The notes beneath the pieces were generated by a model. It saw only the letters and a list, made by a program, of their open reading frames with translations, did no database searches and was not told the origin of the DNA. From Aminivibrio pyruvatiphilus (lineage in GTDB: Bacteria > Synergistota > Synergistia > Synergistales > Aminobacteriaceae), in assembly GCF_004366815.1 (NCBI RefSeq), contig NZ_SORI01000002.1:186001-250000 (forward strand): a stretch of DNA of 64,000 nucleotides. Reading direction: 5' to 3'. The translations under genes were made by a program, and so were the position numbers. Positions 1-64,000 of this stretch are shown piece by piece; the first letter of the stretch is position 1; each line of letters starts with the position of its first letter.

Positions 1-1206
1 GTGTGCGGTGTTCCCCGAAAAGGTGCAGTTGGTCACCGCGGGGGCGTTGTTGGTGTTGAACATGCCTCCGCCCTCATCTCCTACACTGTTCGCCGAGAAA
101 GTACTGTTCGTAAACGTCACACTGCCGAACCCGCTGTATATGCCTCCGCCCTTGTTCGCTGTGTTCTCCAGGAAGATGCAGTCCGTCACCGTCGTACTGC
201 CGTACCAGTGGTACATACCGCCGCCGTCGATGGTCGCCGTGTTTCCCGAGAAGGTGCTGTTCGTTACCACTGCGCTGCTATTGGAATTGTTCGCCATCCC
301 GCCGCCCCAGGCAGCAGTGTTTCCGGAAAAGACGCAGTTCGTCACCGTAGGACTGGTGAGGTTCCAGTTGTACATACCGCCGCCCGCGCTGGTGGCGATG
401 TTCTCCGAGAAGGTGGAGTTCGTCACCGTCGGACTGCTGCTGCCAAAGTTGAACATCCCGCCGCCATCGTTCGTCCGATTCCCCGAAAAGACGCAGTTCG
501 TCACCGCCGGACTGCTGTACCAGTTGGACATCCCGCCGCCGTGGTTGGTCGCGATGTTTCCCGAGAAGGTGCAGTTCGTCACCGTCGGACTGCTGCCGGT
601 GTTTAACATCCCGCCGCCGGAGTTGGCCGCGGAATTCCCCGAGAAGGTGCAGTTCGTCACGGTCGGACTGCTGTCGGTGTTGTACATCCCGCCGCCGTCA
701 ACGTCCGCGTTTCCGCCGGTGATGAAAAAGCCGTCGAGGACTGCCGTGCTGCCCACGCCGTCCGCAGAGACCACGTGGTAGCTGTTGTCGCTTCCGGTTC
801 CACCCTGGTATCCGCCGTTGGCCGCATCGAAGATATCGTTGCCAAGCAGATCGCCGGTGAGGATGGTGCGATAGAGCTCAGGGTCCCGGTCGGCCATGGC
901 GGGGTTTCCAGTGTCAGGAAACCCTCCGTAGAGCGCCACGCCGTTCTTCAGGACGATGGAGACCCCCCGGTCGTCTGCGTGGGGCTTGTAGCTCCCCGCA
1001 GCAACCCGGATCTCGTCGCCGCTGCTTGCTCCAGCCAGCACGGTCCGCAGGTCGCCTGCGGCCGCAGCCCAGGAGGAGCCGTCGCCTGTTCCTCCATTTT
1101 TCACGTACAAGACCGCCCCTTCCGACACCATGGGCCGGGCGAAAAGAAACAACAGAAAAAAGAGCAGAGAAAGCAGCTTTTCGGGCAGTTTACGACACAA
1201 TGACAT
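1..1206 (-). CDS. Secreted right-handed beta-helix repeat protein (5' part, cut by window edge)
   Basis: I read 402 codons on the minus strand from the ATG at 1206 with no stop before the window edge, so the C-terminus is missing. The product starts with a basic n-region and a Leu/Phe-rich signal peptide ending near residue 30. A region resembling the N-terminal cap of polymorphic-outer-membrane-type proteins follows, with LYVKNGGTGDGSSW and later TILTGD. From about residue 165 there are nine units of 22-25 residues built on GGGM-N..SSPTVTNCTFSGN. Such repeats fold as a parallel beta-helix and are typical of surface adhesins, autotransporter passengers or polysaccharide-active proteins. No catalytic motif is visible in the part present. 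A surface location is inferred from the signal peptide and repeats. Confidence 0.85.
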   Translation of the reverse strand, partial: MSLCRKLPEKLLSLLFFLLFLFARPMVSEGAVLYVKNGGTGDGSSWAAAAGDLRTVLAGASSGDEIRVAAGSYKPHADDRGVSIVLKNGVALYGGFPDTGNPAMADRDPELYRTILTGDLLGNDIFDAANGGYQGGTGSDNSYHVVSADGVGSTAVLDGFFITGGNADVDGGGMYNTDSSPTVTNCTFSGNSAANSGGGMLNTGSSPTVTNCTFSGNIATNHGGGMSNWYSSPAVTNCVFSGNRTNDGGGMFNFGSSSPTVTNSTFSENIATSAGGGMYNWNLTSPTVTNCVFSGNTAAWGGGMANNSNSSAVVTNSTFSGNTATIDGGGMYHWYGSTTVTDCIFLENTANKGGGIYSGFGSVTFTNSTFSANSVGDEGGGMFNTNNAPAVTNCTFSGNTAH

Positions 1207-1273
1207 AGAATGGCACCCCGCTTGAAATAGTTGGAATGGAAGATACGTTCATAAAAAAAGTCAAACGGGGCAT

Positions 1274-1279
1274 ATTATA
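1274..1279 (-). promoter_or_regulatory. -10 box for the beta-helix gene
   Basis: The minus strand reads TATAAT here, about 68 bases before the ATG at 1206. I find no convincing -35 hexamer at 16-18 bases, so this is either an activated promoter or a chance match in an AT-rich leader. Confidence 0.45.
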
Positions 1280-1412
1280 CAATAAAGCGCAGCCCCTTGA
1301 TGCTATCTCCTGAACCTTTTTGGGATATGCAATAAAAACAACTCCGGGCAAAGGCGGGATTCCCCGGCAATAGCCCGCCTCGCGATGACGAACAGAAACC
1401 GGCGCAGGAAGC

Positions 1413-1455
1413 AGAAGGGCGGTTCTCCATTTTTCGGAGCACCGCCCTTCTTTTA
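1413..1455 (+). terminator. Strong hairpin in the 1207-1584 gap
   Basis: An 11-bp perfect stem, AGAAGGGCGGT with ACCGCCCTTCT, encloses a second CTCC/GGAG pairing and an ATTTTTC loop. A short T-run follows only on the plus strand. No plus-strand gene lies upstream, so it may act instead as a 3'-UTR structure for the minus-strand gene ending at 1585. The rest of the 378-base gap holds only the beta-helix leader and promoter. Confidence 0.55.
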
Positions 1456-1584
1456 CCTGTTCAGCGGGAAGGATCTTCACCCCGCCGTTTTCACTTGCTT
1501 GCTCATCCGTCCGCACGGCAGACCGGGAACGAATGGAAGCAACGCGGAAACCCATTTCTCTGAGGCACCGCAGGACGGGGAGAT

Positions 1585-2205
1585 TTAAAACTCCGTCTCC
1601 ATGCGCAGAATCGCCCAGGTGTCCTTTCCTCCGAATGTGTGGGGCTTCGCCAGGGCCGTGAATTTTCCGAGGATGTCGTCCTTGTCCTCCGTATTGTAGA
1701 TCTCACCCCGCATGACGATACGGCCTTCGGAATCCCGGGACGCCTCGTCCACCCGGGCATAGTACACGGCCTCGCCGTCCGCCCCTTCGAAGTGGTAGTA
1801 CGTGCCGTCATAGTAAAAGGGCAGGTCGGACTCGGTGACGCTGGCGAGCTTTTTGTAGTCCACGCCGAAATACTTCTTTATGCTTTCCGTGACGTACTTG
1901 CCTTCGATGACGAGGGATCCCCACTCGCAGTTCTTTTTCTTGCACCGGGCGATGCGGCTCTTGTAGTTGTTGATATAGTTGTGCCAGATGCCGAAGCGGA
2001 TCATGTCGGCGGGGTCGTCTTCGTTTGTGAGGACTTCCGCGTCGAAGTCCATGAAACCGAGTTCGGTGAAGTTCGACAGGAAGGTGCTCATCCTTTTCAG
2101 CTCGGCGGCGGAGAATCCCTTCTTGGATCCTGATGCGGCAAAAGTTTCGGTGCATGAGAAAACGAACAGCGAGAGAACAAGGCACAGCACGGTCATTTTT
2201 TTCAT
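1585..2205 (-). CDS. Secreted or lipoprotein of unknown function
   Basis: The product has 206 residues from the ATG at 2205, preceded by GAGG eight bases upstream. An in-frame GTG nine bases earlier is less well placed. The first 20 residues form a signal peptide ending LFVFSC-T, which could be a lipobox, so the mature protein may be a lipoprotein. The rest is soluble, charged and rich in Tyr, Lys and Asp, with two Cys close together (RCKKKNC). I do not recognise the family. It probably forms a unit with the next upstream small genes on the same strand, all of which look exported or membrane-bound. Confidence 0.7.
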   Translation of the reverse strand: MKKMTVLCLVLSLFVFSCTETFAASGSKKGFSAAELKRMSTFLSNFTELGFMDFDAEVLTNEDDPADMIRFGIWHNYINNYKSRIARCKKKNCEWGSLVIEGKYVTESIKKYFGVDYKKLASVTESDLPFYYDGTYYHFEGADGEAVYYARVDEASRDSEGRIVMRGEIYNTEDKDDILGKFTALAKPHTFGGKDTWAILRMETEF

Positions 2206-2293
2206 TCCGGTCACCTCTTTCCTGAGAATGTGGTCTTTTTCTTTTTCAGGGCGGAATACCTCCCTTTCTGTGTATCTCCCGGCCGTACACCGT

Positions 2294-2485
2294 TCAGTCG
2301 ATGGACGAAAGAAAAAACAGCGCCGCTGCCAGGTACAAAATCACAGCGCCCCCCAGCAAAATGAACAGAATTCCCGCCGGGAAGGCCGCTGTACCCCTCC
2401 GCGTAACCCCCCTCCGGAGAAAGAAGGCCGATGCCGTAAGAAACAGCAGGAGCAGCAGGGCTGCGGCCCAAAGGGGCATTCTCAC
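2294..2485 (-). CDS. Small two-helix membrane protein
   Basis: This 63-residue product has two hydrophobic segments, about residues 5-22 and 34-59, joined by a short Arg-rich loop (FLRRGVTRRG). By the positive-inside rule the loop is cytoplasmic and both termini are outside. A near-ideal ribosome site, AAAGGAGG, lies eight bases before the ATG, which is the main reason to accept so short a gene. It sits between two genes for secreted proteins on the same strand. No family is recognised. Confidence 0.6.
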   Translation of the reverse strand: MRMPLWAAALLLLLFLTASAFFLRRGVTRRGTAAFPAGILFILLGGAVILYLAAALFFLSSID

Positions 2486-2657
2486 CGCCTCCTTTCAGAA
2501 AGGGCGTTTGCCGGCATGTTCATGGGCGCGGACTCCATGGCCTCCTTCGGGAAGCGCTGCATCCGGCTGTTTTCCCGGTCACTGACATTCGCCCGGGAAC
2601 CGTCCGCCGGGACCCCTTTTCCCGGCGGATTGTGACGGAACGGCAGAAGCATTGCTC

Positions 2658-3353
2658 TCACTTTCCGCCCTTTGTCTCCCTCACGTACTTCCCTTCAAAG
2701 GACGCGCCGTATTCTTCAATGAAGGCGCTTTTCTCCTTTTCCGGGGAGGTAAGAACGGCAGCTTCACCGTCAAAGACAAGTTTCACCGAAACTTCGTCGT
2801 TCCGGAGGTCGTCCACGATCATGCTGTTTCCTTCAAGCTTTCCCATGCCGTCGAGTTCCCCCGGAAGGTCCGGGGTCTCCTTCATGGCCACCAGGAAGTA
2901 GACGGAATAGACGTCCTTTTCGTCGCTCTCCATGATGGTCATGTACCCTTCGGCTTCGCTGCTCTTCAGCCGATAATACCCCTGGATTCCCTTCGGATTT
3001 TTCCGAAGCCAGTCCCACACGAGAACCCCCCTGCTGACGTACTCGCTCCGCATCCAGTATGCAGTGGAGTACGCCTCGGCTTCGGTGGAGCCGCCGGATT
3101 CCATGTCTTCCCTGACGCTTTCGGCTATGGCCCTGGCGTTCTCCTGTTCAAGGGCTTTGTATTCTTTGGCGTCAAGCTTCTCTTTCGCTTCGGCCATCAC
3201 GGCGGCCATCCCTTCGTAAGCCCCGGCGTAGTCTTCATTTTTCATGAGCTTCCTGTGGTTTTTCGGGACTCCCTCGAAAGCAAGGGCCCCCAAAGTGAAC
3301 GTCAGAACGAAAATCGCGCAGAACACTGCCGCCGCCATTACCTTTTTTTTCAT
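2658..3353 (-). CDS. Secreted protein of unknown function
   Basis: The product has 231 residues starting at the ATG at 3353, which follows GGGAGGGAAGG. In-frame codons further upstream lack a ribosome site and encode a non-signal-like sequence. The N-terminus (MKKK, then about 18 hydrophobic residues ending ALAFEG) is a classical signal peptide. The mature part is highly charged and rich in Glu, Lys, Ala and Tyr, with no recognisable catalytic motif. A periplasmic or cell-surface role is inferred only from export. No family is recognised. Confidence 0.7.
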   Translation of the reverse strand: MKKKVMAAAVFCAIFVLTFTLGALAFEGVPKNHRKLMKNEDYAGAYEGMAAVMAEAKEKLDAKEYKALEQENARAIAESVREDMESGGSTEAEAYSTAYWMRSEYVSRGVLVWDWLRKNPKGIQGYYRLKSSEAEGYMTIMESDEKDVYSVYFLVAMKETPDLPGELDGMGKLEGNSMIVDDLRNDEVSVKLVFDGEAAVLTSPEKEKSAFIEEYGASFEGKYVRETKGGK

Positions 3354-3426
3354 GGCCTTCCCTCCCCTGTGTGTAGTTCCCTTTGTTCCCGGCCGGACTT
3401 CCCGCAAACTTTTCCCGGGCTTGTTG

Positions 3427-3720
3427 TCAGTTCCCGGAATCACCCCCGGCCTGCGTGGCAGTCCTGTCCACGAGGAGAAGGTCGATAAATTCAGGCGCCG
3501 ATATCTTTACCTTGATCTCGTCGTTTTTTCTGAACAGGATATTGTCACCGTCCGTTGAGGCTGTAGCGAAAACGCCGCTGTCCCGCAGGGTTCCGAACCG
3601 GATGGTGTTCAGCCGGGACGTGAAATCAAACTCGATGCGGGAGCAGGTGGCCGTCTCGACCTCCATCCTGTATCCCGGCAGGACTTTCACGCTTCTGAAA
3701 TACCCGGTGTGTCCTTCCAT
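3427..3720 (-). CDS. Small protein resembling DUF2442
   Basis: The product has 97 residues from an ATG at 3720, with GAGGAA 11 bases upstream. An in-frame start at 3801 is possible but adds an unlikely Cys/Arg-rich stretch. The pattern VKVLPGYRMEVE, then FDFTSRLN, then LRDSGVFATAS resembles the DUF2442 fold (a short beta-rich domain beginning with V-P-Y-L-V). This is a resemblance by eye, not a database result. It is probably cytoplasmic. It has 66 bases to the next gene on the same strand. Function is unknown. Confidence 0.5.
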   Translation of the reverse strand: MEGHTGYFRSVKVLPGYRMEVETATCSRIEFDFTSRLNTIRFGTLRDSGVFATASTDGDNILFRKNDEIKVKISAPEFIDLLLVDRTATQAGGDSGN

Positions 3721-3837
3721 CCTTCCGTCACTTCCTCGAAAAAGAATAGTCCTTCCGCAAGTCTGTGCACCTATTCTGGGATACAGAGCCATGCCCCGCA
3801 CCCCCTTTTTCAGGGGGGTCAGGGGTGATTCTCCATC

Positions 3838-6342
3838 CTAAAAGTCTTTTTTGGCCAGTTCGCTTCTCGAGTGGACATCCAGCTTGCTGTAGATGAGCTT
3901 GAGGGCTGACTTGACCGTGTTTTCGGAGATGAAGAGCCGGGAGCCGATCTCGGCGGCGGTGAGCCGCTCCCTGGCAAGAAGGGCAATCTCCCGTTCCCGG
4001 GGGGTCAGGAGGGAATATTTCGGTTCAATCCGGGCCAGTACTGAAGAAATTCCCGCGCCTCCCCGCCTGCACAGGGCGATGACGGGTTCGAGCGCGTTCC
4101 CGCCGAAGCCGTTCTTCGCTGCCTGAAGCAGGGGCACCATGGAGGTGCCGAATTCGGCAAAGGGAAGATACATCCTGTCCGGCATCGCGGCGCGGAGCGC
4201 CTGTCCCAGGTACTCCATGGCGGCGGCATCCCGGCCCTCCTCCTTTTTCGCGGCGGCCAGATGGAGCAGCATCCAGAGCCGGGGCAGTTCGTACTTCATT
4301 CCGGCAGCCATCTCCATGGCAGGTTCCGCCATGCCGTAGAGTTCCGGGTACCGCTTTTCAAGGAAGAGAAGCCTCGCGAAGAACATGAGTCCATAGGGAT
4401 GCCCCTGGACATACAGGACCTTCCGGATGCTTTCCGCCTCCCGGAGCCAGCCCGGAATTTCTTCCGTCTTTCCAAGGGAGAGGTCGAGAACGGCAAGGCA
4501 GAGTTCCACCATCCTGGCGATGGCCCTTTCCGGAGACTCTTTCCGATACCTGGCGATGTTCTCCCGGACGGCCCCGAAAGCCGCGCCATCCCCCCGGAGA
4601 ATCGCAAGGCGGGCCAGGACCAGTTCCGCACAGAGACACAGGCTGATCTGCCCGGCTTCCCGGGCCAGATACAGGGCCTTGTGGCTCAGAGTTTCCGCTT
4701 CCGCCTCCTCTCCGCGGCAGAGGTGGGCTTCGGCCCGCATCATGACCTCCGCCCCCGTCCCGTGGCCGGCGGCAAGCTTCACATACCAGGGCATGCATTC
4801 GTCCATGAGGTCCAGAGCATGGTCGAGACCGCCGGTCCTGTTCCAGTAAAGGCTCAGCACCGAGGGGATGCCGAAGGTCCAGGGAGTCAGGCCGAAAATA
4901 ACGGACCGGGGGTAGGCGCCGCCTTCTGCCGATGAAAGGTGGGCAAAGGCTTCCCTGTGAAAGGCACTCATTTTCGCGATATCGTTGAATTCGGTGAAGG
5001 AAAGAAGCAGGGCCGTTTCGCCCTTCAGCCTCGACAGGTCTTCCTGCGGAAGGTCCCCCGGACCGGCGATGATGCCCCGCAGCAGGCTCACCATGCGGGA
5101 GAACCGGTCCCGCATGCCGCTTTTCAGGAAATGGAAGGCAAAGAGAAGAAGGGCGAAGGGGTATCTCCGGAGGGTGTCTTCGGAACACTTCGAAACGAGC
5201 TCTTCAAGGAAGCCGATGATCTCTTTCTCCTTCTGTTCGTTGAGGTATTTGCCCGTGAAGGGCAGGGAGAGGATGGCATCGCAGTCCCGGAGCTTCATGT
5301 AGAATTTTGCCGCCTCGAAGTAGTCCGAGGCATCCCTGCAGGCGTCCCCGGCCCTTCGGATCAGGACGTCCGCCAGGGCGGGAGGCTGGTTCTCGAACTG
5401 TTTGCGGAGGTATTCCTTCAGGATGCTGTGAATCGAATAGGCGCTCTTGTCGGCGATGTAGGAGATGAAAAAGCTGCTTCTCAGCATCCTGGTCACGTCC
5501 CCGGGCAGGACGGGCCAGCCGCCGACGATGGCTCCCTGCCGGGGAGTGAAGGAGTCGAGCAGTGAGGCTCCCATAAGGAAGGTACGGGTCTCTCCGGGCA
5601 TCCTGTTCCAGACGGCAGTTTCGATAAGGCTTTCCATGTCGGGCACCCGGGCGAAAGATCCCGTCTCCCTGAAATTCGACGCCTGGAGCAGGATGGCGGA
5701 GACCCATCCCTCGGAAACGCTCTGGATGTAGTCCAGGTCGCGTTCCGAGACGTCCGCTCCCGACAGGCGGCAGAGACGGGCAGTGGATTCCCGGTCGAAG
5801 AAGAAATCCTTCGTGTCCAGCCGGTGGATGTGCCCGCTGTGGCGGATGTCCCCCCCGCAGGAAGGAAGGGGCTGGGTGATGAACACCATGTGGAGGTTTT
5901 CGTTGGCATGGGCCGAGAAGGCCCCTATGAGGCCGCAGGGGATATCCGTCTCGAAGAGCTGGTAGTTATCGATGACGAGGAAGGTTTCCCCGTCGCATCG
6001 GCATTGGCCCAGAACAGCGGCGATATCCGGCAGGTTTTCCACCGAGGGAGGGAAGAGTCTCTTGAGTTTCTGGGCTGCCTCCATGTCCACGGTCCCCAGG
6101 AGCCGGCAGAAGCCTTCCCAGGCCTTCGAGGGCCGTTCGCCGAAACAGGTGTACCAGTTCCCGCTGCTGTTCGTCCGAACCGTTTCCCGAAGGAATTCCC
6201 TGACGGCGGTGGTCTTCCCGAAGCCGGAAGGCGCCTCCACCACCGTGAGGGGATAGCCGGACATTCTTTCGAGAAGCGCTCTGAGGTGCCCGGGAAAGAC
6301 ACAGGTTCCGCCCCGGAGCCGGGGGTTCGCCTCTTTCTGCAT
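3838..6342 (-). CDS. Large ATP-binding LuxR-family regulator (MalT/LAL type)
   Basis: The product has 834 residues from the ATG at 6342, which has GGAGGG seven bases upstream. A GTG at 6402 in the same frame has no good site. It begins with a STAND-type NTPase module: Walker A APSGFGKTT at residues 37-45 and Walker B-like FLVIDNYQLF. A long helical, TPR-like middle follows. The last 65 residues are a LuxR helix-turn-helix (LTPREREIALLA, then IGSRLFISENTVKSALKLIYSKLDV). The length matches MalT-like activators of 830-900 residues. These bind an inducer plus ATP and then multimerise on target promoters. The inducer is not evident. The MEMO-like/DUF3160 pair just upstream on the same strand is a possible target. 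Confidence 0.88.
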   Translation of the reverse strand: MQKEANPRLRGGTCVFPGHLRALLERMSGYPLTVVEAPSGFGKTTAVREFLRETVRTNSSGNWYTCFGERPSKAWEGFCRLLGTVDMEAAQKLKRLFPPSVENLPDIAAVLGQCRCDGETFLVIDNYQLFETDIPCGLIGAFSAHANENLHMVFITQPLPSCGGDIRHSGHIHRLDTKDFFFDRESTARLCRLSGADVSERDLDYIQSVSEGWVSAILLQASNFRETGSFARVPDMESLIETAVWNRMPGETRTFLMGASLLDSFTPRQGAIVGGWPVLPGDVTRMLRSSFFISYIADKSAYSIHSILKEYLRKQFENQPPALADVLIRRAGDACRDASDYFEAAKFYMKLRDCDAILSLPFTGKYLNEQKEKEIIGFLEELVSKCSEDTLRRYPFALLLFAFHFLKSGMRDRFSRMVSLLRGIIAGPGDLPQEDLSRLKGETALLLSFTEFNDIAKMSAFHREAFAHLSSAEGGAYPRSVIFGLTPWTFGIPSVLSLYWNRTGGLDHALDLMDECMPWYVKLAAGHGTGAEVMMRAEAHLCRGEEAEAETLSHKALYLAREAGQISLCLCAELVLARLAILRGDGAAFGAVRENIARYRKESPERAIARMVELCLAVLDLSLGKTEEIPGWLREAESIRKVLYVQGHPYGLMFFARLLFLEKRYPELYGMAEPAMEMAAGMKYELPRLWMLLHLAAAKKEEGRDAAAMEYLGQALRAAMPDRMYLPFAEFGTSMVPLLQAAKNGFGGNALEPVIALCRRGGAGISSVLARIEPKYSLLTPREREIALLARERLTAAEIGSRLFISENTVKSALKLIYSKLDVHSRSELAKKDF

Positions 6343-6439
6343 GGATGGCCCTCCATTCTCTCCTTCTGCAGCCGCTTTTCGCACAGCATCATAATAATGC
6401 ACAATGGCCGGAGAAATTTCCGGATGTATGACTAAATAT

Positions 6440-7342
6440 TTAGTCTTTATATTCCTTCACGATGATGTCTGCTTCAGAAGAGGGGGGCTTCCCCGAAGTC
6501 CCCTCGCCGGACGTCCCGTACAGGATGGCGGCATAGCTCGTTCCCGACTCCACCCTGCGGCCCAGGACGGACGACGTATCGGCGTGCTCGATGACGGTTC
6601 CTTTTTCGATCCCGACCTCGCGGAAGAGCATCAGCACCAGGGCTGCGGCACGGCGGGCATCCACGTCGATGGTCTTCGTTCCGGCAGGCCGGATATTGGC
6701 CAGGACGTCCAGGGTCCTGCGGTCTTCGGCGGCCATGGCCTCCGGTGTCTTGTAATGGGACAGGTCCATGCTCAGGATGATGACATCCCCGTCACGGAGC
6801 AGATCCAGAATAGCGTTTTTCAGGATGATAAGAGCCAGGTCGGGCGTCCGTGCGCCGATCACCATGGGAACCACCGATGCGTTCGGAAAGTGCCGGGCAA
6901 CGAAGGGGATGTGGACCGTTATGCCGTGCTCCCGCCGGAACAGGGCTCCGTCAGCTCCCGCCACGGACAGGGACGAAAGTATTTCGCAGGCTTCCCGGTC
7001 TGCCATGAGAAGCCGTTCCGGGGTCGGCCAGTCGTCGGGGCACAGGGCCGCGAAGGTCCGGGCCCGGCGGAAGTGGTCGGGGGAAAGCAGCCATACCCGC
7101 CGGACCTCCGGCGACCCAAGGTGCTCGTAAAACCGCTGTATCATGCCGAGGGCAATATCATGGTGCGGAACGATGCCGCCGGTGATGCGCACCGGCGTCA
7201 CCCGTTCCCCGCCCCTTGTGCCTGCAGGGAAGGCGGAGCCGGTTTCAGCCCCGCCTTCCGCCCTTTGCAGAATTCCGCTCCCTGCGGCAAGGATGCAGAG
7301 AAGCATCACTGCCGTAAAGAGCTTATTTCCGAAGCTCTTCAT
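6440..7342 (-). CDS. Exported MEMO-like protein (AmmeMemoRadiSam system B family)
   Basis: The product has 300 residues. The core contains GGIVPHHDI, LLSPDHF, REHGITVHIPF and SMDLSHYKTPEA, which match the MEMO1/class III extradiol dioxygenase-like fold with its conserved His residues. The usual partners (AMMECR1 and a radical SAM protein) are not adjacent. Unlike cytoplasmic MEMO proteins it starts with MKSFGNKLFTAVMLLCILAAGSG, a clear signal sequence, so it should act outside the cytoplasm. Its ATG overlaps the end of the DUF3160 gene by 20 bases, which indicates translational coupling. Its substrate is unknown. Confidence 0.8.
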   Translation of the reverse strand: MKSFGNKLFTAVMLLCILAAGSGILQRAEGGAETGSAFPAGTRGGERVTPVRITGGIVPHHDIALGMIQRFYEHLGSPEVRRVWLLSPDHFRRARTFAALCPDDWPTPERLLMADREACEILSSLSVAGADGALFRREHGITVHIPFVARHFPNASVVPMVIGARTPDLALIILKNAILDLLRDGDVIILSMDLSHYKTPEAMAAEDRRTLDVLANIRPAGTKTIDVDARRAAALVLMLFREVGIEKGTVIEHADTSSVLGRRVESGTSYAAILYGTSGEGTSGKPPSSEADIIVKEYKD

Positions 7343-10070
7343 ACCACGCAGGATGGTGCTTTTTCAGCTCTCCTGACCGGGCCTGATCGTAGACCAGGGC
7401 TTTCCATTCTTCGTCTGTCATGCGGCCTCCCTCCAGGGAGCGGACGAACTCGTAGTAGGAGAAGATGAACCCCCTGGTGACCCGGGGGCCGCCCGAGGCG
7501 TCGTTGACGAAGACATGGATTCTCTGGGGCCTGCCGGAGGCGATGTGGAGCACCCGGCCTTCGAAATAGTCCGTGGCGATATCGGTGACCAGGGCCATCT
7601 TGAGCTGCTCCCTGTCATCCACCATTTCTCCGGGCAGCAGGAGCTGGGCGTTGAAAGCCCGGGCCAGATACTTGATATTCCCGTAGTCTTCCGCCGTCAG
7701 GGGCTTGCCTCCGGTCTCCTTCGCCGCGATGTCCCGGGCTATGGACAGCAGTTCCGCCAGGGTTTCCAGCCTGGAGGCGTAGGGAATGCCCTCTTTCTCG
7801 AATTCCTCGTCATCCGGCTCCATGCCGAAGTCGCCGATGAAGGACCGCAGCCGGGAGACCGCCGACAGGAGGGCGTCAAAGGTACGGGGATCGGGCTCCA
7901 CGTACCCCTTCGGCTGCGGGGGGGCGAAGGGTCCCGCTTCGGTGTCGCCGCCGTCGCCCATCTCGGCGCCGGACTGCTCGGCGTAGAGCACGGTGTCGTG
8001 CTTCAGCTCGGCCCAGGATGCGGAACAGGTGGAGAGCTTCTTCCACTGCCACGCGGGAGATTTGTAAAAGAACTGGTCCGAGCCGGAATCCCGGAATCCC
8101 TCCTGGAAGGCCTTTATCCACAGGGAGTAGACCGATTCCTCTCCGGCGAGGTGCCCGTTCATCCATGTTTTAAGCTTCTTCAGCGCCTCGGCGTAGCCCT
8201 TTACGCGGCTGTTTTTCGCCGCCAGGCCGTCGGCCGCACGGGACCCCAGGGCGGCCATGACATCCGTTCCCTCCGGGAGATTGCGGGGGTTTGCGTCGGT
8301 TCCCACCCGGGGGGAGGTGAGCATGTTCATCACGTAGGCGTCCGGGGTGAAGCGCTTGCCGGACATGCGGAAGACGGGAAGGCGGGATGCGAAGTCCTTC
8401 GTGCCGTCGTCTCCGCCCGGGGTGCTCTGGATCAGGGGGCCGGGAACCGTCTTTTTGATCTCGTCGGCCAGGGCAGAGAGAACCCTGCCGTCGGCCAGCC
8501 GGACGGGAGCTCCCGCAAGGGCTCCCATGCGCTCTTTGGCCAGCTTCCGGTATATGCGGGTTCCTCCCGTGTTCGACGCGCCCACGAGGAAATCGATGGG
8601 AGCCTCGAAGGCGTTCCATTGTTCCTCCTGCTCTCCGAGGACGAGAGACACCAGGGCCGCCGCGGCGACGTTCCCTGGCTTCGGCGTGCCGTCGTCGGCG
8701 AAGAGGACAAGCTCGGCGGAGCCGAGCCAGCTCATGGCCCGGAAATACCGTTCCAGCTCCGGCCTCAGAGTGTAATGTCCCCGGGGCCTGAAGGATGTGT
8801 AGTCGATTTTCGCCCCCGTGACGGCGGAATCCGTCACATCCGCCGCGGCGAGTATCCGGGCCACTTCTTCGGACGCGTTTTTCGACAGCCTTGTCCGTGT
8901 TCCCGGCGTCTCTTCCAGAAGGGCAAGGGGAATGGAGAACATGTCCCGGGCCGTTTCCCAGGTCTCCCCCGCTCCCGCAGAGGAGCAGGCGCCCTCGACG
9001 CCTGCCAGGGCGGCCAGGGCCGTCTTCATGCTTTCCCCGAGGGCCGGGGCCAGGAAGGTACGCTCGAATTTCTGCAGCATCCGGCTGAACACCAGGTGGA
9101 AGGCGTGGAGGAAAAGGTCGGTGGTGATGAAATCGGCCTGGTAGTCGGTGGTGAAACTGTAGTAATCCGCCAGGTCGTCCACCTGGAGGGCATTTTCGTC
9201 CATGGGCCACGGATCGTCGATATAAAAGCCTTTCCTGAGAAGGGAGGCGGCCATGTCCTTCGTTACGGGAAGGAATTCCGTCATTTTTTCCGGGGCGTCC
9301 ATACCCCGGAAACCGTCCCCGTAGAAGGAGGACATGGCAGAGTACCGCATCTTCGACGGCAGAAGCCCCTTGTCAATCCTGGAATTGTCGGGCGCATAGC
9401 CTTCCAGGGAGCCGAAATCGGCCTTTTTCCCCCAGGCGTACCGGGAGCCCACGCCTCCGCTGCCGAACCTCGTGTCGGTGGAAAATTCGAGAAGCAGCCA
9501 GCTTTCCTTTCCTTCAGAAAATTCGCCCACCGCCGTCACCGTTTCCCCCCGGGCAAGGGAGAATTCCCCGGCGGAGATGCTGCGGGCCGTTGCGCCTTTC
9601 CCGGGCTGAAGCCGCAATTCCGCGCCGTCCTTCTTCACCGTGAAGGAACGGGCTTCGAAGCTTGTGTGCTCCGGAACTTTTTCGATGCCCTTCTTCTGGA
9701 TATAGCAGAGCACCTCCCCGTCCTCCGGCGAAAGAAGGGCGTACCATCCGCCGGCGAACTGCCTGAGCTTGCTGTCCGTTATGGTACGCACCCTCAGGTG
9801 ATTGCCGTAGACCACGACCCCGTAGAAATCCGGGAGCTCCCAGAGATCCGTCACCTGGGGAACTTTCGCGGCGGGTTTTCCAAACATGGGCACCACATCC
9901 GCGGTGACGACGTACAGGCCGTCACCGCCCGCAGGGCCGGAAGCGCTCTTTGCCTGCGCCGCCGGGGCAAAGACGCCAAGTGCCAGAATAAGGACAGCAC
10001 AGAGAGGAACAACCTTCAGCAACAATGCTCCCCACCCTGTTCCCATGGTCTTTGTTCCGTTCATCCCCAT
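7323..10070 (-). CDS. DUF3160 domain secreted protein
   Basis: The product has 915 residues with a signal peptide of about 40 residues ending APAAQAKS. The C-terminal 550 residues look like DUF3160: the DDLADYYSFTTDYQADFITTDL region, a long helical section, then CSASWAELKHDTVLYAEQS and a terminal HVFVNDASGGPRVTRGFIFSYYEF. The N-terminal 200 residues resemble SH3-like or beta-rich repeats. Start choice: AAGGAGG lies just before the ATG at 10070, and a second ATG six bases on is also possible. The gene overlaps the following MEMO-like gene. DUF3160 proteins are uncharacterised, and export suggests an envelope role. Confidence 0.8.
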   Translation of the reverse strand: MGMNGTKTMGTGWGALLLKVVPLCAVLILALGVFAPAAQAKSASGPAGGDGLYVVTADVVPMFGKPAAKVPQVTDLWELPDFYGVVVYGNHLRVRTITDSKLRQFAGGWYALLSPEDGEVLCYIQKKGIEKVPEHTSFEARSFTVKKDGAELRLQPGKGATARSISAGEFSLARGETVTAVGEFSEGKESWLLLEFSTDTRFGSGGVGSRYAWGKKADFGSLEGYAPDNSRIDKGLLPSKMRYSAMSSFYGDGFRGMDAPEKMTEFLPVTKDMAASLLRKGFYIDDPWPMDENALQVDDLADYYSFTTDYQADFITTDLFLHAFHLVFSRMLQKFERTFLAPALGESMKTALAALAGVEGACSSAGAGETWETARDMFSIPLALLEETPGTRTRLSKNASEEVARILAAADVTDSAVTGAKIDYTSFRPRGHYTLRPELERYFRAMSWLGSAELVLFADDGTPKPGNVAAAALVSLVLGEQEEQWNAFEAPIDFLVGASNTGGTRIYRKLAKERMGALAGAPVRLADGRVLSALADEIKKTVPGPLIQSTPGGDDGTKDFASRLPVFRMSGKRFTPDAYVMNMLTSPRVGTDANPRNLPEGTDVMAALGSRAADGLAAKNSRVKGYAEALKKLKTWMNGHLAGEESVYSLWIKAFQEGFRDSGSDQFFYKSPAWQWKKLSTCSASWAELKHDTVLYAEQSGAEMGDGGDTEAGPFAPPQPKGYVEPDPRTFDALLSAVSRLRSFIGDFGMEPDDEEFEKEGIPYASRLETLAELLSIARDIAAKETGGKPLTAEDYGNIKYLARAFNAQLLLPGEMVDDREQLKMALVTDIATDYFEGRVLHIASGRPQRIHVFVNDASGGPRVTRGFIFSYYEFVRSLEGGRMTDEEWKALVYDQARSGELKKHHPAWYEELRK

Positions 10071-10203
10071 GACCTCCTCCTTCGTGCCGGCGGTTTATGT
10101 CCGGTCTTCCGGGGAAAAACCCCGGCCCATTTCCCCCGCTTCTTCCCTTCCGGCGCTTCCCTGCCCGGGAAAAGCACAGGGGCTTCAGTTTCCCACAAAA
10201 CAA

Positions 10204-10228
10204 TACCATGAAGAAAGCCTTCATGGTA
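10204..10228. promoter_or_regulatory. Perfect 10-bp inverted repeat
   Basis: TACCATGAAG and CTTCATGGTA flank the 5-base centre AAAGC. Read on the minus strand the hairpin is followed by TTGTTTTG, so it could terminate transcription from the YitT gene ending at 10306. Equally, it lies about 135 bases before the DUF3160 start and could be an operator. The rest of the 10071-10305 gap shows no clear promoter hexamers. Confidence 0.45.
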
Positions 10229-10305
10229 AAGAATACTCCTGCAATTCCATTTTCTGAGGAGACAGCAGCACTGTCCCCCGGGGAGTCTGGGAAGATCCGG
10301 GACCG

Positions 10306-11208
10306 CTACAGACTCTTCCAGCTTTTGAATCCCTTGCCCAGCACCTCCGATGCTTCGACCACGGACATGAAGGCCGTGGGATCGTGCTCGGCGAGGAATT
10401 TCTTCAGCTGCATGGCCTGCCTGGGTTCCAGAAGGGTGAGGAGGACGGGCCGGGGCTGCTTGGAGTATCCTCCCATGCCGTCCAGCCTGGTGACCCCCCT
10501 GTGAAGGGTGAGGTTGATATACGCGGACACTTCGTCAGGGATGTGGGTGATGATGAAGGCCTGCTTCCTCCGGTCAAAGGAGCGGGTGGTATTGTCCAGA
10601 ACGATGCCGAAGACATAGAGCCCCACAGCGCCGTAGATGGCTGATTCCAGCCCCACCACGAAGAAGGAGAGGGCCAGAATCCCCATGTTGATGTAGATGG
10701 AAAACTGCCCCATCTCTATGCCGTACCGTTTTCTGAGGGCCATGCCGGGGATGTCGAGGCCCCCGGTGGATCCCCCCACACGGAACACCATGCCGGCACC
10801 GAGCCCGCGGATAGCCCCGGACACCATGGCCGCCATGAACTTGTCGCCGATGACGGGCACCGGCACGAACTCGAAGGCCTTCAGCAGGAGGGAGAAAAGC
10901 ACCACCGCCCAGGCGGTCCACAGGACAAACCTGGGGGACAGCTCCTTCCAGGCCCAGATCATGAGCAGCCCGTTGGCAGCGAGGATCACCCACGCGGGAG
11001 AAATGCCGAACACGTAGTTCGACAGCACGGCAATGCCCGACACCCCGAGATCGGGAAAGCGGTTCGGAAGCACGAAAAGCACCACAGCCAGGGCCTGGAG
11101 GGAAACTCCGGCGGTCACGGCGAGGAATGCCCTCCACTCGTCCTTAACATCCTGAACAAACCGTCCGGCGGCGGAACGGAGACCGGCCTTCAGCGTCGCA
11201 AATTTCAT
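10306..11208 (-). CDS. YitT-family membrane protein (DUF161 plus DUF2179)
   Basis: The product has 300 residues from the ATG at 11208, with GGAGGAG upstream. It has five or six transmembrane segments in the first 200 residues, with FRVGGSTGGLDIPGMAL matching the YitT signature. A C-terminal soluble DUF2179 domain of about 85 residues follows (AFIITHIPDEVSAYI, then GVTRLDGMGGYSK, then VVEASEVLGKGF). Members are inner-membrane proteins of uncertain function, sometimes suggested to be transporters. It is divergently arranged with remB-gyrB. Confidence 0.85.
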   Translation of the reverse strand: MKFATLKAGLRSAAGRFVQDVKDEWRAFLAVTAGVSLQALAVVLFVLPNRFPDLGVSGIAVLSNYVFGISPAWVILAANGLLMIWAWKELSPRFVLWTAWAVVLFSLLLKAFEFVPVPVIGDKFMAAMVSGAIRGLGAGMVFRVGGSTGGLDIPGMALRKRYGIEMGQFSIYINMGILALSFFVVGLESAIYGAVGLYVFGIVLDNTTRSFDRRKQAFIITHIPDEVSAYINLTLHRGVTRLDGMGGYSKQPRPVLLTLLEPRQAMQLKKFLAEHDPTAFMSVVEASEVLGKGFKSWKSL

Positions 11209-11274
11209 GGTGCTTCTCCTCCTCTGCAATGGGAATCATTGCCCTCTTTGCCCGAAATCCCGCTCCCGGTCTGG

Positions 11275-11280
11275 TATAAT
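11275..11280 (+). promoter_or_regulatory. Extended -10 promoter for remB-gyrB
   Basis: The sequence TGGTATAAT is an extended -10 element, 38 bases before the remB ATG. A -35 match at normal spacing is weak, as is common for extended -10 promoters. It lies in the 109-base divergent gap with the YitT gene. Confidence 0.6.
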
Positions 11281-11317
11281 AGATTGGTTGCAGACCTACG
11301 GAGCGGAGTGGGGAAAC

Positions 11318-13443
<2,126 letters not shown>

Positions 13444-13464
13444 GGACGGAAAACGAGTCTGAAA

Positions 13465-13497
13465 GGGGCCTCCGGCATCTGCCGGAGGCCCCTTTTT
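13465..13497 (+). terminator. Intrinsic terminator of remB-gyrB
   Basis: A 13-bp perfect stem GGGGCCTCCGGCA/TGCCGGAGGCCCC with a 2-base spacer is followed by TTTTT, 22 bases after the gyrB stop. It also stands between gyrB and the convergent dehydrogenase gene. Confidence 0.95.
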
Positions 13498-13504
13498 CTG
13501 CTCT

Positions 13505-14665
13505 CTACCAGGCCGTCTCCAGTATCCGGAGGATGTCCTCCCGTTCGATCTTCCGCACCGCCCCGAGGGGGGCGAGCTTCGCCGCGTTGTCGGCGATCCT
13601 GGGCAGATCGGCCTTCGCGACGCCCACTTCACGGAGAGTCACCGGAGAGCCGAGGGAACGGAAGTACTCCCTCAGCGCACGGATGCCTCTCAGAGCCCGG
13701 TCTTCACCGTCCCGGATGCCGAAAACGCTGGCGGCGAGCCGCTCGAACACCGGTTCCGCGTCCCTGTACACATATTCCATCCAGGCGGGCATGATGATGG
13801 CCAGCCCCGTGCCGTGGGGGACGTCGAAGATGGCGCTGAGGGAGTGCTCGATTCGGTGTGAGGCGAAATCCCCCCGGACGGGACGGCCCACGTTGCTCAG
13901 GCCGTTGTGGGCCAGGGAGCAGCACCAGGCGAGTTCCGCCCGGGCCTCGTAGTCTGCGGGATTCTTCACGAGCTGGGGAATCCGGCGCATCATGGCCCGG
14001 ATGAGGGTTTCACAGTAGTCCTGGACGAAGTCAAGCCCCGGGCAGGAGATCACGTAGGCCTCGAGGACATGAGTGACGGCGTCGATTCCGCCGCTCACCG
14101 TCTGGCTCTCCGGAAGAGTCGCCTGCACCGAGGGGTCGATGACGGACACTTTTGGAACAAGGACGGGGGACGCGATCGCCCATTTGCTCTCATCGTCCTC
14201 CCTGGTAACCACAGCGGTATTGTTCATCTCCGAGGAGGTGCCCGACGCCGTCAGCACTCCGTAGACGGGCAGGGCTTCCTTCACCGCTGCCTTCCCGCAG
14301 AAGAAGTCCCAGACGTCCCCGTCGTAGAGAGCCCCCATGGCGGCCGCCTTCGCAGTGTCGAAGACGCTCCCCCCGCCCACGGCGAGCACGGCTTCAGCCT
14401 TTTCCCCCTTCAGCAGGGTGATGACGTCCCGGAGCTTGGACAGCCTGGGGTTCGACCGGACGCCCCCTATTTCGGCGAAGCGGATGCCGTGTTTCTCCAG
14501 TGACCCCGTCACCGCCTCGTGGACGCCGTTTTTGTAGATGGAGCCTCCTCCGGCGACAAGGACCACCCGGGATATTCCGTCTGCCGCAAGGGCTTCTCCG
14601 ATCTGGGGAATGGTATCCCTGCCGAAGATGATTTTTGTCGGAGCATAAAAGGTGAAATTCTGCAT
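13505..14665 (-). CDS. Iron-containing alcohol dehydrogenase (butanol dehydrogenase-like)
   Basis: The product has 386 residues from the ATG at 14665, preceded by AAAGGAGG. The nucleotide-binding motif GGGSVFDTAKA is at about residues 97-107. Likely Fe2+ ligands are Asp195 and His199 (GGIDAVTH), His270 and His284 (DVPHGTG), with the 4- and 14-residue spacings seen in the YqhD/BDH group. It reduces aldehydes or oxidises alcohols with NAD(P)H in the cytoplasm. The substrate cannot be read from sequence. It is monocistronic and convergent with gyrB. Confidence 0.92.
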   Translation of the reverse strand: MQNFTFYAPTKIIFGRDTIPQIGEALAADGISRVVLVAGGGSIYKNGVHEAVTGSLEKHGIRFAEIGGVRSNPRLSKLRDVITLLKGEKAEAVLAVGGGSVFDTAKAAAMGALYDGDVWDFFCGKAAVKEALPVYGVLTASGTSSEMNNTAVVTREDDESKWAIASPVLVPKVSVIDPSVQATLPESQTVSGGIDAVTHVLEAYVISCPGLDFVQDYCETLIRAMMRRIPQLVKNPADYEARAELAWCCSLAHNGLSNVGRPVRGDFASHRIEHSLSAIFDVPHGTGLAIIMPAWMEYVYRDAEPVFERLAASVFGIRDGEDRALRGIRALREYFRSLGSPVTLREVGVAKADLPRIADNAAKLAPLGAVRKIEREDILRILETAW

Positions 14666-14706
14666 GTTTTCCTCCTTTCGCCGGAGAAATCCCGGCATGG
14701 ACAGTA

Positions 14707-14737
14707 TTGTACCCCCGGAAGCCGGAGGATGTATAAT
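14707..14737 (+). promoter_or_regulatory. Promoter for the small membrane protein gene
   Basis: TTGTAC (14707-14712) and TATAAT (14732-14737) are separated by 19 bases, slightly long. The -10 is 28 bases before the ATG at 14766. Confidence 0.55.
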
Positions 14738-14765
14738 GGCGGCGTAGAACGAAGGAGATGATATC

Positions 14766-14984
14766 ATGGGAACGGAAACGAAAAGGAACCCGCGGAAAGC
14801 GCAGCGGCCCTCAGCCCTTGCGGGGCAGATCCGCATCATCTTTTACACGGTTTTCATCTGCATTACCATCGTACTCCTCGCCGTCTCCCTCGATCTCATG
14901 CTCAACCCGTCGAAAAACTGGACGGACTCCCTTGCCATCCGCTGGATATCCGAACGGCGGAATCTGCTGCCGTTTTTCAGGTAA
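14766..14984 (+). CDS. Small single-pass membrane protein
   Basis: The product has 72 residues. The N-terminus is basic (TKRNPRKAQR), one transmembrane helix spans about residues 24-45, and a short outer tail with WTDSLAIRWISERRN ends in FFR. AAGGAGATG is well placed before the ATG, and a good -10 lies upstream, which supports a real gene. The family is not recognised. It is divergent from the alcohol dehydrogenase and about 240 bases from the EamA gene. Confidence 0.6.
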   Translation: MGTETKRNPRKAQRPSALAGQIRIIFYTVFICITIVLLAVSLDLMLNPSKNWTDSLAIRWISERRNLLPFFR

Positions 14985-15224
14985 ATCCCTCTCTCCCCGT
15001 TAACCTCCCGGACAGCAGCGCGGCGAAAGAAGTCCGGCCGTGCCGATGTTTTGCTGTTTTTGCCTGCCGCCTCCTCTTCAGCCGGATTTCCCGGATCGGT
15101 CTTTTGAAGAAGAAGACAGATTTCGTGCAGCCGCTCCCCGCCGTGACATTGTATGCTATTATTGCATTCAATCCGGAGGCTCCGGAGGAGAATAACGGTC
15201 ACTGCGACCAGGGAGGCAATACCA

Positions 15225-16130
15225 GTGTATTTCGCAGGAGTTTTGTACTGTTGTGCCGCGGCCGTCTTCTGGGCTCTCGGCCCCGTGTTCCTGAAAAAAG
15301 GGCTCGCCTTCCTGGATCATACCGAAATGTCCGCCTCCCGTACCATCGGGTTTGCGGCGGCTTCGCTGATCTTCTGCATTTTCGACCCGAACGCCTTCAT
15401 CCTCTGGCGCTTTCCTTCCTGGCTGCTCCTTTTCGTCTTCATCAACATTCTCGTGGGAAACGTCCTCGGCGACCTCTGCTATTTCAAGTCCCTCGAACTC
15501 ATCGGCGTGAGCAGGGCGGTGGGAACCACATGCTGCTATCCCCTCTTCGTCACCGCCATCTCCTTTTTCTGGCTCGGTGAGTCGCTTACCCTTCCCCTGG
15601 TCCTGGGCACGGGTGTCATGATCGCAGGCCTTTTCATGCTGAAATCCGGAGGCCGGAGGGCCGCCGGCGCCGGGAATGAAACTGCCTCCTGGAAAGGCTT
15701 TCTTCTCGCCCTGGCGGCCGCTTTCTGCTGGGCCGCCGTCATGGTGCTCCAGAAATGGCTGCTGTCCGTCCACGACCTCCCCGCCGCATCCATCACCCTG
15801 TGGCGTGCCCTGTTCCTCTTCGCTGTCTCCTGGGGCATCTGGGCATGGAGAACGAGAAAGGAACCGGAAAAGCGCCTCCACCTGCTGAGGGCGCCCAGGA
15901 CAATCTGGGCGTACGCCATCGCCGCCGGAACCTTCGGCCTCGCCGCCGGAGGGTATGTTTTCGCCCTGGCCATACAGATCATCCCCGTGTCGGTAGCGAC
16001 GCCCATTACGGCCACAAGCCCCCTGATCGCGGCAGGCATGGCGGTGGTCATGTTCCACGAATCCATGCGGCCCGTGCAGTGGGCCGGCATCCTCTGCATT
16101 CTCGGAGGAGTGCTCACCGTCACCGCGTGA
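15225..16130 (+). CDS. EamA/DMT-family transporter
   Basis: The product has 301 residues from a GTG at 15225, chosen because GGGAGG lies eight bases before it. An in-frame ATG at 15153 would add 24 Arg-rich residues that do not look like a transporter. It has ten predicted transmembrane helices as two EamA repeats of about 140 residues, with the typical PVSVATPITATSPLIAAGMA near the end. DMT proteins move amino acids or other metabolites across the inner membrane. The substrate is not predictable. A terminator follows directly. Confidence 0.87.
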   Translation: MYFAGVLYCCAAAVFWALGPVFLKKGLAFLDHTEMSASRTIGFAAASLIFCIFDPNAFILWRFPSWLLLFVFINILVGNVLGDLCYFKSLELIGVSRAVGTTCCYPLFVTAISFFWLGESLTLPLVLGTGVMIAGLFMLKSGGRRAAGAGNETASWKGFLLALAAAFCWAAVMVLQKWLLSVHDLPAASITLWRALFLFAVSWGIWAWRTRKEPEKRLHLLRAPRTIWAYAIAAGTFGLAAGGYVFALAIQIIPVSVATPITATSPLIAAGMAVVMFHESMRPVQWAGILCILGGVLTVTA

Positions 16131-16142
16131 CATCATGAAAGG

Positions 16143-16172
16143 AAGCCCCCGCACCGGAAGGTGCGGGGGCTT
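16143..16172. terminator. Terminator shared by the EamA gene and the kdu block
   Basis: A 13-bp perfect stem AAGCCCCCGCACC/GGTGCGGGGGCTT with loop GGAA is followed by TTTTCTTTT on the plus strand. It also lies 20 bases past the end of the convergent minus-strand operon, where the U-tract is weaker. Confidence 0.9.
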
Positions 16173-16191
16173 TTCTTTTCCTGCCCGTGGT

Positions 16192-17205
16192 CTAGAACTC
16201 CAGGATGACCTTGCACACCTCCGACGGATTATCCTCGATGAACTTCATGGCCTCCCGGACCTGTTCGAAGGGGAACCTGTGGGATACGAGAAGTTCCGGC
16301 TTCACCTCACCGCCGGAAAACCACGAGATGACCTCGGGAAACTTGTTCCTGTTCAGGCGGGAGCCGAAGATGGAGAGTTCCTTCTTCACCGCCTCGAGCT
16401 GGACGAAGGACGAAGGCTCCTTCGAGAACCCGAGCAGGCCGATGCGGCCCGCAGGGGACGCCATCCGGAGCAGGGAGGGGAACAGGTCGGGACTTCCCAC
16501 GGCGTCGATGATGAGGGGTACGCCGGCTCCTCCGGTCCATTCCGCCGCTTTCTCCTCCAGGGAGTCCTTCCGGGTGTTGACCGTGAGTTCCGCCCCGAGG
16601 GAGCGGGCTTTTTCAAGCCGCACGTCCACGATGTCCGCCACGGCGCAGGCCGTCCCGAGCCTCCGGGCCGCCTGCAGGATCACCTGGCCGATAGGCCCGG
16701 CGCCCAGGATGAGCAGCCGGTCGCCCCCGGAGCACTCCGTTCGTGACAGGACGTTCGCCGCGATGGTGAAGGGCTCCACGAGGGCTCCCTTTTCGAAGGA
16801 CCAGTCGGAGGGAATTCTGTGGAGGTTCTTCACGGGAAGGGCGACGAACTCGGCGAAGCCGCCGTCCCTGTGGACGCCGAAGACCTCCAGCCGCTCGCAC
16901 ACGTTGGGGCGGCCTATGGAACAGGGGTAGCAGGTTCCGCAGCTGGTGACGGGATCCACCGCCACCCGTTCGCCGGGGGCGTACTCCGTCACGCCCTCAC
17001 CCAGGGCGGCAACTTCTCCCGCAAATTCGTGGCCGATGATCCTCGGGTATTTCGCCAGGGGGTTGGTGCCGTGGTAGATATGCATGTCCGAGCCGCAGAT
17101 GCCTCCGGCACGGACCCGGACGAGCACTTCTCCCTTTCCCGGCCCGGGAACGGGAACCTCCCGGATTTCCAGACTGTGGGGCTTCTCTACAAAGACAACC
17201 TTCAT
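16192..17205 (-). CDS. Zinc-dependent medium-chain dehydrogenase (sugar-acid/polyol type)
   Basis: The product has 337 residues with AAAGGAG before the ATG. Catalytic zinc ligands are in GICGSD and GHEF. The structural zinc site is C-x2-C-x2-C-x7-C (CGTCYPCSIGRPNVC), and the NAD site is LGAGPIG. It belongs to the threonine/sorbitol/idonate dehydrogenase branch. As the last gene of the kdu-TRAP-TTT block it probably oxidises a sugar acid or polyol imported by one of the transporters. L-idonate or L-galactonate 5-dehydrogenase activity is a guess from context. It is clearly paralogous to the gene at 21073-22095. Confidence 0.85.
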   Translation of the reverse strand: MKVVFVEKPHSLEIREVPVPGPGKGEVLVRVRAGGICGSDMHIYHGTNPLAKYPRIIGHEFAGEVAALGEGVTEYAPGERVAVDPVTSCGTCYPCSIGRPNVCERLEVFGVHRDGGFAEFVALPVKNLHRIPSDWSFEKGALVEPFTIAANVLSRTECSGGDRLLILGAGPIGQVILQAARRLGTACAVADIVDVRLEKARSLGAELTVNTRKDSLEEKAAEWTGGAGVPLIIDAVGSPDLFPSLLRMASPAGRIGLLGFSKEPSSFVQLEAVKKELSIFGSRLNRNKFPEVISWFSGGEVKPELLVSHRFPFEQVREAMKFIEDNPSEVCKVILEF

Positions 17206-17238
17206 GATCCGTTCTCCTTTTCTTCTCTCCCCGGCCCC

Positions 17239-18711
17239 CTATGAGGCATGGGCCCGCCGGTAGGATGAATACAGGGACAATGCCGCCAGGACCAGGAACA
17301 CCACACCGATCGGACGGGTCCAGAGGAAGGAGTAGCTTCCCTCGTACATGAGCACGGCCCTCCTCAGGTTGCTCTCCGCCATGGGCCCGAGGATGACCGC
17401 GAGAATGATGGGCGACGAGGGCACGTCCGCTTTCTGCATTATATACCCTATGACGCCGAAGGCGACGCAGACCCACATGTCGAAAATGCTGTTGTTCATG
17501 GAGTAGGCCCCCACCATGGAGAGGGTGATGATCACCGGGATGATGATCCTCTTGGGAAGTTCCACCACCCGGCAGAAGAGCCGGACGCCGAGCAGGCCGA
17601 TGAGCAGCATGAGGATGTTCCCCACGAAGAGGGAGGCGAAGAGACCGTACACCACGTCGGCGTTTTTCGTGAACAGGAGGGGGCCGGGCTGAAGTCCCTG
17701 GATGATGAGGGCGCCGAGGAGGATGGCCGTGACGGCGTCTCCGGGAACGCCGAGGGTAAGCAGGGGGACCATGGCCCCGCCGGTGACGCCGTTGTTGCCC
17801 GCCTCCGGGGCGGCTATGCCTTCGAGGCATCCCGTCCCGAACTCGCTGCCCTTTTTCGAACTTCTCCGGGCCTCGTTGTAGCTGACAAACGCTGCGATGT
17901 CGGCGCCGGCGCCGGGTATGGACCCGATGAAGGTACCGATGAGGGCGGACTTGATCATGGTGGGCATAAGGGTGACGGTCTCCCTGAGAGAGATCATGCC
18001 CCTTTTGAAATTGGTCTCGATGGCATGGGAGGGTTCAAAAATCTTCTCCATCTGGACGAAGGCCTCCGCCAGGGCGAAGAGTCCGATGAGCACCGGAATG
18101 ATGGCAAAACCGTTGAAGAGGTTCATTTCGCCGAAGGTGAACCGGGGGAAACTGGTCACCGGATCAAGACCCACGGTGGAGATGAGCAGGCCGAACATGC
18201 CTGCCAGCAGTCCCTTGACGGGGCTCTTGCCGGAGATGCTCGCGATGATGCTGAGACCGAAAATGGCCAGGGCGAAATATTCCGGGGCTCCGAAGCGGAG
18301 GGCGAAATTCGCGAGGGCGGGGGAAATGGTAATGAGCATGACGGTGCTCACCATGCCGCCGGTGAAGGAGGCGATGGCGGAGACGGACAGGGCCTTTGCC
18401 GCCTCTCCCTTTCTGGCGAGCTCATAGCCGTCGAGAACCGTGGCCGCCGCAGCCGGGGTTCCCGGAGTTTTCAGCAGGATGGCCGCGATGGACCCTCCGT
18501 AGATGGCGCCGATGTACACCCCGGCCAGCATGACCAGGGCCCGGGTCGATTCCATGCCGAAGGTCAGGGGCAGGAGCACCGCCACGCCCATGGTGGCCGT
18601 GAGGCCCGGCAGGGCGCCTATGACGATCCCTCCCGTCACGCCGAGGAGGAGGAAGGGAAAGATTCCCGGAGAAAAGGTGGTCTGGAGTCCGTCAAGAAGC
18701 AGAGAAAACAT
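17239..18711 (-). CDS. tctA: Tripartite tricarboxylate transporter large permease TctA
   Basis: The product has 490 residues with about 11-12 transmembrane segments. Conserved TctA sequences include GALPGLTATMGVAVLLPLTF near the N-terminus and SIPGAGADIAAFVSYN in the middle. A duplicated half-domain appears as APEAGNNGVTGGAMVPLLTLGVPG. It forms the inner-membrane channel of a secondary carrier with TctB and the periplasmic receptor TctC encoded just upstream. AGGAGG at the tctB stop serves its ATG. The substrate is probably a sugar acid or carboxylate matching the surrounding hexuronate genes rather than citrate. Confidence 0.95.
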   Translation of the reverse strand: MFSLLLDGLQTTFSPGIFPFLLLGVTGGIVIGALPGLTATMGVAVLLPLTFGMESTRALVMLAGVYIGAIYGGSIAAILLKTPGTPAAAATVLDGYELARKGEAAKALSVSAIASFTGGMVSTVMLITISPALANFALRFGAPEYFALAIFGLSIIASISGKSPVKGLLAGMFGLLISTVGLDPVTSFPRFTFGEMNLFNGFAIIPVLIGLFALAEAFVQMEKIFEPSHAIETNFKRGMISLRETVTLMPTMIKSALIGTFIGSIPGAGADIAAFVSYNEARRSSKKGSEFGTGCLEGIAAPEAGNNGVTGGAMVPLLTLGVPGDAVTAILLGALIIQGLQPGPLLFTKNADVVYGLFASLFVGNILMLLIGLLGVRLFCRVVELPKRIIIPVIITLSMVGAYSMNNSIFDMWVCVAFGVIGYIMQKADVPSSPIILAVILGPMAESNLRRAVLMYEGSYSFLWTRPIGVVFLVLAALSLYSSYRRAHAS

Positions 18712-18722
18712 GGCCGTTCCTC

Positions 18723-19190
18723 CTAAAAGTAAAAGAGTCCCTCGGGCAGAGGAACCACGAGCAGTTTATAGAATACACCGTACACCGCAATGGAAATAGC
18801 GGCGGGAAAGACTGCAAGGGAAAGGGGGCTGCGCACCCCGAAGAGCAGGAGCAGGGCGAAATTGAGGGCCGCGGTGGCCAGGATGAAGCCGAGATAGTCG
18901 AGGAACAGCACGTACACGGTGATGACGGCAAGGCCGGCGAGAGCGATGAGGATCTGTCTTGGGAAAAGGTCGGAAAGGGTCCGGCCGTCGTCGTCGAATC
19001 TGCCCCGGAAGGTGAGCCAGCCGAGAAAAAGGGCGAGCCCCATGGTCATCCACGCCAGCAGCTCGGGGAAGAAGGCCGCCCCCACGTAGTCGTCCTGGAT
19101 CAGGGTCTGCTGGAAGTTGGCCGCCGAATACAGGACAAAGGCGCCCAAAAGAAGGAACGCCGCCGCTATGCAGTAATTCGCTTTTTTCAC
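18723..19190 (-). CDS. tctB: Tripartite tricarboxylate transporter small permease TctB
   Basis: The product has 155 residues from a GTG at 19190 with GAGGAG eight bases upstream. Four transmembrane helices and the FFPELLAWMTMGLALFLGW stretch fit TctB. It pairs with TctA in the inner membrane. It lies 11 bases from tctA and 86 from tctC, the latter gap holding a hairpin that may separate the high expression of the receptor from that of the membrane parts. Confidence 0.88.
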   Translation of the reverse strand: MKKANYCIAAAFLLLGAFVLYSAANFQQTLIQDDYVGAAFFPELLAWMTMGLALFLGWLTFRGRFDDDGRTLSDLFPRQILIALAGLAVITVYVLFLDYLGFILATAALNFALLLLFGVRSPLSLAVFPAAISIAVYGVFYKLLVVPLPEGLFYF

Positions 19191-19228
19191 TGGTCATTCT
19201 CCTCGTAATTTCTGCGGATGCACGAAAG

Positions 19229-19258
19229 AGGAGGGGCTGCCCGGAAGGGAGCCCCTCC
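19229..19258 (-). other. Intercistronic hairpin between tctC and tctB
   Basis: A 9-bp stem GGAGGGGCT/AGCCCCTCC with an 11-base loop starts 18 bases after the tctC stop. No U-tract follows on the minus strand, so it looks like an RNA-stabilising or partially attenuating structure rather than a terminator. Confidence 0.6.
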
Positions 19259-19276
19259 CTGTTCGGAAAGGATCTG

Positions 19277-20218
19277 CTACTGCTGCTTTTTCACTTCCTC
19301 CACGATTTCCGTGAGGGCTTTCACGTCGTTGTCCACGAAGGTCTTGAACTCGTCTGAATTCATGAGCCGGATGCCCAGCGTCCTGCCATTCATGAAGTCG
19401 GTGAATTCCTTTTCCTGGGCGGCTTTCCGGAAAGCGTTTCCGAGAACGGCCTTTACGGCGTCAGGGGTTCCCCTGGGCAGGGCAAGCCCCCTCCAGGTTC
19501 CGGTAACGATGGGATATCCCTGCTCGGTCATGGTGGGAACATCGGGAAGCCCGGCCATGCGGACGTCGGAGGCCACGCCGAGGGGCTTCAGCTGGCCGGC
19601 GTTGATCTGGGAAATTGCTTCGCCGGGGTTGACCATGGTGAAGTCCACGTGTCCGCCCATAAGGGCGGGGATGGCCTCCGCTGCGCCGTTATAGGGAATC
19701 TGGTTGAATCTGACCTTCTGGTTCAGCTCCAGGGCGAGAAGGTAGAAGTTGGGCTTGGCGGTGCTGCCGAACTTCACCGATCCCGGCGCAGCCTTTGCCG
19801 CCTCGAGAACGTCCTTCACCGACGTGAATTTCGAGTCGGGACGGACGAGCATGATGGCGGGGTCCTCGTTGATGAGGGCGAGAAGGTCGAAGTTGTCGGG
19901 AGTGATCTGGGCGAGCCCCATCTGGGGAAGCCAGGCGATCTCCCTGGTGACCATGGTGACGGTGTATCCGTCGGCCTTGGCCATGGCGCCCTCGGTCATG
20001 CCCACGGCACCCGAACCGCCGGCCTTGTTCATGACGACCACGGGCTGGCCAAGGTGCTTTTCGGCCGAAGCCGCAAGGGCCCGTGCCACTGCGTCGGTGC
20101 CGCCGCCCGCCGCGAAGGGGACGAGAAGGCGGATGTTCTTCGCCGGGAAATCGGCCGCGAATGCGGCGCTGCCGAAGATCAGTGAAACCAGTGCCAGTAC
20201 GAGTGCTGCTTTTTTCAT
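19277..20218 (-). CDS. tctC: TTT-family periplasmic solute receptor TctC
   Basis: The product has 313 residues from the ATG at 20218 (AGAGGAG upstream). An in-frame start 15 codons earlier lacks a signal sequence. The signal peptide ends SAAFAADFP. PAKNIRLLVPFAAGGGTDAVAR is the standard Bug/TctC opening that contacts the ligand carboxylate, followed by VVMNKAGGSGAVG. The periplasmic receptor delivers ligand to TctAB. The position between kduD and tctB makes a sugar acid the likeliest ligand. Confidence 0.95.
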   Translation of the reverse strand: MKKAALVLALVSLIFGSAAFAADFPAKNIRLLVPFAAGGGTDAVARALAASAEKHLGQPVVVMNKAGGSGAVGMTEGAMAKADGYTVTMVTREIAWLPQMGLAQITPDNFDLLALINEDPAIMLVRPDSKFTSVKDVLEAAKAAPGSVKFGSTAKPNFYLLALELNQKVRFNQIPYNGAAEAIPALMGGHVDFTMVNPGEAISQINAGQLKPLGVASDVRMAGLPDVPTMTEQGYPIVTGTWRGLALPRGTPDAVKAVLGNAFRKAAQEKEFTDFMNGRTLGIRLMNSDEFKTFVDNDVKALTEIVEEVKKQQ

Positions 20219-20279
20219 GTGGTTCTCCTCTTTGGATGTTGGGAATGATGATGCCGCGATCATTTATTCTACCGCTCTC

Positions 20280-21041
20280 CTACCTGGAGAGCCAGCCGCC
20301 GTCCACGGCGACGATGTAGCCGGTCAGGTAGTCGGAAGCGGCCGACGAAAGGAATACCGCCGCCCCCTTGAGGTCGTCGGGAGTCCCCCACCTGCCTGCG
20401 GGGATCCTGGCGAGGATTTCCTTGTTCCTGACGGGATCCTTCTGGAGGGCTTCCGTATTGTCCGTGGCCATGTAGCCGGGGGCAATGGCGTTCACCTGGA
20501 TCCCGTACTTCGCCAGTTCGTTGGCCAGGAGTTTCGTCAGGCCTCCCACGGCACTCTTGCTCGCCGTGTAGGAAGGAACCCGGATGCCCCCCTGGAAGGA
20601 GAGCATGGAAGCAATGTTCACTATCTTGCCGCCCCTGCCCTGCTTTTCCATCTGCCGTGCCGCCTCCTGGGAGAGGAAGAACAGGCTCTTGAGGTTCACG
20701 TTCATCACGTCGTCCCAGTCCTTCTCTGAAAACTCCAGGAAGTCCGCCCTGCGGATGATGCCCGCGTTGTTCACGAGGATGTCCAGCGACCCGAGGCCGG
20801 CCACGGTCTCCGCCACGATGTCCGGAATCCTCTCCTGGGAGGTCAGATCGGCCTCCACGTAAAGAAATTTCCTGCCGAGGGATGTCACCGCCTTTTCCGT
20901 CTCCGGCATGGGAAGAGGCCCCACGCCCACGATGTCGGCCCCCGCTTCGGCGAGACCTTCCGCTATGCCGAACCCCAGGCCTTTGCGGGCTCCCGTTACG
21001 ACGGCCACCTTGCCGTCAAGCCTGAACGAGTCGAGTATCAT
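20280..21041 (-). CDS. kduD: 2-deoxy-D-gluconate/2-keto-3-deoxygluconate dehydrogenase KduD (SDR)
   Basis: The product has 253 residues. NAD motif TGARKGLGFGIA, then NNAGIIRRADFLEFSEKDWD, and the catalytic Ser with YTASKSAVGGLTKLL. IASMLSFQGGIRVPSY and PAGRWGTPDDLKG are characteristic of KduD rather than of SDRs in general. It reduces 3-deoxy-D-glycero-2,5-hexodiulosonate to 2-keto-3-deoxygluconate with NADH, the step after KduI. kduI lies four genes upstream on the same strand. The start codon follows a purine-rich stretch (AAGGAAGG) and lies 31 bases from the previous gene. Confidence 0.93.
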   Translation of the reverse strand: MILDSFRLDGKVAVVTGARKGLGFGIAEGLAEAGADIVGVGPLPMPETEKAVTSLGRKFLYVEADLTSQERIPDIVAETVAGLGSLDILVNNAGIIRRADFLEFSEKDWDDVMNVNLKSLFFLSQEAARQMEKQGRGGKIVNIASMLSFQGGIRVPSYTASKSAVGGLTKLLANELAKYGIQVNAIAPGYMATDNTEALQKDPVRNKEILARIPAGRWGTPDDLKGAAVFLSSAASDYLTGYIVAVDGGWLSR

Positions 21042-21072
21042 TTCTTTTCGCCTTCCTTTCGCGCCTTTTTCG

Positions 21073-22095
21073 TCAGTAGGTAATGAGCACCTTGAGGTAC
21101 TTTTCCGGATCTTCCAGGATATCCCTGAATGCGGTGTTGATCTTCTCGAAGGGGTAGACCGCCGAGATCAGGGCTTCCGGGTTCACCTGACCCTTTTCGA
21201 ACCATTCAATGACCTGGGGGAACCGGCGGCAGTTCATCCGGGAGCCGATAATCTTGAGCTCCTTCTTCACCACGATGACCTCGGGGATTTTGGCGGGTTC
21301 CGGATGAAACCCGAGCACCACGATGCGCCCTCCCGGAGCGGCGTATCCCAGGCTCTCCTCCAGCAGGCGGGGCATCCCCACCGCCTCCACGACCACGTCA
21401 GCCCCGAACTCGCCGGTAAAATCGGCCAGCGCTCCGGCAAGATCCCCGGTCCTGCCGTTGACCGTCCTGTCGGCCCCGAGGGTTTCGGCCACTTTCAGGC
21501 GGCTGTCCGCGAAATCGGTGATGAGCACTTCCGCTCCGGCGATCTTCATGGCCTGCAGTATGCAGAGGCCGATGGTTCCGGCGCCTATGACGAGGACTTT
21601 GTCTCCCTTTCCCGCCTCGCTCCTGGCCAGCACTTCCGCACCAATGGAGAAGGGTTCGATAAGGGCCGCCTTTTCCCAGCCCATTCCCCCGGGAAGGGCG
21701 TAGACCTTTTCCTCGGGGACGGCGATGTAGTCGCAGTAGCCCCCGTCCACCTGGACTCCGAGGCATTTGACGGTGCTGCAGAGATTGTCGTACCCTCTGC
21801 GGCAGGAAACGCACTTTCCGCAGGACACCACCGGATCCACGGTCACCCGGTCTCCCCTGGAAAACCGGCTTACGCCGCTTCCCACGGACTCCACCTCGCC
21901 CACAAGCTCATGGCCGAGAATCCTGGGAAGGGCCACGTCCGACCGCTCTCCCTGGTAAATGTGAAGATCGGAGCCGCAGATTCCCGCAGCCCTCACCCGG
22001 ACGAGAACCTCTCCCTCCGTTGGCAGGGGCATCCTGTCCTCGAATATCTGGATCTGCCTCGGGGCTACAAGTTTGGCACTTCTCACGGAATTCAC
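21073..22095 (-). CDS. Zinc-dependent medium-chain dehydrogenase (sugar-acid type), second copy
   Basis: The product has 340 residues. GICGSDLHIYQGE and GHELVGE hold the catalytic zinc residues, CGKCVSCRRGYDNLC the structural zinc, and IGAGTIG the NAD site. It shares architecture and the phrase KKEL-I-GSRMN-RRFP with the dehydrogenase at 16192-17205, so the two are paralogues within one operon. It probably acts on a different sugar acid or the opposite epimer. An exact substrate (for example L-galactonate or L-idonate) cannot be assigned from sequence. Confidence 0.85.
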   Translation of the reverse strand: MNSVRSAKLVAPRQIQIFEDRMPLPTEGEVLVRVRAAGICGSDLHIYQGERSDVALPRILGHELVGEVESVGSGVSRFSRGDRVTVDPVVSCGKCVSCRRGYDNLCSTVKCLGVQVDGGYCDYIAVPEEKVYALPGGMGWEKAALIEPFSIGAEVLARSEAGKGDKVLVIGAGTIGLCILQAMKIAGAEVLITDFADSRLKVAETLGADRTVNGRTGDLAGALADFTGEFGADVVVEAVGMPRLLEESLGYAAPGGRIVVLGFHPEPAKIPEVIVVKKELKIIGSRMNCRRFPQVIEWFEKGQVNPEALISAVYPFEKINTAFRDILEDPEKYLKVLITY

Positions 22096-22292
22096 CTCCG
22101 CCCTTGTCGGGCCCGTATTGAAGGACGGCCTTTCAAGACCGTCCCGGAAAAACTATGTATAAACCGCTTTGCATCCGGAGGGACGCCGCAGTATGTTTTC
22201 ATGGTCGCGCCGCCGTTTTTCCTTTCTTTCCCGCTCTCTCCGGCGGTCAACGAAAAACCGGCAGGGGCCCCGGCACAGCCTGTTTCGCGGAA

Positions 22293-22321
22293 GGCGGGAG
22301 AGCCGGGAGGACCCTCCCGCC
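22293..22321 (-). other. Hairpin just after dctP
   Basis: GGCGGGAG pairs with CTCCCGCC around a 13-base GC-rich centre, 11 bases past the dctP stop codon. No U-tract follows on the minus strand. This matches the hairpins after tctC and pstS. The rest of the 22096-22331 gap holds no gene I can support. Confidence 0.55.
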
Positions 22322-22331
22322 CGCTGCATTT

Positions 22332-23309
22332 TTAGTTGTTCGCCGCTATGATGAGATCAAGCAGTTCCGTTCCGAACTTGGCCCTGTAATCTTCCCACAC
22401 GGGCTGAACCGCCTTGACGAAGGGCGCCACGTCCACCTCGTTGAACTTCACGTTATGGGCCTTCAGCTCCTCCACGGTCTTGCCGACGAAGGCGTTCCAG
22501 TATTCACGCTGCTTGGCCTCTGCCTCGCGGCCCGCTTCGACAATGGCCTTCTGCTGTTCGGGGGTCAGCTTGCCGAAAGCCTGCTTGCTGATGAGCACCA
22601 GGTCGGGAACCATGAAATGCTGGGTCCATGAGAAAATATCGGACACTTCATAGAGCTTGAGGGTCAGAAGGGTAACGGGGTTGTTCTCCCATCCGTCGAG
22701 CACGCCCTGCTGGAGAGCGCTGTAGACTTCGCCCTGGGCCATGGGGGTGGCGATGGCGCCCATGGCATTGAGAGTGTTTACCATGAGCTTGCTGTCCATG
22801 ACGCGGATCTTGAGTCCCTTCAGGTCCTCCGGCTTGGTGATGGGGCGCTTGTTGTTGATGAGGTTCCGGGAGCCGCCGTCGCCCCAGTAGAGGAAGACGA
22901 ACCCTGCCTTCTCGATGTCGGCCTTGATCATCTCCCCGGCCTTGCCGTTGAGGGCCTTGAACATGTGTTCCGTGCTCTGGAAGACATAGGGAAGAGACAG
23001 CACGTCCATGGCGGGGACGAACTGGGCCATGGGCCCCGCGTTGGCCATGCACATCTCGAGGGTTCCGGCCTGCATGCTTTCCAGGGCCTCCCGCTGGCCG
23101 CCAAGGGCGCTGTTGTTGAACAGGCGGACTTCAACCGATCCGCCGGTCTTCTCCTTCACCTTTTCGGCGAAGAAGACCATGGATTCGGTGGTGGGATTGC
23201 CGTCGGGGAGAACGTTGGAGAGCTTCAGCACAACCGGAGCCCCGTAGGCAAAGGACGCCGCGAGAAAAACGAAAAGAAGCGCAAGCGCAAAGGTCTTTTT
23301 TCCGAACAT
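22332..23309 (-). CDS. dctP: TRAP transporter solute-binding protein DctP
   Basis: The product has 325 residues with a signal peptide ending AASFAYGA. It has the DctP features LKLSNVLPDGNP, FNNSALGGQREALESMQAGTLEM and LKGLKIRVMDSKLMVNTLNAMGAIATPMAQGEVYSALQQGVLDGWEN, where the conserved Arg (KIRV) salt-bridges the ligand carboxylate. It is the periplasmic receptor for the DctQM carrier encoded upstream, probably specific for a hexuronate-type acid. The gene order Q-M-P, with the receptor last, differs from the common P-Q-M order. Confidence 0.95.
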   Translation of the reverse strand: MFGKKTFALALLFVFLAASFAYGAPVVLKLSNVLPDGNPTTESMVFFAEKVKEKTGGSVEVRLFNNSALGGQREALESMQAGTLEMCMANAGPMAQFVPAMDVLSLPYVFQSTEHMFKALNGKAGEMIKADIEKAGFVFLYWGDGGSRNLINNKRPITKPEDLKGLKIRVMDSKLMVNTLNAMGAIATPMAQGEVYSALQQGVLDGWENNPVTLLTLKLYEVSDIFSWTQHFMVPDLVLISKQAFGKLTPEQQKAIVEAGREAEAKQREYWNAFVGKTVEELKAHNVKFNEVDVAPFVKAVQPVWEDYRAKFGTELLDLIIAANN

Positions 23310-23465
23310 GGAATTACCTCCTTCTTTTCTGCTTCCAAATCCTCTTTCCTCCCCTTCGGGGAAGGATTTCCGCTGCCTGGTGCCGCCGCCTCTGCCTCCG
23401 TTGCAGCATGAACAGGTTTTCCTCTCATACCTCCCTTCGCCGGAAATGAGCCTTCCCGGCCGAAA

Positions 23466-24749
23466 CTATCTGAGCCCCATCACAAGCTGCGGGAGGAAGG
23501 TGATGATCTGGGGGAAGACCGTGATCAGGGCAAGAACCACCACCATGGTAAGGAGATATTTGGAGTAGGCTCCCAGGATCTCCCCGAGTTTCGCCTTCGC
23601 TATTCCCGTAGCCACGAAAAGAGATATGCCCACCGGCGGGGTGCACTGACCGATGGCCATGTTGACAATGGTCATGATGCCGAAGTGGATGGGCGTCACG
23701 CCGAGCTGCCGGGCGATGGGAAAGAGAATGGGCACGAGAATGATGATGATGGGCGAAATGTCGAGGAAGGTGCCCATGAAGAGCATGAGGGCGTTCATGA
23801 GGAAGAGGATGACCAGCCGGTTGTCCGACAGGGCGAAGACCGCCTTCGCAATCTTGTCCGGAATCTGCTCCGCCGCCAGGATCCAGCCGAAGCTGGAAGC
23901 CGTGGCGATGCACAGGACCACCACGCCGGTGGTGATGCCCGTCTTGACCATAATTGAAGGTATGTCCTTCCACTTGAGTTCGCCGTAGACGAACCGCCCC
24001 ACCACGAAGGAATAGAAGGCCGCCACCACCGAGGCCTCCGTGGCCGTGAAGACGCCGGAGAGGATGCCTCCCATGATGATGACCATGGTCATCAGGGCCA
24101 GGATGGAGTCGGTGAAGGCATGCCACCGCTCGCCCCAGGTCGCTTTCGGTTCCGCCGGGAGGTTCCGCTTTCGGGCGAAGATGCCGCTGGTGACCATGAG
24201 GGCCAGCCCCATGAGGATGCCGGGAAAAACGCCGCCCAGGAAGAGCCCTCCGATGGAAATGCTTCCGGTGATTCCCAGAATGATCATGGGTATGCTCGGG
24301 GGAATGATGATCCCGATGGCCCCTGCGGTGCCCACCACGCTGGTGGCCAGGTCCTTCCCGTACCCCTTCTTTTCCATGGCCGGAATGAGGACGCTGCCGA
24401 TGGCCGCCGTGTCGGCCGCCGTGGAGCCGGAGATGCCGGCGAAGAACATGGCCGCCACGATGCTGATCATGGACAGGCCGCCCCGGATATGGCCCACCAG
24501 GCTGGAGGAAAAGGAAATGAGCCGCCTGGAGATGCCGCCGCTCTCCATGAAGCCGCCGGAGAGAATGAAGAAGGGGATGGCGATGAGGGAGAAGGACTCC
24601 ACGGAGGTATACATGCGCTGGACCACGATCAGGGGATCCATGCTGCCGGCGAAGAGCAGTGCGATTGCCGCAGAAATTGCAAGGGAGAAGGAGACGGGCA
24701 TCCGGATGACGAGCAGGAGAACGAAGGCCGAGAAAATGGTGACAGTCAT
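23466..24749 (-). CDS. dctM: TRAP transporter large permease DctM
   Basis: The product has 427 residues, about 12 transmembrane segments, the usual DctM size. Characteristic parts are IAIPFFILSGGFMESGGI, GISGSTAADTAAIGSVLIPAM, IIPPSIPMIILGI and the C-terminal GQCTPPVGISLFVATGIAKAK. It is the Na+-coupled carrier subunit in the inner membrane. Its ATG follows the dctQ stop with a one-base gap, so the two membrane parts should be made in equal amounts. Confidence 0.96.
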   Translation of the reverse strand: MTVTIFSAFVLLLVIRMPVSFSLAISAAIALLFAGSMDPLIVVQRMYTSVESFSLIAIPFFILSGGFMESGGISRRLISFSSSLVGHIRGGLSMISIVAAMFFAGISGSTAADTAAIGSVLIPAMEKKGYGKDLATSVVGTAGAIGIIIPPSIPMIILGITGSISIGGLFLGGVFPGILMGLALMVTSGIFARKRNLPAEPKATWGERWHAFTDSILALMTMVIIMGGILSGVFTATEASVVAAFYSFVVGRFVYGELKWKDIPSIMVKTGITTGVVVLCIATASSFGWILAAEQIPDKIAKAVFALSDNRLVILFLMNALMLFMGTFLDISPIIIILVPILFPIARQLGVTPIHFGIMTIVNMAIGQCTPPVGISLFVATGIAKAKLGEILGAYSKYLLTMVVVLALITVFPQIITFLPQLVMGLR

Positions 24750-24750
24750 G

Positions 24751-25233
24751 TCAGTCCCTCCACTCCGAATGATGCCGGGAGAACAGGCCGGTGAGATGGT
24801 TCAGGGAATGGATCGCCATGAAGGTGCCGCTCAGGGGCAGGATCACGTAGGGGCCGCTCATGGTGAAGGGCATCATGGCCATGAGCTGCCGCTGGTTGAG
24901 CTTTACGAGGAAAAGGCCTTTCCAGATCATGAACAGCGCAAAGGCAAAAATCATGGCATAGACCGCCAGGGAAAGGAGTTTCTGGATCTTCTGCGGGAGG
25001 CGGACCACGAAGATTTCCACCTCGAAATGGGAAAGTTCCCTCACAGCAAGGCCGGCGCCGAGAAAGCTGAACCAGACGAACATGTACATCAGGAGGGCCT
25101 CCGACCACATGATGGGGGCTTTGATGACGAAACGGCTGATGATCTGGAGGAGCCCCAGGACCACCATGACCGTAAGGAGAACGATGAGCATCCACCGTTC
25201 CAGCCGCGCCGCGAAGGCATCGAGCCTTTCCAT
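24751..25233 (-). CDS. dctQ: TRAP transporter small permease DctQ
   Basis: The product has 160 residues from the ATG at 25233. Four transmembrane helices and the conserved QIISRFVIKAPIMWSEALLMYMFVWFSFLGAGLAVRE stretch identify DctQ, which scaffolds DctM. The start lies 20 bases after kduI with GGGGAG upstream. Codons further upstream in this frame overlap kduI and are not part of the gene. Confidence 0.92.
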   Translation of the reverse strand: MERLDAFAARLERWMLIVLLTVMVVLGLLQIISRFVIKAPIMWSEALLMYMFVWFSFLGAGLAVRELSHFEVEIFVVRLPQKIQKLLSLAVYAMIFAFALFMIWKGLFLVKLNQRQLMAMMPFTMSGPYVILPLSGTFMAIHSLNHLTGLFSRHHSEWRD

Positions 25234-25253
25234 GAACGGTCCGCTCCCCTGCC

Positions 25254-26081
25254 TTACCTGAGGACGGACATGGGAACGCCGTCCATGTCCGAGAAGGACT
25301 GGTTCTCTCCCGCCATGCCCCAGACAAAGCTGTAGCTGGTGCTTCCGACGCCTGAATGGATGGACCAGCTCGGGGAAATAACCGCCTCGCCGCTGCGGAC
25401 AACGATGTGGCGCAGTTCGGAGGGCCGGCCCATGAAGTGGAAGACCACTCCGTCTTCGGGAAGGTTGAAGTACATGTACACCTCCATCCGCCGTTCGTGG
25501 GTGTGGGTGGGCATGGTGTTCCATACGGAGCCCTCGGCCAGTTCCGTCATGCCCATGGAAAGCTGGCAGCTTTTCACCACGTCGGGATGGACGTACTTAT
25601 TGATCACCCGTTCGTTGCATTCCTTTTTCGTACCCAGGGCCTGCTTCACCGCCATCTCCCTGGTGATGAGGGTGGTGGGCCAGGCGCTGTGGGCCGGGCA
25701 GCTGAGGAGGTAGAACTTCGGAGTGCTGCCGGTCTCGGGTTCAAAGGAAACATCTTTCGTCCCCATGCCGATATAGAGGGCCTCGTACCGGTTCAGCCGG
25801 CGGGAGGTCCCGTCTGTGACCACCGTACCGGGGTCTCCGATGTTGAGCACCGCCATTTCTCTCCGCTGGAGGAAGAAGTCCACGCCGAGCTCTTTCCCGC
25901 CTTTCAGGGAAAGGCTCTTTGACACAGGACAGGCCGAACCGGTGATCATCCTGTCTACGTGGGAATAAACGAGGGGGATTTCATCAGGGGCGAAAAGGCC
26001 CCTGATCAGAAACTCGCCGCGGAGGGCTTCGGTGTCGTACCGCTTCACATCTGCCGGGTTGGCTGAATTCCGTACTTCCAT
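25254..26081 (-). CDS. kduI: 5-dehydro-4-deoxy-D-glucuronate isomerase KduI
   Basis: The product has 275 residues (the family is about 278) from the ATG at 26081, with AAGGAGG upstream. The cupin metal site is visible as PTHTHERRMEVYMYF (two His and a Glu) plus the His in SWSIHSGVGS. It isomerises 4-deoxy-L-threo-5-hexosulose uronate, formed by breakdown of unsaturated uronates from pectin or glycosaminoglycans, to 3-deoxy-D-glycero-2,5-hexodiulosonate, the KduD substrate. It is the first enzyme gene after the regulator. Confidence 0.97.
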   Translation of the reverse strand: MEVRNSANPADVKRYDTEALRGEFLIRGLFAPDEIPLVYSHVDRMITGSACPVSKSLSLKGGKELGVDFFLQRREMAVLNIGDPGTVVTDGTSRRLNRYEALYIGMGTKDVSFEPETGSTPKFYLLSCPAHSAWPTTLITREMAVKQALGTKKECNERVINKYVHPDVVKSCQLSMGMTELAEGSVWNTMPTHTHERRMEVYMYFNLPEDGVVFHFMGRPSELRHIVVRSGEAVISPSWSIHSGVGSTSYSFVWGMAGENQSFSDMDGVPMSVLR

Positions 26082-26127
26082 CGGTTCTTCCTCCTTGTTG
26101 TCCGATTTTCCTGCCTCGCTGCGCCGG

Positions 26128-26991
26128 TTATCCCCGGTATCCCAGTTCCCTGGAAATGGCCAGGGCCGTCTCCCGGATTTTCGCTCCAAGGGCAAGAGAC
26201 TGGCTGTCGCTGAAACGATAGGCCGGAGCACTGATGCTCACCGCCCCCACCGGGCAGCCCCTGAGGTCGAGGATGGCGGCCCCCACGCACCGGATGCCCT
26301 CCTCGTTCTCCTCCACTTCTTCGCAGAAACCCCTTTCCCTGCCGGCTGCGAGGAGATTTTTCAGCTCTTCCTTGTCAGTGACGGTGTTCTCCGTCCGGGG
26401 CAGCAGCTCCGTTCTGTCCAGGTAGGCGTCAAGTTCAGCTTCCGATAGGGCTGCGAGGATCGCCCGCCCTCCGGACGTGCTGTACAGGTCCCGCTTGGCC
26501 CCTATGCGGGAACGCATCCCCACGGGATGGGGGCTGTCAAGCTTGTCCAGGTAGTAGGCCTCCCCCCCTTCGAAAATGAAGAGATGGACCGTCTCGTGGC
26601 TCTCCTCCCACAGCCGCCGCAGCAAGGGGCGGGAAATCTCCGCGAGACCGGCGCGGTGCCTGTAGGCATCGGCCCAGAACAGGACGGAAGGCCCCATCTG
26701 GTACCGTCCGCTGTCGTCCTTCAGGACCACCGAGTAGTCCCGAAGGGTGGAGAGTATGCGGTGGACCGTTGCCTTGGAGAGACCGACGGCATCGGCGATC
26801 TCCGTGATACCCACCTGCCTCCGGGACTCGGCCATGAAGCCGAGAACGCTCATCGCCCTGTCGAGAACGCGGATGGAACCGCCGGACTCCTTTCCGCTGC
26901 CCTCTTCTTCCTCCTTCAGGCCCTTCACCGTGACGTTCAAAACTTCCGCTGTTGCGGTGCCGTTTCCGACTGCCCTGTTTCTCTTTGTCAT
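26128..26991 (-). CDS. IclR-family regulator, probably KdgR-like
   Basis: The product has 287 residues from the ATG at 26991. In-frame codons further upstream lie within the promoter and are untranslated. The winged helix-turn-helix is at about residues 45-105 (RVLDRAMSVLGFMAE, then ITEIADAVGLSKATVHRILSTL). A C-terminal effector domain follows with GMRSRIGAKRDLYSTSGGRAILAAL and VGAVSISAPAYRF. A 30-residue charged N-terminal extension is a little long. It heads the kdu operon, and a KdgR-like palindrome overlaps its own start of transcription. This suggests autoregulated repression relieved by 2-keto-3-deoxygluconate or a related intermediate, as in enterobacterial KdgR. Confidence 0.9.
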   Translation of the reverse strand: MTKRNRAVGNGTATAEVLNVTVKGLKEEEEGSGKESGGSIRVLDRAMSVLGFMAESRRQVGITEIADAVGLSKATVHRILSTLRDYSVVLKDDSGRYQMGPSVLFWADAYRHRAGLAEISRPLLRRLWEESHETVHLFIFEGGEAYYLDKLDSPHPVGMRSRIGAKRDLYSTSGGRAILAALSEAELDAYLDRTELLPRTENTVTDKEELKNLLAAGRERGFCEEVEENEEGIRCVGAAILDLRGCPVGAVSISAPAYRFSDSQSLALGAKIRETALAISRELGYRG

Positions 26992-27025
26992 AAGAATTCC
27001 ACCTGCCAAAATGACGATTCTTTGG

Positions 27026-27042
27026 ATGAAACGAATTTCCAT
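27026..27042. promoter_or_regulatory. Candidate KdgR-type operator
   Basis: The plus strand reads ATGAAACGAATTTCCAT, an imperfect palindrome that resembles the enterobacterial KdgR box (TGAAAC and GTTTCA half-sites around a 3-4 base centre). It lies directly downstream of the -10 element, over the expected transcription start of iclR. Confidence 0.55.
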
Positions 27043-27043
27043 T

Positions 27044-27072
27044 ACGTTACGACAGAGGAGGAAGCCTGTCAA
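27044..27072 (-). promoter_or_regulatory. Promoter of the iclR-kdu operon
   Basis: On the minus strand TTGACA (plus 27067-27072) and TAACGT (plus 27044-27049) are 17 bases apart. The -35 is a perfect consensus. The start codon at 26991 is about 45 bases beyond the expected +1. Confidence 0.75.
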
Positions 27073-27117
27073 CTTTATTTTTTTCAATCCATGAAACAAA
27101 AAATCAGCCCGTAAAAC

Positions 27118-27151
27118 AGATCCGGCCCGGGAAAGCTTCCGGGCCGGATCT
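27118..27151 (-). terminator. Terminator of the pst-pho operon
   Basis: A 13-bp perfect stem AGATCCGGCCCGG/CCGGGCCGGATCT with an 8-base loop is followed on the minus strand by GTTTTAC. It lies just past the phoR stop and upstream of the kdu promoter. Confidence 0.85.
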
Positions 27152-27172
27152 GCAATGGCGCATGTTTCAGGC

Positions 27173-28924
27173 TTATTTCCTGGGGACACGGGCTTCGAAG
27201 AGGGCTCCTGTCTCTGACGGGCGGAAGAAAAGATCCCCTCCTGAGCGGACCAGGATCCGTTTCGCTATGGCAAGGCCGAGACCATACCCTCCCTTGCCCC
27301 ACTCCCCCCTGGACCGGGAGGCATCTCCCCTCCGGAACCGCTCGAAAAGAACGGGGGCGGTCTCCGGAGAAATGCCGGGACCGTTGTCCGCTACCATGAT
27401 GCTCCAGAAACTCCCGTCCTCCCGGAGGATCAGGGACACCCTGCCCCCCTCGCTGGCCCCGAACTTCTCCCGGACATATTTCAGGCTGTTTTCCACGAGG
27501 TTCGAGAGCGCTCTCGACAGGTCTCCCGTCCTCACCACCGCCGGCGCCCGCGGGGGCACATCCGTTTCGATGGCGATCAGCGACGCGAAGGGATGGCTCC
27601 GGCACTGGTCGGCCACAGCCGCGAGGAGGAGGGAAAGATCGGCCTCCTCGGCGTCCCGGAGGGGCGGTTCCGATTCCATCCTCGAGAGCAGAAGCAGATC
27701 GTCCACCAGTCTGCTCATCCGTTCCTGCTGGGCGATGATGGAGGAAAGGAACTTTTTCCGCTGCTCCGCCGTCTCCTCCTCCGGTGCCTCTAGAAGGTAT
27801 TCGGCAGCCGCACGGATGGCGGTCAGGGGAGTCTGGAACTCGTGCCCGGCATCGGCGACAAAATCCCTGCGGGACTGTTCGATCCGCCGCTCCTCGGTAA
27901 GGTCGGTGATGACGAAAAGCACCCCCGTCGCCGTCTTCCTGGAGGCTATTCCAAGGCATCGTCCGTCAAGCTCGGGCAGGTCGAACACCCTGCTCTCCTC
28001 TCCCCCTTCCAGGGCGGAGAGGATGAGGCCGTACATTTCACCGGAAGGAAGCATCCGCTCCACCGGGGTTCCGGGGGGCACGTCTCCCCTCACGGCAAGC
28101 AGCCGGGCGGCGACCCTGTTCATGTACCGGACCCTTCTGCCGTCATCAAGCAGAACGACCCCCACCGGAAGGGCCGTGACGATCCTGGAGAGGTCCTCCC
28201 GTTCGGACCGGAGTTCCTCCATGGTGCCCCTGAGCTGGGCGGACATGCCGTCCAGGGCGCTGGAAAGCCGCTGCAGTTCCGGTTCGGCCATGAGGGGGAA
28301 GCGGACTTCCTCTCCCTGGGCAATTTTGCCCGCTGACTCGACTACCCGGTCGAGAGGACGGAAAAAGAGGCGGACCAGTCCGGCTCCGAAGGCTATGATC
28401 AGCGCCACGGCGACGAGAAGATAGAGAAGAAACCTGTTCCGGGTCTCGGCGAAGGCGGCTGAAAGATGTTCCAGGGGGTAGGCGGACCGGATGACCGCTG
28501 TCCGTTCCCCGTCAAGGGAAACCCTCCGGGCGAAATAGAGATAGTGCATGTTCGTGGTGGTGCTGTACCGCAGGGCCGTCCCCTCGCCTCCGGACAGGGC
28601 TTCCTTTACCTCGGGCCGTGAAAGGTGGTTGTCCATGGCTGTCGGGTCCCTTTCCGTGTCGGCGAGGACGGCGCCGCGGGCATCCACGAGGGTGACCCTT
28701 CCCCTCAGGATCCCCTCCCACCGGGCAAGATCCTTCAGAAAACCGGACACCCCTTCCTTCGACAGCGAGACGGACAGCAGGGCCGTCTGCCGGGAAAGCT
28801 CCAGGCCGCTCTGCCTGACGATTCCGTCCCGGACCACTCCGTAGAGCAGGCCCCAGCTGATGCCGAAAGCGCAGAAAACCACTGCGGCCACAAGGAGAAT
28901 CACCTTTTTTTTCAGGGTCAGCAT
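27173..28924 (-). CDS. phoR: Phosphate-sensing histidine kinase PhoR
   Basis: The product has 583 residues from the ATG at 28924 (GGGAGG ten bases before it). In-frame ATGs at 28933 and 28942 are too close to or upstream of that site. Two transmembrane helices (about 10-28 and 160-180) flank a periplasmic sensor. HAMP, a PAS domain (LPVGVVLLDDGRRVRYMN) and the H-box FVADAGHEFQTPLTAIRAA follow. The ATPase domain has LSRALSNLVENSLKYV, DNGPGI and GYGLGLAIAKRI. It probably phosphorylates PhoB at low phosphate under control of the Pst complex and PhoU. It is last in the operon, two genes after phoU. Confidence 0.92.
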   Translation of the reverse strand: MLTLKKKVILLVAAVVFCAFGISWGLLYGVVRDGIVRQSGLELSRQTALLSVSLSKEGVSGFLKDLARWEGILRGRVTLVDARGAVLADTERDPTAMDNHLSRPEVKEALSGGEGTALRYSTTTNMHYLYFARRVSLDGERTAVIRSAYPLEHLSAAFAETRNRFLLYLLVAVALIIAFGAGLVRLFFRPLDRVVESAGKIAQGEEVRFPLMAEPELQRLSSALDGMSAQLRGTMEELRSEREDLSRIVTALPVGVVLLDDGRRVRYMNRVAARLLAVRGDVPPGTPVERMLPSGEMYGLILSALEGGEESRVFDLPELDGRCLGIASRKTATGVLFVITDLTEERRIEQSRRDFVADAGHEFQTPLTAIRAAAEYLLEAPEEETAEQRKKFLSSIIAQQERMSRLVDDLLLLSRMESEPPLRDAEEADLSLLLAAVADQCRSHPFASLIAIETDVPPRAPAVVRTGDLSRALSNLVENSLKYVREKFGASEGGRVSLILREDGSFWSIMVADNGPGISPETAPVLFERFRRGDASRSRGEWGKGGYGLGLAIAKRILVRSGGDLFFRPSETGALFEARVPRK

Positions 28925-28929
28925 GGTCG

Positions 28930-29622
28930 TCATTCCTCCCATACCAGACGGTAGCCCCTTCCCCGGAGGGAATTGACCGCCAGGGCCGGGCGCTTTCCGT
29001 CGACGAGCTTCTTCCGGAGGCGAGAAATGTGAACGTCCACCGTCCTTGTGTCGCCGCCGTAGAAGCTCCAGATTTTCGACAGCAGCTCCTCCCTGGGAAC
29101 GGTACGCCCCATCCTCCTGGCCAGCACTTCGAGGAGGCGGAATTCCGTGGGGCTGAGGTCCAGGGGCGCCCCCCGGAGCAGGGCCGTTTCACCGTCGACT
29201 TCTATCCGTAGGCCGCCGTCCTCCACGATTCTGCCGCCTTCTTCCGGGCCGGACCTCCGGAGGAGGGCCTTGACCCGTGCGGCCAGCTCCGCCAGGGAGA
29301 AAGGTTTTTTCATGTAGTCGTCGGCGCCGATTTCCAGGCCCTCCACCACGTCCCGCTCTTCTCTCCGGGCGGTGAGCATGAGAACGGGGACGGAAGCGGT
29401 CTGGCGGTCCGCCTTGAGTCTGCGGCAGACCTCCCATCCGTCCATCTTCGGCAGCATGAGGTCCAGGATCACCAGGTCGGGCCTCAGGGAGAAGGCCATT
29501 TCAAGGGCCCTGTCTCCGTCGGCGGCGGAGGCCGTTTCATAGCCGTGCCGCCGAAGGGTCCGGGACACGACCTCCACGATGGCTTCCTCGTCCTCCACGA
29601 TAAGTATTCTCTGCCCCGGCAC
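28930..29622 (-). CDS. phoB: Phosphate regulon response regulator PhoB
   Basis: The product has 230 residues from a GTG at 29622, with AGGAG nine bases upstream inside the end of phoU. The receiver domain has acidic EDEE, phosphoacceptor Asp in VILDLMLPKMDGW, LTAR and the Lys of MKKPFS. The C-terminal OmpR-type winged helix has LSPTEFRLLEVLARR, TVDVHISRLRKKL and LRGRGYRL. Phosphorylated PhoB activates pst and other Pho genes. Candidate Pho boxes precede pstS in this window. Confidence 0.94.
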   Translation of the reverse strand: MPGQRILIVEDEEAIVEVVSRTLRRHGYETASAADGDRALEMAFSLRPDLVILDLMLPKMDGWEVCRRLKADRQTASVPVLMLTARREERDVVEGLEIGADDYMKKPFSLAELAARVKALLRRSGPEEGGRIVEDGGLRIEVDGETALLRGAPLDLSPTEFRLLEVLARRMGRTVPREELLSKIWSFYGGDTRTVDVHISRLRKKLVDGKRPALAVNSLRGRGYRLVWEE

Positions 29623-29625
29623 GGC

Positions 29626-30315
29626 TCACCGCTCCTTCGGACGCCGGAAGGCGGAGGCCTTCACGGTTTTGCCGGTATAGATATAGACCACCCGTTCCGC
29701 CACGTTTGTGATGTGGTCCCCCGCCCGCTCCAGGGTTCTGGCCACGTTCAGGAGCTGGGTCGCCTGGCCGATCCTCTGGGGATTCTCCATCATCATGAGC
29801 AGCAGTTCCCTCATGATCTGCTTTTCAAGGTCGTCCAGGAAGTCGTCCATGGGAAACACGGCCTTCGCGGCCTCGGCGTCGCCGGTATCGAAGGCGGTGA
29901 GCGCTTTTTCCACCATGACGGCGAGGGCGTCCACCATGCGGGGAATGTCGATGAGGGGCTTGATGAGTTCCTTGTCGGCCAGGTCGAGGGCCACCTTGGC
30001 GATGTTGCCGCCGTAGTCGCCGATCCGCTCCAGGTCTATGGCCATGTGCATGATGGACGTCACGGCCCGGAGATCCTCACCGAGGGGCTGGTACCGCGCG
30101 GTGAAGTGCATGCAGGCGCTGTCCACTCCTTCAGCCAGCTCGTCGAGCTCGTCGTCCTTTTCGATGACGCTGCGGGCGACGGCTGCATCCTGGTTCTTCA
30201 TCGCCCACACCGCCCTGGAGATGGCTTCCTCCGCCATCCTCCCGAGCCGGAGGATCATCCGCTTCAGCTCTCCGAGGTCCTCCTCAAGCTGTTTTCTCAG
30301 GTTGATTTCGTTCAT
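29626..30315 (-). CDS. phoU: Phosphate signalling protein PhoU
   Basis: The product has 229 residues, all-helical, with two PhoU repeats. Metal-binding E/D-x3-D type motifs are visible: IDLERIGDYGGNIAKVA in repeat one and RTLERAGDHITNVAERVVY in repeat two. It links Pst transport activity to PhoR, damping the kinase when phosphate is plentiful. It sits between pstB and phoB, with a three-base gap to the phoB start codon. Confidence 0.95.
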   Translation of the reverse strand: MNEINLRKQLEEDLGELKRMILRLGRMAEEAISRAVWAMKNQDAAVARSVIEKDDELDELAEGVDSACMHFTARYQPLGEDLRAVTSIMHMAIDLERIGDYGGNIAKVALDLADKELIKPLIDIPRMVDALAVMVEKALTAFDTGDAEAAKAVFPMDDFLDDLEKQIMRELLLMMMENPQRIGQATQLLNVARTLERAGDHITNVAERVVYIYTGKTVKASAFRRPKER

Positions 30316-30339
30316 TGCCTCTTCCTCCCCCCTCGGCCC

Positions 30340-31098
30340 CTAGCCGAACCTTCCGGTGATATAATCTTCCGTCCGCTTGTCCCCGGGCGACGTGAACATT
30401 TTCGGCGTGCTGTCATACTCCACCAGGTCGCCCAGGAGGAAAAACGCCGTCCTGTCGGAAATGCGGGCGGCCTGCTGCATGTTGTGGGTCACGATGACCA
30501 CAGTATAGTTCTTCTTGAGCTCTCTCACCAGCTCTTCGATGCGGGCGGTGGCCAGGGGGTCCAGGGCGCTCGTGGGCTCGTCCATCAGAAGGACGGCCGG
30601 TTCCGTGGCTATGGCCCGGGCGATGCAGAGCCGCTGCTGCTGCCCGCCGGAGAGGCCCGTGCCGGGGCTTTTGAGCTTGTCCTTCACCTCGTCCCACAGG
30701 GCGGCGCCGGTGAGGCTGCTCCGGACGATTTCGTCGAGCTTTTCCCTGTTCCGGATGCCGTGAAGGCGCGGGCCGTAGGCCACGTTGTCATAGATGGACA
30801 TGGGGAACGGGTTGGGCTTCTGGAACACCATGCCCACCTTCCGCCTCAGGGCGATCACGTCCGTTCCCCTATCGTAGATGTCGGTGCCGTCGATGCGGAT
30901 TTCTCCTTCAAACCGGGCGGAGGGGATGAAATCGTTCATCCTGTTGATGCATCTCAGAAACGTGCTCTTGCCGCAGCCGGAAGGCCCGATGAGGGCCGTC
31001 ACGTTTTTTTCAAGGATGTCCGCGGAGACGTCCTTGAGCACCCGGGCCGCCCCGTAATAGAGATTCACGTTTTTCGCGCTGATCTGTATTTTTTCCAT
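30340..31098 (-). CDS. pstB: Phosphate ABC transporter ATPase PstB
   Basis: The product has 252 residues, standard PstB length. Walker [10 protein letters not shown], signature LSGGQQQR, Walker [13 protein letters not shown] and switch His in VTHNMQQA are all present. [15 protein letters not shown] and [10 protein letters not shown] are PstB-specific. It powers phosphate import through PstCA. Confidence 0.97.
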
Positions 31099-31111
31099 TG
31101 TTCTCCCCCTC

Positions 31112-31966
31112 TTATCGGCGCATTCTCCGGCGAAGCCGGGACCGCATGAATATCCCCACGGAGCAGATTCCCAGGACGAGAAGAAGAAGGACGAGAACCG
31201 TTCCGTACTGTATGGGGCGGGTTTCTTCGATGAACGTTCCCGCCGTGGCGAGGACGTAGATGTGGTACGGCAGGGCCATTACCTCGGAAAACAGGCTCTT
31301 TGCGATATGGGGGGCGAAAAAGGCCGCGCCTGTGAACATGATGGGCGCCGTCTCCCCCGCCACCCGGCCGATGCTGAGGATGATCCCCGTGATAACCGTG
31401 GGGGCCGCCGAAGGAAGCACCACCCGCCGGATGGTCTGCCATTTCGAGGCTCCGAGGGCGTAGGAGCCGTCACGGTAGTCCTGGGGCACGGCGAGAAAGG
31501 CCTGTTCCGATGCGGTGACCATGAGGGGCAGAGTCAGGCACGCCAGCGTTAGCGCGGCGGAAAGAAGGCTCGGGCCGAACCGGAAGAGGATCACGAAAAG
31601 AGAGAGCCCGAAGAGGCCGAAGACTACCGAGGGCACCCCGGCGAGAGACCGGATGGCGAGCCTGAGGATGCGGGTGAACAGGTCGTCCCGGGCGTATTCG
31701 GCGAAGTAGAGCCCCGTGGCCACCCCGACGGGAATGGCGAAGGCCATGGCCACCGTCACGAGCTGCAGGGTCCCCACGAGGGGGGTCATTATGCCTCCCC
31801 TGGTCATGCTGTCCCGGGGAGGTTCCAGGAGGAAATCCAGGGAGAGAACGGAATACCCCCGCAGGAAGACAAAGGCCAGGACGGAAAATACAAGTGCGGT
31901 CAGTGTTATTCCGGCGGCCCAGCAGAGAAGGGTCATGATTTTGTCCGCTATTCGACGGCGATCCAT
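31112..31966 (-). CDS. pstA: Phosphate ABC transporter permease PstA
   Basis: The product has 284 residues with six transmembrane segments. The coupling-helix motif is [34 protein letters not shown], followed by [22 protein letters not shown], typical of PstA. It forms the channel with PstC. One base separates it from the pstC stop. Confidence 0.95.
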
Positions 31967-31967
31967 G

Positions 31968-32831
31968 CTACCTCACCATCTTTCCCTTTTTCTCGACCCA
32001 GGCCGAGAGGAGGTTCACCGTCAGGGTCATGACCAGGAGGATCACGCCTCCGAAAAAAAGAGCGGCGTAGTGGGGAGAACCCACCGGGGTCTCCCCCATT
32101 TCGGCGGCGATGGTAGAGGTAAGAGGCCGGACGGGGTCGAAGACGGACAGGGGGATGATGGCCGCTCCGCCCGCGGCCATGAGGACCACCATGGTCTCTC
32201 CCATGGCCCGCATGATCCCAAGGAGGGAGGCACTCAGTATTCCCGGAAGGGCCGAGGGGATGACCACTTTCCGGGTGGTTTCCCAGCGGGTGGCTCCCAG
32301 GGCGTAGGAAGCGTCCCGGAGATCCTGGGGAACGGCACCGAGGGCTTCCTCGGCAAGGCAACTCACCACGGGAACGGTGAGAATGCCCAGCAGGAGGGAC
32401 GCGTTGAAGAGGTTCAGCCCCGAAAGCATATCGAAGGTTTCCTGCAGCCACGGGGCGAGGACCACCATGCCGATAAAGCCGAGGACGATGGAAGGGAAGA
32501 ACCCGAGAAGTTCGAGAATCGGCTTCAGGAGTTCCCGGATCGGCCGGGGTGCCGTCTCCGACACGAAAACGGCGATGAGAAGGCTGAAAGGGACCGCCAG
32601 CAGGCAAGACAGCCCCGTCACCGCAAGGGTGGCCGCGATGAGGGGAAACATGCCCAAAACCGGCGGGTTTTCTGCGGGGTACCACAAGTCGCCCCCAAAC
32701 AGCTCGTTCAGCGTGACGCTCCTGAGCACGGGAAGCCCTTCCCGGAAAAGGAAGTACAGGATGAAGAGCATGACCAGTATTCCCGCGCTTGAAATCCCCT
32801 TCACGATGGCTCCCGGCAGCCTGTCTTTCAT
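31968..32831 (-). CDS. pstC: Phosphate ABC transporter permease PstC
   Basis: The product has 287 residues from the ATG at 32831 with GAGGGA seven bases upstream. The 28 in-frame codons before it span the intercistronic hairpin and are not coding. It has six transmembrane segments and the coupling-loop motif EEALGAVPQDLRDASYALGATRWETTRKVVIPSALPGI, then GIMRAMGETMVVLMAAG. It is the channel partner of PstA. Confidence 0.95.
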   Translation of the reverse strand: MKDRLPGAIVKGISSAGILVMLFILYFLFREGLPVLRSVTLNELFGGDLWYPAENPPVLGMFPLIAATLAVTGLSCLLAVPFSLLIAVFVSETAPRPIRELLKPILELLGFFPSIVLGFIGMVVLAPWLQETFDMLSGLNLFNASLLLGILTVPVVSCLAEEALGAVPQDLRDASYALGATRWETTRKVVIPSALPGILSASLLGIMRAMGETMVVLMAAGGAAIIPLSVFDPVRPLTSTIAAEMGETPVGSPHYAALFFGGVILLVMTLTVNLLSAWVEKKGKMVR

Positions 32832-32857
32832 GACAATCCCTCTTTCATCATTGAATT

Positions 32858-32891
32858 GGTGCTCCCTCCCCCGGCCGGGGGAGGGAGCACC
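32858..32891 (-). other. Perfect hairpin between pstS and pstC
   Basis: A 15-bp perfect stem GGTGCTCCCTCCCCC/GGGGGAGGGAGCACC surrounds GGCC and begins 28 bases after the pstS stop. The sequence after it is not U-rich. It probably protects the pstS 3' end or reduces read-through, so that the binding protein is made in excess over the membrane parts. Confidence 0.75.
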
Positions 32892-32918
32892 GGATCCGCT
32901 GTCCGATTCCTTCATCCG

Positions 32919-33737
32919 CTACTTCAGGATCCTGAGGGGCACGAACCCGGTGGAGGCGACCACTTTCTGTCCTTCGTCACCGAGCATGTAGTTCATGAAC
33001 TTCATGATCTCGCCGGTGGGCCACCCCTTGGTGAACATGTAGAGGAAGCGGGCGATGGGGTAGGAACCGTCAAGGGCCGTCTCGGCGGAACCTTTCTTTC
33101 CGTTCACCATGAGGGGCTTCACAGTGTCGTTGATGTAGCCGATGCCGTCGTAGCCGATGGCATACTTGTTCTTTGCCACGGTGGTGAGCATGGCTCCCGA
33201 GGAGGCCACGATCAGGGCCCTGGGGGACACTCTTTCCTTCTTGAGAATGATCTCCTGCCAGGTCTCGTAGGTGCCGGAACTCGTGTCCCGTCCGACCACG
33301 GCGATGGGCTTGTCCTCTCCGCCCACGTCCTTCCAGCTGGTGATCTTGCCGGAGTAAATCGCCTGGAGCTGATCGATGGAAAGATCCTTGACGGGGTTGT
33401 CGGGGTGGACGATGGGGAGCAGGGCATCCATGGCCACTGCGAAGGGAACGGGGTATGTGCCCTTCTCCACCGCTGCCTTGACTTCGTCCTGCTTGATGAA
33501 CCTGGAGGAATTGGCGATGTGGGTGGTTCCGTCGATGATGGCCTTGATTCCGTTGCCGCTGCCGCCGCCGGAGACGCTGATCTTCACGCCTTCGTTTGCC
33601 GCCATGTACTTCTCCGCCGCCGCCTGGGCGATGGGAAGGACCGTGGTGGAGCCGTTCATGACGATTTCAGCCCCGAAGGCCATGCCCGAAAGGGAGAGGA
33701 TCGCTATTCCCGCGAGAACCGCTGCCGTTTTTCTCAT
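32919..33737 (-). CDS. pstS: Phosphate-binding protein PstS
   Basis: The product has 272 residues from the ATG at 33737 (AGGAGG upstream), with a signal peptide ending GMAFGAE. Phosphate-binding loops are visible as MNGSTTVLPIAQA, SGGGSGNGIKAIIDGTTHIANSSR and RDTSSGTYETW. The length fits the compact PstS class. It delivers phosphate to PstCAB in the periplasm. It is first in the pst-pho operon. Confidence 0.96.
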   Translation of the reverse strand: MRKTAAVLAGIAILSLSGMAFGAEIVMNGSTTVLPIAQAAAEKYMAANEGVKISVSGGGSGNGIKAIIDGTTHIANSSRFIKQDEVKAAVEKGTYPVPFAVAMDALLPIVHPDNPVKDLSIDQLQAIYSGKITSWKDVGGEDKPIAVVGRDTSSGTYETWQEIILKKERVSPRALIVASSGAMLTTVAKNKYAIGYDGIGYINDTVKPLMVNGKKGSAETALDGSYPIARFLYMFTKGWPTGEIMKFMNYMLGDEGQKVVASTGFVPLRILK

Positions 33738-33802
33738 TGCGAAAGAACCTCCTTGATTTTTTTCTGTCTGTTCGCCGGAGACCATCCCCGGCCGATAATG
33801 AA

Positions 33803-33854
33803 AGTATAGGCAGGATAGGTAACGGATGCAGCACGAGAATGTAACGGTTGTGAA
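33803..33854 (-). promoter_or_regulatory. pst promoter with candidate Pho boxes
   Basis: On the minus strand TTCACA (33849-33854), TTACAT (33839-33844) and TTACCT (33817-33822) occur with spacings of 10 and 22 bases, close to the 11-base periodicity of TTnACA Pho repeats. TATACT (33803-33808) follows as a -10. There is no good -35, as expected for an activated promoter. The pstS ATG is about 60 bases downstream of the expected start. Confidence 0.55.
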
Positions 33855-33884
33855 ACATCTTCGGCATCTCTCCCGTGCATGATA

Positions 33885-33890
33885 TATAAT
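33885..33890 (+). promoter_or_regulatory. -10 element for the racemase gene
   Basis: TATAAT lies 31 bases before the ATG at 33921, with a weak TTCGGC 19 bases upstream. This promoter is divergent from the pst promoter within a 183-base gap. Confidence 0.5.
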
Positions 33891-33920
33891 GTAGGGACAA
33901 AACTCTCCGGAGGTGTTTTC

Positions 33921-34625
33921 ATGGTGAACAGCAGACAGCCCGATAAAATTCTCGGTGTACTCGGCGGCATGGGGCCGGCGGCGGCGGCGGAGTTTCTCCG
34001 TCTCCTGGCGGAGCGGGCGCCCGTCTCCCGGGACCAGGAGCACGCCGTGACCTACCTGCTCTCCGACCCCCAGGTGCCCGACCGGAGCAGCGCCATTCTC
34101 GGCACGGGGGAGGACCCCACGGAGCGGCTGAAGAAGAATCTCCTCACCCTTGCGGGGTGGGGAGCCGACGTCCTTGCCGTACCCTGCAACACGGCCCATT
34201 TCTTCATCGATCGCTTCCGGGAGGAGCTGCCGGTACCCCTCATCCACATCATCGACGAGACGGTGGGGGCCGCCGGAAGGATGAGTCCTGCGGGTGCGTG
34301 GCTCCTGGCCACCCGGGGGACCATGGACAGCGGGCTCTACCAGCGCTACGGAGAGAAGAGAAACTACCCCTTTTTCGTTCCGTCCCTGGAAGTGCAGCAG
34401 AAGGTGCAGGAAAGCATCGAGCTGGTGAAGTCGAACAGAAAGGCGGAGGGAGGGGAACTGCTGAAAGGCGTGGTGCTGGAGCTGTGGGAGGAGAGGGATC
34501 TCCCCATATGCGCGGCCTGCACGGAGCTTCCCCTGGCCTACGACGCGTCGGGCCTTCCCCAGGAGAAGACCGTGTCCAGCCTGGGAGCCCTCTGCGAGGC
34601 CTGTCTCCGGGCTCTCTATCCCTGA
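33921..34625 (+). CDS. Aspartate/glutamate racemase family protein
   Basis: The product has 234 residues from the ATG at 33921 (CCGGAGG upstream). An in-frame ATG at 33879 lies over the -10 and is unlikely. GVLGGMGPAAAAEF is the family opening, and the two catalytic Cys are in VPCNTAHFF and CAACTELPLAY. It interconverts D and L forms of aspartate, glutamate or a related amino acid without a cofactor. It stands alone, ending in a shared terminator. Confidence 0.9.
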   Translation: MVNSRQPDKILGVLGGMGPAAAAEFLRLLAERAPVSRDQEHAVTYLLSDPQVPDRSSAILGTGEDPTERLKKNLLTLAGWGADVLAVPCNTAHFFIDRFREELPVPLIHIIDETVGAAGRMSPAGAWLLATRGTMDSGLYQRYGEKRNYPFFVPSLEVQQKVQESIELVKSNRKAEGGELLKGVVLELWEERDLPICAACTELPLAYDASGLPQEKTVSSLGALCEACLRALYP

Positions 34626-34635
34626 CGGAGGAAAA

Positions 34636-34675
34636 AGAAGGGCCTCTCCGGCATTTCCGGGGAGGCCCTTCTTTT
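34636..34675. terminator. Bidirectional terminator
   Basis: A 16-bp stem (one U-G pair), AGAAGGGCCTCTCCGG with CCGGGGAGGCCCTTCT and loop CATTT, has TTTTG after it on the plus strand and TTTTTCC on the minus strand. It serves both the racemase and the convergent phosphoesterase. Confidence 0.93.
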
Positions 34676-34683
34676 GTGGTCTC

Positions 34684-35868
34684 CTATTCCCTTACGATGT
34701 CGATGACCGTCACTTCGGGCGGGGTGAGGAACCGTATGGGAGGCCCCCAGGTTCCCGTGCCGTTGTTCACGTAGATCCGGCTCTGCCTCCCGGGAGAAGC
34801 GGCATGAGCCTGCCCGCTCCTCTCCGGGGGGACGATGGCCCGAAGACCGGGGCGGTAATCGTAGACCGCCCTGGTCGCCCAGTAAAAGGGCCAGATCTGG
34901 CCGCCGTGGGTATGCCCCGAAAGCTGGAGGTCAAACAGCCCCACAGCGTCGGAATCGACATAGGGCTGGTGCTTGAGGAGCACCACGAAGCGGTTCGGAG
35001 GCATCCCCGCCAGGACGGACGCATCCGGCACGCCGGGGTGGCCGTACCGCCTGGCCGCCCTGTCGTCCACCCCGGCAAGGATGACGCCCCCGGCTCGGAC
35101 AGCCTCGTTCCGCAGAACCCTCAGCCCGGCATGTTCCTTGAAGGCCAGAGCCTGACCGATGCCCGCATGGTATTCGTGGTTTCCCGTCACGGCGTAGATG
35201 CCGTGGGGCAGCTTCAGTCCCCGGAAGAGGGCGACCTCGGCCTGTCGCTCCTCCATGTCTCCGTCCACAAGATCCCCGGTGATGACGAGCATGTCGGGTT
35301 CCACGGCCTTCACTGCGTCCAGCATGGCGGCCAGCCGCTGCTCCTGGATGATCCACCCGAGGTGCACGTCGGAGAGCTGGGCGATGCGGACACGGTCCAC
35401 CCCCCGCGGCAGCTTCGCTGTGGGGATGGTGATGGTGACCGTCCTGATGTTCAGCGCCTCGAACCAGCCGTAGACGCAGATGGAAAGAGCCGCTGAGACT
35501 GCAATGAACGCCCGGAGCTTCGGAGAACCGAGCAGTTCGCCGAACCGTGAGGAGAGGAGCCCGTCGAGAATATAGAAGAGGAGCCTCACCATGTCGATGA
35601 GGACGAACCAGGCGAAGGTCATGAAGATGAAGGCCATCCACACGTATCCCGAGCAGGACAGAACCTTCCGGAGGGTGTGGGCATCCCCGAAATCGAAGAG
35701 CCAGAGGGCCCGTGCGCCGACGATCATGGCAAGAGACACCAGGATGAAAAGGGCGGTCCATTTCCAGCCCCGTCCTATGGCGCTTCTCAGCTTGAAGTAG
35801 ACAAAAACGTGCATGCTTCCGTAAATCAGCATGTAGAGCGAAAAAAACACGGCAAAGCTCCGGCTCAT
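34684..35868 (-). CDS. Membrane-anchored metallophosphoesterase (YkuE/YaeI-like)
   Basis: The product has 394 residues. Four transmembrane helices fill residues 1-145. The calcineurin-like domain has AQLSDVHLG, ITGDLVDGD, VTGNHEYHAG, LLKHQP and SGHTHGGQIWPF, all metal ligands of the family. The closing YVNNGTGTWGPPIRFLTPPEVTVI is typical of the YkuE/YaeI group, which act on phospholipid or UDP-lipid-type pyrophosphates at the membrane. The active site is probably extracytoplasmic. The substrate is unknown. Confidence 0.9.
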   Translation of the reverse strand: MSRSFAVFFSLYMLIYGSMHVFVYFKLRSAIGRGWKWTALFILVSLAMIVGARALWLFDFGDAHTLRKVLSCSGYVWMAFIFMTFAWFVLIDMVRLLFYILDGLLSSRFGELLGSPKLRAFIAVSAALSICVYGWFEALNIRTVTITIPTAKLPRGVDRVRIAQLSDVHLGWIIQEQRLAAMLDAVKAVEPDMLVITGDLVDGDMEERQAEVALFRGLKLPHGIYAVTGNHEYHAGIGQALAFKEHAGLRVLRNEAVRAGGVILAGVDDRAARRYGHPGVPDASVLAGMPPNRFVVLLKHQPYVDSDAVGLFDLQLSGHTHGGQIWPFYWATRAVYDYRPGLRAIVPPERSGQAHAASPGRQSRIYVNNGTGTWGPPIRFLTPPEVTVIDIVRE

Positions 35869-35965
35869 TCTCCATTCCTCCCTGCACTTCCGGCGGAAAA
35901 TTTAGAGGAATATTATAGCAGTATCCCCCGCCTCCCCGAATCGGCAGGAGAACGGATCATTCCGT

Positions 35966-37348
35966 TCATCCTCCCGGCAGGCTTGTTTTCCTCCGGGCAA
36001 GGACCAGACCGGCCAGGGCGATGGCCCCCGAGAGGGCCAGCCCCGGCAGCAGGGGATCCATGCCCTTGAAGAACGCCGCCCCGATGAAGACCCCCGCAAG
36101 ACCGCAGGTTCCGGAAAGAAGGCTCCAGACGGCGGGCAGCCTTCCGGGCAGGAACACGGCGGCGATGAGAGGAATGATGATGCCCGCCCCCTTGATGCCC
36201 ATGCCGAGATAGGCCCACTGGAGGATCATGCTTTTTCCCGCCGCGAGGGCGATCAGGCCTGCGGCGATGACAGTTCCGAGGACCGTGATCCTGCTGGCGA
36301 GGAGGATTTTCCCATCGTCATAGGCGGCCGCCCGCTTCGTCTTCAGGTACATGTCCCTTGTGAGGTTCGTGGCCACACCGAAGGTGATTCCCACCGAGGT
36401 TCCCAGGACGGTGATCATGATTCCCGACCAGAGGAGCCCGGCGGCGAGGGGGTGAAAATAGGTGCGGATGAAAAAGGGAAGGGCCTGGGATGCTTCCACG
36501 GCCACCCCGGAGTTCCGGAGTGCCAGGCCGATCCAGACGCCGAGAAGCCCCAGGGGCGGGGTTATCAGGGAGGTCCAGAGGCACCCCTTCCGGGCGGTGG
36601 CGTCGGAGGAGGCGGCGTAGACCGCCTGGATGTAGATCTGGCCGCACAGGACGCCGCAGAGCAGCGATGTGAAGGCGCCGAGGTCCTTTGCCACGCCCCG
36701 GGCAAAGATGTTGAAGAAGGGATCGGCGGGAAGGGAGCGCATGAGCACGGAAGGCGTCTGTCCCGAGAGGAACGCTGCCCCGACGCAGAGGATCATGACC
36801 CCGTAGAGAAAGATGATCTTCACCTTTCCCAGCCTGCTGAAGCTCTTGATCCCTCCCCCGTAGGCAAAGGCCAGGATGAGCACCGCCATGAAAACGGCGG
36901 ACACCCAGGCGGGGAAGGGGAAGACCGAGCCCAGCAGGGCCGTCCCGGCGAGGAACTGGGCGATGAGGGCGATGAAGGATCCCAGGGCGGTGGCCACGGC
37001 GGAGAGAAACGCCGATCCCTGCCCGAAATGACGGCCGAGGAACTGGGGAAGGGTGATGAGCTCCGTCGCTCTCAGGGGCTTGACGAACCACAGTCCCATG
37101 ATGAGGCAGCCAATGCCGCCCCCCAGGGTGAACCACCAGGCGGACAGGCCGTAATGGTAGGCCATCTGCACCGTGCCGACGGTGGAAGAGCCCCCCACGA
37201 GACTGCCGAGGATAATGCCGGAAACGCCTCCGGCGGTCGCTTTTCTGCTGGCTACCGAATACTCCGAGGAAGAGCTCACCTTTCCGGAGGACAAAATGCC
37301 GAAAAAGAAAAAAGCAGCCAGAATGCCGAGAGCTGACGCGATGAACAT
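35966..37348 (-). CDS. Sodium:solute symporter family protein
   Basis: The product has 460 residues with about 12-13 transmembrane segments. GSLVGGSSTVGTVQMAYHYGLSAWWFTLGGGIG is the SSS-type first-helix region, and GTSVGITFGVATNLTRDMY lies near helix eight, where Na+ ligands sit. It is an inner-membrane Na+-coupled importer. The solute cannot be called. The aldolase gene begins 34 bases upstream of it and is probably co-transcribed, which would fit a sugar or sugar-acid solute. Confidence 0.85.
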   Translation of the reverse strand: MFIASALGILAAFFFFGILSSGKVSSSSEYSVASRKATAGGVSGIILGSLVGGSSTVGTVQMAYHYGLSAWWFTLGGGIGCLIMGLWFVKPLRATELITLPQFLGRHFGQGSAFLSAVATALGSFIALIAQFLAGTALLGSVFPFPAWVSAVFMAVLILAFAYGGGIKSFSRLGKVKIIFLYGVMILCVGAAFLSGQTPSVLMRSLPADPFFNIFARGVAKDLGAFTSLLCGVLCGQIYIQAVYAASSDATARKGCLWTSLITPPLGLLGVWIGLALRNSGVAVEASQALPFFIRTYFHPLAAGLLWSGIMITVLGTSVGITFGVATNLTRDMYLKTKRAAAYDDGKILLASRITVLGTVIAAGLIALAAGKSMILQWAYLGMGIKGAGIIIPLIAAVFLPGRLPAVWSLLSGTCGLAGVFIGAAFFKGMDPLLPGLALSGAIALAGLVLARRKTSLPGG

Positions 37349-37381
37349 GAAGACACCTTCTTTACTTATTGTGCACGGCGG

Positions 37382-38020
37382 TCATTTCCGCCTGCCGTAT
37401 ACTTCTTCCATTTCCTGTATCCTGGCTTCCGTCAGGGGCCGGGGCGATCCCATGGTGTGGGTGATCCAGGTCATTTTTGCCGCCGCCTCGAGGAGCTCCA
37501 GTCTGTCGAAGGCCTCGAAGAGGGTCCGCCCCACGGTAAGAACTCCGTGGTTTTCCATTATCACGGCGTTTCCTCTCCTCGCCGCCTCGCCGACGATCCG
37601 GGCGAGGTCCTTCGTCCCCATGAGGGCGTAGGATGCCCTGACCGGCTTCCCCAGTACATGCCAGGTTTCGGCGGTGAGCCGGGTATCGATGTCCGTGCCG
37701 AGGGCGGCGAAGGCGGAAGCCGTTACGGGGTGGGCATGGACGACGCCGTTCACGTCGGGGCGGTTCCGGTAGACTTCCAGGTGCATCTCCGTCTCGATGC
37801 TGAGCTTCAGCCCGGGGAGAAGTTTTTCCCCTTTCAGGGTCACGGCCCCGATTTCTTCGGCGGTGATTTCTCCCTTGTCCGTCCCCGATGGGGTTATGAG
37901 AATCACGCCGCCGGCCCGGAGACTCACGTTTCCGCCGGAACAGGTGGTCAGGCCCTGGCGGTACAGCCGTCTCATTATGGAGGCGACCTGTTCCCTTTCC
38001 GCTTTCCAGCCGGTTGCCAT
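37382..38020 (-). CDS. Class II aldolase/adducin family protein
   Basis: The product has 212 residues from the ATG at 38020 (AAGGAG upstream). A TTG six bases earlier is unlikely. Zinc ligands are visible in the Glu of ETEMH, the pair in VVHAHPV and the His of ENHGVLTVG, as in fuculose-1-phosphate aldolase. TTCSGGNVSLR and ITPSGTDKGEI bind the phosphate end. It would cleave a sugar phosphate to dihydroxyacetone phosphate or pyruvate plus an aldehyde. The exact substrate is unknown. It is in one unit with the downstream symporter. Confidence 0.88.
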   Translation of the reverse strand: MATGWKAEREQVASIMRRLYRQGLTTCSGGNVSLRAGGVILITPSGTDKGEITAEEIGAVTLKGEKLLPGLKLSIETEMHLEVYRNRPDVNGVVHAHPVTASAFAALGTDIDTRLTAETWHVLGKPVRASYALMGTKDLARIVGEAARRGNAVIMENHGVLTVGRTLFEAFDRLELLEAAAKMTWITHTMGSPRPLTEARIQEMEEVYGRRK

Positions 38021-38086
38021 GAGCAATCATCTCCTTGATCGGTCATCATACTGTATACTACCATAAAGAGGGAGGGGAAAGAACGG

Positions 38087-38854
38087 ATGATGGAAGAAAG
38101 AGAAGGAACCGTGTCCATAATCTACCGGGATCCATGGTTCCTGGCGGTGCACAAGCCGGCGGGCATGCTGGTCCACCGGTCTCCCCTGGATACCCGGGAG
38201 ACCAGGTTCGCCCTCCAGGAAGCACGGAACCTTGCCGGCTGCAGGCTCTACCTCCTTCATCGGCTGGACCGCCCCACCTCGGGTATTCTGCTCTTCGCGG
38301 CGGAAAAGGAAGCGGCCCGGAAGGGTGCTGAACTGTTCCGGAACGATGGAGTGGAGAAGGTCTACCTCGCCGTTGCCAGGGGCTGGGTGCCGGAGGAAGG
38401 GATCATCGATCATCCCCTGGCCGATGACCTGGGAGGCCTCAGGAACTCCGGCGGACGCACCGGGACGGTCAGGGAAGCCCGGACCGCCTTTCGGTGCCTT
38501 GCCTGTGCGGAACTTCCTTTCGCCGTGTCGAACCATCCCACCACACGGTACTCCCTGGCGGAAATCCGGCCTTTCAGCGGGAGGCGGCGGCAGATCCGGA
38601 GGCACTTCAAGCATATTTTCCACCCGATCGTGGGTGATACCACCTATGGGGAGGGGCGGCACAACCGGTTCTTCCGGGAGCGGTTCGGCTGCATCCGGCT
38701 GATGCTCGCGGCGGTGAAGCTGTCGTTCTGCCATCCCTTCACCGGTGAGAGGGCGGAGATTTTCTGCCCGCCGGAGGAGAGTTTCCTCTCCGTCGCGGGG
38801 GCCCTCGGATGGGAAGAGGCCGCTCTCCGGAATCCGGAAAGCGGCCTCCGCTGA
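38087..38854 (+). CDS. RluA-family pseudouridine synthase (TruC-like)
   Basis: The product has 255 residues. WFLAVHKPAGMLVHRS and LHRLDRPTSGILLFA (catalytic Asp in HRLDRPTSG) are diagnostic. RPFSGRRRQIRRHFKHIFHPIVGDTTYG closes the domain. There is no S4 domain. The length and the HKPAGMLVHRS opening fit TruC, which modifies U65 of tRNA, but an rRNA target is not excluded. A GGAGGGG site lies 11 bases before the ATG. Confidence 0.88.
   Translation: MMEEREGTVSIIYRDPWFLAVHKPAGMLVHRSPLDTRETRFALQEARNLAGCRLYLLHRLDRPTSGILLFAAEKEAARKGAELFRNDGVEKVYLAVARGWVPEEGIIDHPLADDLGGLRNSGGRTGTVREARTAFRCLACAELPFAVSNHPTTRYSLAEIRPFSGRRRQIRRHFKHIFHPIVGDTTYGEGRHNRFFRERFGCIRLMLAAVKLSFCHPFTGERAEIFCPPEESFLSVAGALGWEEAALRNPESGLR
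38816..38848. other. Hairpin across the end of the pseudouridine synthase gene
   Basis: GAGGCCGCT pairs with AGCGGCCTC with an inner CCGG/CCGG around AAT. It overlaps the last codons of the plus-strand gene and lies about 17 bases past the convergent cupin gene. No U-tract follows in either direction, so a termination role is uncertain. Confidence 0.45.
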
Positions 38855-38864
38855 TTCAGGCCAA

Positions 38865-39209
38865 TCACGAACCGACGAAGGCGGTCTTCCGGGTCGGTTT
38901 GGGAGCCTTCACCACCATAAACCGGAGATCGGCGTCGCTGGTGTTGTACCAGCAGTGCATAATGTCCTTCGGACTTTCGATGAGGGTATCCCTGCCCACT
39001 TCCTGCTTTTCTTCCCCAACCTCGACGGTTCCCTTCCCCTCGAGGACGTAGAACGCCACGTCCACCGGGGTGACGTGCCGCTTCATGGACTGGCCGGGTT
39101 TCAGGGTGATCACCGTGATGACGGCGTCGTCGGTGTCGTAGATGTTTCGGGCGTCCACTCCGTGGGCGTTACCCATGGTACCCAGGTCTGCAAGATTTCT
39201 CGCGATCAT
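38865..39209 (-). CDS. Cupin-domain protein, last gene of an exporter operon
   Basis: The product has 114 residues and a single cupin. GQSMKRHVTPVDVAFYVLEGKGTVEVGEEKQEV is the first cupin motif, with His and Glu, and IMHCWYNTSDADLRFMVVKAPKP the second, with a metal-binding His. Its ATG overlaps the stop of the ATPase gene by four bases, so it is translationally coupled to the exporter. It may bind a small ligand or metal. Its tie to the exporter is unexplained. Confidence 0.82.
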   Translation of the reverse strand: MIARNLADLGTMGNAHGVDARNIYDTDDAVITVITLKPGQSMKRHVTPVDVAFYVLEGKGTVEVGEEKQEVGRDTLIESPKDIMHCWYNTSDADLRFMVVKAPKPTRKTAFVGS

Positions 39210-39961
39210 GCTGTCTCCTCCTCTGGCTGTCTGGTCTGTTTGAACTCCAAAGAACGGCCTTCACCGGCCGTTTCCTCCGTTTTCCCGTCCCGGATATGGT
39301 ATATCCTCCGAAAAGTTGGGATGATCTTCTCATCATGGGTGACCACGATGATCGCCGTCTCGTACTGCTTCGCCATGTCGTTCAGTATGGAGATCACCGA
39401 AAGGGCGCGCTCGCTGTCAAGGGGTGCCGTGGGCTCGTCGGCCAGGATCACCGGCGGCCTGTTCGCCAGGGCCCGGGCTATGGCCACCCGCTGCTGCTCA
39501 CCCCCCGAAAGCTGGGATGGCATGGCGGAAGCCCTGTGCCCCACGTCCAGCGCTTCCAGGAGTTCCATGGCCCGTTTCCTGGACTCTCCGTCGGAACGGC
39601 CCGCCAGCATGGGCAGCAGGGCCACGTTGTCCGTCACGTCGAGGAAGGGAATGAGGTAGGGGGCCTGGAAAATGAACCCGATCCTGTCTCTGCGCAGGGC
39701 CCTGAGGTCTTTTATTTTCCACTTCCCGTCATAAATGACGTCGTCTCCGAGGGTCATGCGGCCGGCGGTGGGCTCGATCACGGCGCCGAGACACTTGAGC
39801 AGGGTGCTTTTTCCCGACCCGGAGGGACCGATGAGGCCCACCACCTCTCCGGGCGATACCGCCATGTCCACGCCCTTCAGGGCGTCCACCGCCGTCTCCC
39901 CCGATCCATACCGCTTGCGCAGTCCTTCTATGGTAATGCCCTGTTTCTGCCGGTCAGCCAT
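39206..39961 (-). CDS. ABC exporter ATPase (MacB/LolD type)
   Basis: The product has 251 residues. Walker A GPSGSGKST, LSGGEQQRVAIARAL and Walker B VILADEPTAPLDSE are present, as is the LolD/MacB-type VGLIGPSG context. It energises the FtsX-like permease encoded one base upstream. Substrates of such TetR-regulated tripartite systems include drugs, peptides or lipids. Nothing here discriminates. Confidence 0.93.
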   Translation of the reverse strand: MADRQKQGITIEGLRKRYGSGETAVDALKGVDMAVSPGEVVGLIGPSGSGKSTLLKCLGAVIEPTAGRMTLGDDVIYDGKWKIKDLRALRRDRIGFIFQAPYLIPFLDVTDNVALLPMLAGRSDGESRKRAMELLEALDVGHRASAMPSQLSGGEQQRVAIARALANRPPVILADEPTAPLDSERALSVISILNDMAKQYETAIIVVTHDEKIIPTFRRIYHIRDGKTEETAGEGRSLEFKQTRQPEEETA

Positions 39962-39962
39962 G

Positions 39963-41165
39963 TCAGCCTCCGATGGCCTCTGCCGGGTCCACCTTGAGCG
40001 CTGCCCGGATCGCCAGGATGCTGGCGAGGACGCACATGATGATCACCGCCGCGAACCCGGTCACCGCGTCCCGGGCCTGCAGAAGGACGAACTTGGGGAA
40101 AAAGGGGGCCCAGAAGGTGGCCGAAATCTTCCCTATCATGAATCCGAGGACGCCGAGGGCCACCGCCTGCTGGAGGATCATGGCCACGATGGTCCGGTTC
40201 TTCGTCCCGATGAGCTTCAGCACCGCGATCTCCCGGATTTTCCCCAGGGTGAGGGTGTAGATGATGAAGGCCACGATGGCGGCGCTCACGACGGCAAGAA
40301 TCACGAGGAACATGCCGATCTGCCTGGACGACGTGGCGATGAGCTTGCCGAGAAGAATGTCCTCCATCTGCTCTCTCGTATATACTTCAAGGCGCAGCCA
40401 CCGGCGGATATGAGCCGCCGTCTCTTCGGGGCCCGCCCCTGGCAGGAGACGCACAAGGACCGCGTTCACATTGAGATTGGCGCTCTGGGAGGCGATGACG
40501 CTCTCCAGGAGCCCCGGCACCCCCGGCCTGTTCAGCGACGGGTTCGATGCCGTACGGCGGCGCTGCTGCAGAATCGAGTCGTTGTCCTTGAGGAACTGGG
40601 CCTCCTGGGCATCCTTCAGCGGAATGAAGATCATGGGGTCCCCTCCGGAGGAGACCATCCGGCGGGTAAGGCCCACCACCGTATAGGTGTTCCTCCTGAT
40701 ACGGATTTCGTCACCGGTGCGAAACCCCGTGGCCGCGTCGGCCACGGCTTCGTAATGGCTGCGGGTGATATGCCGTCCGGCCGTCAGGTAGCCCGGCTGT
40801 CCCGGAGATCCCGGCATGCCCGGGTCCACCCCAACCACCATGGCCCGCACGTCCTCCGTGCCTCTCCTGACCTGCGTCGTAAGGTAGGTGACGCTCGAAA
40901 CCGCCTCTACGCCGGGCATTCCAGCCACGCTCCTCCATGCGTCATCGTAAATGCTGGAAGACTCCGCGTACGGGCCGAGAGTCTCCTGCTGCACGACCCA
41001 GAGGTCGGCCCCGCTGTTGTCGAGGAGAACCATGGCGTCATCCACCATGCCACGGTAGACGCCGCCCATGGTGAGCGTCACGCCGATAAGGAGCCCCAGC
41101 CCCAGGCCGGTGAGAGTAAACTTTCCCCACCCGTGGAGAATATCCCGGCCCGCGAGGCTGATCAT
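39963..41165 (-). CDS. FtsX/MacB-like ABC permease
   Basis: The product has 400 residues from the ATG at 41165, which overlaps the adaptor stop codon (ATGA) and follows GGAGGGG. One transmembrane helix near the N-terminus, a large periplasmic domain of about 230 residues and three C-terminal helices give the type VII exporter topology. The last part (AAIVAFIIYTLTLGKIREIAVLKLIGTKNRTI) is the FtsX signature. It works with the ATPase and the adaptor. Confidence 0.9.
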   Translation of the reverse strand: MISLAGRDILHGWGKFTLTGLGLGLLIGVTLTMGGVYRGMVDDAMVLLDNSGADLWVVQQETLGPYAESSSIYDDAWRSVAGMPGVEAVSSVTYLTTQVRRGTEDVRAMVVGVDPGMPGSPGQPGYLTAGRHITRSHYEAVADAATGFRTGDEIRIRRNTYTVVGLTRRMVSSGGDPMIFIPLKDAQEAQFLKDNDSILQQRRRTASNPSLNRPGVPGLLESVIASQSANLNVNAVLVRLLPGAGPEETAAHIRRWLRLEVYTREQMEDILLGKLIATSSRQIGMFLVILAVVSAAIVAFIIYTLTLGKIREIAVLKLIGTKNRTIVAMILQQAVALGVLGFMIGKISATFWAPFFPKFVLLQARDAVTGFAAVIIMCVLASILAIRAALKVDPAEAIGG

Positions 41166-42346
41166 GGCTTCATCCCCTCCAGGGTTTCGAGGACCTTCAC
41201 CCTGCTCTTCGGCGTCAGGGCCCGTGTACTGTACACCACCACACGTTCGCCCTCTTCGAGTCCTTCCAGGATCTGCACTGTTCCGGCCAGGTCGCGCCGT
41301 CCCGTCCTTACGGGCCGGAAAACGATGGAGCCGTTTTCGATAACCCACACGCCAAGCCTGCCGCCATATCGCTGCAGCGCTCCATCGGGAACGACCGGCG
41401 TTTCGGAAAGGGGAGGGAGATTCACGGTCACCTCCGCAAGCTCCCCGAGAGGAGGAAGAGGGTCGGGGATCGTCCCGAAAACCGCTTTCGCAACCATTTC
41501 CTCGGTTACGGGATCCGCTACGGGCTCCACCCGGAGAATGGTTCCCCCGTGCACTCTCCCGTTCCCCGACCGGAGCACGATGTCCGCCGGAAGGCCGGCC
41601 CTGAGGCCCGAGGCCGCGGCCTGGTCGAAGCGGACCGAAATCCGGATGCTTGCCGTATCGATTATTTCAACCACGGACTGCCCTGCCACGGCTGTCGTGC
41701 CTGGTTCGGCCGCCCTGGCCGACACAAGCCCCGCGGCGGGCGCAAGGAGGTCAAGATTCTCCATCTGGGACGCCAGGGCCGCCAGGTCTGCCTTCGCCCG
41801 TTTCAGTTCGGCCCGGGAGGCCTGGAGGTCCGCATTCGCCGACGCCCAGGCAGCCGCCGTCACCAGCCTTTCCTGGCGCTTCGCCTCGGCGGCGTCCACG
41901 CTCACCGCCCCCGACTTCAGGAGATTGTCGTACCGTTTCGACTGGGCCTGGGCATACTCTTTCCTCGCGCCGGTCTCCGACGTCCTGGCGGAAGCGGCCC
42001 GAACTGAAGCCTCGAGCCTGGCTATTTGGGCCTCCTGGGCTGCCCTCCGCTGGTCGAGATCCACCGGGTCCATGACGGCTACCTTCTGCCCGGCCTCGAC
42101 CCTGCCGCCCACCTCGACGAAAACTTCCCGGACCCTTCCCGGCGACGTGGGACCCACCCGGAAGACCGCTCCCGATTCCACCACCCCTATGCCATAGAGC
42201 GCCGGGGCAACGGACTGCTTTTTCACGGCTGCTGCCGTCACGGGCACCGGCGCCAGGGGCCCCGACCGCATCATCACGTACAGGAAAAGTACCGTCAGGC
42301 CGATGACGCCCGCGAGAAGGAGAACCGTCCGCCAGACTCTTTTCAT
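41162..42346 (-). CDS. HlyD/RND-type periplasmic adaptor protein
   Basis: The product has 394 residues from the ATG at 42346, four bases inside the tetR end. One N-terminal transmembrane anchor is at residues 8-26. The split lipoyl domain is seen in VREVFVEVGGRVEAGQKVAVMD and LLAPAAGLVSARAAEPGTTA. An Ala-rich coiled coil lies between about residues 95 and 195, and a beta-barrel follows. It bridges the MacB-like permease to the outer envelope. Confidence 0.92.
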   Translation of the reverse strand: MKRVWRTVLLLAGVIGLTVLFLYVMMRSGPLAPVPVTAAAVKKQSVAPALYGIGVVESGAVFRVGPTSPGRVREVFVEVGGRVEAGQKVAVMDPVDLDQRRAAQEAQIARLEASVRAASARTSETGARKEYAQAQSKRYDNLLKSGAVSVDAAEAKRQERLVTAAAWASANADLQASRAELKRAKADLAALASQMENLDLLAPAAGLVSARAAEPGTTAVAGQSVVEIIDTASIRISVRFDQAAASGLRAGLPADIVLRSGNGRVHGGTILRVEPVADPVTEEMVAKAVFGTIPDPLPPLGELAEVTVNLPPLSETPVVPDGALQRYGGRLGVWVIENGSIVFRPVRTGRRDLAGTVQILEGLEEGERVVVYSTRALTPKSRVKVLETLEGMKP

Positions 42347-42957
42347 CGCGCATCCCCCGCTTCGATGCCCCGCCGGAAGAGCGAGAAGGCCGCCGGGGCG
42401 TTCTTTGAGACCGTCTCCCGGGATCCCGAGAGGAACGACTGGAGCACGAGCCCCTGGATGATACCTACGAAGAGGCTCGCGGCCGTCCCGGCGTCGAAAG
42501 CTTGTGAAAGCTGTCCTGTGGCCTGGCCTTCCCTGAGAATGGCCCGGAGGCGTGTTCCGTACCCTTCCATAAGTTCTCTCGCCCGTTCCCGGGCCGGGCT
42601 GTCCCCGGGGCGCTGCAGCTCGCCGAAGAAAATTCCCGGCACGCCGGGGTATTCGGCAATAAAACCGATATGGGCAAAGAAAACAGCCTCGAGGGCATCC
42701 AGGGGTGTCGGGGAGGCTGCTGCCGCCGCCTCCAGCCTCGACGCCAGGGTCCGGGCCGCCCATGCCATGACGGCTTCCCAGATAGCGTCCTTGCTCGGAA
42801 AATGACGGAAGAGGGCGCCCTGGGTCAGCCCCATGCGCTCCGCGATGGCGGCGGTGGTGATCTCCGAGGGGTTTCCCTCCGCGGCGAGGGTGAGGACGGT
42901 TTCCACGATCACGGCACGCCGTTCTTCCGCAGGAAGATATTTTCCCTTCATTGCCAT
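42343..42957 (-). CDS. TetR-family repressor of the exporter operon
   Basis: The product has 204 residues. The helix-turn-helix is at about residues 33-55 (TTAAIAERMGLTQGALFRHFPSKDAIW). The C-terminal ligand domain includes FVGIIQGLVLQSFLSG. A perfect 8-bp inverted repeat lies 25 bases before the start codon, so autorepression of the tetR-hlyD-permease-ATPase-cupin operon is likely. An ATG two codons downstream is an alternative start. Confidence 0.9.
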   Translation of the reverse strand: MAMKGKYLPAEERRAVIVETVLTLAAEGNPSEITTAAIAERMGLTQGALFRHFPSKDAIWEAVMAWAARTLASRLEAAAAASPTPLDALEAVFFAHIGFIAEYPGVPGIFFGELQRPGDSPARERARELMEGYGTRLRAILREGQATGQLSQAFDAGTAASLFVGIIQGLVLQSFLSGSRETVSKNAPAAFSLFRRGIEAGDAR

Positions 42958-42981
42958 TGAGCTGCACCTTCTTCTTTTTTA

Positions 42982-43005
42982 AAGATAGTAATTAGTCACT
43001 ATCTT
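42982..43005. promoter_or_regulatory. TetR operator palindrome
   Basis: AAGATAGT and ACTATCTT form a perfect inverted repeat with an 8-base spacer, 24 bases overall, immediately upstream of the TetR gene. Size and position are typical of TetR-family operators. The remaining gap to 43204 holds no gene I can support. Confidence 0.8.
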
Positions 43006-43204
43006 ATTCTTCCTTTCCTGTTCTGTCAAGGGAGATCAAAACATCCCGAACCGCAGAAAGAGGGGAATGTCGCCTTTTGCCCTGCAGCACTCCCTGTGCA
43101 GGGATACACTGCAGTTATGGAGATCACTGCGTCCGTGCCCGAAAAGTGTTCCCCCCCGCTTCCTCTCTTTGTCCGTCCCAAAAAATGAATTTTATTTTTT
43201 CCTA

Positions 43205-43233
43205 TTGACGTTTAAAAAACTAAGGTTTAGAAT
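43205..43233 (+). promoter_or_regulatory. Promoter of the lysW operon
   Basis: TTGACG (43205-43210) and TAGAAT (43228-43233) have exactly 17 bases between them. The lysW ATG follows at 43275, giving a leader of about 35 bases that carries GGGAGG. Confidence 0.85.
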
Positions 43234-43274
43234 CTCTCCTGTTTTTATAAATTTTTGTTTGGGAGGAATGTGAT

Positions 43275-43448
43275 ATGACAACAAAAGTTCAGTGCATCGT
43301 CTGCGAAGGGGACGTCACCCTGCCCGCCGAAGTTATGGAGGGTGAGCTTCTGACGTGCCCGGACTGCGGCACGGAGCTCGAGATCGTTTCCCTGAACCCG
43401 GTCACCGTGGCCGAGGCCCCCGAAGTGCAGGAAGACTGGGGAGAATAA
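43275..43448 (+). CDS. lysW: Amino-group carrier protein LysW
   Basis: This acidic protein has 57 residues. Two Cys pairs (CIVC and CPDC) form a zinc ribbon, and the C-terminus ends EDWGE, whose last Glu gamma-carboxyl carries the amino-acid intermediate. This is the invariant LysW signature. It carries alpha-aminoadipate and/or glutamate through the modification, phosphorylation, reduction and transamination steps done by the following genes. GGGAGG lies nine bases before the ATG. The next gene starts immediately after its stop codon. Confidence 0.96.
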   Translation: MTTKVQCIVCEGDVTLPAEVMEGELLTCPDCGTELEIVSLNPVTVAEAPEVQEDWGE

Positions 43449-44309
43449 ATGTCCCGCCTTTTTATCTTCTATACAAGGCTCAGAACTGAAGAGAAACTGC
43501 TCTTCCAGGCCGCGGAGAAGAAAGGCATTCCCTTTTCGGCGGTGAACCTCTCCGACGGACTCTGGCCGAACGTCCCCGGAGAAGCAGGCGACTCCGCACT
43601 GTGCCGCTGCGTGAGCCAGACCCAGAACTCGGCTCTGGCGGTGCTCCTGGAATCCAGGGGGGTGCTGACGATCAATTCCTCGGAGGTCATGGCCCTCTGC
43701 GGCGACAAGATCGCCACCGCAGCGAGGCTCTCGGCAGCCGGAATCCCCCAGCCGGACTACGCCGTGGCCTTTTCGCCGGAAGGAACCCTCGAGGGGGCTG
43801 AGCGCCTCGGCTACCCGCTGGTCCTCAAGCCCGCCACGGGCAGCTGGGGCCGGCTTCTGGCGAAGATCAACGACCGGGATGCCCTCGAAGCGGTGGCGGA
43901 ACACAAGGCCCACATGGGCGCCGCCCATTCGGTGTTCTTTCTCCAGGAGTACGTGGAGAAAAAGGGGTTCGACCTGAGGGCGACCCTTCTCGGCGGAGAG
44001 GTGCTCACCGTCATCAAGCGGTGCAGCGATCACTGGATCACGAACACCGCCCGGGGCGCGACTCCCGGCAGATACCCCCTCTCGCCCGAGATCAGGGAAC
44101 TTCTCGGAAGGGTCCAGAAGGCCATCGGCGGCGAAGTCCTCGCGGTGGACCTCTTCGAGAAACCGGAAGGCGGCTGGATGGTGAACGAAGTGAACGGCCA
44201 GCCCGAGTTCCGCAGCTCCGACGGCGAACTCACGGGCGTGGACATCGCCGGCAGCCTTGTGGAACATGCATGGTCCCTTGTGTCCGGGGCCGGCGGGGCC
44301 GAAGGATGA
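43449..44309 (+). CDS. lysX: LysW ligase LysX (ATP-grasp)
   Basis: The product has 286 residues. It is a RimK-type ATP-grasp enzyme: LVLKPATGSWGRLLAKI binds ATP, FLQEYVEKKGFDLRATLLG and NTARGATPGRYPL follow, and VDLFEKPEGGWMVNEVNGQPEF holds the Mg2+ ligands. It joins the alpha-amino group of aminoadipate (lysine route) or glutamate (arginine route) to the LysW C-terminal Glu. Which substrate it prefers cannot be settled by eye. The stop overlaps the lysY start. Confidence 0.94.
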   Translation: MSRLFIFYTRLRTEEKLLFQAAEKKGIPFSAVNLSDGLWPNVPGEAGDSALCRCVSQTQNSALAVLLESRGVLTINSSEVMALCGDKIATAARLSAAGIPQPDYAVAFSPEGTLEGAERLGYPLVLKPATGSWGRLLAKINDRDALEAVAEHKAHMGAAHSVFFLQEYVEKKGFDLRATLLGGEVLTVIKRCSDHWITNTARGATPGRYPLSPEIRELLGRVQKAIGGEVLAVDLFEKPEGGWMVNEVNGQPEFRSSDGELTGVDIAGSLVEHAWSLVSGAGGAEG

Positions 44310-45355
44310 GCTCCGTGGTCCGGGCAGTCGTCTGGGGAGCGAACGGCATGGCGGGAGGAGAGGTCCTGAGGATTCTCGCGGGACACCCCTCCATACGAGT
44401 GGAAGGGGCGGTTTCCCGGAGCCGTTCCGGCCAGCCGGTCTGGCATACCCACCCCCATCTCCGGGGGAGTTTTCCGGAACTGGCTTTCTGCAGTCCCGAA
44501 GAGGGAAAGGCGACGGGCGCGGACATCGCCTTCCTGGCCCTCCCCCACGGGACATCCGCTCCCCTGATCCGGGAATGCCTCGACAGGGGGATGAAAGTGG
44601 CCGATCTTTCCGGGGACGTCCGCCTCAGGAATCCGGCTGATTATGAACAATGGTACGGTTCGGCTCCCCTTTTTCCCGAACTGCTGGACAGGGCGGTCTA
44701 CGGCCTTCCGGAACTGTACCGGGACAAGCTGAAGGGAGCGGACCTGGCCAGCGGTGTGGGATGCAACGCCTCCTGCTCCATCCTCGGCCTGTACCCCCTG
44801 GCCCGGGCCGGGCTGATCGGCGACGTGAGGATCGAGGTCCGGGTGGGATCCTCCGAAGCAGGAGCGACGCCCACCACAGGAAGCCACCATCCTTTCCGGA
44901 GCCGGGCCCTGAGGGTGTACGAGCCCTTCCGCCACAGGCACCTCGCCGAGATCCTCCAGGAGCTGAATCTCTCCGAGGAAGGAGTGACCCTGACCATGAC
45001 GGCGGTGGAGATGATCCGTGGGGTCCAGATGATCGCCCACGTGAACCTCTCCCGCAGGGTGAAGGAAGCGGAGCTGTGGAAGGCCTACCGGAGCGCCTAT
45101 TCGGGAGAGCCCTTCGTCTCCCTCTGCCCCGCCAGGCCGTCCCATCTCCGCCTGCCCGAACCGAAGCTCGTCGCGGGCAGCAACCAGGCCCTCACCGGCT
45201 TCACCCTTCACGAGGACGGCACGAGGCTCGTGGTGGTGACCGCCATCGACAACCTTATGAAAGGGGCCGCGGGAAGCGCGGTCCAGTCGGCGAACCTTCT
45301 GCTGGGACTGGACGAGACTGCCGGCCTCGGAATGCTGCCGGTCTACCCGGCATAA
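44306..45355 (+). CDS. lysY: LysW-bound acyl-phosphate reductase LysY (ArgC-like)
   Basis: The product has 349 residues from the ATG at 44306 (ATGA overlap with lysX). NADP motif GANGMAGGEVLRIL, catalytic Cys in ASGVGCNASCSILGLYPL, and His in GSHHPFRSRA. It reduces the LysW-carried phosphate ester to the semialdehyde. The sequence belongs to the ArgC/LysY family and could serve both lysine and ornithine synthesis. Confidence 0.94.
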   Translation: MSSVVRAVVWGANGMAGGEVLRILAGHPSIRVEGAVSRSRSGQPVWHTHPHLRGSFPELAFCSPEEGKATGADIAFLALPHGTSAPLIRECLDRGMKVADLSGDVRLRNPADYEQWYGSAPLFPELLDRAVYGLPELYRDKLKGADLASGVGCNASCSILGLYPLARAGLIGDVRIEVRVGSSEAGATPTTGSHHPFRSRALRVYEPFRHRHLAEILQELNLSEEGVTLTMTAVEMIRGVQMIAHVNLSRRVKEAELWKAYRSAYSGEPFVSLCPARPSHLRLPEPKLVAGSNQALTGFTLHEDGTRLVVVTAIDNLMKGAAGSAVQSANLLLGLDETAGLGMLPVYPA

Positions 45356-45375
45356 CGACTGCGGGAGGAATGACC

Positions 45376-46224
45376 ATGAATCGCCGGATACAGCGGGGCG
45401 TCGTCAAAATAGGAGGGGCCAGGGGAAATGCCTTCGGCTCCCTCCTCGAAGAGATAAAGGAACGGATGGAGCGGGGCGAACAGTGGATCCTCACCCACGG
45501 GGCCAGTTCCATGATGGAGGACCTTTCCCGGGCCGCCGGAACGGAACCCGTCTACGTCACAAGCCCCGGAGGCTTCAGAAGCCGTTTCGTGAGCGAGGGG
45601 GAGCTGGCCCTCTTTGAGGCCGCCTGCTGCCGGTTTTCCGTCCGGCTCGCGGGAACCCTGGGGAAAATGGGGATTCATGCAGTTCCTCTCTACCCGCCCG
45701 CCTCGAAGGGAGCAACGGCAAAACGGAAGGACGCCCTCCGCTCGGTGGAGGACGGAAAGGTCCGCATCCTCCGGGGAAACTACAGCGGCTCCATCGTGTC
45801 CTTTGACCCAGTGGACATCCATGCCGTATGGGAAAGGGGCGGCCTGCCCCTTCTCCCGCCCCTCGCGGCGGACGACTCGGAAAGCGGACGGATTCTCAAC
45901 GTGGACGGCGACCGACTCGCCGCAGCAGCAGCCGCAGCCGTGGGAGCGGATGTCCTGGCCATCCTGAGCAACGTGCCGGGGCTGCTCCGGGATCCGGGAG
46001 ACCCGGCGTCGAAAATCGACGAGGGGAGCCTGGACGGATGGGACGACCTGGAACACTTCGCCCGGGGCAACATGAAGCGGAAGCTCCTGGCCGCCAGGGA
46101 AGCCCTTGAAGGTGGCGCGGGGGCCGTGGTGATAGCCGACAGCCGTGCTCCGTCGCCGGTTGAATCGGGCCTGTCCGGAGGAGGAACCCTGCTGTGTCGG
46201 GGATCTATGGCAGCCGCGGGCTGA
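45376..46224 (+). CDS. lysZ: LysW-bound aminoadipate/glutamate kinase LysZ
   Basis: The product has 282 residues from the ATG at 45376, with GGAGG seven bases upstream. An ATG two codons earlier is too close. This is an amino-acid kinase fold: VVKIGGARGN at the start, LTHGASSMMEDL, then KRKDALRSVEDGKVRILRGNYSGSIVSFD, which is typical of LysZ rather than ArgB. It phosphorylates the side-chain carboxyl of the LysW-bound substrate. The 3' end overlaps lysJ by 31 bases. Confidence 0.93.
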   Translation: MNRRIQRGVVKIGGARGNAFGSLLEEIKERMERGEQWILTHGASSMMEDLSRAAGTEPVYVTSPGGFRSRFVSEGELALFEAACCRFSVRLAGTLGKMGIHAVPLYPPASKGATAKRKDALRSVEDGKVRILRGNYSGSIVSFDPVDIHAVWERGGLPLLPPLAADDSESGRILNVDGDRLAAAAAAAVGADVLAILSNVPGLLRDPGDPASKIDEGSLDGWDDLEHFARGNMKRKLLAAREALEGGAGAVVIADSRAPSPVESGLSGGGTLLCRGSMAAAG

Positions 46225-47318
46225 CGGTGGTCTCCGGGGCGGGGGCAGCCGTCCGGGACGACCGGGGCAGGGAATACCTGGACTTCTACTGCGGGAGCGG
46301 CGCGGCCCTCTTCGGCCACTGCCACCCGGTGCTCGTGGAGGCCCTGCGGAAAGCGGCGGAGTCCCCCTGGACGGTGGGGCCGGGAATGGGCTCCCCGGCC
46401 CGGGATGCCTTCCGGCAGCGCATTTCGGAGGAACTGCCCGGTCATGCCGTCTTCTTCTGCAACAGCGGCACCGAATCGGTGGAGGCGGCCCTCAAGCTGG
46501 CCCTTTCCCTCCGTCCGGACAGAAAGAAGGTGCTTGCCCTGCGGCGGGCCTTCCACGGGCGGACCCTGGGGGCCCTTTCCCTCACCTTCAACCCCCAGTA
46601 CCGGAAGGACTGGACCCGTATTCTCGCCCCGGTGACCCACGTGATGCCCGGGGAGCTCCCCGGCGCGGTGGACGGGGACACAGCGGCCGTCTTCGTGGAG
46701 CCCGTCCAGGGAGAGGGCGGTGTCTATCCTCTCGCCCCCGGACTGGGCGCCCGGATAACGGAAGCCTGCCGGGAAACCGGGGCCCTCCTTGTCTGCGACG
46801 AAATCCAGAGCGGGTGGGGACGGTGCGGCAATTTCACCGCCTCTCCCGGCGCGGGTCTCGATCCCGACATTCTCTGCTTCGCCAAGGGCGTAGCAGGAGG
46901 GCTCCCGGCAGGACTGACCCTGTGGAAACGGGAGCTGGGAGATTTCCCCCCGTCGGGCCACGGCTCCACCTACGGGGGCGGCCCCCTCGCCGCGGCGATG
47001 GCGGACGCTTCGCTGAAGCTGCTGAAGGACGAAGGGTACCCTGCGAAGGCGGAAACCCTGGGAGCCTATTTCCGGAACCTCCTTTCGGCAATCGGCTCCC
47101 CCCTCGTCGCGGAGGTCCGGGGACGGGGGCTTCTCAACGGCGTGGAGCTCCGGGGAAAGGCTGTTCCGGTGGTGAAGCGCCTGCAGGAAAAAGGGCTCCT
47201 GGCCCTTCCCGCGGGACCGTCGGTGGTCCGGTTCCTTGCCCCCTTCACCGCGGAAAGGAACGATTTCGACCGGGCGGCGGCCCTCTTTGCCGAAACCCTG
47301 GAGGAGGGAGCGGAATGA
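46194..47318 (+). CDS. lysJ: LysW-bound semialdehyde aminotransferase LysJ
   Basis: The product has 374 residues from a GTG at 46194, with GGAGGAGG upstream inside lysZ. This is a class III PLP aminotransferase: FFCNSGTESVEAALKLA, RRAFHGRTLGALSLT, LVCDEIQSGWGRCG and the PLP Lys in FAKGVAGGLP. It transfers an amino group to the semialdehyde, giving LysW-lysine or LysW-ornithine. Homologues of this type often act on both. Confidence 0.94.
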   Translation: MSGIYGSRGLTVVSGAGAAVRDDRGREYLDFYCGSGAALFGHCHPVLVEALRKAAESPWTVGPGMGSPARDAFRQRISEELPGHAVFFCNSGTESVEAALKLALSLRPDRKKVLALRRAFHGRTLGALSLTFNPQYRKDWTRILAPVTHVMPGELPGAVDGDTAAVFVEPVQGEGGVYPLAPGLGARITEACRETGALLVCDEIQSGWGRCGNFTASPGAGLDPDILCFAKGVAGGLPAGLTLWKRELGDFPPSGHGSTYGGGPLAAAMADASLKLLKDEGYPAKAETLGAYFRNLLSAIGSPLVAEVRGRGLLNGVELRGKAVPVVKRLQEKGLLALPAGPSVVRFLAPFTAERNDFDRAAALFAETLEEGAE

Positions 47319-48358
47319 CCGCCCCGGTGTCCGTTCTTTCCCGGCTGGTGTCCATTCCGAGCACGAGCGGCCGGGAGGAGGCTGCCTGCTCCTACCTCGC
47401 CGGAGTTCTGCCCTCCCTCGGGTGGGAGCGGGTCGAGACGGACGGCTCGGGGAGCGTGGTGGCCCGGCGGGGCAGAGGCCCGAAGGAGCTGGTGCTCCTC
47501 GGGCACATCGACACCGTGCCCGGAGGTCCGGAACACCGCCTTGAAGGGGACGTTCTCTGGGGGCGGGGAACGGTGGACGCCAAGGGTCCCCTGTGCGCCT
47601 TCGCGGCGGCGGGCGGGCGGGTTTTCCTCCCCGGGGACTGGACCGTCACCCTCGTGGCCGCCACCGGGGAGGAGGCCGACTCCCGGGGCGCCCTTCACCG
47701 GATTCCCAGGCACCGTCCAGCCGCCTGCATCATCGGGGAACCCTCCGGAACGGACGGGGTGACCATCGGCTACCGGGGCAGCCTCCGGGCGGTGCTCGCC
47801 GCCTCCGACGGAGGAGCCCACAGGAGCGGCGACGCGGGGCCCATTACAGGGGTCCTCCGGTGCGCCGCCGACATCCTGGACCTGGTGGACAGCCTGGACG
47901 ACCCCGCGCTGCCGGTCATCCGCCGCCCCTCAGGCGCCGTGGTCTCCATGGAGGGAAGGGAACAGGGGGAGCGGTCCGGAACGGCGGAGCTCGACATCCG
48001 CCTTCCCGAGGGCAGCAGCCCTGAGGAGTGGATGGAGTTGCTCCGGGGGGCCGCCGCACGGCGGGGGGTGTCCATTTCGTTCCGGGGCGTGACGCCGCCC
48101 CACGTGGAGGACAAGAACAACCCCGTGGCCCGGGCCCTCCGCCTGGCCATCAGGAAAAACGGGAATGCGCCCCGGGTCCTGGCCAAGGGAGGCACGGCGG
48201 ACTTCAACCTCGCGGCGGCGTGGAACTGCCCCATAGCAGCCTACGGGCCCGGCGACAGCAAACTGGACCATACGTCCGAAGAACGGATCTCCCTTGCCGA
48301 TTTCTCTGCCTCCGTGGCGGTCCTCGACGGGGCCCTTCCCCTCATACTGGCAGGATAA
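47315..48358 (+). CDS. lysK: LysW-lysine/ornithine hydrolase LysK
   Basis: The product has 347 residues from the ATG at 47315 (ATGA overlap with lysJ). It is an M20 metallopeptidase. LLGHIDTVPGG and GRGTVDAKGPLCAF give the first His and the bridging Asp, ATGEEADSRGA the catalytic Glu pair, and IGEPSGTDGVTIGYRG and the late LDHTSEERI the remaining ligands. It releases lysine or ornithine and recycles LysW. It is the last gene of the operon. Confidence 0.94.
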   Translation: MTAPVSVLSRLVSIPSTSGREEAACSYLAGVLPSLGWERVETDGSGSVVARRGRGPKELVLLGHIDTVPGGPEHRLEGDVLWGRGTVDAKGPLCAFAAAGGRVFLPGDWTVTLVAATGEEADSRGALHRIPRHRPAACIIGEPSGTDGVTIGYRGSLRAVLAASDGGAHRSGDAGPITGVLRCAADILDLVDSLDDPALPVIRRPSGAVVSMEGREQGERSGTAELDIRLPEGSSPEEWMELLRGAAARRGVSISFRGVTPPHVEDKNNPVARALRLAIRKNGNAPRVLAKGGTADFNLAAAWNCPIAAYGPGDSKLDHTSEERISLADFSASVAVLDGALPLILAG

Positions 48359-48389
48359 AAAAACCGGAGGGGCTTTCGCTCCCTCCGGT
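48357..48389 (-). terminator. Terminator between lysK and the 5-oxoprolinase cluster
   Basis: A 10-bp stem AACCGGAGGG/CCCTCCGGTT with a 9-base loop lies directly after the lysK stop. The U-tract (TTTTTT) is on the minus strand, so it mainly terminates the convergent hydro-lyase operon. It probably also slows lys transcripts. Confidence 0.88.
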
Positions 48390-48411
48390 TCCGTTGTGCC
48401 GGAAATGGGGA

Positions 48412-49209
48412 TCAGAAGACGGCGTAGTCGGCGTCCTTCGGGTCGGCGATGAACATGTGCCCCGGCGCGTGGGTGATGCAGAAGGGGGGCTTCACATCCA
48501 TGATGGCGGCCTGGGGCGTGCAGCCGCAGGCCCAGAAGACGGGCACCTCTCCCGGGTTGATGTCCACTGGGTCGCCCATGTCGGGCTTGTTCACGTCGGC
48601 GATGCCGATGAGAGACGGATCACCGATGTGGACGGGTGACCCGTGGACCGCCGGGAAGCGTCCCGTGCACAGGACCGCCTTGGGAACCTGGGCGGCGGGG
48701 ATGGGGCGCATGCTCACCACCATGGGGCCCTTCAGGGCTCCGGCGGGGGCGCACTGGATGTTGGTGATGTACATGGGAACGTTCCGGTTCTGCTCGATGT
48801 GGCGCACCGGAATGCCCGCCTCGAGCAGGGCCCCCTCGAAGGAGAAGGAGCACCCCAGGAGGAAGCCCACCAGGTCGTCCCTCCAGTATTTCTTCACGTC
48901 CGTGGGTTCCTCGACGCACTCGCCGTTCACCCACACCCGGTACCGGGGAAGGTCCGTGGAGAGATCGGCCCCCGGGGCCACAATCTTCGGCTCGGGATTT
49001 CCCGGCTCGGTGACGTCCAGGATGGGACAGGGTTTCGGGTTCCTCTGGGCGAAGACGAGGAAATCGTAGGCCAGGTCTTTGGGCAGGATCACCAGGTTCC
49101 CCTGGACGTGTCCCTTGCACATGCCCGGTGTGGGGAGAGTCCACTTTCCCTCCCGGATCATCTGCCGGACTTCCCTGGGCGAAACGCCGGCGTAGTCGAA
49201 GGCCTTCAT
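48412..49209 (-). CDS. DUF1445 putative hydro-lyase (YcsI family)
   Basis: The product has 265 residues. REGKWTLPTPGMCKGHVQGNLVILP, VGFLLGCSFSFE, HIEQNRNVPMY and VFWACGCTPQAAI are the conserved blocks of the YcsI/DUF1445 family, which includes mitochondrial D-glutamate cyclase. A link to 5-oxoproline and D-glutamate metabolism therefore fits the neighbours. Its ATG overlaps the pxpA stop by four bases. Bacillus subtilis ycsI sits in an equivalent cluster. Confidence 0.9.
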   Translation of the reverse strand: MKAFDYAGVSPREVRQMIREGKWTLPTPGMCKGHVQGNLVILPKDLAYDFLVFAQRNPKPCPILDVTEPGNPEPKIVAPGADLSTDLPRYRVWVNGECVEEPTDVKKYWRDDLVGFLLGCSFSFEGALLEAGIPVRHIEQNRNVPMYITNIQCAPAGALKGPMVVSMRPIPAAQVPKAVLCTGRFPAVHGSPVHIGDPSLIGIADVNKPDMGDPVDINPGEVPVFWACGCTPQAAIMDVKPPFCITHAPGHMFIADPKDADYAVF

Positions 49210-49979
49210 CCCTTCAGCACCTCCCGTATTTTTCTCACTTCCACCCCGTTCTCCTCAAGGGCTTTCCGGATATGACGGGCCATCTCCACCGCCGCGGGGT
49301 TATCTCCGTGGAGGCAGATGGAATGGGCCGTGAGGTGGATGTCCTTTCCTTCCGCAGAGCGGATGACCCCCTCCTTCACGAGACGCACCATGCGCCCCCC
49401 CGCTTCCTTCAGGTCGTGGACGAAGGCACCGGGTTTGCTTCTCGGGACGAGGGAGCCGTCGTCCATGTACCCCCGGTCCGCGAAGGCCTCGGCGGCATAC
49501 AGGACTCCCTCTTCGGCGGCTGCCTGCTCGAAGAGGGAGTTGGCCAGGCCGAGGAGAATGAGGTCTCCCCCGGCGTCCTTCGTCGCCCGGGCAATGGCCT
49601 TCGCCAGGGCAAGGTCCTTGGCCGCCTGGTTGTACAGGGCCCCGTGGGCCTTGACGTGCTCCAGGGGCACTCCCTGGGCCGCGCAGACCGCCTGGAGGGC
49701 GCCTATCTGGTAGAGGGTATAGGCATAGGCTTCGTCGGGCGTGACGGCCATGGTGCGCCGCCCGAACCCCTGGAGATCGGGATGCCCGGGGTGGGCTCCC
49801 ACGGCCACGCCGGCCGCTTTCGCGGCCTTCACCGTTTTGATCATCACTTCCGCGTCCCCCGCGTGGAAACCGCAGGCCACGTTGGCGGAACAGACGCTTT
49901 CCATGACCTCGGCGTCCATGCCCATCTTCCACGGGCCGAAGCTCTCGCCGAGGTCGCTGTTCAGGTCAATTCTTGACAT
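49206..49979 (-). CDS. pxpA: 5-oxoprolinase subunit A (LamB/YcsF family)
   Basis: The product has 257 residues from the second of two adjacent ATGs, at 49979, seven bases from GGAGG. Starting SRIDLNSDLGESFG and continuing NVACGFHAGD, GAHPGHPDLQGFGRR and VKAHGALYN, it is a clear YcsF/PxpA. With PxpB and PxpC it opens 5-oxo-L-proline to L-glutamate using ATP. Its start overlaps the pxpC stop. Confidence 0.96.
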   Translation of the reverse strand: MSRIDLNSDLGESFGPWKMGMDAEVMESVCSANVACGFHAGDAEVMIKTVKAAKAAGVAVGAHPGHPDLQGFGRRTMAVTPDEAYAYTLYQIGALQAVCAAQGVPLEHVKAHGALYNQAAKDLALAKAIARATKDAGGDLILLGLANSLFEQAAAEEGVLYAAEAFADRGYMDDGSLVPRSKPGAFVHDLKEAGGRMVRLVKEGVIRSAEGKDIHLTAHSICLHGDNPAAVEMARHIRKALEENGVEVRKIREVLKG

Positions 49980-51073
49980 CATTCCACCTCCTGGATCTCT
50001 TCCCACGAAATTCTGTGCTCCTCGCCGTCCACCCGGATCAGCGCTTCACCCCGGGAAGGAAGGTCCGGCTCCGCCGTCGGCAGCGGGACGGTCTCCCCGG
50101 GAGCGGACCGCCACGCGGCCCTCAGGCGGCGCATTTCGTCCCGTTTCCCCGCCTCTTCCCGGGCGAGGGCCAGAGCATCGTCGAGGGATATTTTGTGAAA
50201 GCGGACCTTCTGCCCCGGAAGGCGCTGGGACAGGGCGGCGATGTCCACCGAGCAGACCACGCCGATCTTGGTGTACCCTCCCGTGGTCTGCCTGTCCGCC
50301 AGCATGACGATGGGCTGCCCGTGGCCCGGCACCTGCACCGCACCGAGAGGAATGGCGTCGGAGATGATGTCCGCCGCCCCCGTGTGCTCGATCTCGGGGC
50401 CGTCCATGCGGTATCCCATCCTGTCGGCACTGTTTGAGACTGCGTAATCCGACCCGTAAAAAGTCTCTTTTCCTTTCTCCGTGAAGAGGTCATCCTGGGG
50501 GCCGGGAACGACCCGAAGGGGAGCGTCGGGCAAATAGCAGGGCCGCAGCGCCTCCGGGCACACGAGCCCCTCGCACTTTCTCCACAGGGGCAGGGGTTCG
50601 CCGCAGCGGACGATATCTCCCTTTTTCAGGGCACGGCCCTGGAAGCCCCCGACCCTGGCCCTGGTATAGGTGGACCTGCTCTCCATGACGGGAGGCACGT
50701 CCACTCCTCCTGAAAGACAAAGGTATGCGCGGCACCCGGACCGGGGCCCGGAAAAGGACAGAACGTCCCCCGCGCCCACGGCGACAGCGGTCCACATGGG
50801 GGCTGGCCGGCCGTTGACCTGGAAGCCGAGGTCCGCCCCCGTCACGGCAGCCATTCCCTCCCCTTCCGCCACGAAGAGAGTCGGCCCGAGGAGGGTCACC
50901 TCGAGGGCCCCCTCGTTCTCTTCATTTCCCGCAAGGATGTTTCCCAACCTGAAGGACGGAAGGTCCATGGCTCCCGCCACGGGCATTCCCTTTCCCTGGT
51001 ATCCCCACCTGCCGCCGTCCTGTACGGTGGTGAGCATGCCGGGAAGCCTGCATTCCAGTACCAGGGCGCTCAT
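49979..51073 (-). CDS. pxpC: 5-oxoprolinase subunit C (KipA-like)
   Basis: The product has 364 residues. LTTVQDGGRWGYQGKGMPVAGAMD is the family N-terminal block, then GCRAYLCLSGGVDVP and ADRQTTGGYTKIGVVCSVD. It belongs to the biotin-dependent carboxyltransferase-like superfamily but acts in PxpABC. A C-terminal stretch of about 70 charged residues extends past the core. The start overlaps the pxpB stop by four bases. Confidence 0.95.
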   Translation of the reverse strand: MSALVLECRLPGMLTTVQDGGRWGYQGKGMPVAGAMDLPSFRLGNILAGNEENEGALEVTLLGPTLFVAEGEGMAAVTGADLGFQVNGRPAPMWTAVAVGAGDVLSFSGPRSGCRAYLCLSGGVDVPPVMESRSTYTRARVGGFQGRALKKGDIVRCGEPLPLWRKCEGLVCPEALRPCYLPDAPLRVVPGPQDDLFTEKGKETFYGSDYAVSNSADRMGYRMDGPEIEHTGAADIISDAIPLGAVQVPGHGQPIVMLADRQTTGGYTKIGVVCSVDIAALSQRLPGQKVRFHKISLDDALALAREEAGKRDEMRRLRAAWRSAPGETVPLPTAEPDLPSRGEALIRVDGEEHRISWEEIQEVE

Positions 51074-51819
51074 GACGACGCCTCCTCTTCCTCGAGGATG
51101 ACGGGACGGTAGCTCCCTTTCTCTGACGCCGCCTCGATTTCGTCGAATTCCGGCTTTTCAATGGGGCGGAACCGTATCCACATGCCGGCCTCGAGGAAAA
51201 TGGGCGGATCCCTGTCGGGGTCGAACAGGCGCATGGGTGTCCTGCCGATGAGCCTCCACCCTCCGGGACTCGCTATGGAATAGATGCCGGTCTGCTTTCC
51301 GCCGATGGCCACAGCCCCCGCCGGGATGACCTCCCGGGGGTTCTTCAGCCGGGGCGTTTCCAGAGCCGGATCCATGCCGCCGAGATAGGGAAAACCGGGG
51401 GTGAACCCCAGCATGAAGCAGTAGCAGTCCAGCCCCGAATGACGTTTGACGACCTCCTCCGGTGAAAACCCGGTGTGTTTGGCCACGTCGCCGAGGTCGG
51501 GCCCCCATTCTTCCCCGTAGAGGGTAGGCACCACGATGGTACGCCGCTTTTCATGGCCTGCGGCCGATTCCTCTTTCCGGCACAGTTCCCCGAGCTTTGA
51601 GTACAGCCGCTTCACATCCGTCGTCACCGGGTCGAAGTACACCGCCAGGGAACGGTACGTGGGAACAGCGTCAAGCACTCCGGGAAAACCGAGCCTCATC
51701 ACGTCGCTCCCGAGAGCGGCGGCCCGGGTGTTGATCTCCATATCGATGGAGTCGCCGAATTCCGCCACGACGCATCCGTCGCCGGCCGTCAGGATTCTCG
51801 GATATTTTCTTTCCTCCAC
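51070..51819 (-). CDS. pxpB: 5-oxoprolinase subunit B (KipI-like)
   Basis: The product has 249 residues from a GTG at 51819, chosen because GGAGG lies seven bases upstream. Codons before it in the frame are Gly-rich and overlap that site. AEFGDSIDMEINTRAAAL, CFMLGFTPGFPYLGGMDPAL and GGKQTGIYSIASPGGWRLIGRTP are the KipI/PxpB blocks. It partners PxpC. Some KipI proteins also inhibit the KinA kinase. That role is not expected here. Confidence 0.94.
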   Translation of the reverse strand: MEERKYPRILTAGDGCVVAEFGDSIDMEINTRAAALGSDVMRLGFPGVLDAVPTYRSLAVYFDPVTTDVKRLYSKLGELCRKEESAAGHEKRRTIVVPTLYGEEWGPDLGDVAKHTGFSPEEVVKRHSGLDCYCFMLGFTPGFPYLGGMDPALETPRLKNPREVIPAGAVAIGGKQTGIYSIASPGGWRLIGRTPMRLFDPDRDPPIFLEAGMWIRFRPIEKPEFDEIEAASEKGSYRPVILEEEEASS

Positions 51820-51856
51820 TCGAACACCTCCTCCGGCCCCGTATATCATCCGGCCG

Positions 51857-53092
51857 CTACTGGAACAGCTTCACTATTCCCGCGAAGGAGTTGAAGCCCA
51901 TCCAGGCGGTGAAGACCACTATGACCCATCCGAGGGCAGTCATCCACATGGGGTGGACGTAGTCCTTCACCACGTCTTTCTTGTAGGCCGCAAGGAGCAC
52001 GCAGCTCAGGGACAGGGGAAGGATGAGGCCGTTGAGGGATCCGGCCACGATCAGGAGCCGCACCGGACGGCCGACGATGGTCAGGATGGACGTGGAGGCG
52101 ATGATGAATCCGATGATCCAGAACCGGTAGTACTTGTCGACGAAACCGAACAGCGTACGGAGGAAGGAGACGGAGGTGTAGGAAGCGCCGACCACGGAGG
52201 TGATGGCTGCCGCCCAGAGAACCACTCCGGCGATCCTGTACCCGAGAGGCCCGGCGCCGATCTGGAATGCCGACGCCACGGGATTTGTCATGTCGATCTC
52301 CGTTCCGAGAAGAACCACGCCGAGGAAGGCGAGGAACAGAAGGTAGCGCATGACGCCGGTGATGACGATGCCGTTGATGGACCCCTTGCTGATCTGCCCG
52401 ATATGTTCCTTTCCGGTGATCCCGGCGTCAATGATCCTGTGGGCGCCGGAGAAGGAAATGTAGCCGCCCACGGTTCCGCCCACGAGGGTCAGCACCACGA
52501 GCCATTTATACTCCTTCAGGAGGCTGAAATTCGTGAAGGGCTTCACCATTTCGTTCACCGTCTCCATGACGGGAGGTTTCGTGACGAACACCACGTAGAA
52601 CACCAGGGCGAGCATGAGGAATCCGAGGATCTGGGTGAACTTGTCCATGGCCTTGCCGAGGTCCTTCCAGAGGAAGATGGTGATGGCGATGGCAGCGCTG
52701 ATGACGGCACCCACCATCTGCTCCGTCCCGAAGAGCACCTGGAAGCCGAGAGCCGCGCCGCCCACGTTGCCCACGTTGAACGCCAGTCCGCCGAGGGCCA
52801 CCGCGAAGGCAAGGAAGTAGCCAAGTCCCGGAAGAACCTTGTTGGCCACGTCCTGGCCCCGCATTCCGGAAACGGCGAGAATACGCCAGATGTTGAGCTG
52901 CACCACGATGTCAATGAGGACCGAGAGGAGAATGGCAAAGGCAAAAACCGCTTTCAGTTCATTAGTGAACGAAATCGTCTGGGTGAGGAACCCCGGCCCG
53001 ATGGCCGAAGTGGCCATGAGGAACGCGGCACCCATAAGCACGCTGAGAGTCTCACTTCTGCTTCTTTCCTGCGTCTTGCCCAAGTCTGTCAT
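51857..53092 (-). CDS. NRAMP-fold transporter (YcsG-like), probably not a metal carrier
   Basis: The product has 411 residues with about 11 transmembrane helices. The overall pattern is that of NRAMP/YcsG. The metal-binding DPGN of helix 1 is replaced by GPGF (SAIGPGFLTQ), and helix 6 has FSGAHRI where metal carriers have a Met-Pro-His motif. As first gene of the 5-oxoprolinase cluster it is more likely to import 5-oxoproline or a related acid. The B. subtilis ycsG-ycsI-kipI-kipA context is the same. Confidence 0.85.
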   Translation of the reverse strand: MTDLGKTQERSRSETLSVLMGAAFLMATSAIGPGFLTQTISFTNELKAVFAFAILLSVLIDIVVQLNIWRILAVSGMRGQDVANKVLPGLGYFLAFAVALGGLAFNVGNVGGAALGFQVLFGTEQMVGAVISAAIAITIFLWKDLGKAMDKFTQILGFLMLALVFYVVFVTKPPVMETVNEMVKPFTNFSLLKEYKWLVVLTLVGGTVGGYISFSGAHRIIDAGITGKEHIGQISKGSINGIVITGVMRYLLFLAFLGVVLLGTEIDMTNPVASAFQIGAGPLGYRIAGVVLWAAAITSVVGASYTSVSFLRTLFGFVDKYYRFWIIGFIIASTSILTIVGRPVRLLIVAGSLNGLILPLSLSCVLLAAYKKDVVKDYVHPMWMTALGWVIVVFTAWMGFNSFAGIVKLFQ

Positions 53093-53142
53093 ACCGACAC
53101 CTCCATAAGATATGGTAAAAATATGTTTGATGCAGCAGGCTT

Positions 53143-53148
53143 ATTATA
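53143..53148 (-). promoter_or_regulatory. -10 element of the 5-oxoprolinase operon
   Basis: The minus strand reads TATAAT, about 50 bases before the ATG at 53092. The -35 region is poor. The gap 53093-53313 is a divergent control region. Confidence 0.5.
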
Positions 53149-53271
53149 CGTGATTTTCAAATAAGGGGAAGAAGAGTAATTTTTCACGATTTTTCCTGAC
53201 CAAAAGATCACTTTTCCGGAAGAAAAGAGGGAGGGAAATGAAACCGTTACGCCGCCGTTGCATTTCTTTGC

Positions 53272-53277
53272 TACAAT
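53272..53277 (+). promoter_or_regulatory. -10 element of the ABC importer operon
   Basis: TACAAT lies 36 bases before the ATG at 53314. A convincing -35 is not seen. Confidence 0.4.
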
Positions 53278-53313
53278 AACCCTGGAAACAGGTTCGGGAA
53301 GGGAGTCCTGACC

Positions 53314-54120
53314 ATGATGCGCCGCGCCCTGTGGCTTTCGGGAGGCATCTGCTGGTTTGCCTACGTTCTGGCGCCTCTTGCCCTTATTCTTGTCGGATCT
53401 TTCGGCGAGAAGTGGTTCGGCACGTTGCTGCCCACCGGCTTCACCCTTAAGTGGTATGCCGATCTGTTCTCCAAAACCATGTACGTCCGGGCCATGGGGA
53501 TGAGCCTCCTCGTTGCCTGCCTTACCGTTTTCACTAACGCACTCGTGGGTATATGTTCCGTCTACGCTGTGTCCGTCCTCGGTAAAAAATGGCTCCGGCG
53601 GGCCTTCGACTTCGTTATCCTGCTCCCCATCGCCATTCCTCCCGTAGTCATGGGACTCGGCCTCGTCCAGGGCTTCAACTGGCCCTCCTTTTCCCTGGTG
53701 GGCACATGGCAGCTTCTCCTGGGCGCCCACCTCGTGTACACCCTTCCCTTCATGCTCCGCCCCCTTATGGCCAACATGGACATGCTGAACTGGAACATTC
53801 TGGAGGAAGCGGGTACGTCCCTCGGGGCAACGCCTTTCTTCCTCGCGACCCGTATCCTTGTGCCCAACCTCGTCCCCGGGCTTCTCTCGGGGGCCATCAT
53901 GACCTTTGCCATGTCCCTCGGGGAATTCCAGCTTGCGGTCATGGTCACCGGCTCCGCAAGCCAGACCTACCCGGTGGTTCTCTACCAGGCATTTTACGTG
54001 AGCACCGGTTTTGCCTGCGCTGCCACCACCCTGCTGGTCTTCTTCAGCATCCTGAGCCTCGGCGCTGTTATTTTCCTCGGGAGGCTGTTCGGCACCAGGA
54101 GCGCGGGGATGGCGGTATAA
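53314..54120 (+). CDS. ABC importer permease (PotC-like)
   Basis: The product has 268 residues with six transmembrane helices. The coupling loop is EEAGTSLGATPFFLATRILVPNLVPGLLSGAIMTFAMSLGEFQLAVMV, the standard EAA motif of the spermidine/ferric/2-aminoethylphosphonate importer class. It pairs with the second permease at 56858-57694. AGGGAG lies eight bases before the ATG. It is first gene of the operon, while the partner permease is last. Confidence 0.92.
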   Translation: MMRRALWLSGGICWFAYVLAPLALILVGSFGEKWFGTLLPTGFTLKWYADLFSKTMYVRAMGMSLLVACLTVFTNALVGICSVYAVSVLGKKWLRRAFDFVILLPIAIPPVVMGLGLVQGFNWPSFSLVGTWQLLLGAHLVYTLPFMLRPLMANMDMLNWNILEEAGTSLGATPFFLATRILVPNLVPGLLSGAIMTFAMSLGEFQLAVMVTGSASQTYPVVLYQAFYVSTGFACAATTLLVFFSILSLGAVIFLGRLFGTRSAGMAV

Positions 54121-54151
54121 AATGACAATCACGGAAAGGAGATCATCCGGA

Positions 54152-54646
54152 ATGGATCGAGCCCCCGTTATTTCGGTCATCGGAACATCCACAGCGTCTC
54201 CGGAAATTTACGAACTGGCCCGGGAAGTGGGACGGCTCCTTGCCGGGGCAGGATGCACCGTGGTATGCGGCGGAAGGGGCGGCGTCATGGAAGGCGTCTG
54301 CCGGGGCGTTTCCGAACGGGGCGGAATATCTGTCGGCCTTCTTCCGGGAGATATCCGGGAGGCGAATCCCTACGTCACAATCCCCCTGTCGACGGGCCTG
54401 GGGGAAGTGCGGAATTTTGCCGTGGCCTCCGCCGGAGAAGCTGTCATATCCATCGGAGGCGCTTTCGGCACCCTTTCAGAGATAGGATTCGCCCTGAGAT
54501 CCGGAAAACCAGTCATCGGCCTGAAAACCTGGCGGATCTCCGAGGACGGAAAGTCTCCGACACCTATGATCGAGGCATCCACCGCATGGGAAGCTGTCCG
54601 GCTGGCCCTTGAAAAAACGGGGAGGGATTTCCATGGCCGGGGTTGA
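54152..54646 (+). CDS. LOG-like nucleotide-binding protein (TIGR00725 family)
   Basis: The product has 164 residues from the ATG at 54152 (AGGAG ten bases upstream). An ATG at 54122 would add ten charged residues. VISVIGTSTASPEIYELA, CGGRGGVMEGVCRG and ISIGGAFGTLSEIGFAL match the Rossmann fold of LOG-like proteins, the GGxGTxxE site being GGAFGTLSE. The family relates to cytokinin-type phosphoribohydrolases, but members of this subgroup are uncharacterised. Its end overlaps the following ATPase gene by 14 bases, an unusual place for such a protein. Confidence 0.85.
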   Translation: MDRAPVISVIGTSTASPEIYELAREVGRLLAGAGCTVVCGGRGGVMEGVCRGVSERGGISVGLLPGDIREANPYVTIPLSTGLGEVRNFAVASAGEAVISIGGAFGTLSEIGFALRSGKPVIGLKTWRISEDGKSPTPMIEASTAWEAVRLALEKTGRDFHGRG

Positions 54647-55688
54647 ACTGAGAGCAGTCAGCAAGCGCTTCGGAAAGACCTACGCCGTCCGGAACGTCTC
54701 CCTCTCCGTGGACAAGGGTGAGTTTCTCTCCCTTGTCGGGCCCTCGGGCTGCGGGAAAACAACGACACTCCGCCTGGTGGCAGGCTTTCTCTCCCCGGAC
54801 GAAGGCGAAGTGCTGCTGGACGGAGAATCCATGGGCGGGGTGGGAGTCCGGCAGCGGCAGGTCGGCATCGTCTTCCAGAACTATGCCCTTTTCCCCAACC
54901 TCACCGTGTTCGAAAACGTGGCCTTCGGTCTCCGGACCAGAAAAACGCCGGAGGATGTGCTGCGCCCCAGGGTGGAAGAACTCCTTTCCATGGTAGGACT
55001 CGACCGGCGGGCCTCCGCCTGGCCCCGGGAGCTTTCGGGCGGCCAGCAGCAGCGGGTTGCCCTCGCACGGGCCCTGGCCATCACGCCGAAGGTCCTCCTC
55101 CTGGACGAGCCTTTGTCGGCCCTGGACGCGAAAGTCCGGAACTCCCTGCGGTTCGAGATAAAAAGGATCCAGAGAGAGAGCGGCATCACCACGATCTACG
55201 TGACCCACGACCAGGAAGAGGCCCTCTCAATATCGGACCGGGTGGCCCTGATGAACGACGGCCGGATCGAGCAGACCGGTTCCCCCCGGGACATTTACCT
55301 GCGGCCGGCGAACTCCTTCGTCGCCGATTTCGTAGGGGTCAACAACCTTCTGGGGGGAGAATATCTCGGCGGCGGCAGGTTCAGGTGGAGGGAAAGGATC
55401 CTGTCGGTGGAGAATGCCCCCCTTCCCCAGGGCCCCTGTTCACTCATGATACGGCCGGAGCGTATTTCCGTCGCCTCCCGTGGTGCCTCCTCAGGGGACG
55501 GCAATATCCTTCCGGGGAGAGTGACCGGAAAGGTGTTCCTCGGTCCCCTTCTTCGCCTCGCCGTGGACGTGGAAGGAGAACAGATACTTGTGGACCTCCT
55601 CAACACGGAACTGGAACCTCCTGCCCTTGATGATGCCGTAAGACTCCGTTTTTCCCCCGATGACGGACGGCCTGTGGCAGGGCGGTAA
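54633..55688 (+). CDS. ABC importer ATPase (PotA-like)
   Basis: The product has 351 residues from the ATG at 54633. Walker A GPSGCGKTT, signature [15 protein letters not shown], Walker B LLLDEPLSALDAK and VTHDQEEALSISD are complete. A C-terminal TOBE domain with SLMIRPERISVA and GRVTGKVFLGP follows. It energises the two permeases of this operon. The preceding LOG-like gene overlaps its start. Confidence 0.94.
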   Translation: MAGVELRAVSKRFGKTYAVRNVSLSVDKGEFLSLVGPSGCGKTTTLRLVAGFLSPDEGEVLLDGESMGGVGVRQRQVGIVFQNYALFPNLTVFENVAFGLRTRKTPEDVLRPRVEELLSMVGLDRRASAWPRELSGGQQQRVALARALAITPKVLLLDEPLSALDAKVRNSLRFEIKRIQRESGITTIYVTHDQEEALSISDRVALMNDGRIEQTGSPRDIYLRPANSFVADFVGVNNLLGGEYLGGGRFRWRERILSVENAPLPQGPCSLMIRPERISVASRGASSGDGNILPGRVTGKVFLGPLLRLAVDVEGEQILVDLLNTELEPPALDDAVRLRFSPDDGRPVAGR

Positions 55689-55693
55689 AATTC

Positions 55694-55727
55694 CGGGGCG
55701 GCACGGCTGAAAATCCTGGCTGCCCCG
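55694..55727 (+). other. Hairpin before the solute-binding gene
   Basis: CGGGGCGGC pairs with GCTGCCCCG (one G-U) around a 16-base loop, just after the ATPase stop. It is followed by ATAAAAC, not a U-tract. It may stabilise the downstream binding-protein message or attenuate. Confidence 0.45.
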
Positions 55728-55775
55728 ATAAAACGGCAGAAAATAAATAATCTCACGTTTCGGGAGGGAAAGGCA

Positions 55776-56852
55776 ATGAGAAAGAATGCGTGGAAAGCGG
55801 CATTGGCACTGATTGCGGTCCTCCTTCTCGCGGGGGTCTGCCTCGCGGAAGAGCTCTATCCGGGAGAAAACGCCCTCGCGGAGGCCGCTAAGAAGGAAAA
55901 GGGGCTCAACAGCTACGACACCGGCCCCACGTGGGCAAACTGGCAGACCCTCTTCGACGGCTTCGAGAAACGGTACGGCATCCAGATCTCCTGGAACGAC
56001 CTCGGCAGCGGGGCCACGGTCGTCCGGCTCGACAAGGAGCGGAACAATCCCCAGGGCGACACGGCCTACTACTTCATGCCGTCCGGGGACGCCGCCCGTG
56101 AAAAAGGCGTCACCGAACCCTTCAAGCCGGTGAATTTCGACCTCATTCCCGATGAACTGAAGGATCCCGAAGGGAACTGGTTCTGCATCCACAAGGCCAC
56201 GGTGGTGTTCGTCATCAACAAGAACCTGGTGAAGGAGACTCCGAAGGGGTGGCAGGACCTTCTCGCTCCGAAGTACAGCAAGTCGGTGGTCTACCTCGAT
56301 CCCCGGACCGCGGGCATCGGATACGCCATCGTCATCGCCACCACCTACGCCCACGGGGGCGACCTCGACCACCTCGACAAGGGCATCGACTACCTGGCCG
56401 CCCTGCAGAAATCGGGGAACGTCCGCATGATCGAGAAGACCACCGAGTTCGACAAGTTCGTCAAGGGCGAGATCCCCGTCTGGATCACCTATGACATGAA
56501 CGCCTACCGGGCCCGGTACATCGCCGGTCTCGGCGACGCCATCGACATCGTCATCCCGGAGGAGGGCACCATTACCGCCCCCTACGCCATCAGCCTCGTC
56601 AAGGGCGGCCCCAATCCGAACGCGGGCAAGCTCTGGCTGAACTACATCCTTTCATCCGAAGGGCAGGGGCTCTTTGCCAAGGGGTTCGTCCGGCCCATTC
56701 TCCCCGGTTTTGAAATGCCCGCGGACGTGGCGGACAAGTTCCTCCCGGCCTCGGACTACGCCCGGGCGAAGGACGTGGACTGGGTGAAGGCCCAGAAGGT
56801 ACAGAAAGAAGCTGCCGCACTGTGGGGCAGCAAAGTGCTTGGGGAGAACTAG
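55776..56852 (+). CDS. ABC importer solute-binding protein
   Basis: The product has 358 residues with a signal peptide ending GVCLAEE. It has the extracellular-solute-binding type 1 fold used for ferric iron, polyamine or phosphonate ligands. Recognisable blocks are KATVVFVINKNLV, GWQDLLAPKYSKSVVYLDPRTAG and TYDMNAYRARYIAG. GGGAGGGAAAG precedes the ATG. It is the periplasmic receptor for the two permeases. The ligand cannot be read from sequence. Confidence 0.93.
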   Translation: MRKNAWKAALALIAVLLLAGVCLAEELYPGENALAEAAKKEKGLNSYDTGPTWANWQTLFDGFEKRYGIQISWNDLGSGATVVRLDKERNNPQGDTAYYFMPSGDAAREKGVTEPFKPVNFDLIPDELKDPEGNWFCIHKATVVFVINKNLVKETPKGWQDLLAPKYSKSVVYLDPRTAGIGYAIVIATTYAHGGDLDHLDKGIDYLAALQKSGNVRMIEKTTEFDKFVKGEIPVWITYDMNAYRARYIAGLGDAIDIVIPEEGTITAPYAISLVKGGPNPNAGKLWLNYILSSEGQGLFAKGFVRPILPGFEMPADVADKFLPASDYARAKDVDWVKAQKVQKEAAALWGSKVLGEN

Positions 56853-56857
56853 CAATC

Positions 56858-57694
56858 ATGGAGCGCCGGAGCGGTACATGGCTTTTGCTGCTGCCTCTCG
56901 CGGCGGTGCTGGGGCTGTTTCTGCTCTGGCCTCTTGCGCTCGTGCTGTGGGAGAGCCTCTTCATCGAGGGGAGGTTCTCCCTTGACAACTACCTCAGCCT
57001 CTTCGTCCGGAAGCTGTACAGGGAATCCCTGACCACGAGCCTCATCCTCTCGGCGAGCACGGCCGTCCTCGGAACTGCCGTCGGTCTGCCCCTGTCCTAC
57101 TTCGTCCACAAGACCGGAGGACAGGCGAAGAATATTCTCCTTGCCCTCACGGCGGTTCCCCTGACCCTGAGCGGCCTCGTTGTCGGTTTCGCTTTCATAG
57201 TGCTCCTTGGGACCAGCGGTTTCATCACCATCATTCTCAGGGAGCTGTTCGGCATCAACCCCCTCGAGTTCTCCGCCTTCCTCTTCACGTGGCGGGGGCT
57301 CGTCATAGCCTATCTCTATTTCCTCATCCCCCGGATGATCCTCACCATGACGGCGGCGTGGAGCAACGCAAACTGGAGCCTCGTGGAGGCCGCAGTGTCC
57401 CTCGGGGCCGGGCCGGTCACAGTCCTGCGGAAAGTCCTCTTCCCCATGCTTGCCCCGGCCATCCTCGCCGGATCATCCCTGCTCTTCGCCGTGAGCATGG
57501 GGGCATTCGGCACGGCCTTCGCCCTCACGGGCACGGCCGTAAAAATACTTCCCCTCGTCATCTATACCCACGTTTCGGAACTGTCGGCAGACATCGCGAA
57601 AGCAGACGCCCTGGCCATCGTGCTGACGCTGGTGACCACTTGCGTCATTCTCGCCTACGAAAAATTCTTCACGTCTCCGTCTTCGGCACGGTAA
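56858..57694 (+). CDS. ABC importer permease (PotB-like)
   Basis: The product has 278 residues from the ATG at 56858, five bases after the receptor stop. It has six transmembrane helices and the EAA loop VEAAVSLGAGPVTVLRKVLFPMLAPAILAGSSLLFAVSMGAFGTAFAL. It is the partner of the permease at 53314-54120. It is the last gene of the operon and is convergent with the TauE/SafE gene, three bases away. Confidence 0.92.
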   Translation: MERRSGTWLLLLPLAAVLGLFLLWPLALVLWESLFIEGRFSLDNYLSLFVRKLYRESLTTSLILSASTAVLGTAVGLPLSYFVHKTGGQAKNILLALTAVPLTLSGLVVGFAFIVLLGTSGFITIILRELFGINPLEFSAFLFTWRGLVIAYLYFLIPRMILTMTAAWSNANWSLVEAAVSLGAGPVTVLRKVLFPMLAPAILAGSSLLFAVSMGAFGTAFALTGTAVKILPLVIYTHVSELSADIAKADALAIVLTLVTTCVILAYEKFFTSPSSAR

Positions 57695-57697
57695 GGG

Positions 57698-58480
57698 TCA
57701 GAACATCAGGCGAACGGCGGCGACAAAAGCCAGGGCGAGGACGATCTGGTTGAACCTCTCCTGGGAGATGCGCCTGACCATCCAGTAGCCAAGAAGGGCT
57801 CCGGCGGCAATGGACGGAAGGGCGAGCAGGTTGATCCTGAGGCTCTGGGCGTTGATGAGGCCCAGGCTGATGAAAAGAGGTACCTTCAGAAGGTTCATGG
57901 TGAAGAAAAACCATGCCGTGGTGGCGATGAACTGAAGCTTGGGAAGGCCCACGATGAGAAGGTAGAGGCTCATGACGGGGCCGGATGAGTTGGCCATGCC
58001 GGTCCCCATGCCGGCGAAGAAGCCGAACAGGGCCGTCAGGAACGGGGATGTCCGGGAAGGAAGGGATTCCCCAGAGGCGATTCTTTTGTTCTTCACGATC
58101 CGGGAGACCTGGTGCACCCCCAGCATGAGCAGCACCACTGCGCCGATGATGGGCTTGAGCTGCTCGTTGCTTACATGTCTCAGTATCAGGTATCCCGCTC
58201 CCAGCCCAAGGAAGGCGAAGGGCAGCAGGGTGAACAGCTGCCGCCTGTCCGTATGCTTCCAGAACTTCCCCACGGCGAAGATGTCGCCGAAAATCAGCAT
58301 GGGGAGAAGAACCCCGACGGACATGCGGGCGGGAAGGGCCATGGCCATAAGGACAACAACGAGGATAGCGCTGCCCGGAACGGCCGTTTTGGCTATCCCG
58401 ATGCCTGCCCCGACGGTGAGCACAATGGTCCAGGCCCATCCGGGGAGATCGAGCCCTGTAAACGAAGCGAGAAAATCCAT
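57698..58480 (-). CDS. TauE/SafE-family permease
   Basis: The product has 260 residues with seven or eight transmembrane helices. Family features are GAGIGIAKTAVPGSAILVVVLMA in the first half and GFFAGMGTGMANSSGPVMSLYL in the second, the internal repeat of TauE/SafE. These inner-membrane proteins move sulfite, sulfoacetate, sulfonates or related organic anions. It is a single gene; its start codon faces the 651-base gap before the ATPase operon. Confidence 0.88.
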   Translation of the reverse strand: MDFLASFTGLDLPGWAWTIVLTVGAGIGIAKTAVPGSAILVVVLMAMALPARMSVGVLLPMLIFGDIFAVGKFWKHTDRRQLFTLLPFAFLGLGAGYLILRHVSNEQLKPIIGAVVLLMLGVHQVSRIVKNKRIASGESLPSRTSPFLTALFGFFAGMGTGMANSSGPVMSLYLLIVGLPKLQFIATTAWFFFTMNLLKVPLFISLGLINAQSLRINLLALPSIAAGALLGYWMVRRISQERFNQIVLALAFVAAVRLMF

Positions 58481-60565
<2,085 letters not shown>

Positions 60566-60612
60566 AGGAACCTGCCCGGAGATCTTTTCCCCCGGACGGA
60601 AAGGAGGAGCCC

Positions 60613-61017
60613 ATGAAGCAGACTGTAATGACCATGAAAATTCTTCTTCCATTCCAGGTTTTCGAAGAAAGAACCGATGTGACGAATATCGTGGCGGAGA
60701 CAAGCGCGGGTTCCTTCGGTATTCTTCCCCGGCGACTCGACTGTGTCGCCTCTATCGTGCCTGGCATTCTGATCTACGAGACGGCGGGAGGAGAGGAGAA
60801 ATATGCTGCCCTTGACGAAGGTGTTCTGGTGAAGACCGGGCTTGAGGTTTTTCTCTCAGTCCGGAGGGCTCACGGAGGAGACAATCTCGAAGCCCTTCAG
60901 CGTTCTGTAGAGGAGGAGTTTCTCGATATGGATGAAAGTGAGAAGAGCGTGCGGAGGGTCCTTGCCCGACTGGAAACGGGCATCATCCGCAAGTTCGTGA
61001 CACTGAGCAATGAATGA
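60613..61017 (+). CDS. atpC: N-ATPase epsilon subunit
   Basis: The product has 134 residues. KILLPFQVFEERTDVTNIVAETSAGSFGILPRRLDCVASIVPGILIYET is the beta-sandwich of epsilon. A helical C-terminus of about 45 residues follows. It couples the rotor to the beta subunit. AAAGGAGG is well placed. The stop overlaps the start of the next gene by eight bases. Confidence 0.92.
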   Translation: MKQTVMTMKILLPFQVFEERTDVTNIVAETSAGSFGILPRRLDCVASIVPGILIYETAGGEEKYAALDEGVLVKTGLEVFLSVRRAHGGDNLEALQRSVEEEFLDMDESEKSVRRVLARLETGIIRKFVTLSNE

Positions 61018-61348
61018 ATCCAAGCCCGGGAAAAAGACCGGAATGGAAGAGGACTTTGCCCGGCAGGTAGGGGAAAAGGCCCGGCGCAAACTCCATGCCC
61101 GAAGAAACCCCGCACCCGGGGTGTGGTTCGGCCTGGGGATGATGGGCATTATCGGATGGTCCGTCTCGGTCCCCACTCTTCTTGGCGCTGGCCTCGGAAT
61201 ATGGCTCGACAGCCGCCGCGGGGATGCCCGTTCGTGGACCCTCGCTCTCCTCGTGGCGGGGCTTGGGGTCGGGTGCATGAATGCCTGGTTCTGGGTTTCC
61301 CGGGAGCGAAATGCCATGGAGGAGGAAGAGCGAAATGACGGGAACTGA
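61010..61348 (+). CDS. atpQ: N-ATPase AtpQ (AtpI-like membrane protein)
   Basis: The product has 112 residues with two transmembrane helices. VWFGLGMMGIIGWSVSVPTLLGAGLGIWLD is the conserved AtpQ/AtpI-related block. AtpQ is found only in N-ATPase operons, where it is thought to help assemble the membrane rotor. It overlaps atpC and atpR, so translation is coupled. Confidence 0.9.
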   Translation: MNESKPGKKTGMEEDFARQVGEKARRKLHARRNPAPGVWFGLGMMGIIGWSVSVPTLLGAGLGIWLDSRRGDARSWTLALLVAGLGVGCMNAWFWVSRERNAMEEEERNDGN

Positions 61349-61658
61349 CGTGCTGATGCTGATCCTTGTTTTCGCAGCCGGGGTGCTGCTGGGAGTGGTT
61401 TTCTTCGGAGGTTTGCGGTGGACTGTCCTGCGGGGGATCGGGTCTCCTCGTCCCGCACTGTGGTTTTTCGGCAGCTTTCTCGTGCGGATGGTCTTTCTTC
61501 TTACAGCACTTTTCTGCCTTTCGGGGGGGGCCTGGATTCGGCTGCTCCTTCTCGGTGCGGGAATTCTTCTCGCCCGAAGCCTTGTTCTGCGATGGACACG
61601 ATCCCCGGGGAAGGAAAGTCTCCCGGAACAGGAGGTACTTCATGCGCCTCAGCCCTGA
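61335..61658 (+). CDS. atpR: N-ATPase AtpR membrane protein
   Basis: The product has 107 residues from the ATG at 61335, with GGAGG eight bases upstream. It has three transmembrane helices and conserved-looking Arg residues within or beside them (FLVRMVFLL, LLARSLVLRW), as described for AtpR, which may interact with the c ring. It overlaps atpQ by 14 bases and atpB by 17. Confidence 0.88.
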   Translation: MTGTDVLMLILVFAAGVLLGVVFFGGLRWTVLRGIGSPRPALWFFGSFLVRMVFLLTALFCLSGGAWIRLLLLGAGILLARSLVLRWTRSPGKESLPEQEVLHAPQP

Positions 61659-62343
61659 TGCCATCATTTTCTGGCAGTCCGGCTTTTTTAAAATCAACGC
61701 CACGCTCGTCTTCACGTGGGTCATCATGGCTGTGCTTACGGCGGGTTCCATGCTGATCACCTCTCGTCTCTCCACCGGCCTGACCCGGTCCCGTTGGCAG
61801 AATATCCTCGAGATGATCGTGACGGCCATCAAAGAACAGATCCGTGAGGCAGGTCTTGCCGATCCTGAAATATACCTTCCCTTTCTCGGCACGATTTTTC
61901 TTTTCGTTGCCGCGTCCGCCCTCTTCACTATTCTCCCCGGCTTTGAGCCCCCGACGGGATCACTCTCCACCACAGCGGCCCTTGCACTGCTGGTTTTCGC
62001 TGCAGTTCCCCTCTTCGGCATAAAGAAACAGGGGATGAGGAGGTATCTGAAAACGTATATGGAACCGACGGCTGTCATGCTGCCCTTCAACATTATCGGT
62101 GAGATATCTCGGACACTGGCTCTGGCCGTCCGTCTCTTCGGAAACATGATGAGCGGCGGGATGATCGTGGGAATTCTGCTGACAATAACGCCATTTTTAT
62201 TTCCAGCGGTCATGACCCTTCTCGGTCTTCTTACAGGGATGGTTCAAGCCTACATTTTCACCATTCTGGCGGCGGTGTATATCGCCGCGGCAACCCAGGC
62301 GCAGAAACACTCCCGTCACCGGGAGGAAGAAGCCTCAGCCTGA
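61642..62343 (+). CDS. atpB: N-ATPase subunit a
   Basis: The product has 233 residues from the ATG at 61642, with AGGAGG six bases upstream. It has five or six transmembrane helices. Helix 4 contains the essential Arg in LALAVRLFGNMMSGGMIVG, and the last helix has LTGMVQAYIFTILAAVYIAAA. It forms the ion half-channels against the c ring. Confidence 0.94.
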   Translation: MRLSPDAIIFWQSGFFKINATLVFTWVIMAVLTAGSMLITSRLSTGLTRSRWQNILEMIVTAIKEQIREAGLADPEIYLPFLGTIFLFVAASALFTILPGFEPPTGSLSTTAALALLVFAAVPLFGIKKQGMRRYLKTYMEPTAVMLPFNIIGEISRTLALAVRLFGNMMSGGMIVGILLTITPFLFPAVMTLLGLLTGMVQAYIFTILAAVYIAAATQAQKHSRHREEEASA

Positions 62344-62376
62344 AAGTTGAAAAAACTTAAAAAAGGAGATGATTCT

Positions 62377-62658
62377 TTGGACACTCTCACACTTATAGCC
62401 GTCGCATCGATCATTACTGCGGGATTCACTATTGCCCTCGGCTCCATCGGCCCTGCCATAGGGGAGGGACGGGCCGTCTCTACCGCGCTGTCGTCCCTCG
62501 CCCAGCAGCCTGACGCCTCCGCAACCATTACCCGGACGCTTTTCGTTGGACTGGCAATGATCGAGTCCACGGCCATCTATTGCTTCGTGGTCTCCATGAT
62601 CCTTATTTTTGCCAACCCTTTCTGGAATCATGTAACGAGCCAGCTGGCGGGAAAGTAA
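62377..62658 (+). CDS. atpE: N-ATPase subunit c with Na+ site
   Basis: The product has 93 residues from a TTG at 62377, chosen because AAGGAG lies eight bases upstream and the sequence then starts DTLTLIAVASIITAG like other N-ATPase c subunits. A TTG at 62347 would add ten charged residues. Two helices form the hairpin. Helix 1 has GPAIGEGRA with Glu30, and helix 2 has MIESTAIY with Glu63, Ser64, Thr65 and Tyr68. Glu63, Ser64, Thr65 and Tyr68 match the Na+ ligands of the Ilyobacter c ring, with Glu30 in place of its Gln32. Confidence 0.93.
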   Translation: MDTLTLIAVASIITAGFTIALGSIGPAIGEGRAVSTALSSLAQQPDASATITRTLFVGLAMIESTAIYCFVVSMILIFANPFWNHVTSQLAGK

Positions 62659-62662
62659 GACC

Positions 62663-63556
62663 ATGCCCATCGACTGGTTTACCGTCGCTGCCCAGGCTAT
62701 CAATTTTCTTCTTCTGGTCTGGTTAATGAAGCGTTTTCTCTACAAGCCGGTACTGAGAGCAATCGACGCGCGAGAAAAACGGATCGAAGAACAGCTGAAC
62801 GATGCGAAAGCCCAAAAAATGGAAGCCCGGAAAGAAAAAGAGGAGTTTCAACGGAAGAACGAGATCTTCGACCGGGAGCGTACCGAACTGATGAACGCAG
62901 CCGCTGAAAAGGCAAAGGGCGAGACAATCCATCTTCTCGAAGAAGCCCGGTCCTCCGCGGAGACCCTGCGGGCAAAATGGCGGGAGGGTCTGGAAAAGGA
63001 TGCCTCCCGACTTGAGGAAGACTTTCAGAAGCGGGTGCGGAAAGATGTCTTTTCCATAGTCCGGAAGACTCTGTCCGATCTCGCCGGGGAGGAGCTTGAA
63101 AGTAAAATAATAGATCTCTTTCTCCGCAGGCTGGGGAAGATGGACGAGAAAGAACGGAAAAACCTTGTCCCAACAACAAAGGTTCCTGATGCCTCAGTGC
63201 TGCTGAGAACGGCTTTCCCTCTGACTGAAGAGCAGAGGAGCACGATCGGGCAGGAAGTGAAAAAACTTTTTTTCCTGAAAGAAGAACCGAAGTTCACAGT
63301 GGAAAAGAACCTCGTGGCAGGCATGGAACTCGCGGTGAGCGGGCAGAAAATATCCTGGACCATCGACGATTATTTGCTGTCTTTAAGAGATTCGGTCGAG
63401 GATCTGATGAAACCGGGAAAGAAAGCCTCCTCTTCTCCGAATGATGAGGAACAAGAGGATGCTCCATTGGAAGGTCCTTCCCAGTCTGACAGGAATCCTC
63501 CGGAGAAGCGGCAGAAATCCGATCCTCCCGGTGAAGAGGAAAAGGAAAAACAATGA
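62663..63556 (+). CDS. atpF: N-ATPase subunit b with delta-like C-terminal domain
   Basis: The product has 297 residues, far longer than the usual b of about 160. An N-terminal transmembrane helix (INFLLLVWLMKRFLYKPVL) is followed by a long charged coiled coil to about residue 150. Residues about 170-255 (VLLRTAFPLTEEQRSTI, then LVAGMELAVSGQKISWTIDDYLLSL) resemble the C-terminal domain of the delta subunit. The operon lacks a separate atpH up to the window edge, so this fused stalk is likely to connect to alpha. A charged tail ends the protein. Confidence 0.87.
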   Translation: MPIDWFTVAAQAINFLLLVWLMKRFLYKPVLRAIDAREKRIEEQLNDAKAQKMEARKEKEEFQRKNEIFDRERTELMNAAAEKAKGETIHLLEEARSSAETLRAKWREGLEKDASRLEEDFQKRVRKDVFSIVRKTLSDLAGEELESKIIDLFLRRLGKMDEKERKNLVPTTKVPDASVLLRTAFPLTEEQRSTIGQEVKKLFFLKEEPKFTVEKNLVAGMELAVSGQKISWTIDDYLLSLRDSVEDLMKPGKKASSSPNDEEQEDAPLEGPSQSDRNPPEKRQKSDPPGEEEKEKQ

Positions 63557-64000
63557 GGGCAGGGAAGACGGACAATCTCAAGAGCCTCTATGAAAAAACC
63601 TTTGACGCCATCGGGAAGGGAGTTGAAAGTTTCTTCCCCCGTCTGGAAGCACGGGAAGTTGGCACCGTGAAGACAGTGAACACGGGAATTGCCACCGTAT
63701 CGGGTCTTCCCGGCGCAGGGTACGAGGAACTGCTCGAATTTCCCGGAGGTGTTTTCGGCATAGCCTTCAACGTGGATGAAGACGAAATCGGCGTGGTCCT
63801 GCTGGGCGAGTATTCCCACCTTTTTGCCGGAGACGAGGTCCGGCGCACTGGACGGGTCATGGACATCCCGGTGGGACATGAACTGTTCGGCAGGGTCATT
63901 GACCCCCTTGGACGACCCCTCGACGATGAAGGCCCGATCCGGTCATCACAGCGTCTGCCCATTGAACGGCCTTCGGTGCCCATCATGGACAGAGCACCTG
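63553..64000 (+). CDS. atpA: N-ATPase alpha subunit (5' part, cut by window edge)
   Basis: The first 149 codons are present. The N-terminal beta-barrel has EVGTVKTVNTGIATVSGLPGAGYEELLEFPGG, then EIGVVLLGEYSHLFAGDEVRRTGRVMDIPVG and FGRVIDPLGRPLDDEGPI, typical of alpha subunits. The nucleotide-binding domain lies beyond the edge. The start overlaps atpF (ATGA). atpG should follow outside the window. Confidence 0.95.
   Translation, partial: MRAGKTDNLKSLYEKTFDAIGKGVESFFPRLEAREVGTVKTVNTGIATVSGLPGAGYEELLEFPGGVFGIAFNVDEDEIGVVLLGEYSHLFAGDEVRRTGRVMDIPVGHELFGRVIDPLGRPLDDEGPIRSSQRLPIERPSVPIMDRAP

Follow-up and report, generated by a model that had tools for sequence, protein, structure and literature searches.

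A putatively exported MEMO-family variant with an altered predicted metal site and a DUF3160 partner in Synergistota

In human MEMO1, iron or copper is held by H49, H81, and C244, and extradiol dioxygenases carry His-His-Glu at the positions of these ligands (PMC11081632). PGA_cap proteins share fold and active-site motifs with MslH, a metal-dependent peptide epimerase (PMC10406935), and this family link rests on the calcineurin-like fold together with the motifs. In the open-licence literature, one paper mentions DUF3160, listing it as a secreted enzyme without an assigned function, and its pairing with a MEMO protein is not described there.

In this work, we analyze such a pair in a stretch of 64,000 nucleotides, called here the window, which is part of contig C2 of a Synergistota assembly (3.35 Mb, 98.9% complete). 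The pair is real and conserved, and within that literature it appears to be undescribed. Judged by its residues and gene neighborhood, its MEMO protein is a family variant whose metal site has changed and whose partner is new.

Layout of the locus and predicted export

Both genes are located on the minus strand, with DUF3160 first and MEMO 3′ of it. The features of the locus are as follows.

6440-7342, minus strand: MEMO-like gene, 300 aa, putatively exported; ORF coordinates exact
7323-10070, minus strand: DUF3160 gene, 915 aa, putatively secreted; ORF coordinates exact
7323-7342, minus strand: 20-bp overlap of the DUF3160 3′ end and the MEMO 5′ end, read from the sequence
7265-7342, minus strand: predicted signal-like N-terminus of MEMO, about residues 1-26, a hydrophobic segment kept in relatives
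9360-9930 (limits approximate), minus strand: beta-rich N-terminal region of DUF3160, about residues 47-237, from weak Foldseek matches
7720-9180, minus strand: helical core of DUF3160 with an invariant acid/His cluster, from a 51-sequence alignment
3838-6402, minus strand: MalT-like LuxR-family regulator (GerE match, 4.3e-11)
1585-2214, minus strand: small secreted protein, 209 aa, with homologues linked to DUF3160 in loci L089 and L108

The 20-base overlap was already part of the original prediction and was confirmed; it suggests translational coupling of the two genes. A strong ribosome-binding site, GGAGGAGG, stands immediately 5′ of the DUF3160 start, and no clear counterpart precedes the MEMO start, which fits coupled translation. 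A scan for promoters and terminators around the pair gave matches at no more than chance level. The upstream neighbor is a gene for a YitT-family membrane protein, while 3′ of MEMO, on the same strand, the LuxR regulator follows after a 37-bp gap, together with two small secreted proteins. Genes for such MalT-like LuxR proteins adjoin the pair in four loci (the window, L079, L037, and L092), and the protein is possibly a regulator dedicated to the cluster. The family of the 1585-2214 protein is encoded a few genes 3′ of the pair in the window and in L079, directly 5′ of DUF3160 in L089 (3459-4094), and as an N-terminal fusion to DUF3160 in L108 (5171-8419). Among the relatives compared, the closest is a MAG of the Synergistaceae, with 80% identity in MEMO.

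A signal sequence on MEMO and secretion of DUF3160 had been proposed at the outset, and signal-like N-termini are indeed predicted for both proteins: MKSFGNKLFTAVMLLCILAAGSGIL... in MEMO and MGMNG...LLLKVVPLCAVLILALGVFAPAAQA/KSA in DUF3160. A crude in-house test detected a hydrophobic signal-like N-terminus in most homologous frames (MEMO, 40 of 45; DUF3160, 54 of 58), and the frames failing it are mostly truncated or broken. The MEMO segment is retained in both close relatives. An internal GTG start at MEMO residue 47 would drop the signal, but L079, one of these relatives, has no start residue there. The accompanying statement that MEMO proteins are normally cytoplasmic proved too strong: signal-like N-termini occur in 6 of 29 conventional MEMOs of the second phylum surveyed below, so export alone is not unique to the DUF3160-paired clade. 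These six (L156, L164, L166, L160, L162, and L165), three of them fused to AMMECR1, fall outside the DUF3160 branch.

Pairing of MEMO and DUF3160 in two phyla

The survey covered two phyla, Synergistota (188 genomes) and a second phylum (395 genomes sampled), the latter being that of one of two MAGs labelled Deltaproteobacteria (L043 and L045), both of which carry the pair. The pairs of these MAGs are close to the Synergistota type, which may reflect horizontal transfer or mis-binned contigs. Pfam matches to MEMO were obtained in 40 Synergistota genomes; six weak ones were removed, and three missed exported copies (G157, partial; G159; G168) were added, giving 37 genomes with an exported-type MEMO. 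The weak matches (G001, G004, G105, G126, G128, and G129) are LigB-AMMECR1 fusions.

DUF3160 was found in 44 of the 188 Synergistota genomes, including 36 of the 37 with an exported-type MEMO. The two genes are direct neighbors in the same order on one strand in 29 genomes; the order is reversed in G153, one gene intervenes in G114, the strands are opposite in G041, and the genes lie on separate contigs in G124, G150, G156, and G160. In the sole genome of the 37 that lacks DUF3160, G093, the MEMO gene sits on a contig of 3.4 kb. Co-occurrence gave a Fisher p of 1e-29, a value uncorrected for phylogeny and so inflated by vertical descent. Distances among the MEMO proteins track those among their DUF3160 partners: over 32 pairs, the two matrices gave r = 0.91, and none of 2000 permutations exceeded 0.30. 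Shared vertical descent can account for much of this correlation.

In the second phylum, the exported-MEMO profile recognized proteins in 8 of 395 genomes at 166-356 bits, while conventional MEMOs reached at most 107 bits. DUF3160 is present in 24 of the 395 and in seven of these eight, adjacent to MEMO in six. The eight genomes usually also carry one or more conventional MEMOs, which marks the exported MEMO as a separate branch. Except in G188, it forms the N-terminal half of a protein of 547-612 residues, often lipoprotein-like. PGA_cap/CapA (PF09587) was found in the C-terminal half of all four fusions scanned with Pfam, which the remaining fusions closely resemble in sequence. Active-site motifs are intact in the MEMO-CapA fusions (L178-L184), whose CapA halves retain NLE, NNHxxD, HWGxE or HFGxE, and GxHxH. 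A PGA_cap gene is also adjacent to DUF3160 in L110, L194, and L195; one PGA_cap neighbor matches the MslH model, with a score far below the model cut-off. This link is absent from the window, and the two PGA_cap genes of the genome are located elsewhere.

Conserved genes flanking the pairs are few, with LuxR, TMEM43, and PGA_cap recurring in subsets of loci. A TMEM43 (PF07787) gene lies beside DUF3160 in five loci (L084, L105, and, divergently, L101-L103), and tandem DUF3160 copies, some broken or fragmentary, are found in L105 and L099. DUF3160 also occurs without an exported-type MEMO in eight Synergistota genomes and in many of the second phylum, which implies that it can act alone.

With most pairs coming from one phylum and few other neighbors conserved, the adjacency could be synteny inherited within Synergistota only, with no functional link. 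However, the pair is kept while its surroundings change, it survives at 25-50% sequence identity, and it recurs in the second phylum, where a CapA half is mostly fused to MEMO; mere synteny is thus hardly credible. The original prediction of an extracytoplasmic, functionally linked pair is supported by this conserved pairing in both phyla, whose absence would have refuted it, the location being predicted. Since their genes have remained together in numerous anaerobic bacteria from both phyla, MEMO and DUF3160 very probably function jointly in the cell envelope.

Family, fold, and predicted metal site of MEMO

The MEMO protein matches PF01875 (E = 1.3e-22, 80.7 bits, cut-off 27), starting at model position 39, and TIGR04336 (E = 2e-22, 79.7 bits, above the curated cut-off of 26); in the Pfam search PF01875 alone matched, with no match to PF02900 (LigB). 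Its AlphaFold model (pLDDT 85.6, above 90 for 223 residues) has MEMO1 (3bcz) as the best PDB fold match in Foldseek (E = 1e-12, TM 0.66), followed by LigB-type extradiol dioxygenases. Exported and conventional MEMOs split with full support in the tree, where the exported proteins are a clade of their own.

In the profile alignment, H60 and H90 of the window protein, both invariant, fall on H49 and H81 of MEMO1. In the C244 column, all 27 conventional bacterial MEMOs examined have Cys, and all 44 members of the exported clade have Asp (D228 in the window). The residue after the PH motif is Ala in conventional MEMOs and His in 43 of 43 exported ones (window H61), and the alignment columns of the N-terminal AGxFYP segment are empty in the exported proteins. 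We infer that H60, H90, and D228 are the metal residues, with H61, H139, D193, and H196 nearby, and that they would make up a 2-His-1-carboxylate site like that of LigB dioxygenases. This switch of a metal ligand from Cys to Asp had been overlooked in the original prediction, as had the CapA/PGA_cap link. Within a family conserved from bacteria to humans, a Cys-to-Asp branch with a fixed genomic partner represents a natural metal-site variant.

The putative His-His-Asp site would restore the classic extradiol triad, and LigB-type dioxygenases are the fold matches after MEMO1; on these grounds, MEMO could be an extracytoplasmic LigB-like dioxygenase or another oxygen-using redox enzyme, perhaps in oxygen detoxification or aromatic oxidation. 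Yet the Synergistetes described from culture are strictly anaerobic (PMC5738826), which argues against dioxygenation, PF02900 does not match the protein, and MEMO1 showed no dioxygenase activity on the substrates tried (PMC11081632). We regard an oxygen-using enzyme as quite unlikely.

MEMO could also be an export branch of AmmeMemoRadiSam, that is, a B protein serving AMMECR1 and radical SAM proteins encoded elsewhere. It scores above the TIGR04336 cut-off, and two loci, both of the second phylum (L182, 6098-7147; L186, 4665-5714), are the only ones where DUF3160 has an AmmeMemoSam radical SAM gene beside it in divergent orientation, which hints at a link between both systems. The claim that MEMO has no such partner holds at the locus, since no AMMECR1 or radical SAM gene was found near the pair in the window, but not in the genome, where a LigB-AMMECR1 fusion gene overlaps an AmmeMemoSam_rS radical SAM gene on contig C24. 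The window MEMO is thus not the missing B protein of this set, in which AMMECR1 comes with a LigB domain already fused to it. Moreover, AMMECR1 is present in 120 of 188 Synergistota genomes, 90 of which have no exported MEMO, and it is absent from 7 of the 37 that have one; no AMMECR1 gene lies near the exported MEMO at any of 45 loci, and neither the canonical Cys nor the N-terminal motif has been kept. Taken together, such an export branch appears highly improbable.

DUF3160 and a proposed envelope module

DUF3160 matches PF11369 with residues 298-897 (E = 1.4e-129, 433.9 bits, model positions 22-624 of 632). In the 51-sequence alignment, D318, H322, E336, H691, and E725 are invariant and H325, H432, and D692 nearly so; these conserved acid/His residues lend the protein the look of an enzyme. 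Its AlphaFold model (pLDDT 86.7) consists of a beta-rich N-terminus and a helical core. The N-terminus weakly matches autolysin repeats (4epc; Foldseek E = 4.4e-3, prob 1.00) and, again weakly, SH3/amidase proteins in a viral structure library, and the modelled SH3b-like repeats may serve in wall docking. Beyond this region, no solved relative was found by sequence and fold, with no PDB match at E ≤ 0.001. The giant virus Fadolivirus encodes an annotated DUF3160 protein (BFVD A0A7D3QV25). MEMO is the first partner found reproducibly with DUF3160, and it places DUF3160 in the context of the envelope.

The DUF3160 cluster of invariant His, Asp, and Glu residues could take a metal, and for MEMO1, a binder of both iron and copper, no catalysis is known (PMC11081632, PMC9477392). 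Instead of an enzyme, MEMO might accordingly be a protein that binds Fe, Cu, or Zn or delivers it to DUF3160 or CapA. The invariant second-shell residues H139, D193, S195, H196, and D207, however, look catalytic rather than chaperone-like, and a delivery role seems unlikely to us.

We propose, with belief and doubt in about equal balance, that the pair is a cell-envelope metalloenzyme module, docked to the wall via DUF3160 and acting on extracytoplasmic peptide polymers. Both proteins would be exported from translationally coupled genes, and the SH3b-like repeats of DUF3160, a weak structural match, may dock to the cell wall. The MEMO/LigB fold would use His60, His90, and Asp228 in place of the His-His-Cys of MEMO1, with the invariant His61 in addition; such a 2-His-1-carboxylate site would be independent of a thiol outside the cytoplasm. 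The chemistry in strict anaerobes would be metal-assisted acid/base or hydrolytic, not dioxygenation. Its target may be an extracytoplasmic peptide or peptide-containing polymer, because the recurrent CapA/PGA_cap partner resembles a metal-dependent peptide epimerase and because of the wall-docking hint. The helical DUF3160 core (D318/H322/E336/H691/E725) might form a second catalytic or substrate-presenting half.

A further-reaching proposal, which we put forward only tentatively and consider rather doubtful, is an undescribed system for the modification or maturation of extracytoplasmic peptide polymers that would combine three mutually unrelated, metal-dependent modules, namely a His-His-Asp MEMO, a CapA/MslH-type epimerase, and DUF3160, which would represent a new enzyme fold. 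Exported MEMO and DUF3160 offer a genetically separable system for testing the chemistry of the MEMO fold.

Compared with known systems, the window DUF3160 protein is a full-length, putatively secreted member of its family (PF11369, arCOG03316), to which it adds an N-terminal SH3b-like region and a MEMO partner. CapA/PGA_cap (PF09587), the relative of the lasso-peptide epimerase MslH, is a partner domain with intact motifs in related loci, where its role is putative; the window locus does not contain it. With LigB class III extradiol dioxygenases (PF02900), MEMO shares a related fold and, by alignment, may share a 2-His-1-carboxylate site, but it is putatively exported, comes from anaerobes, has no PF02900 match, and carries Asp for Glu. 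Likeness to AmmeMemoRadiSam B and MEMO1 extends to the fold, the His residues equivalent to H49 and H81, H139/H131, and the SxDxSH motif (D189, H192). The exported clade differs from them in Asp for C244 (44 of 44), in the extra invariant His61, in a predicted signal peptide replacing the AGxFYP motif, and in its partner, which is DUF3160 and not AMMECR1 or radical SAM.
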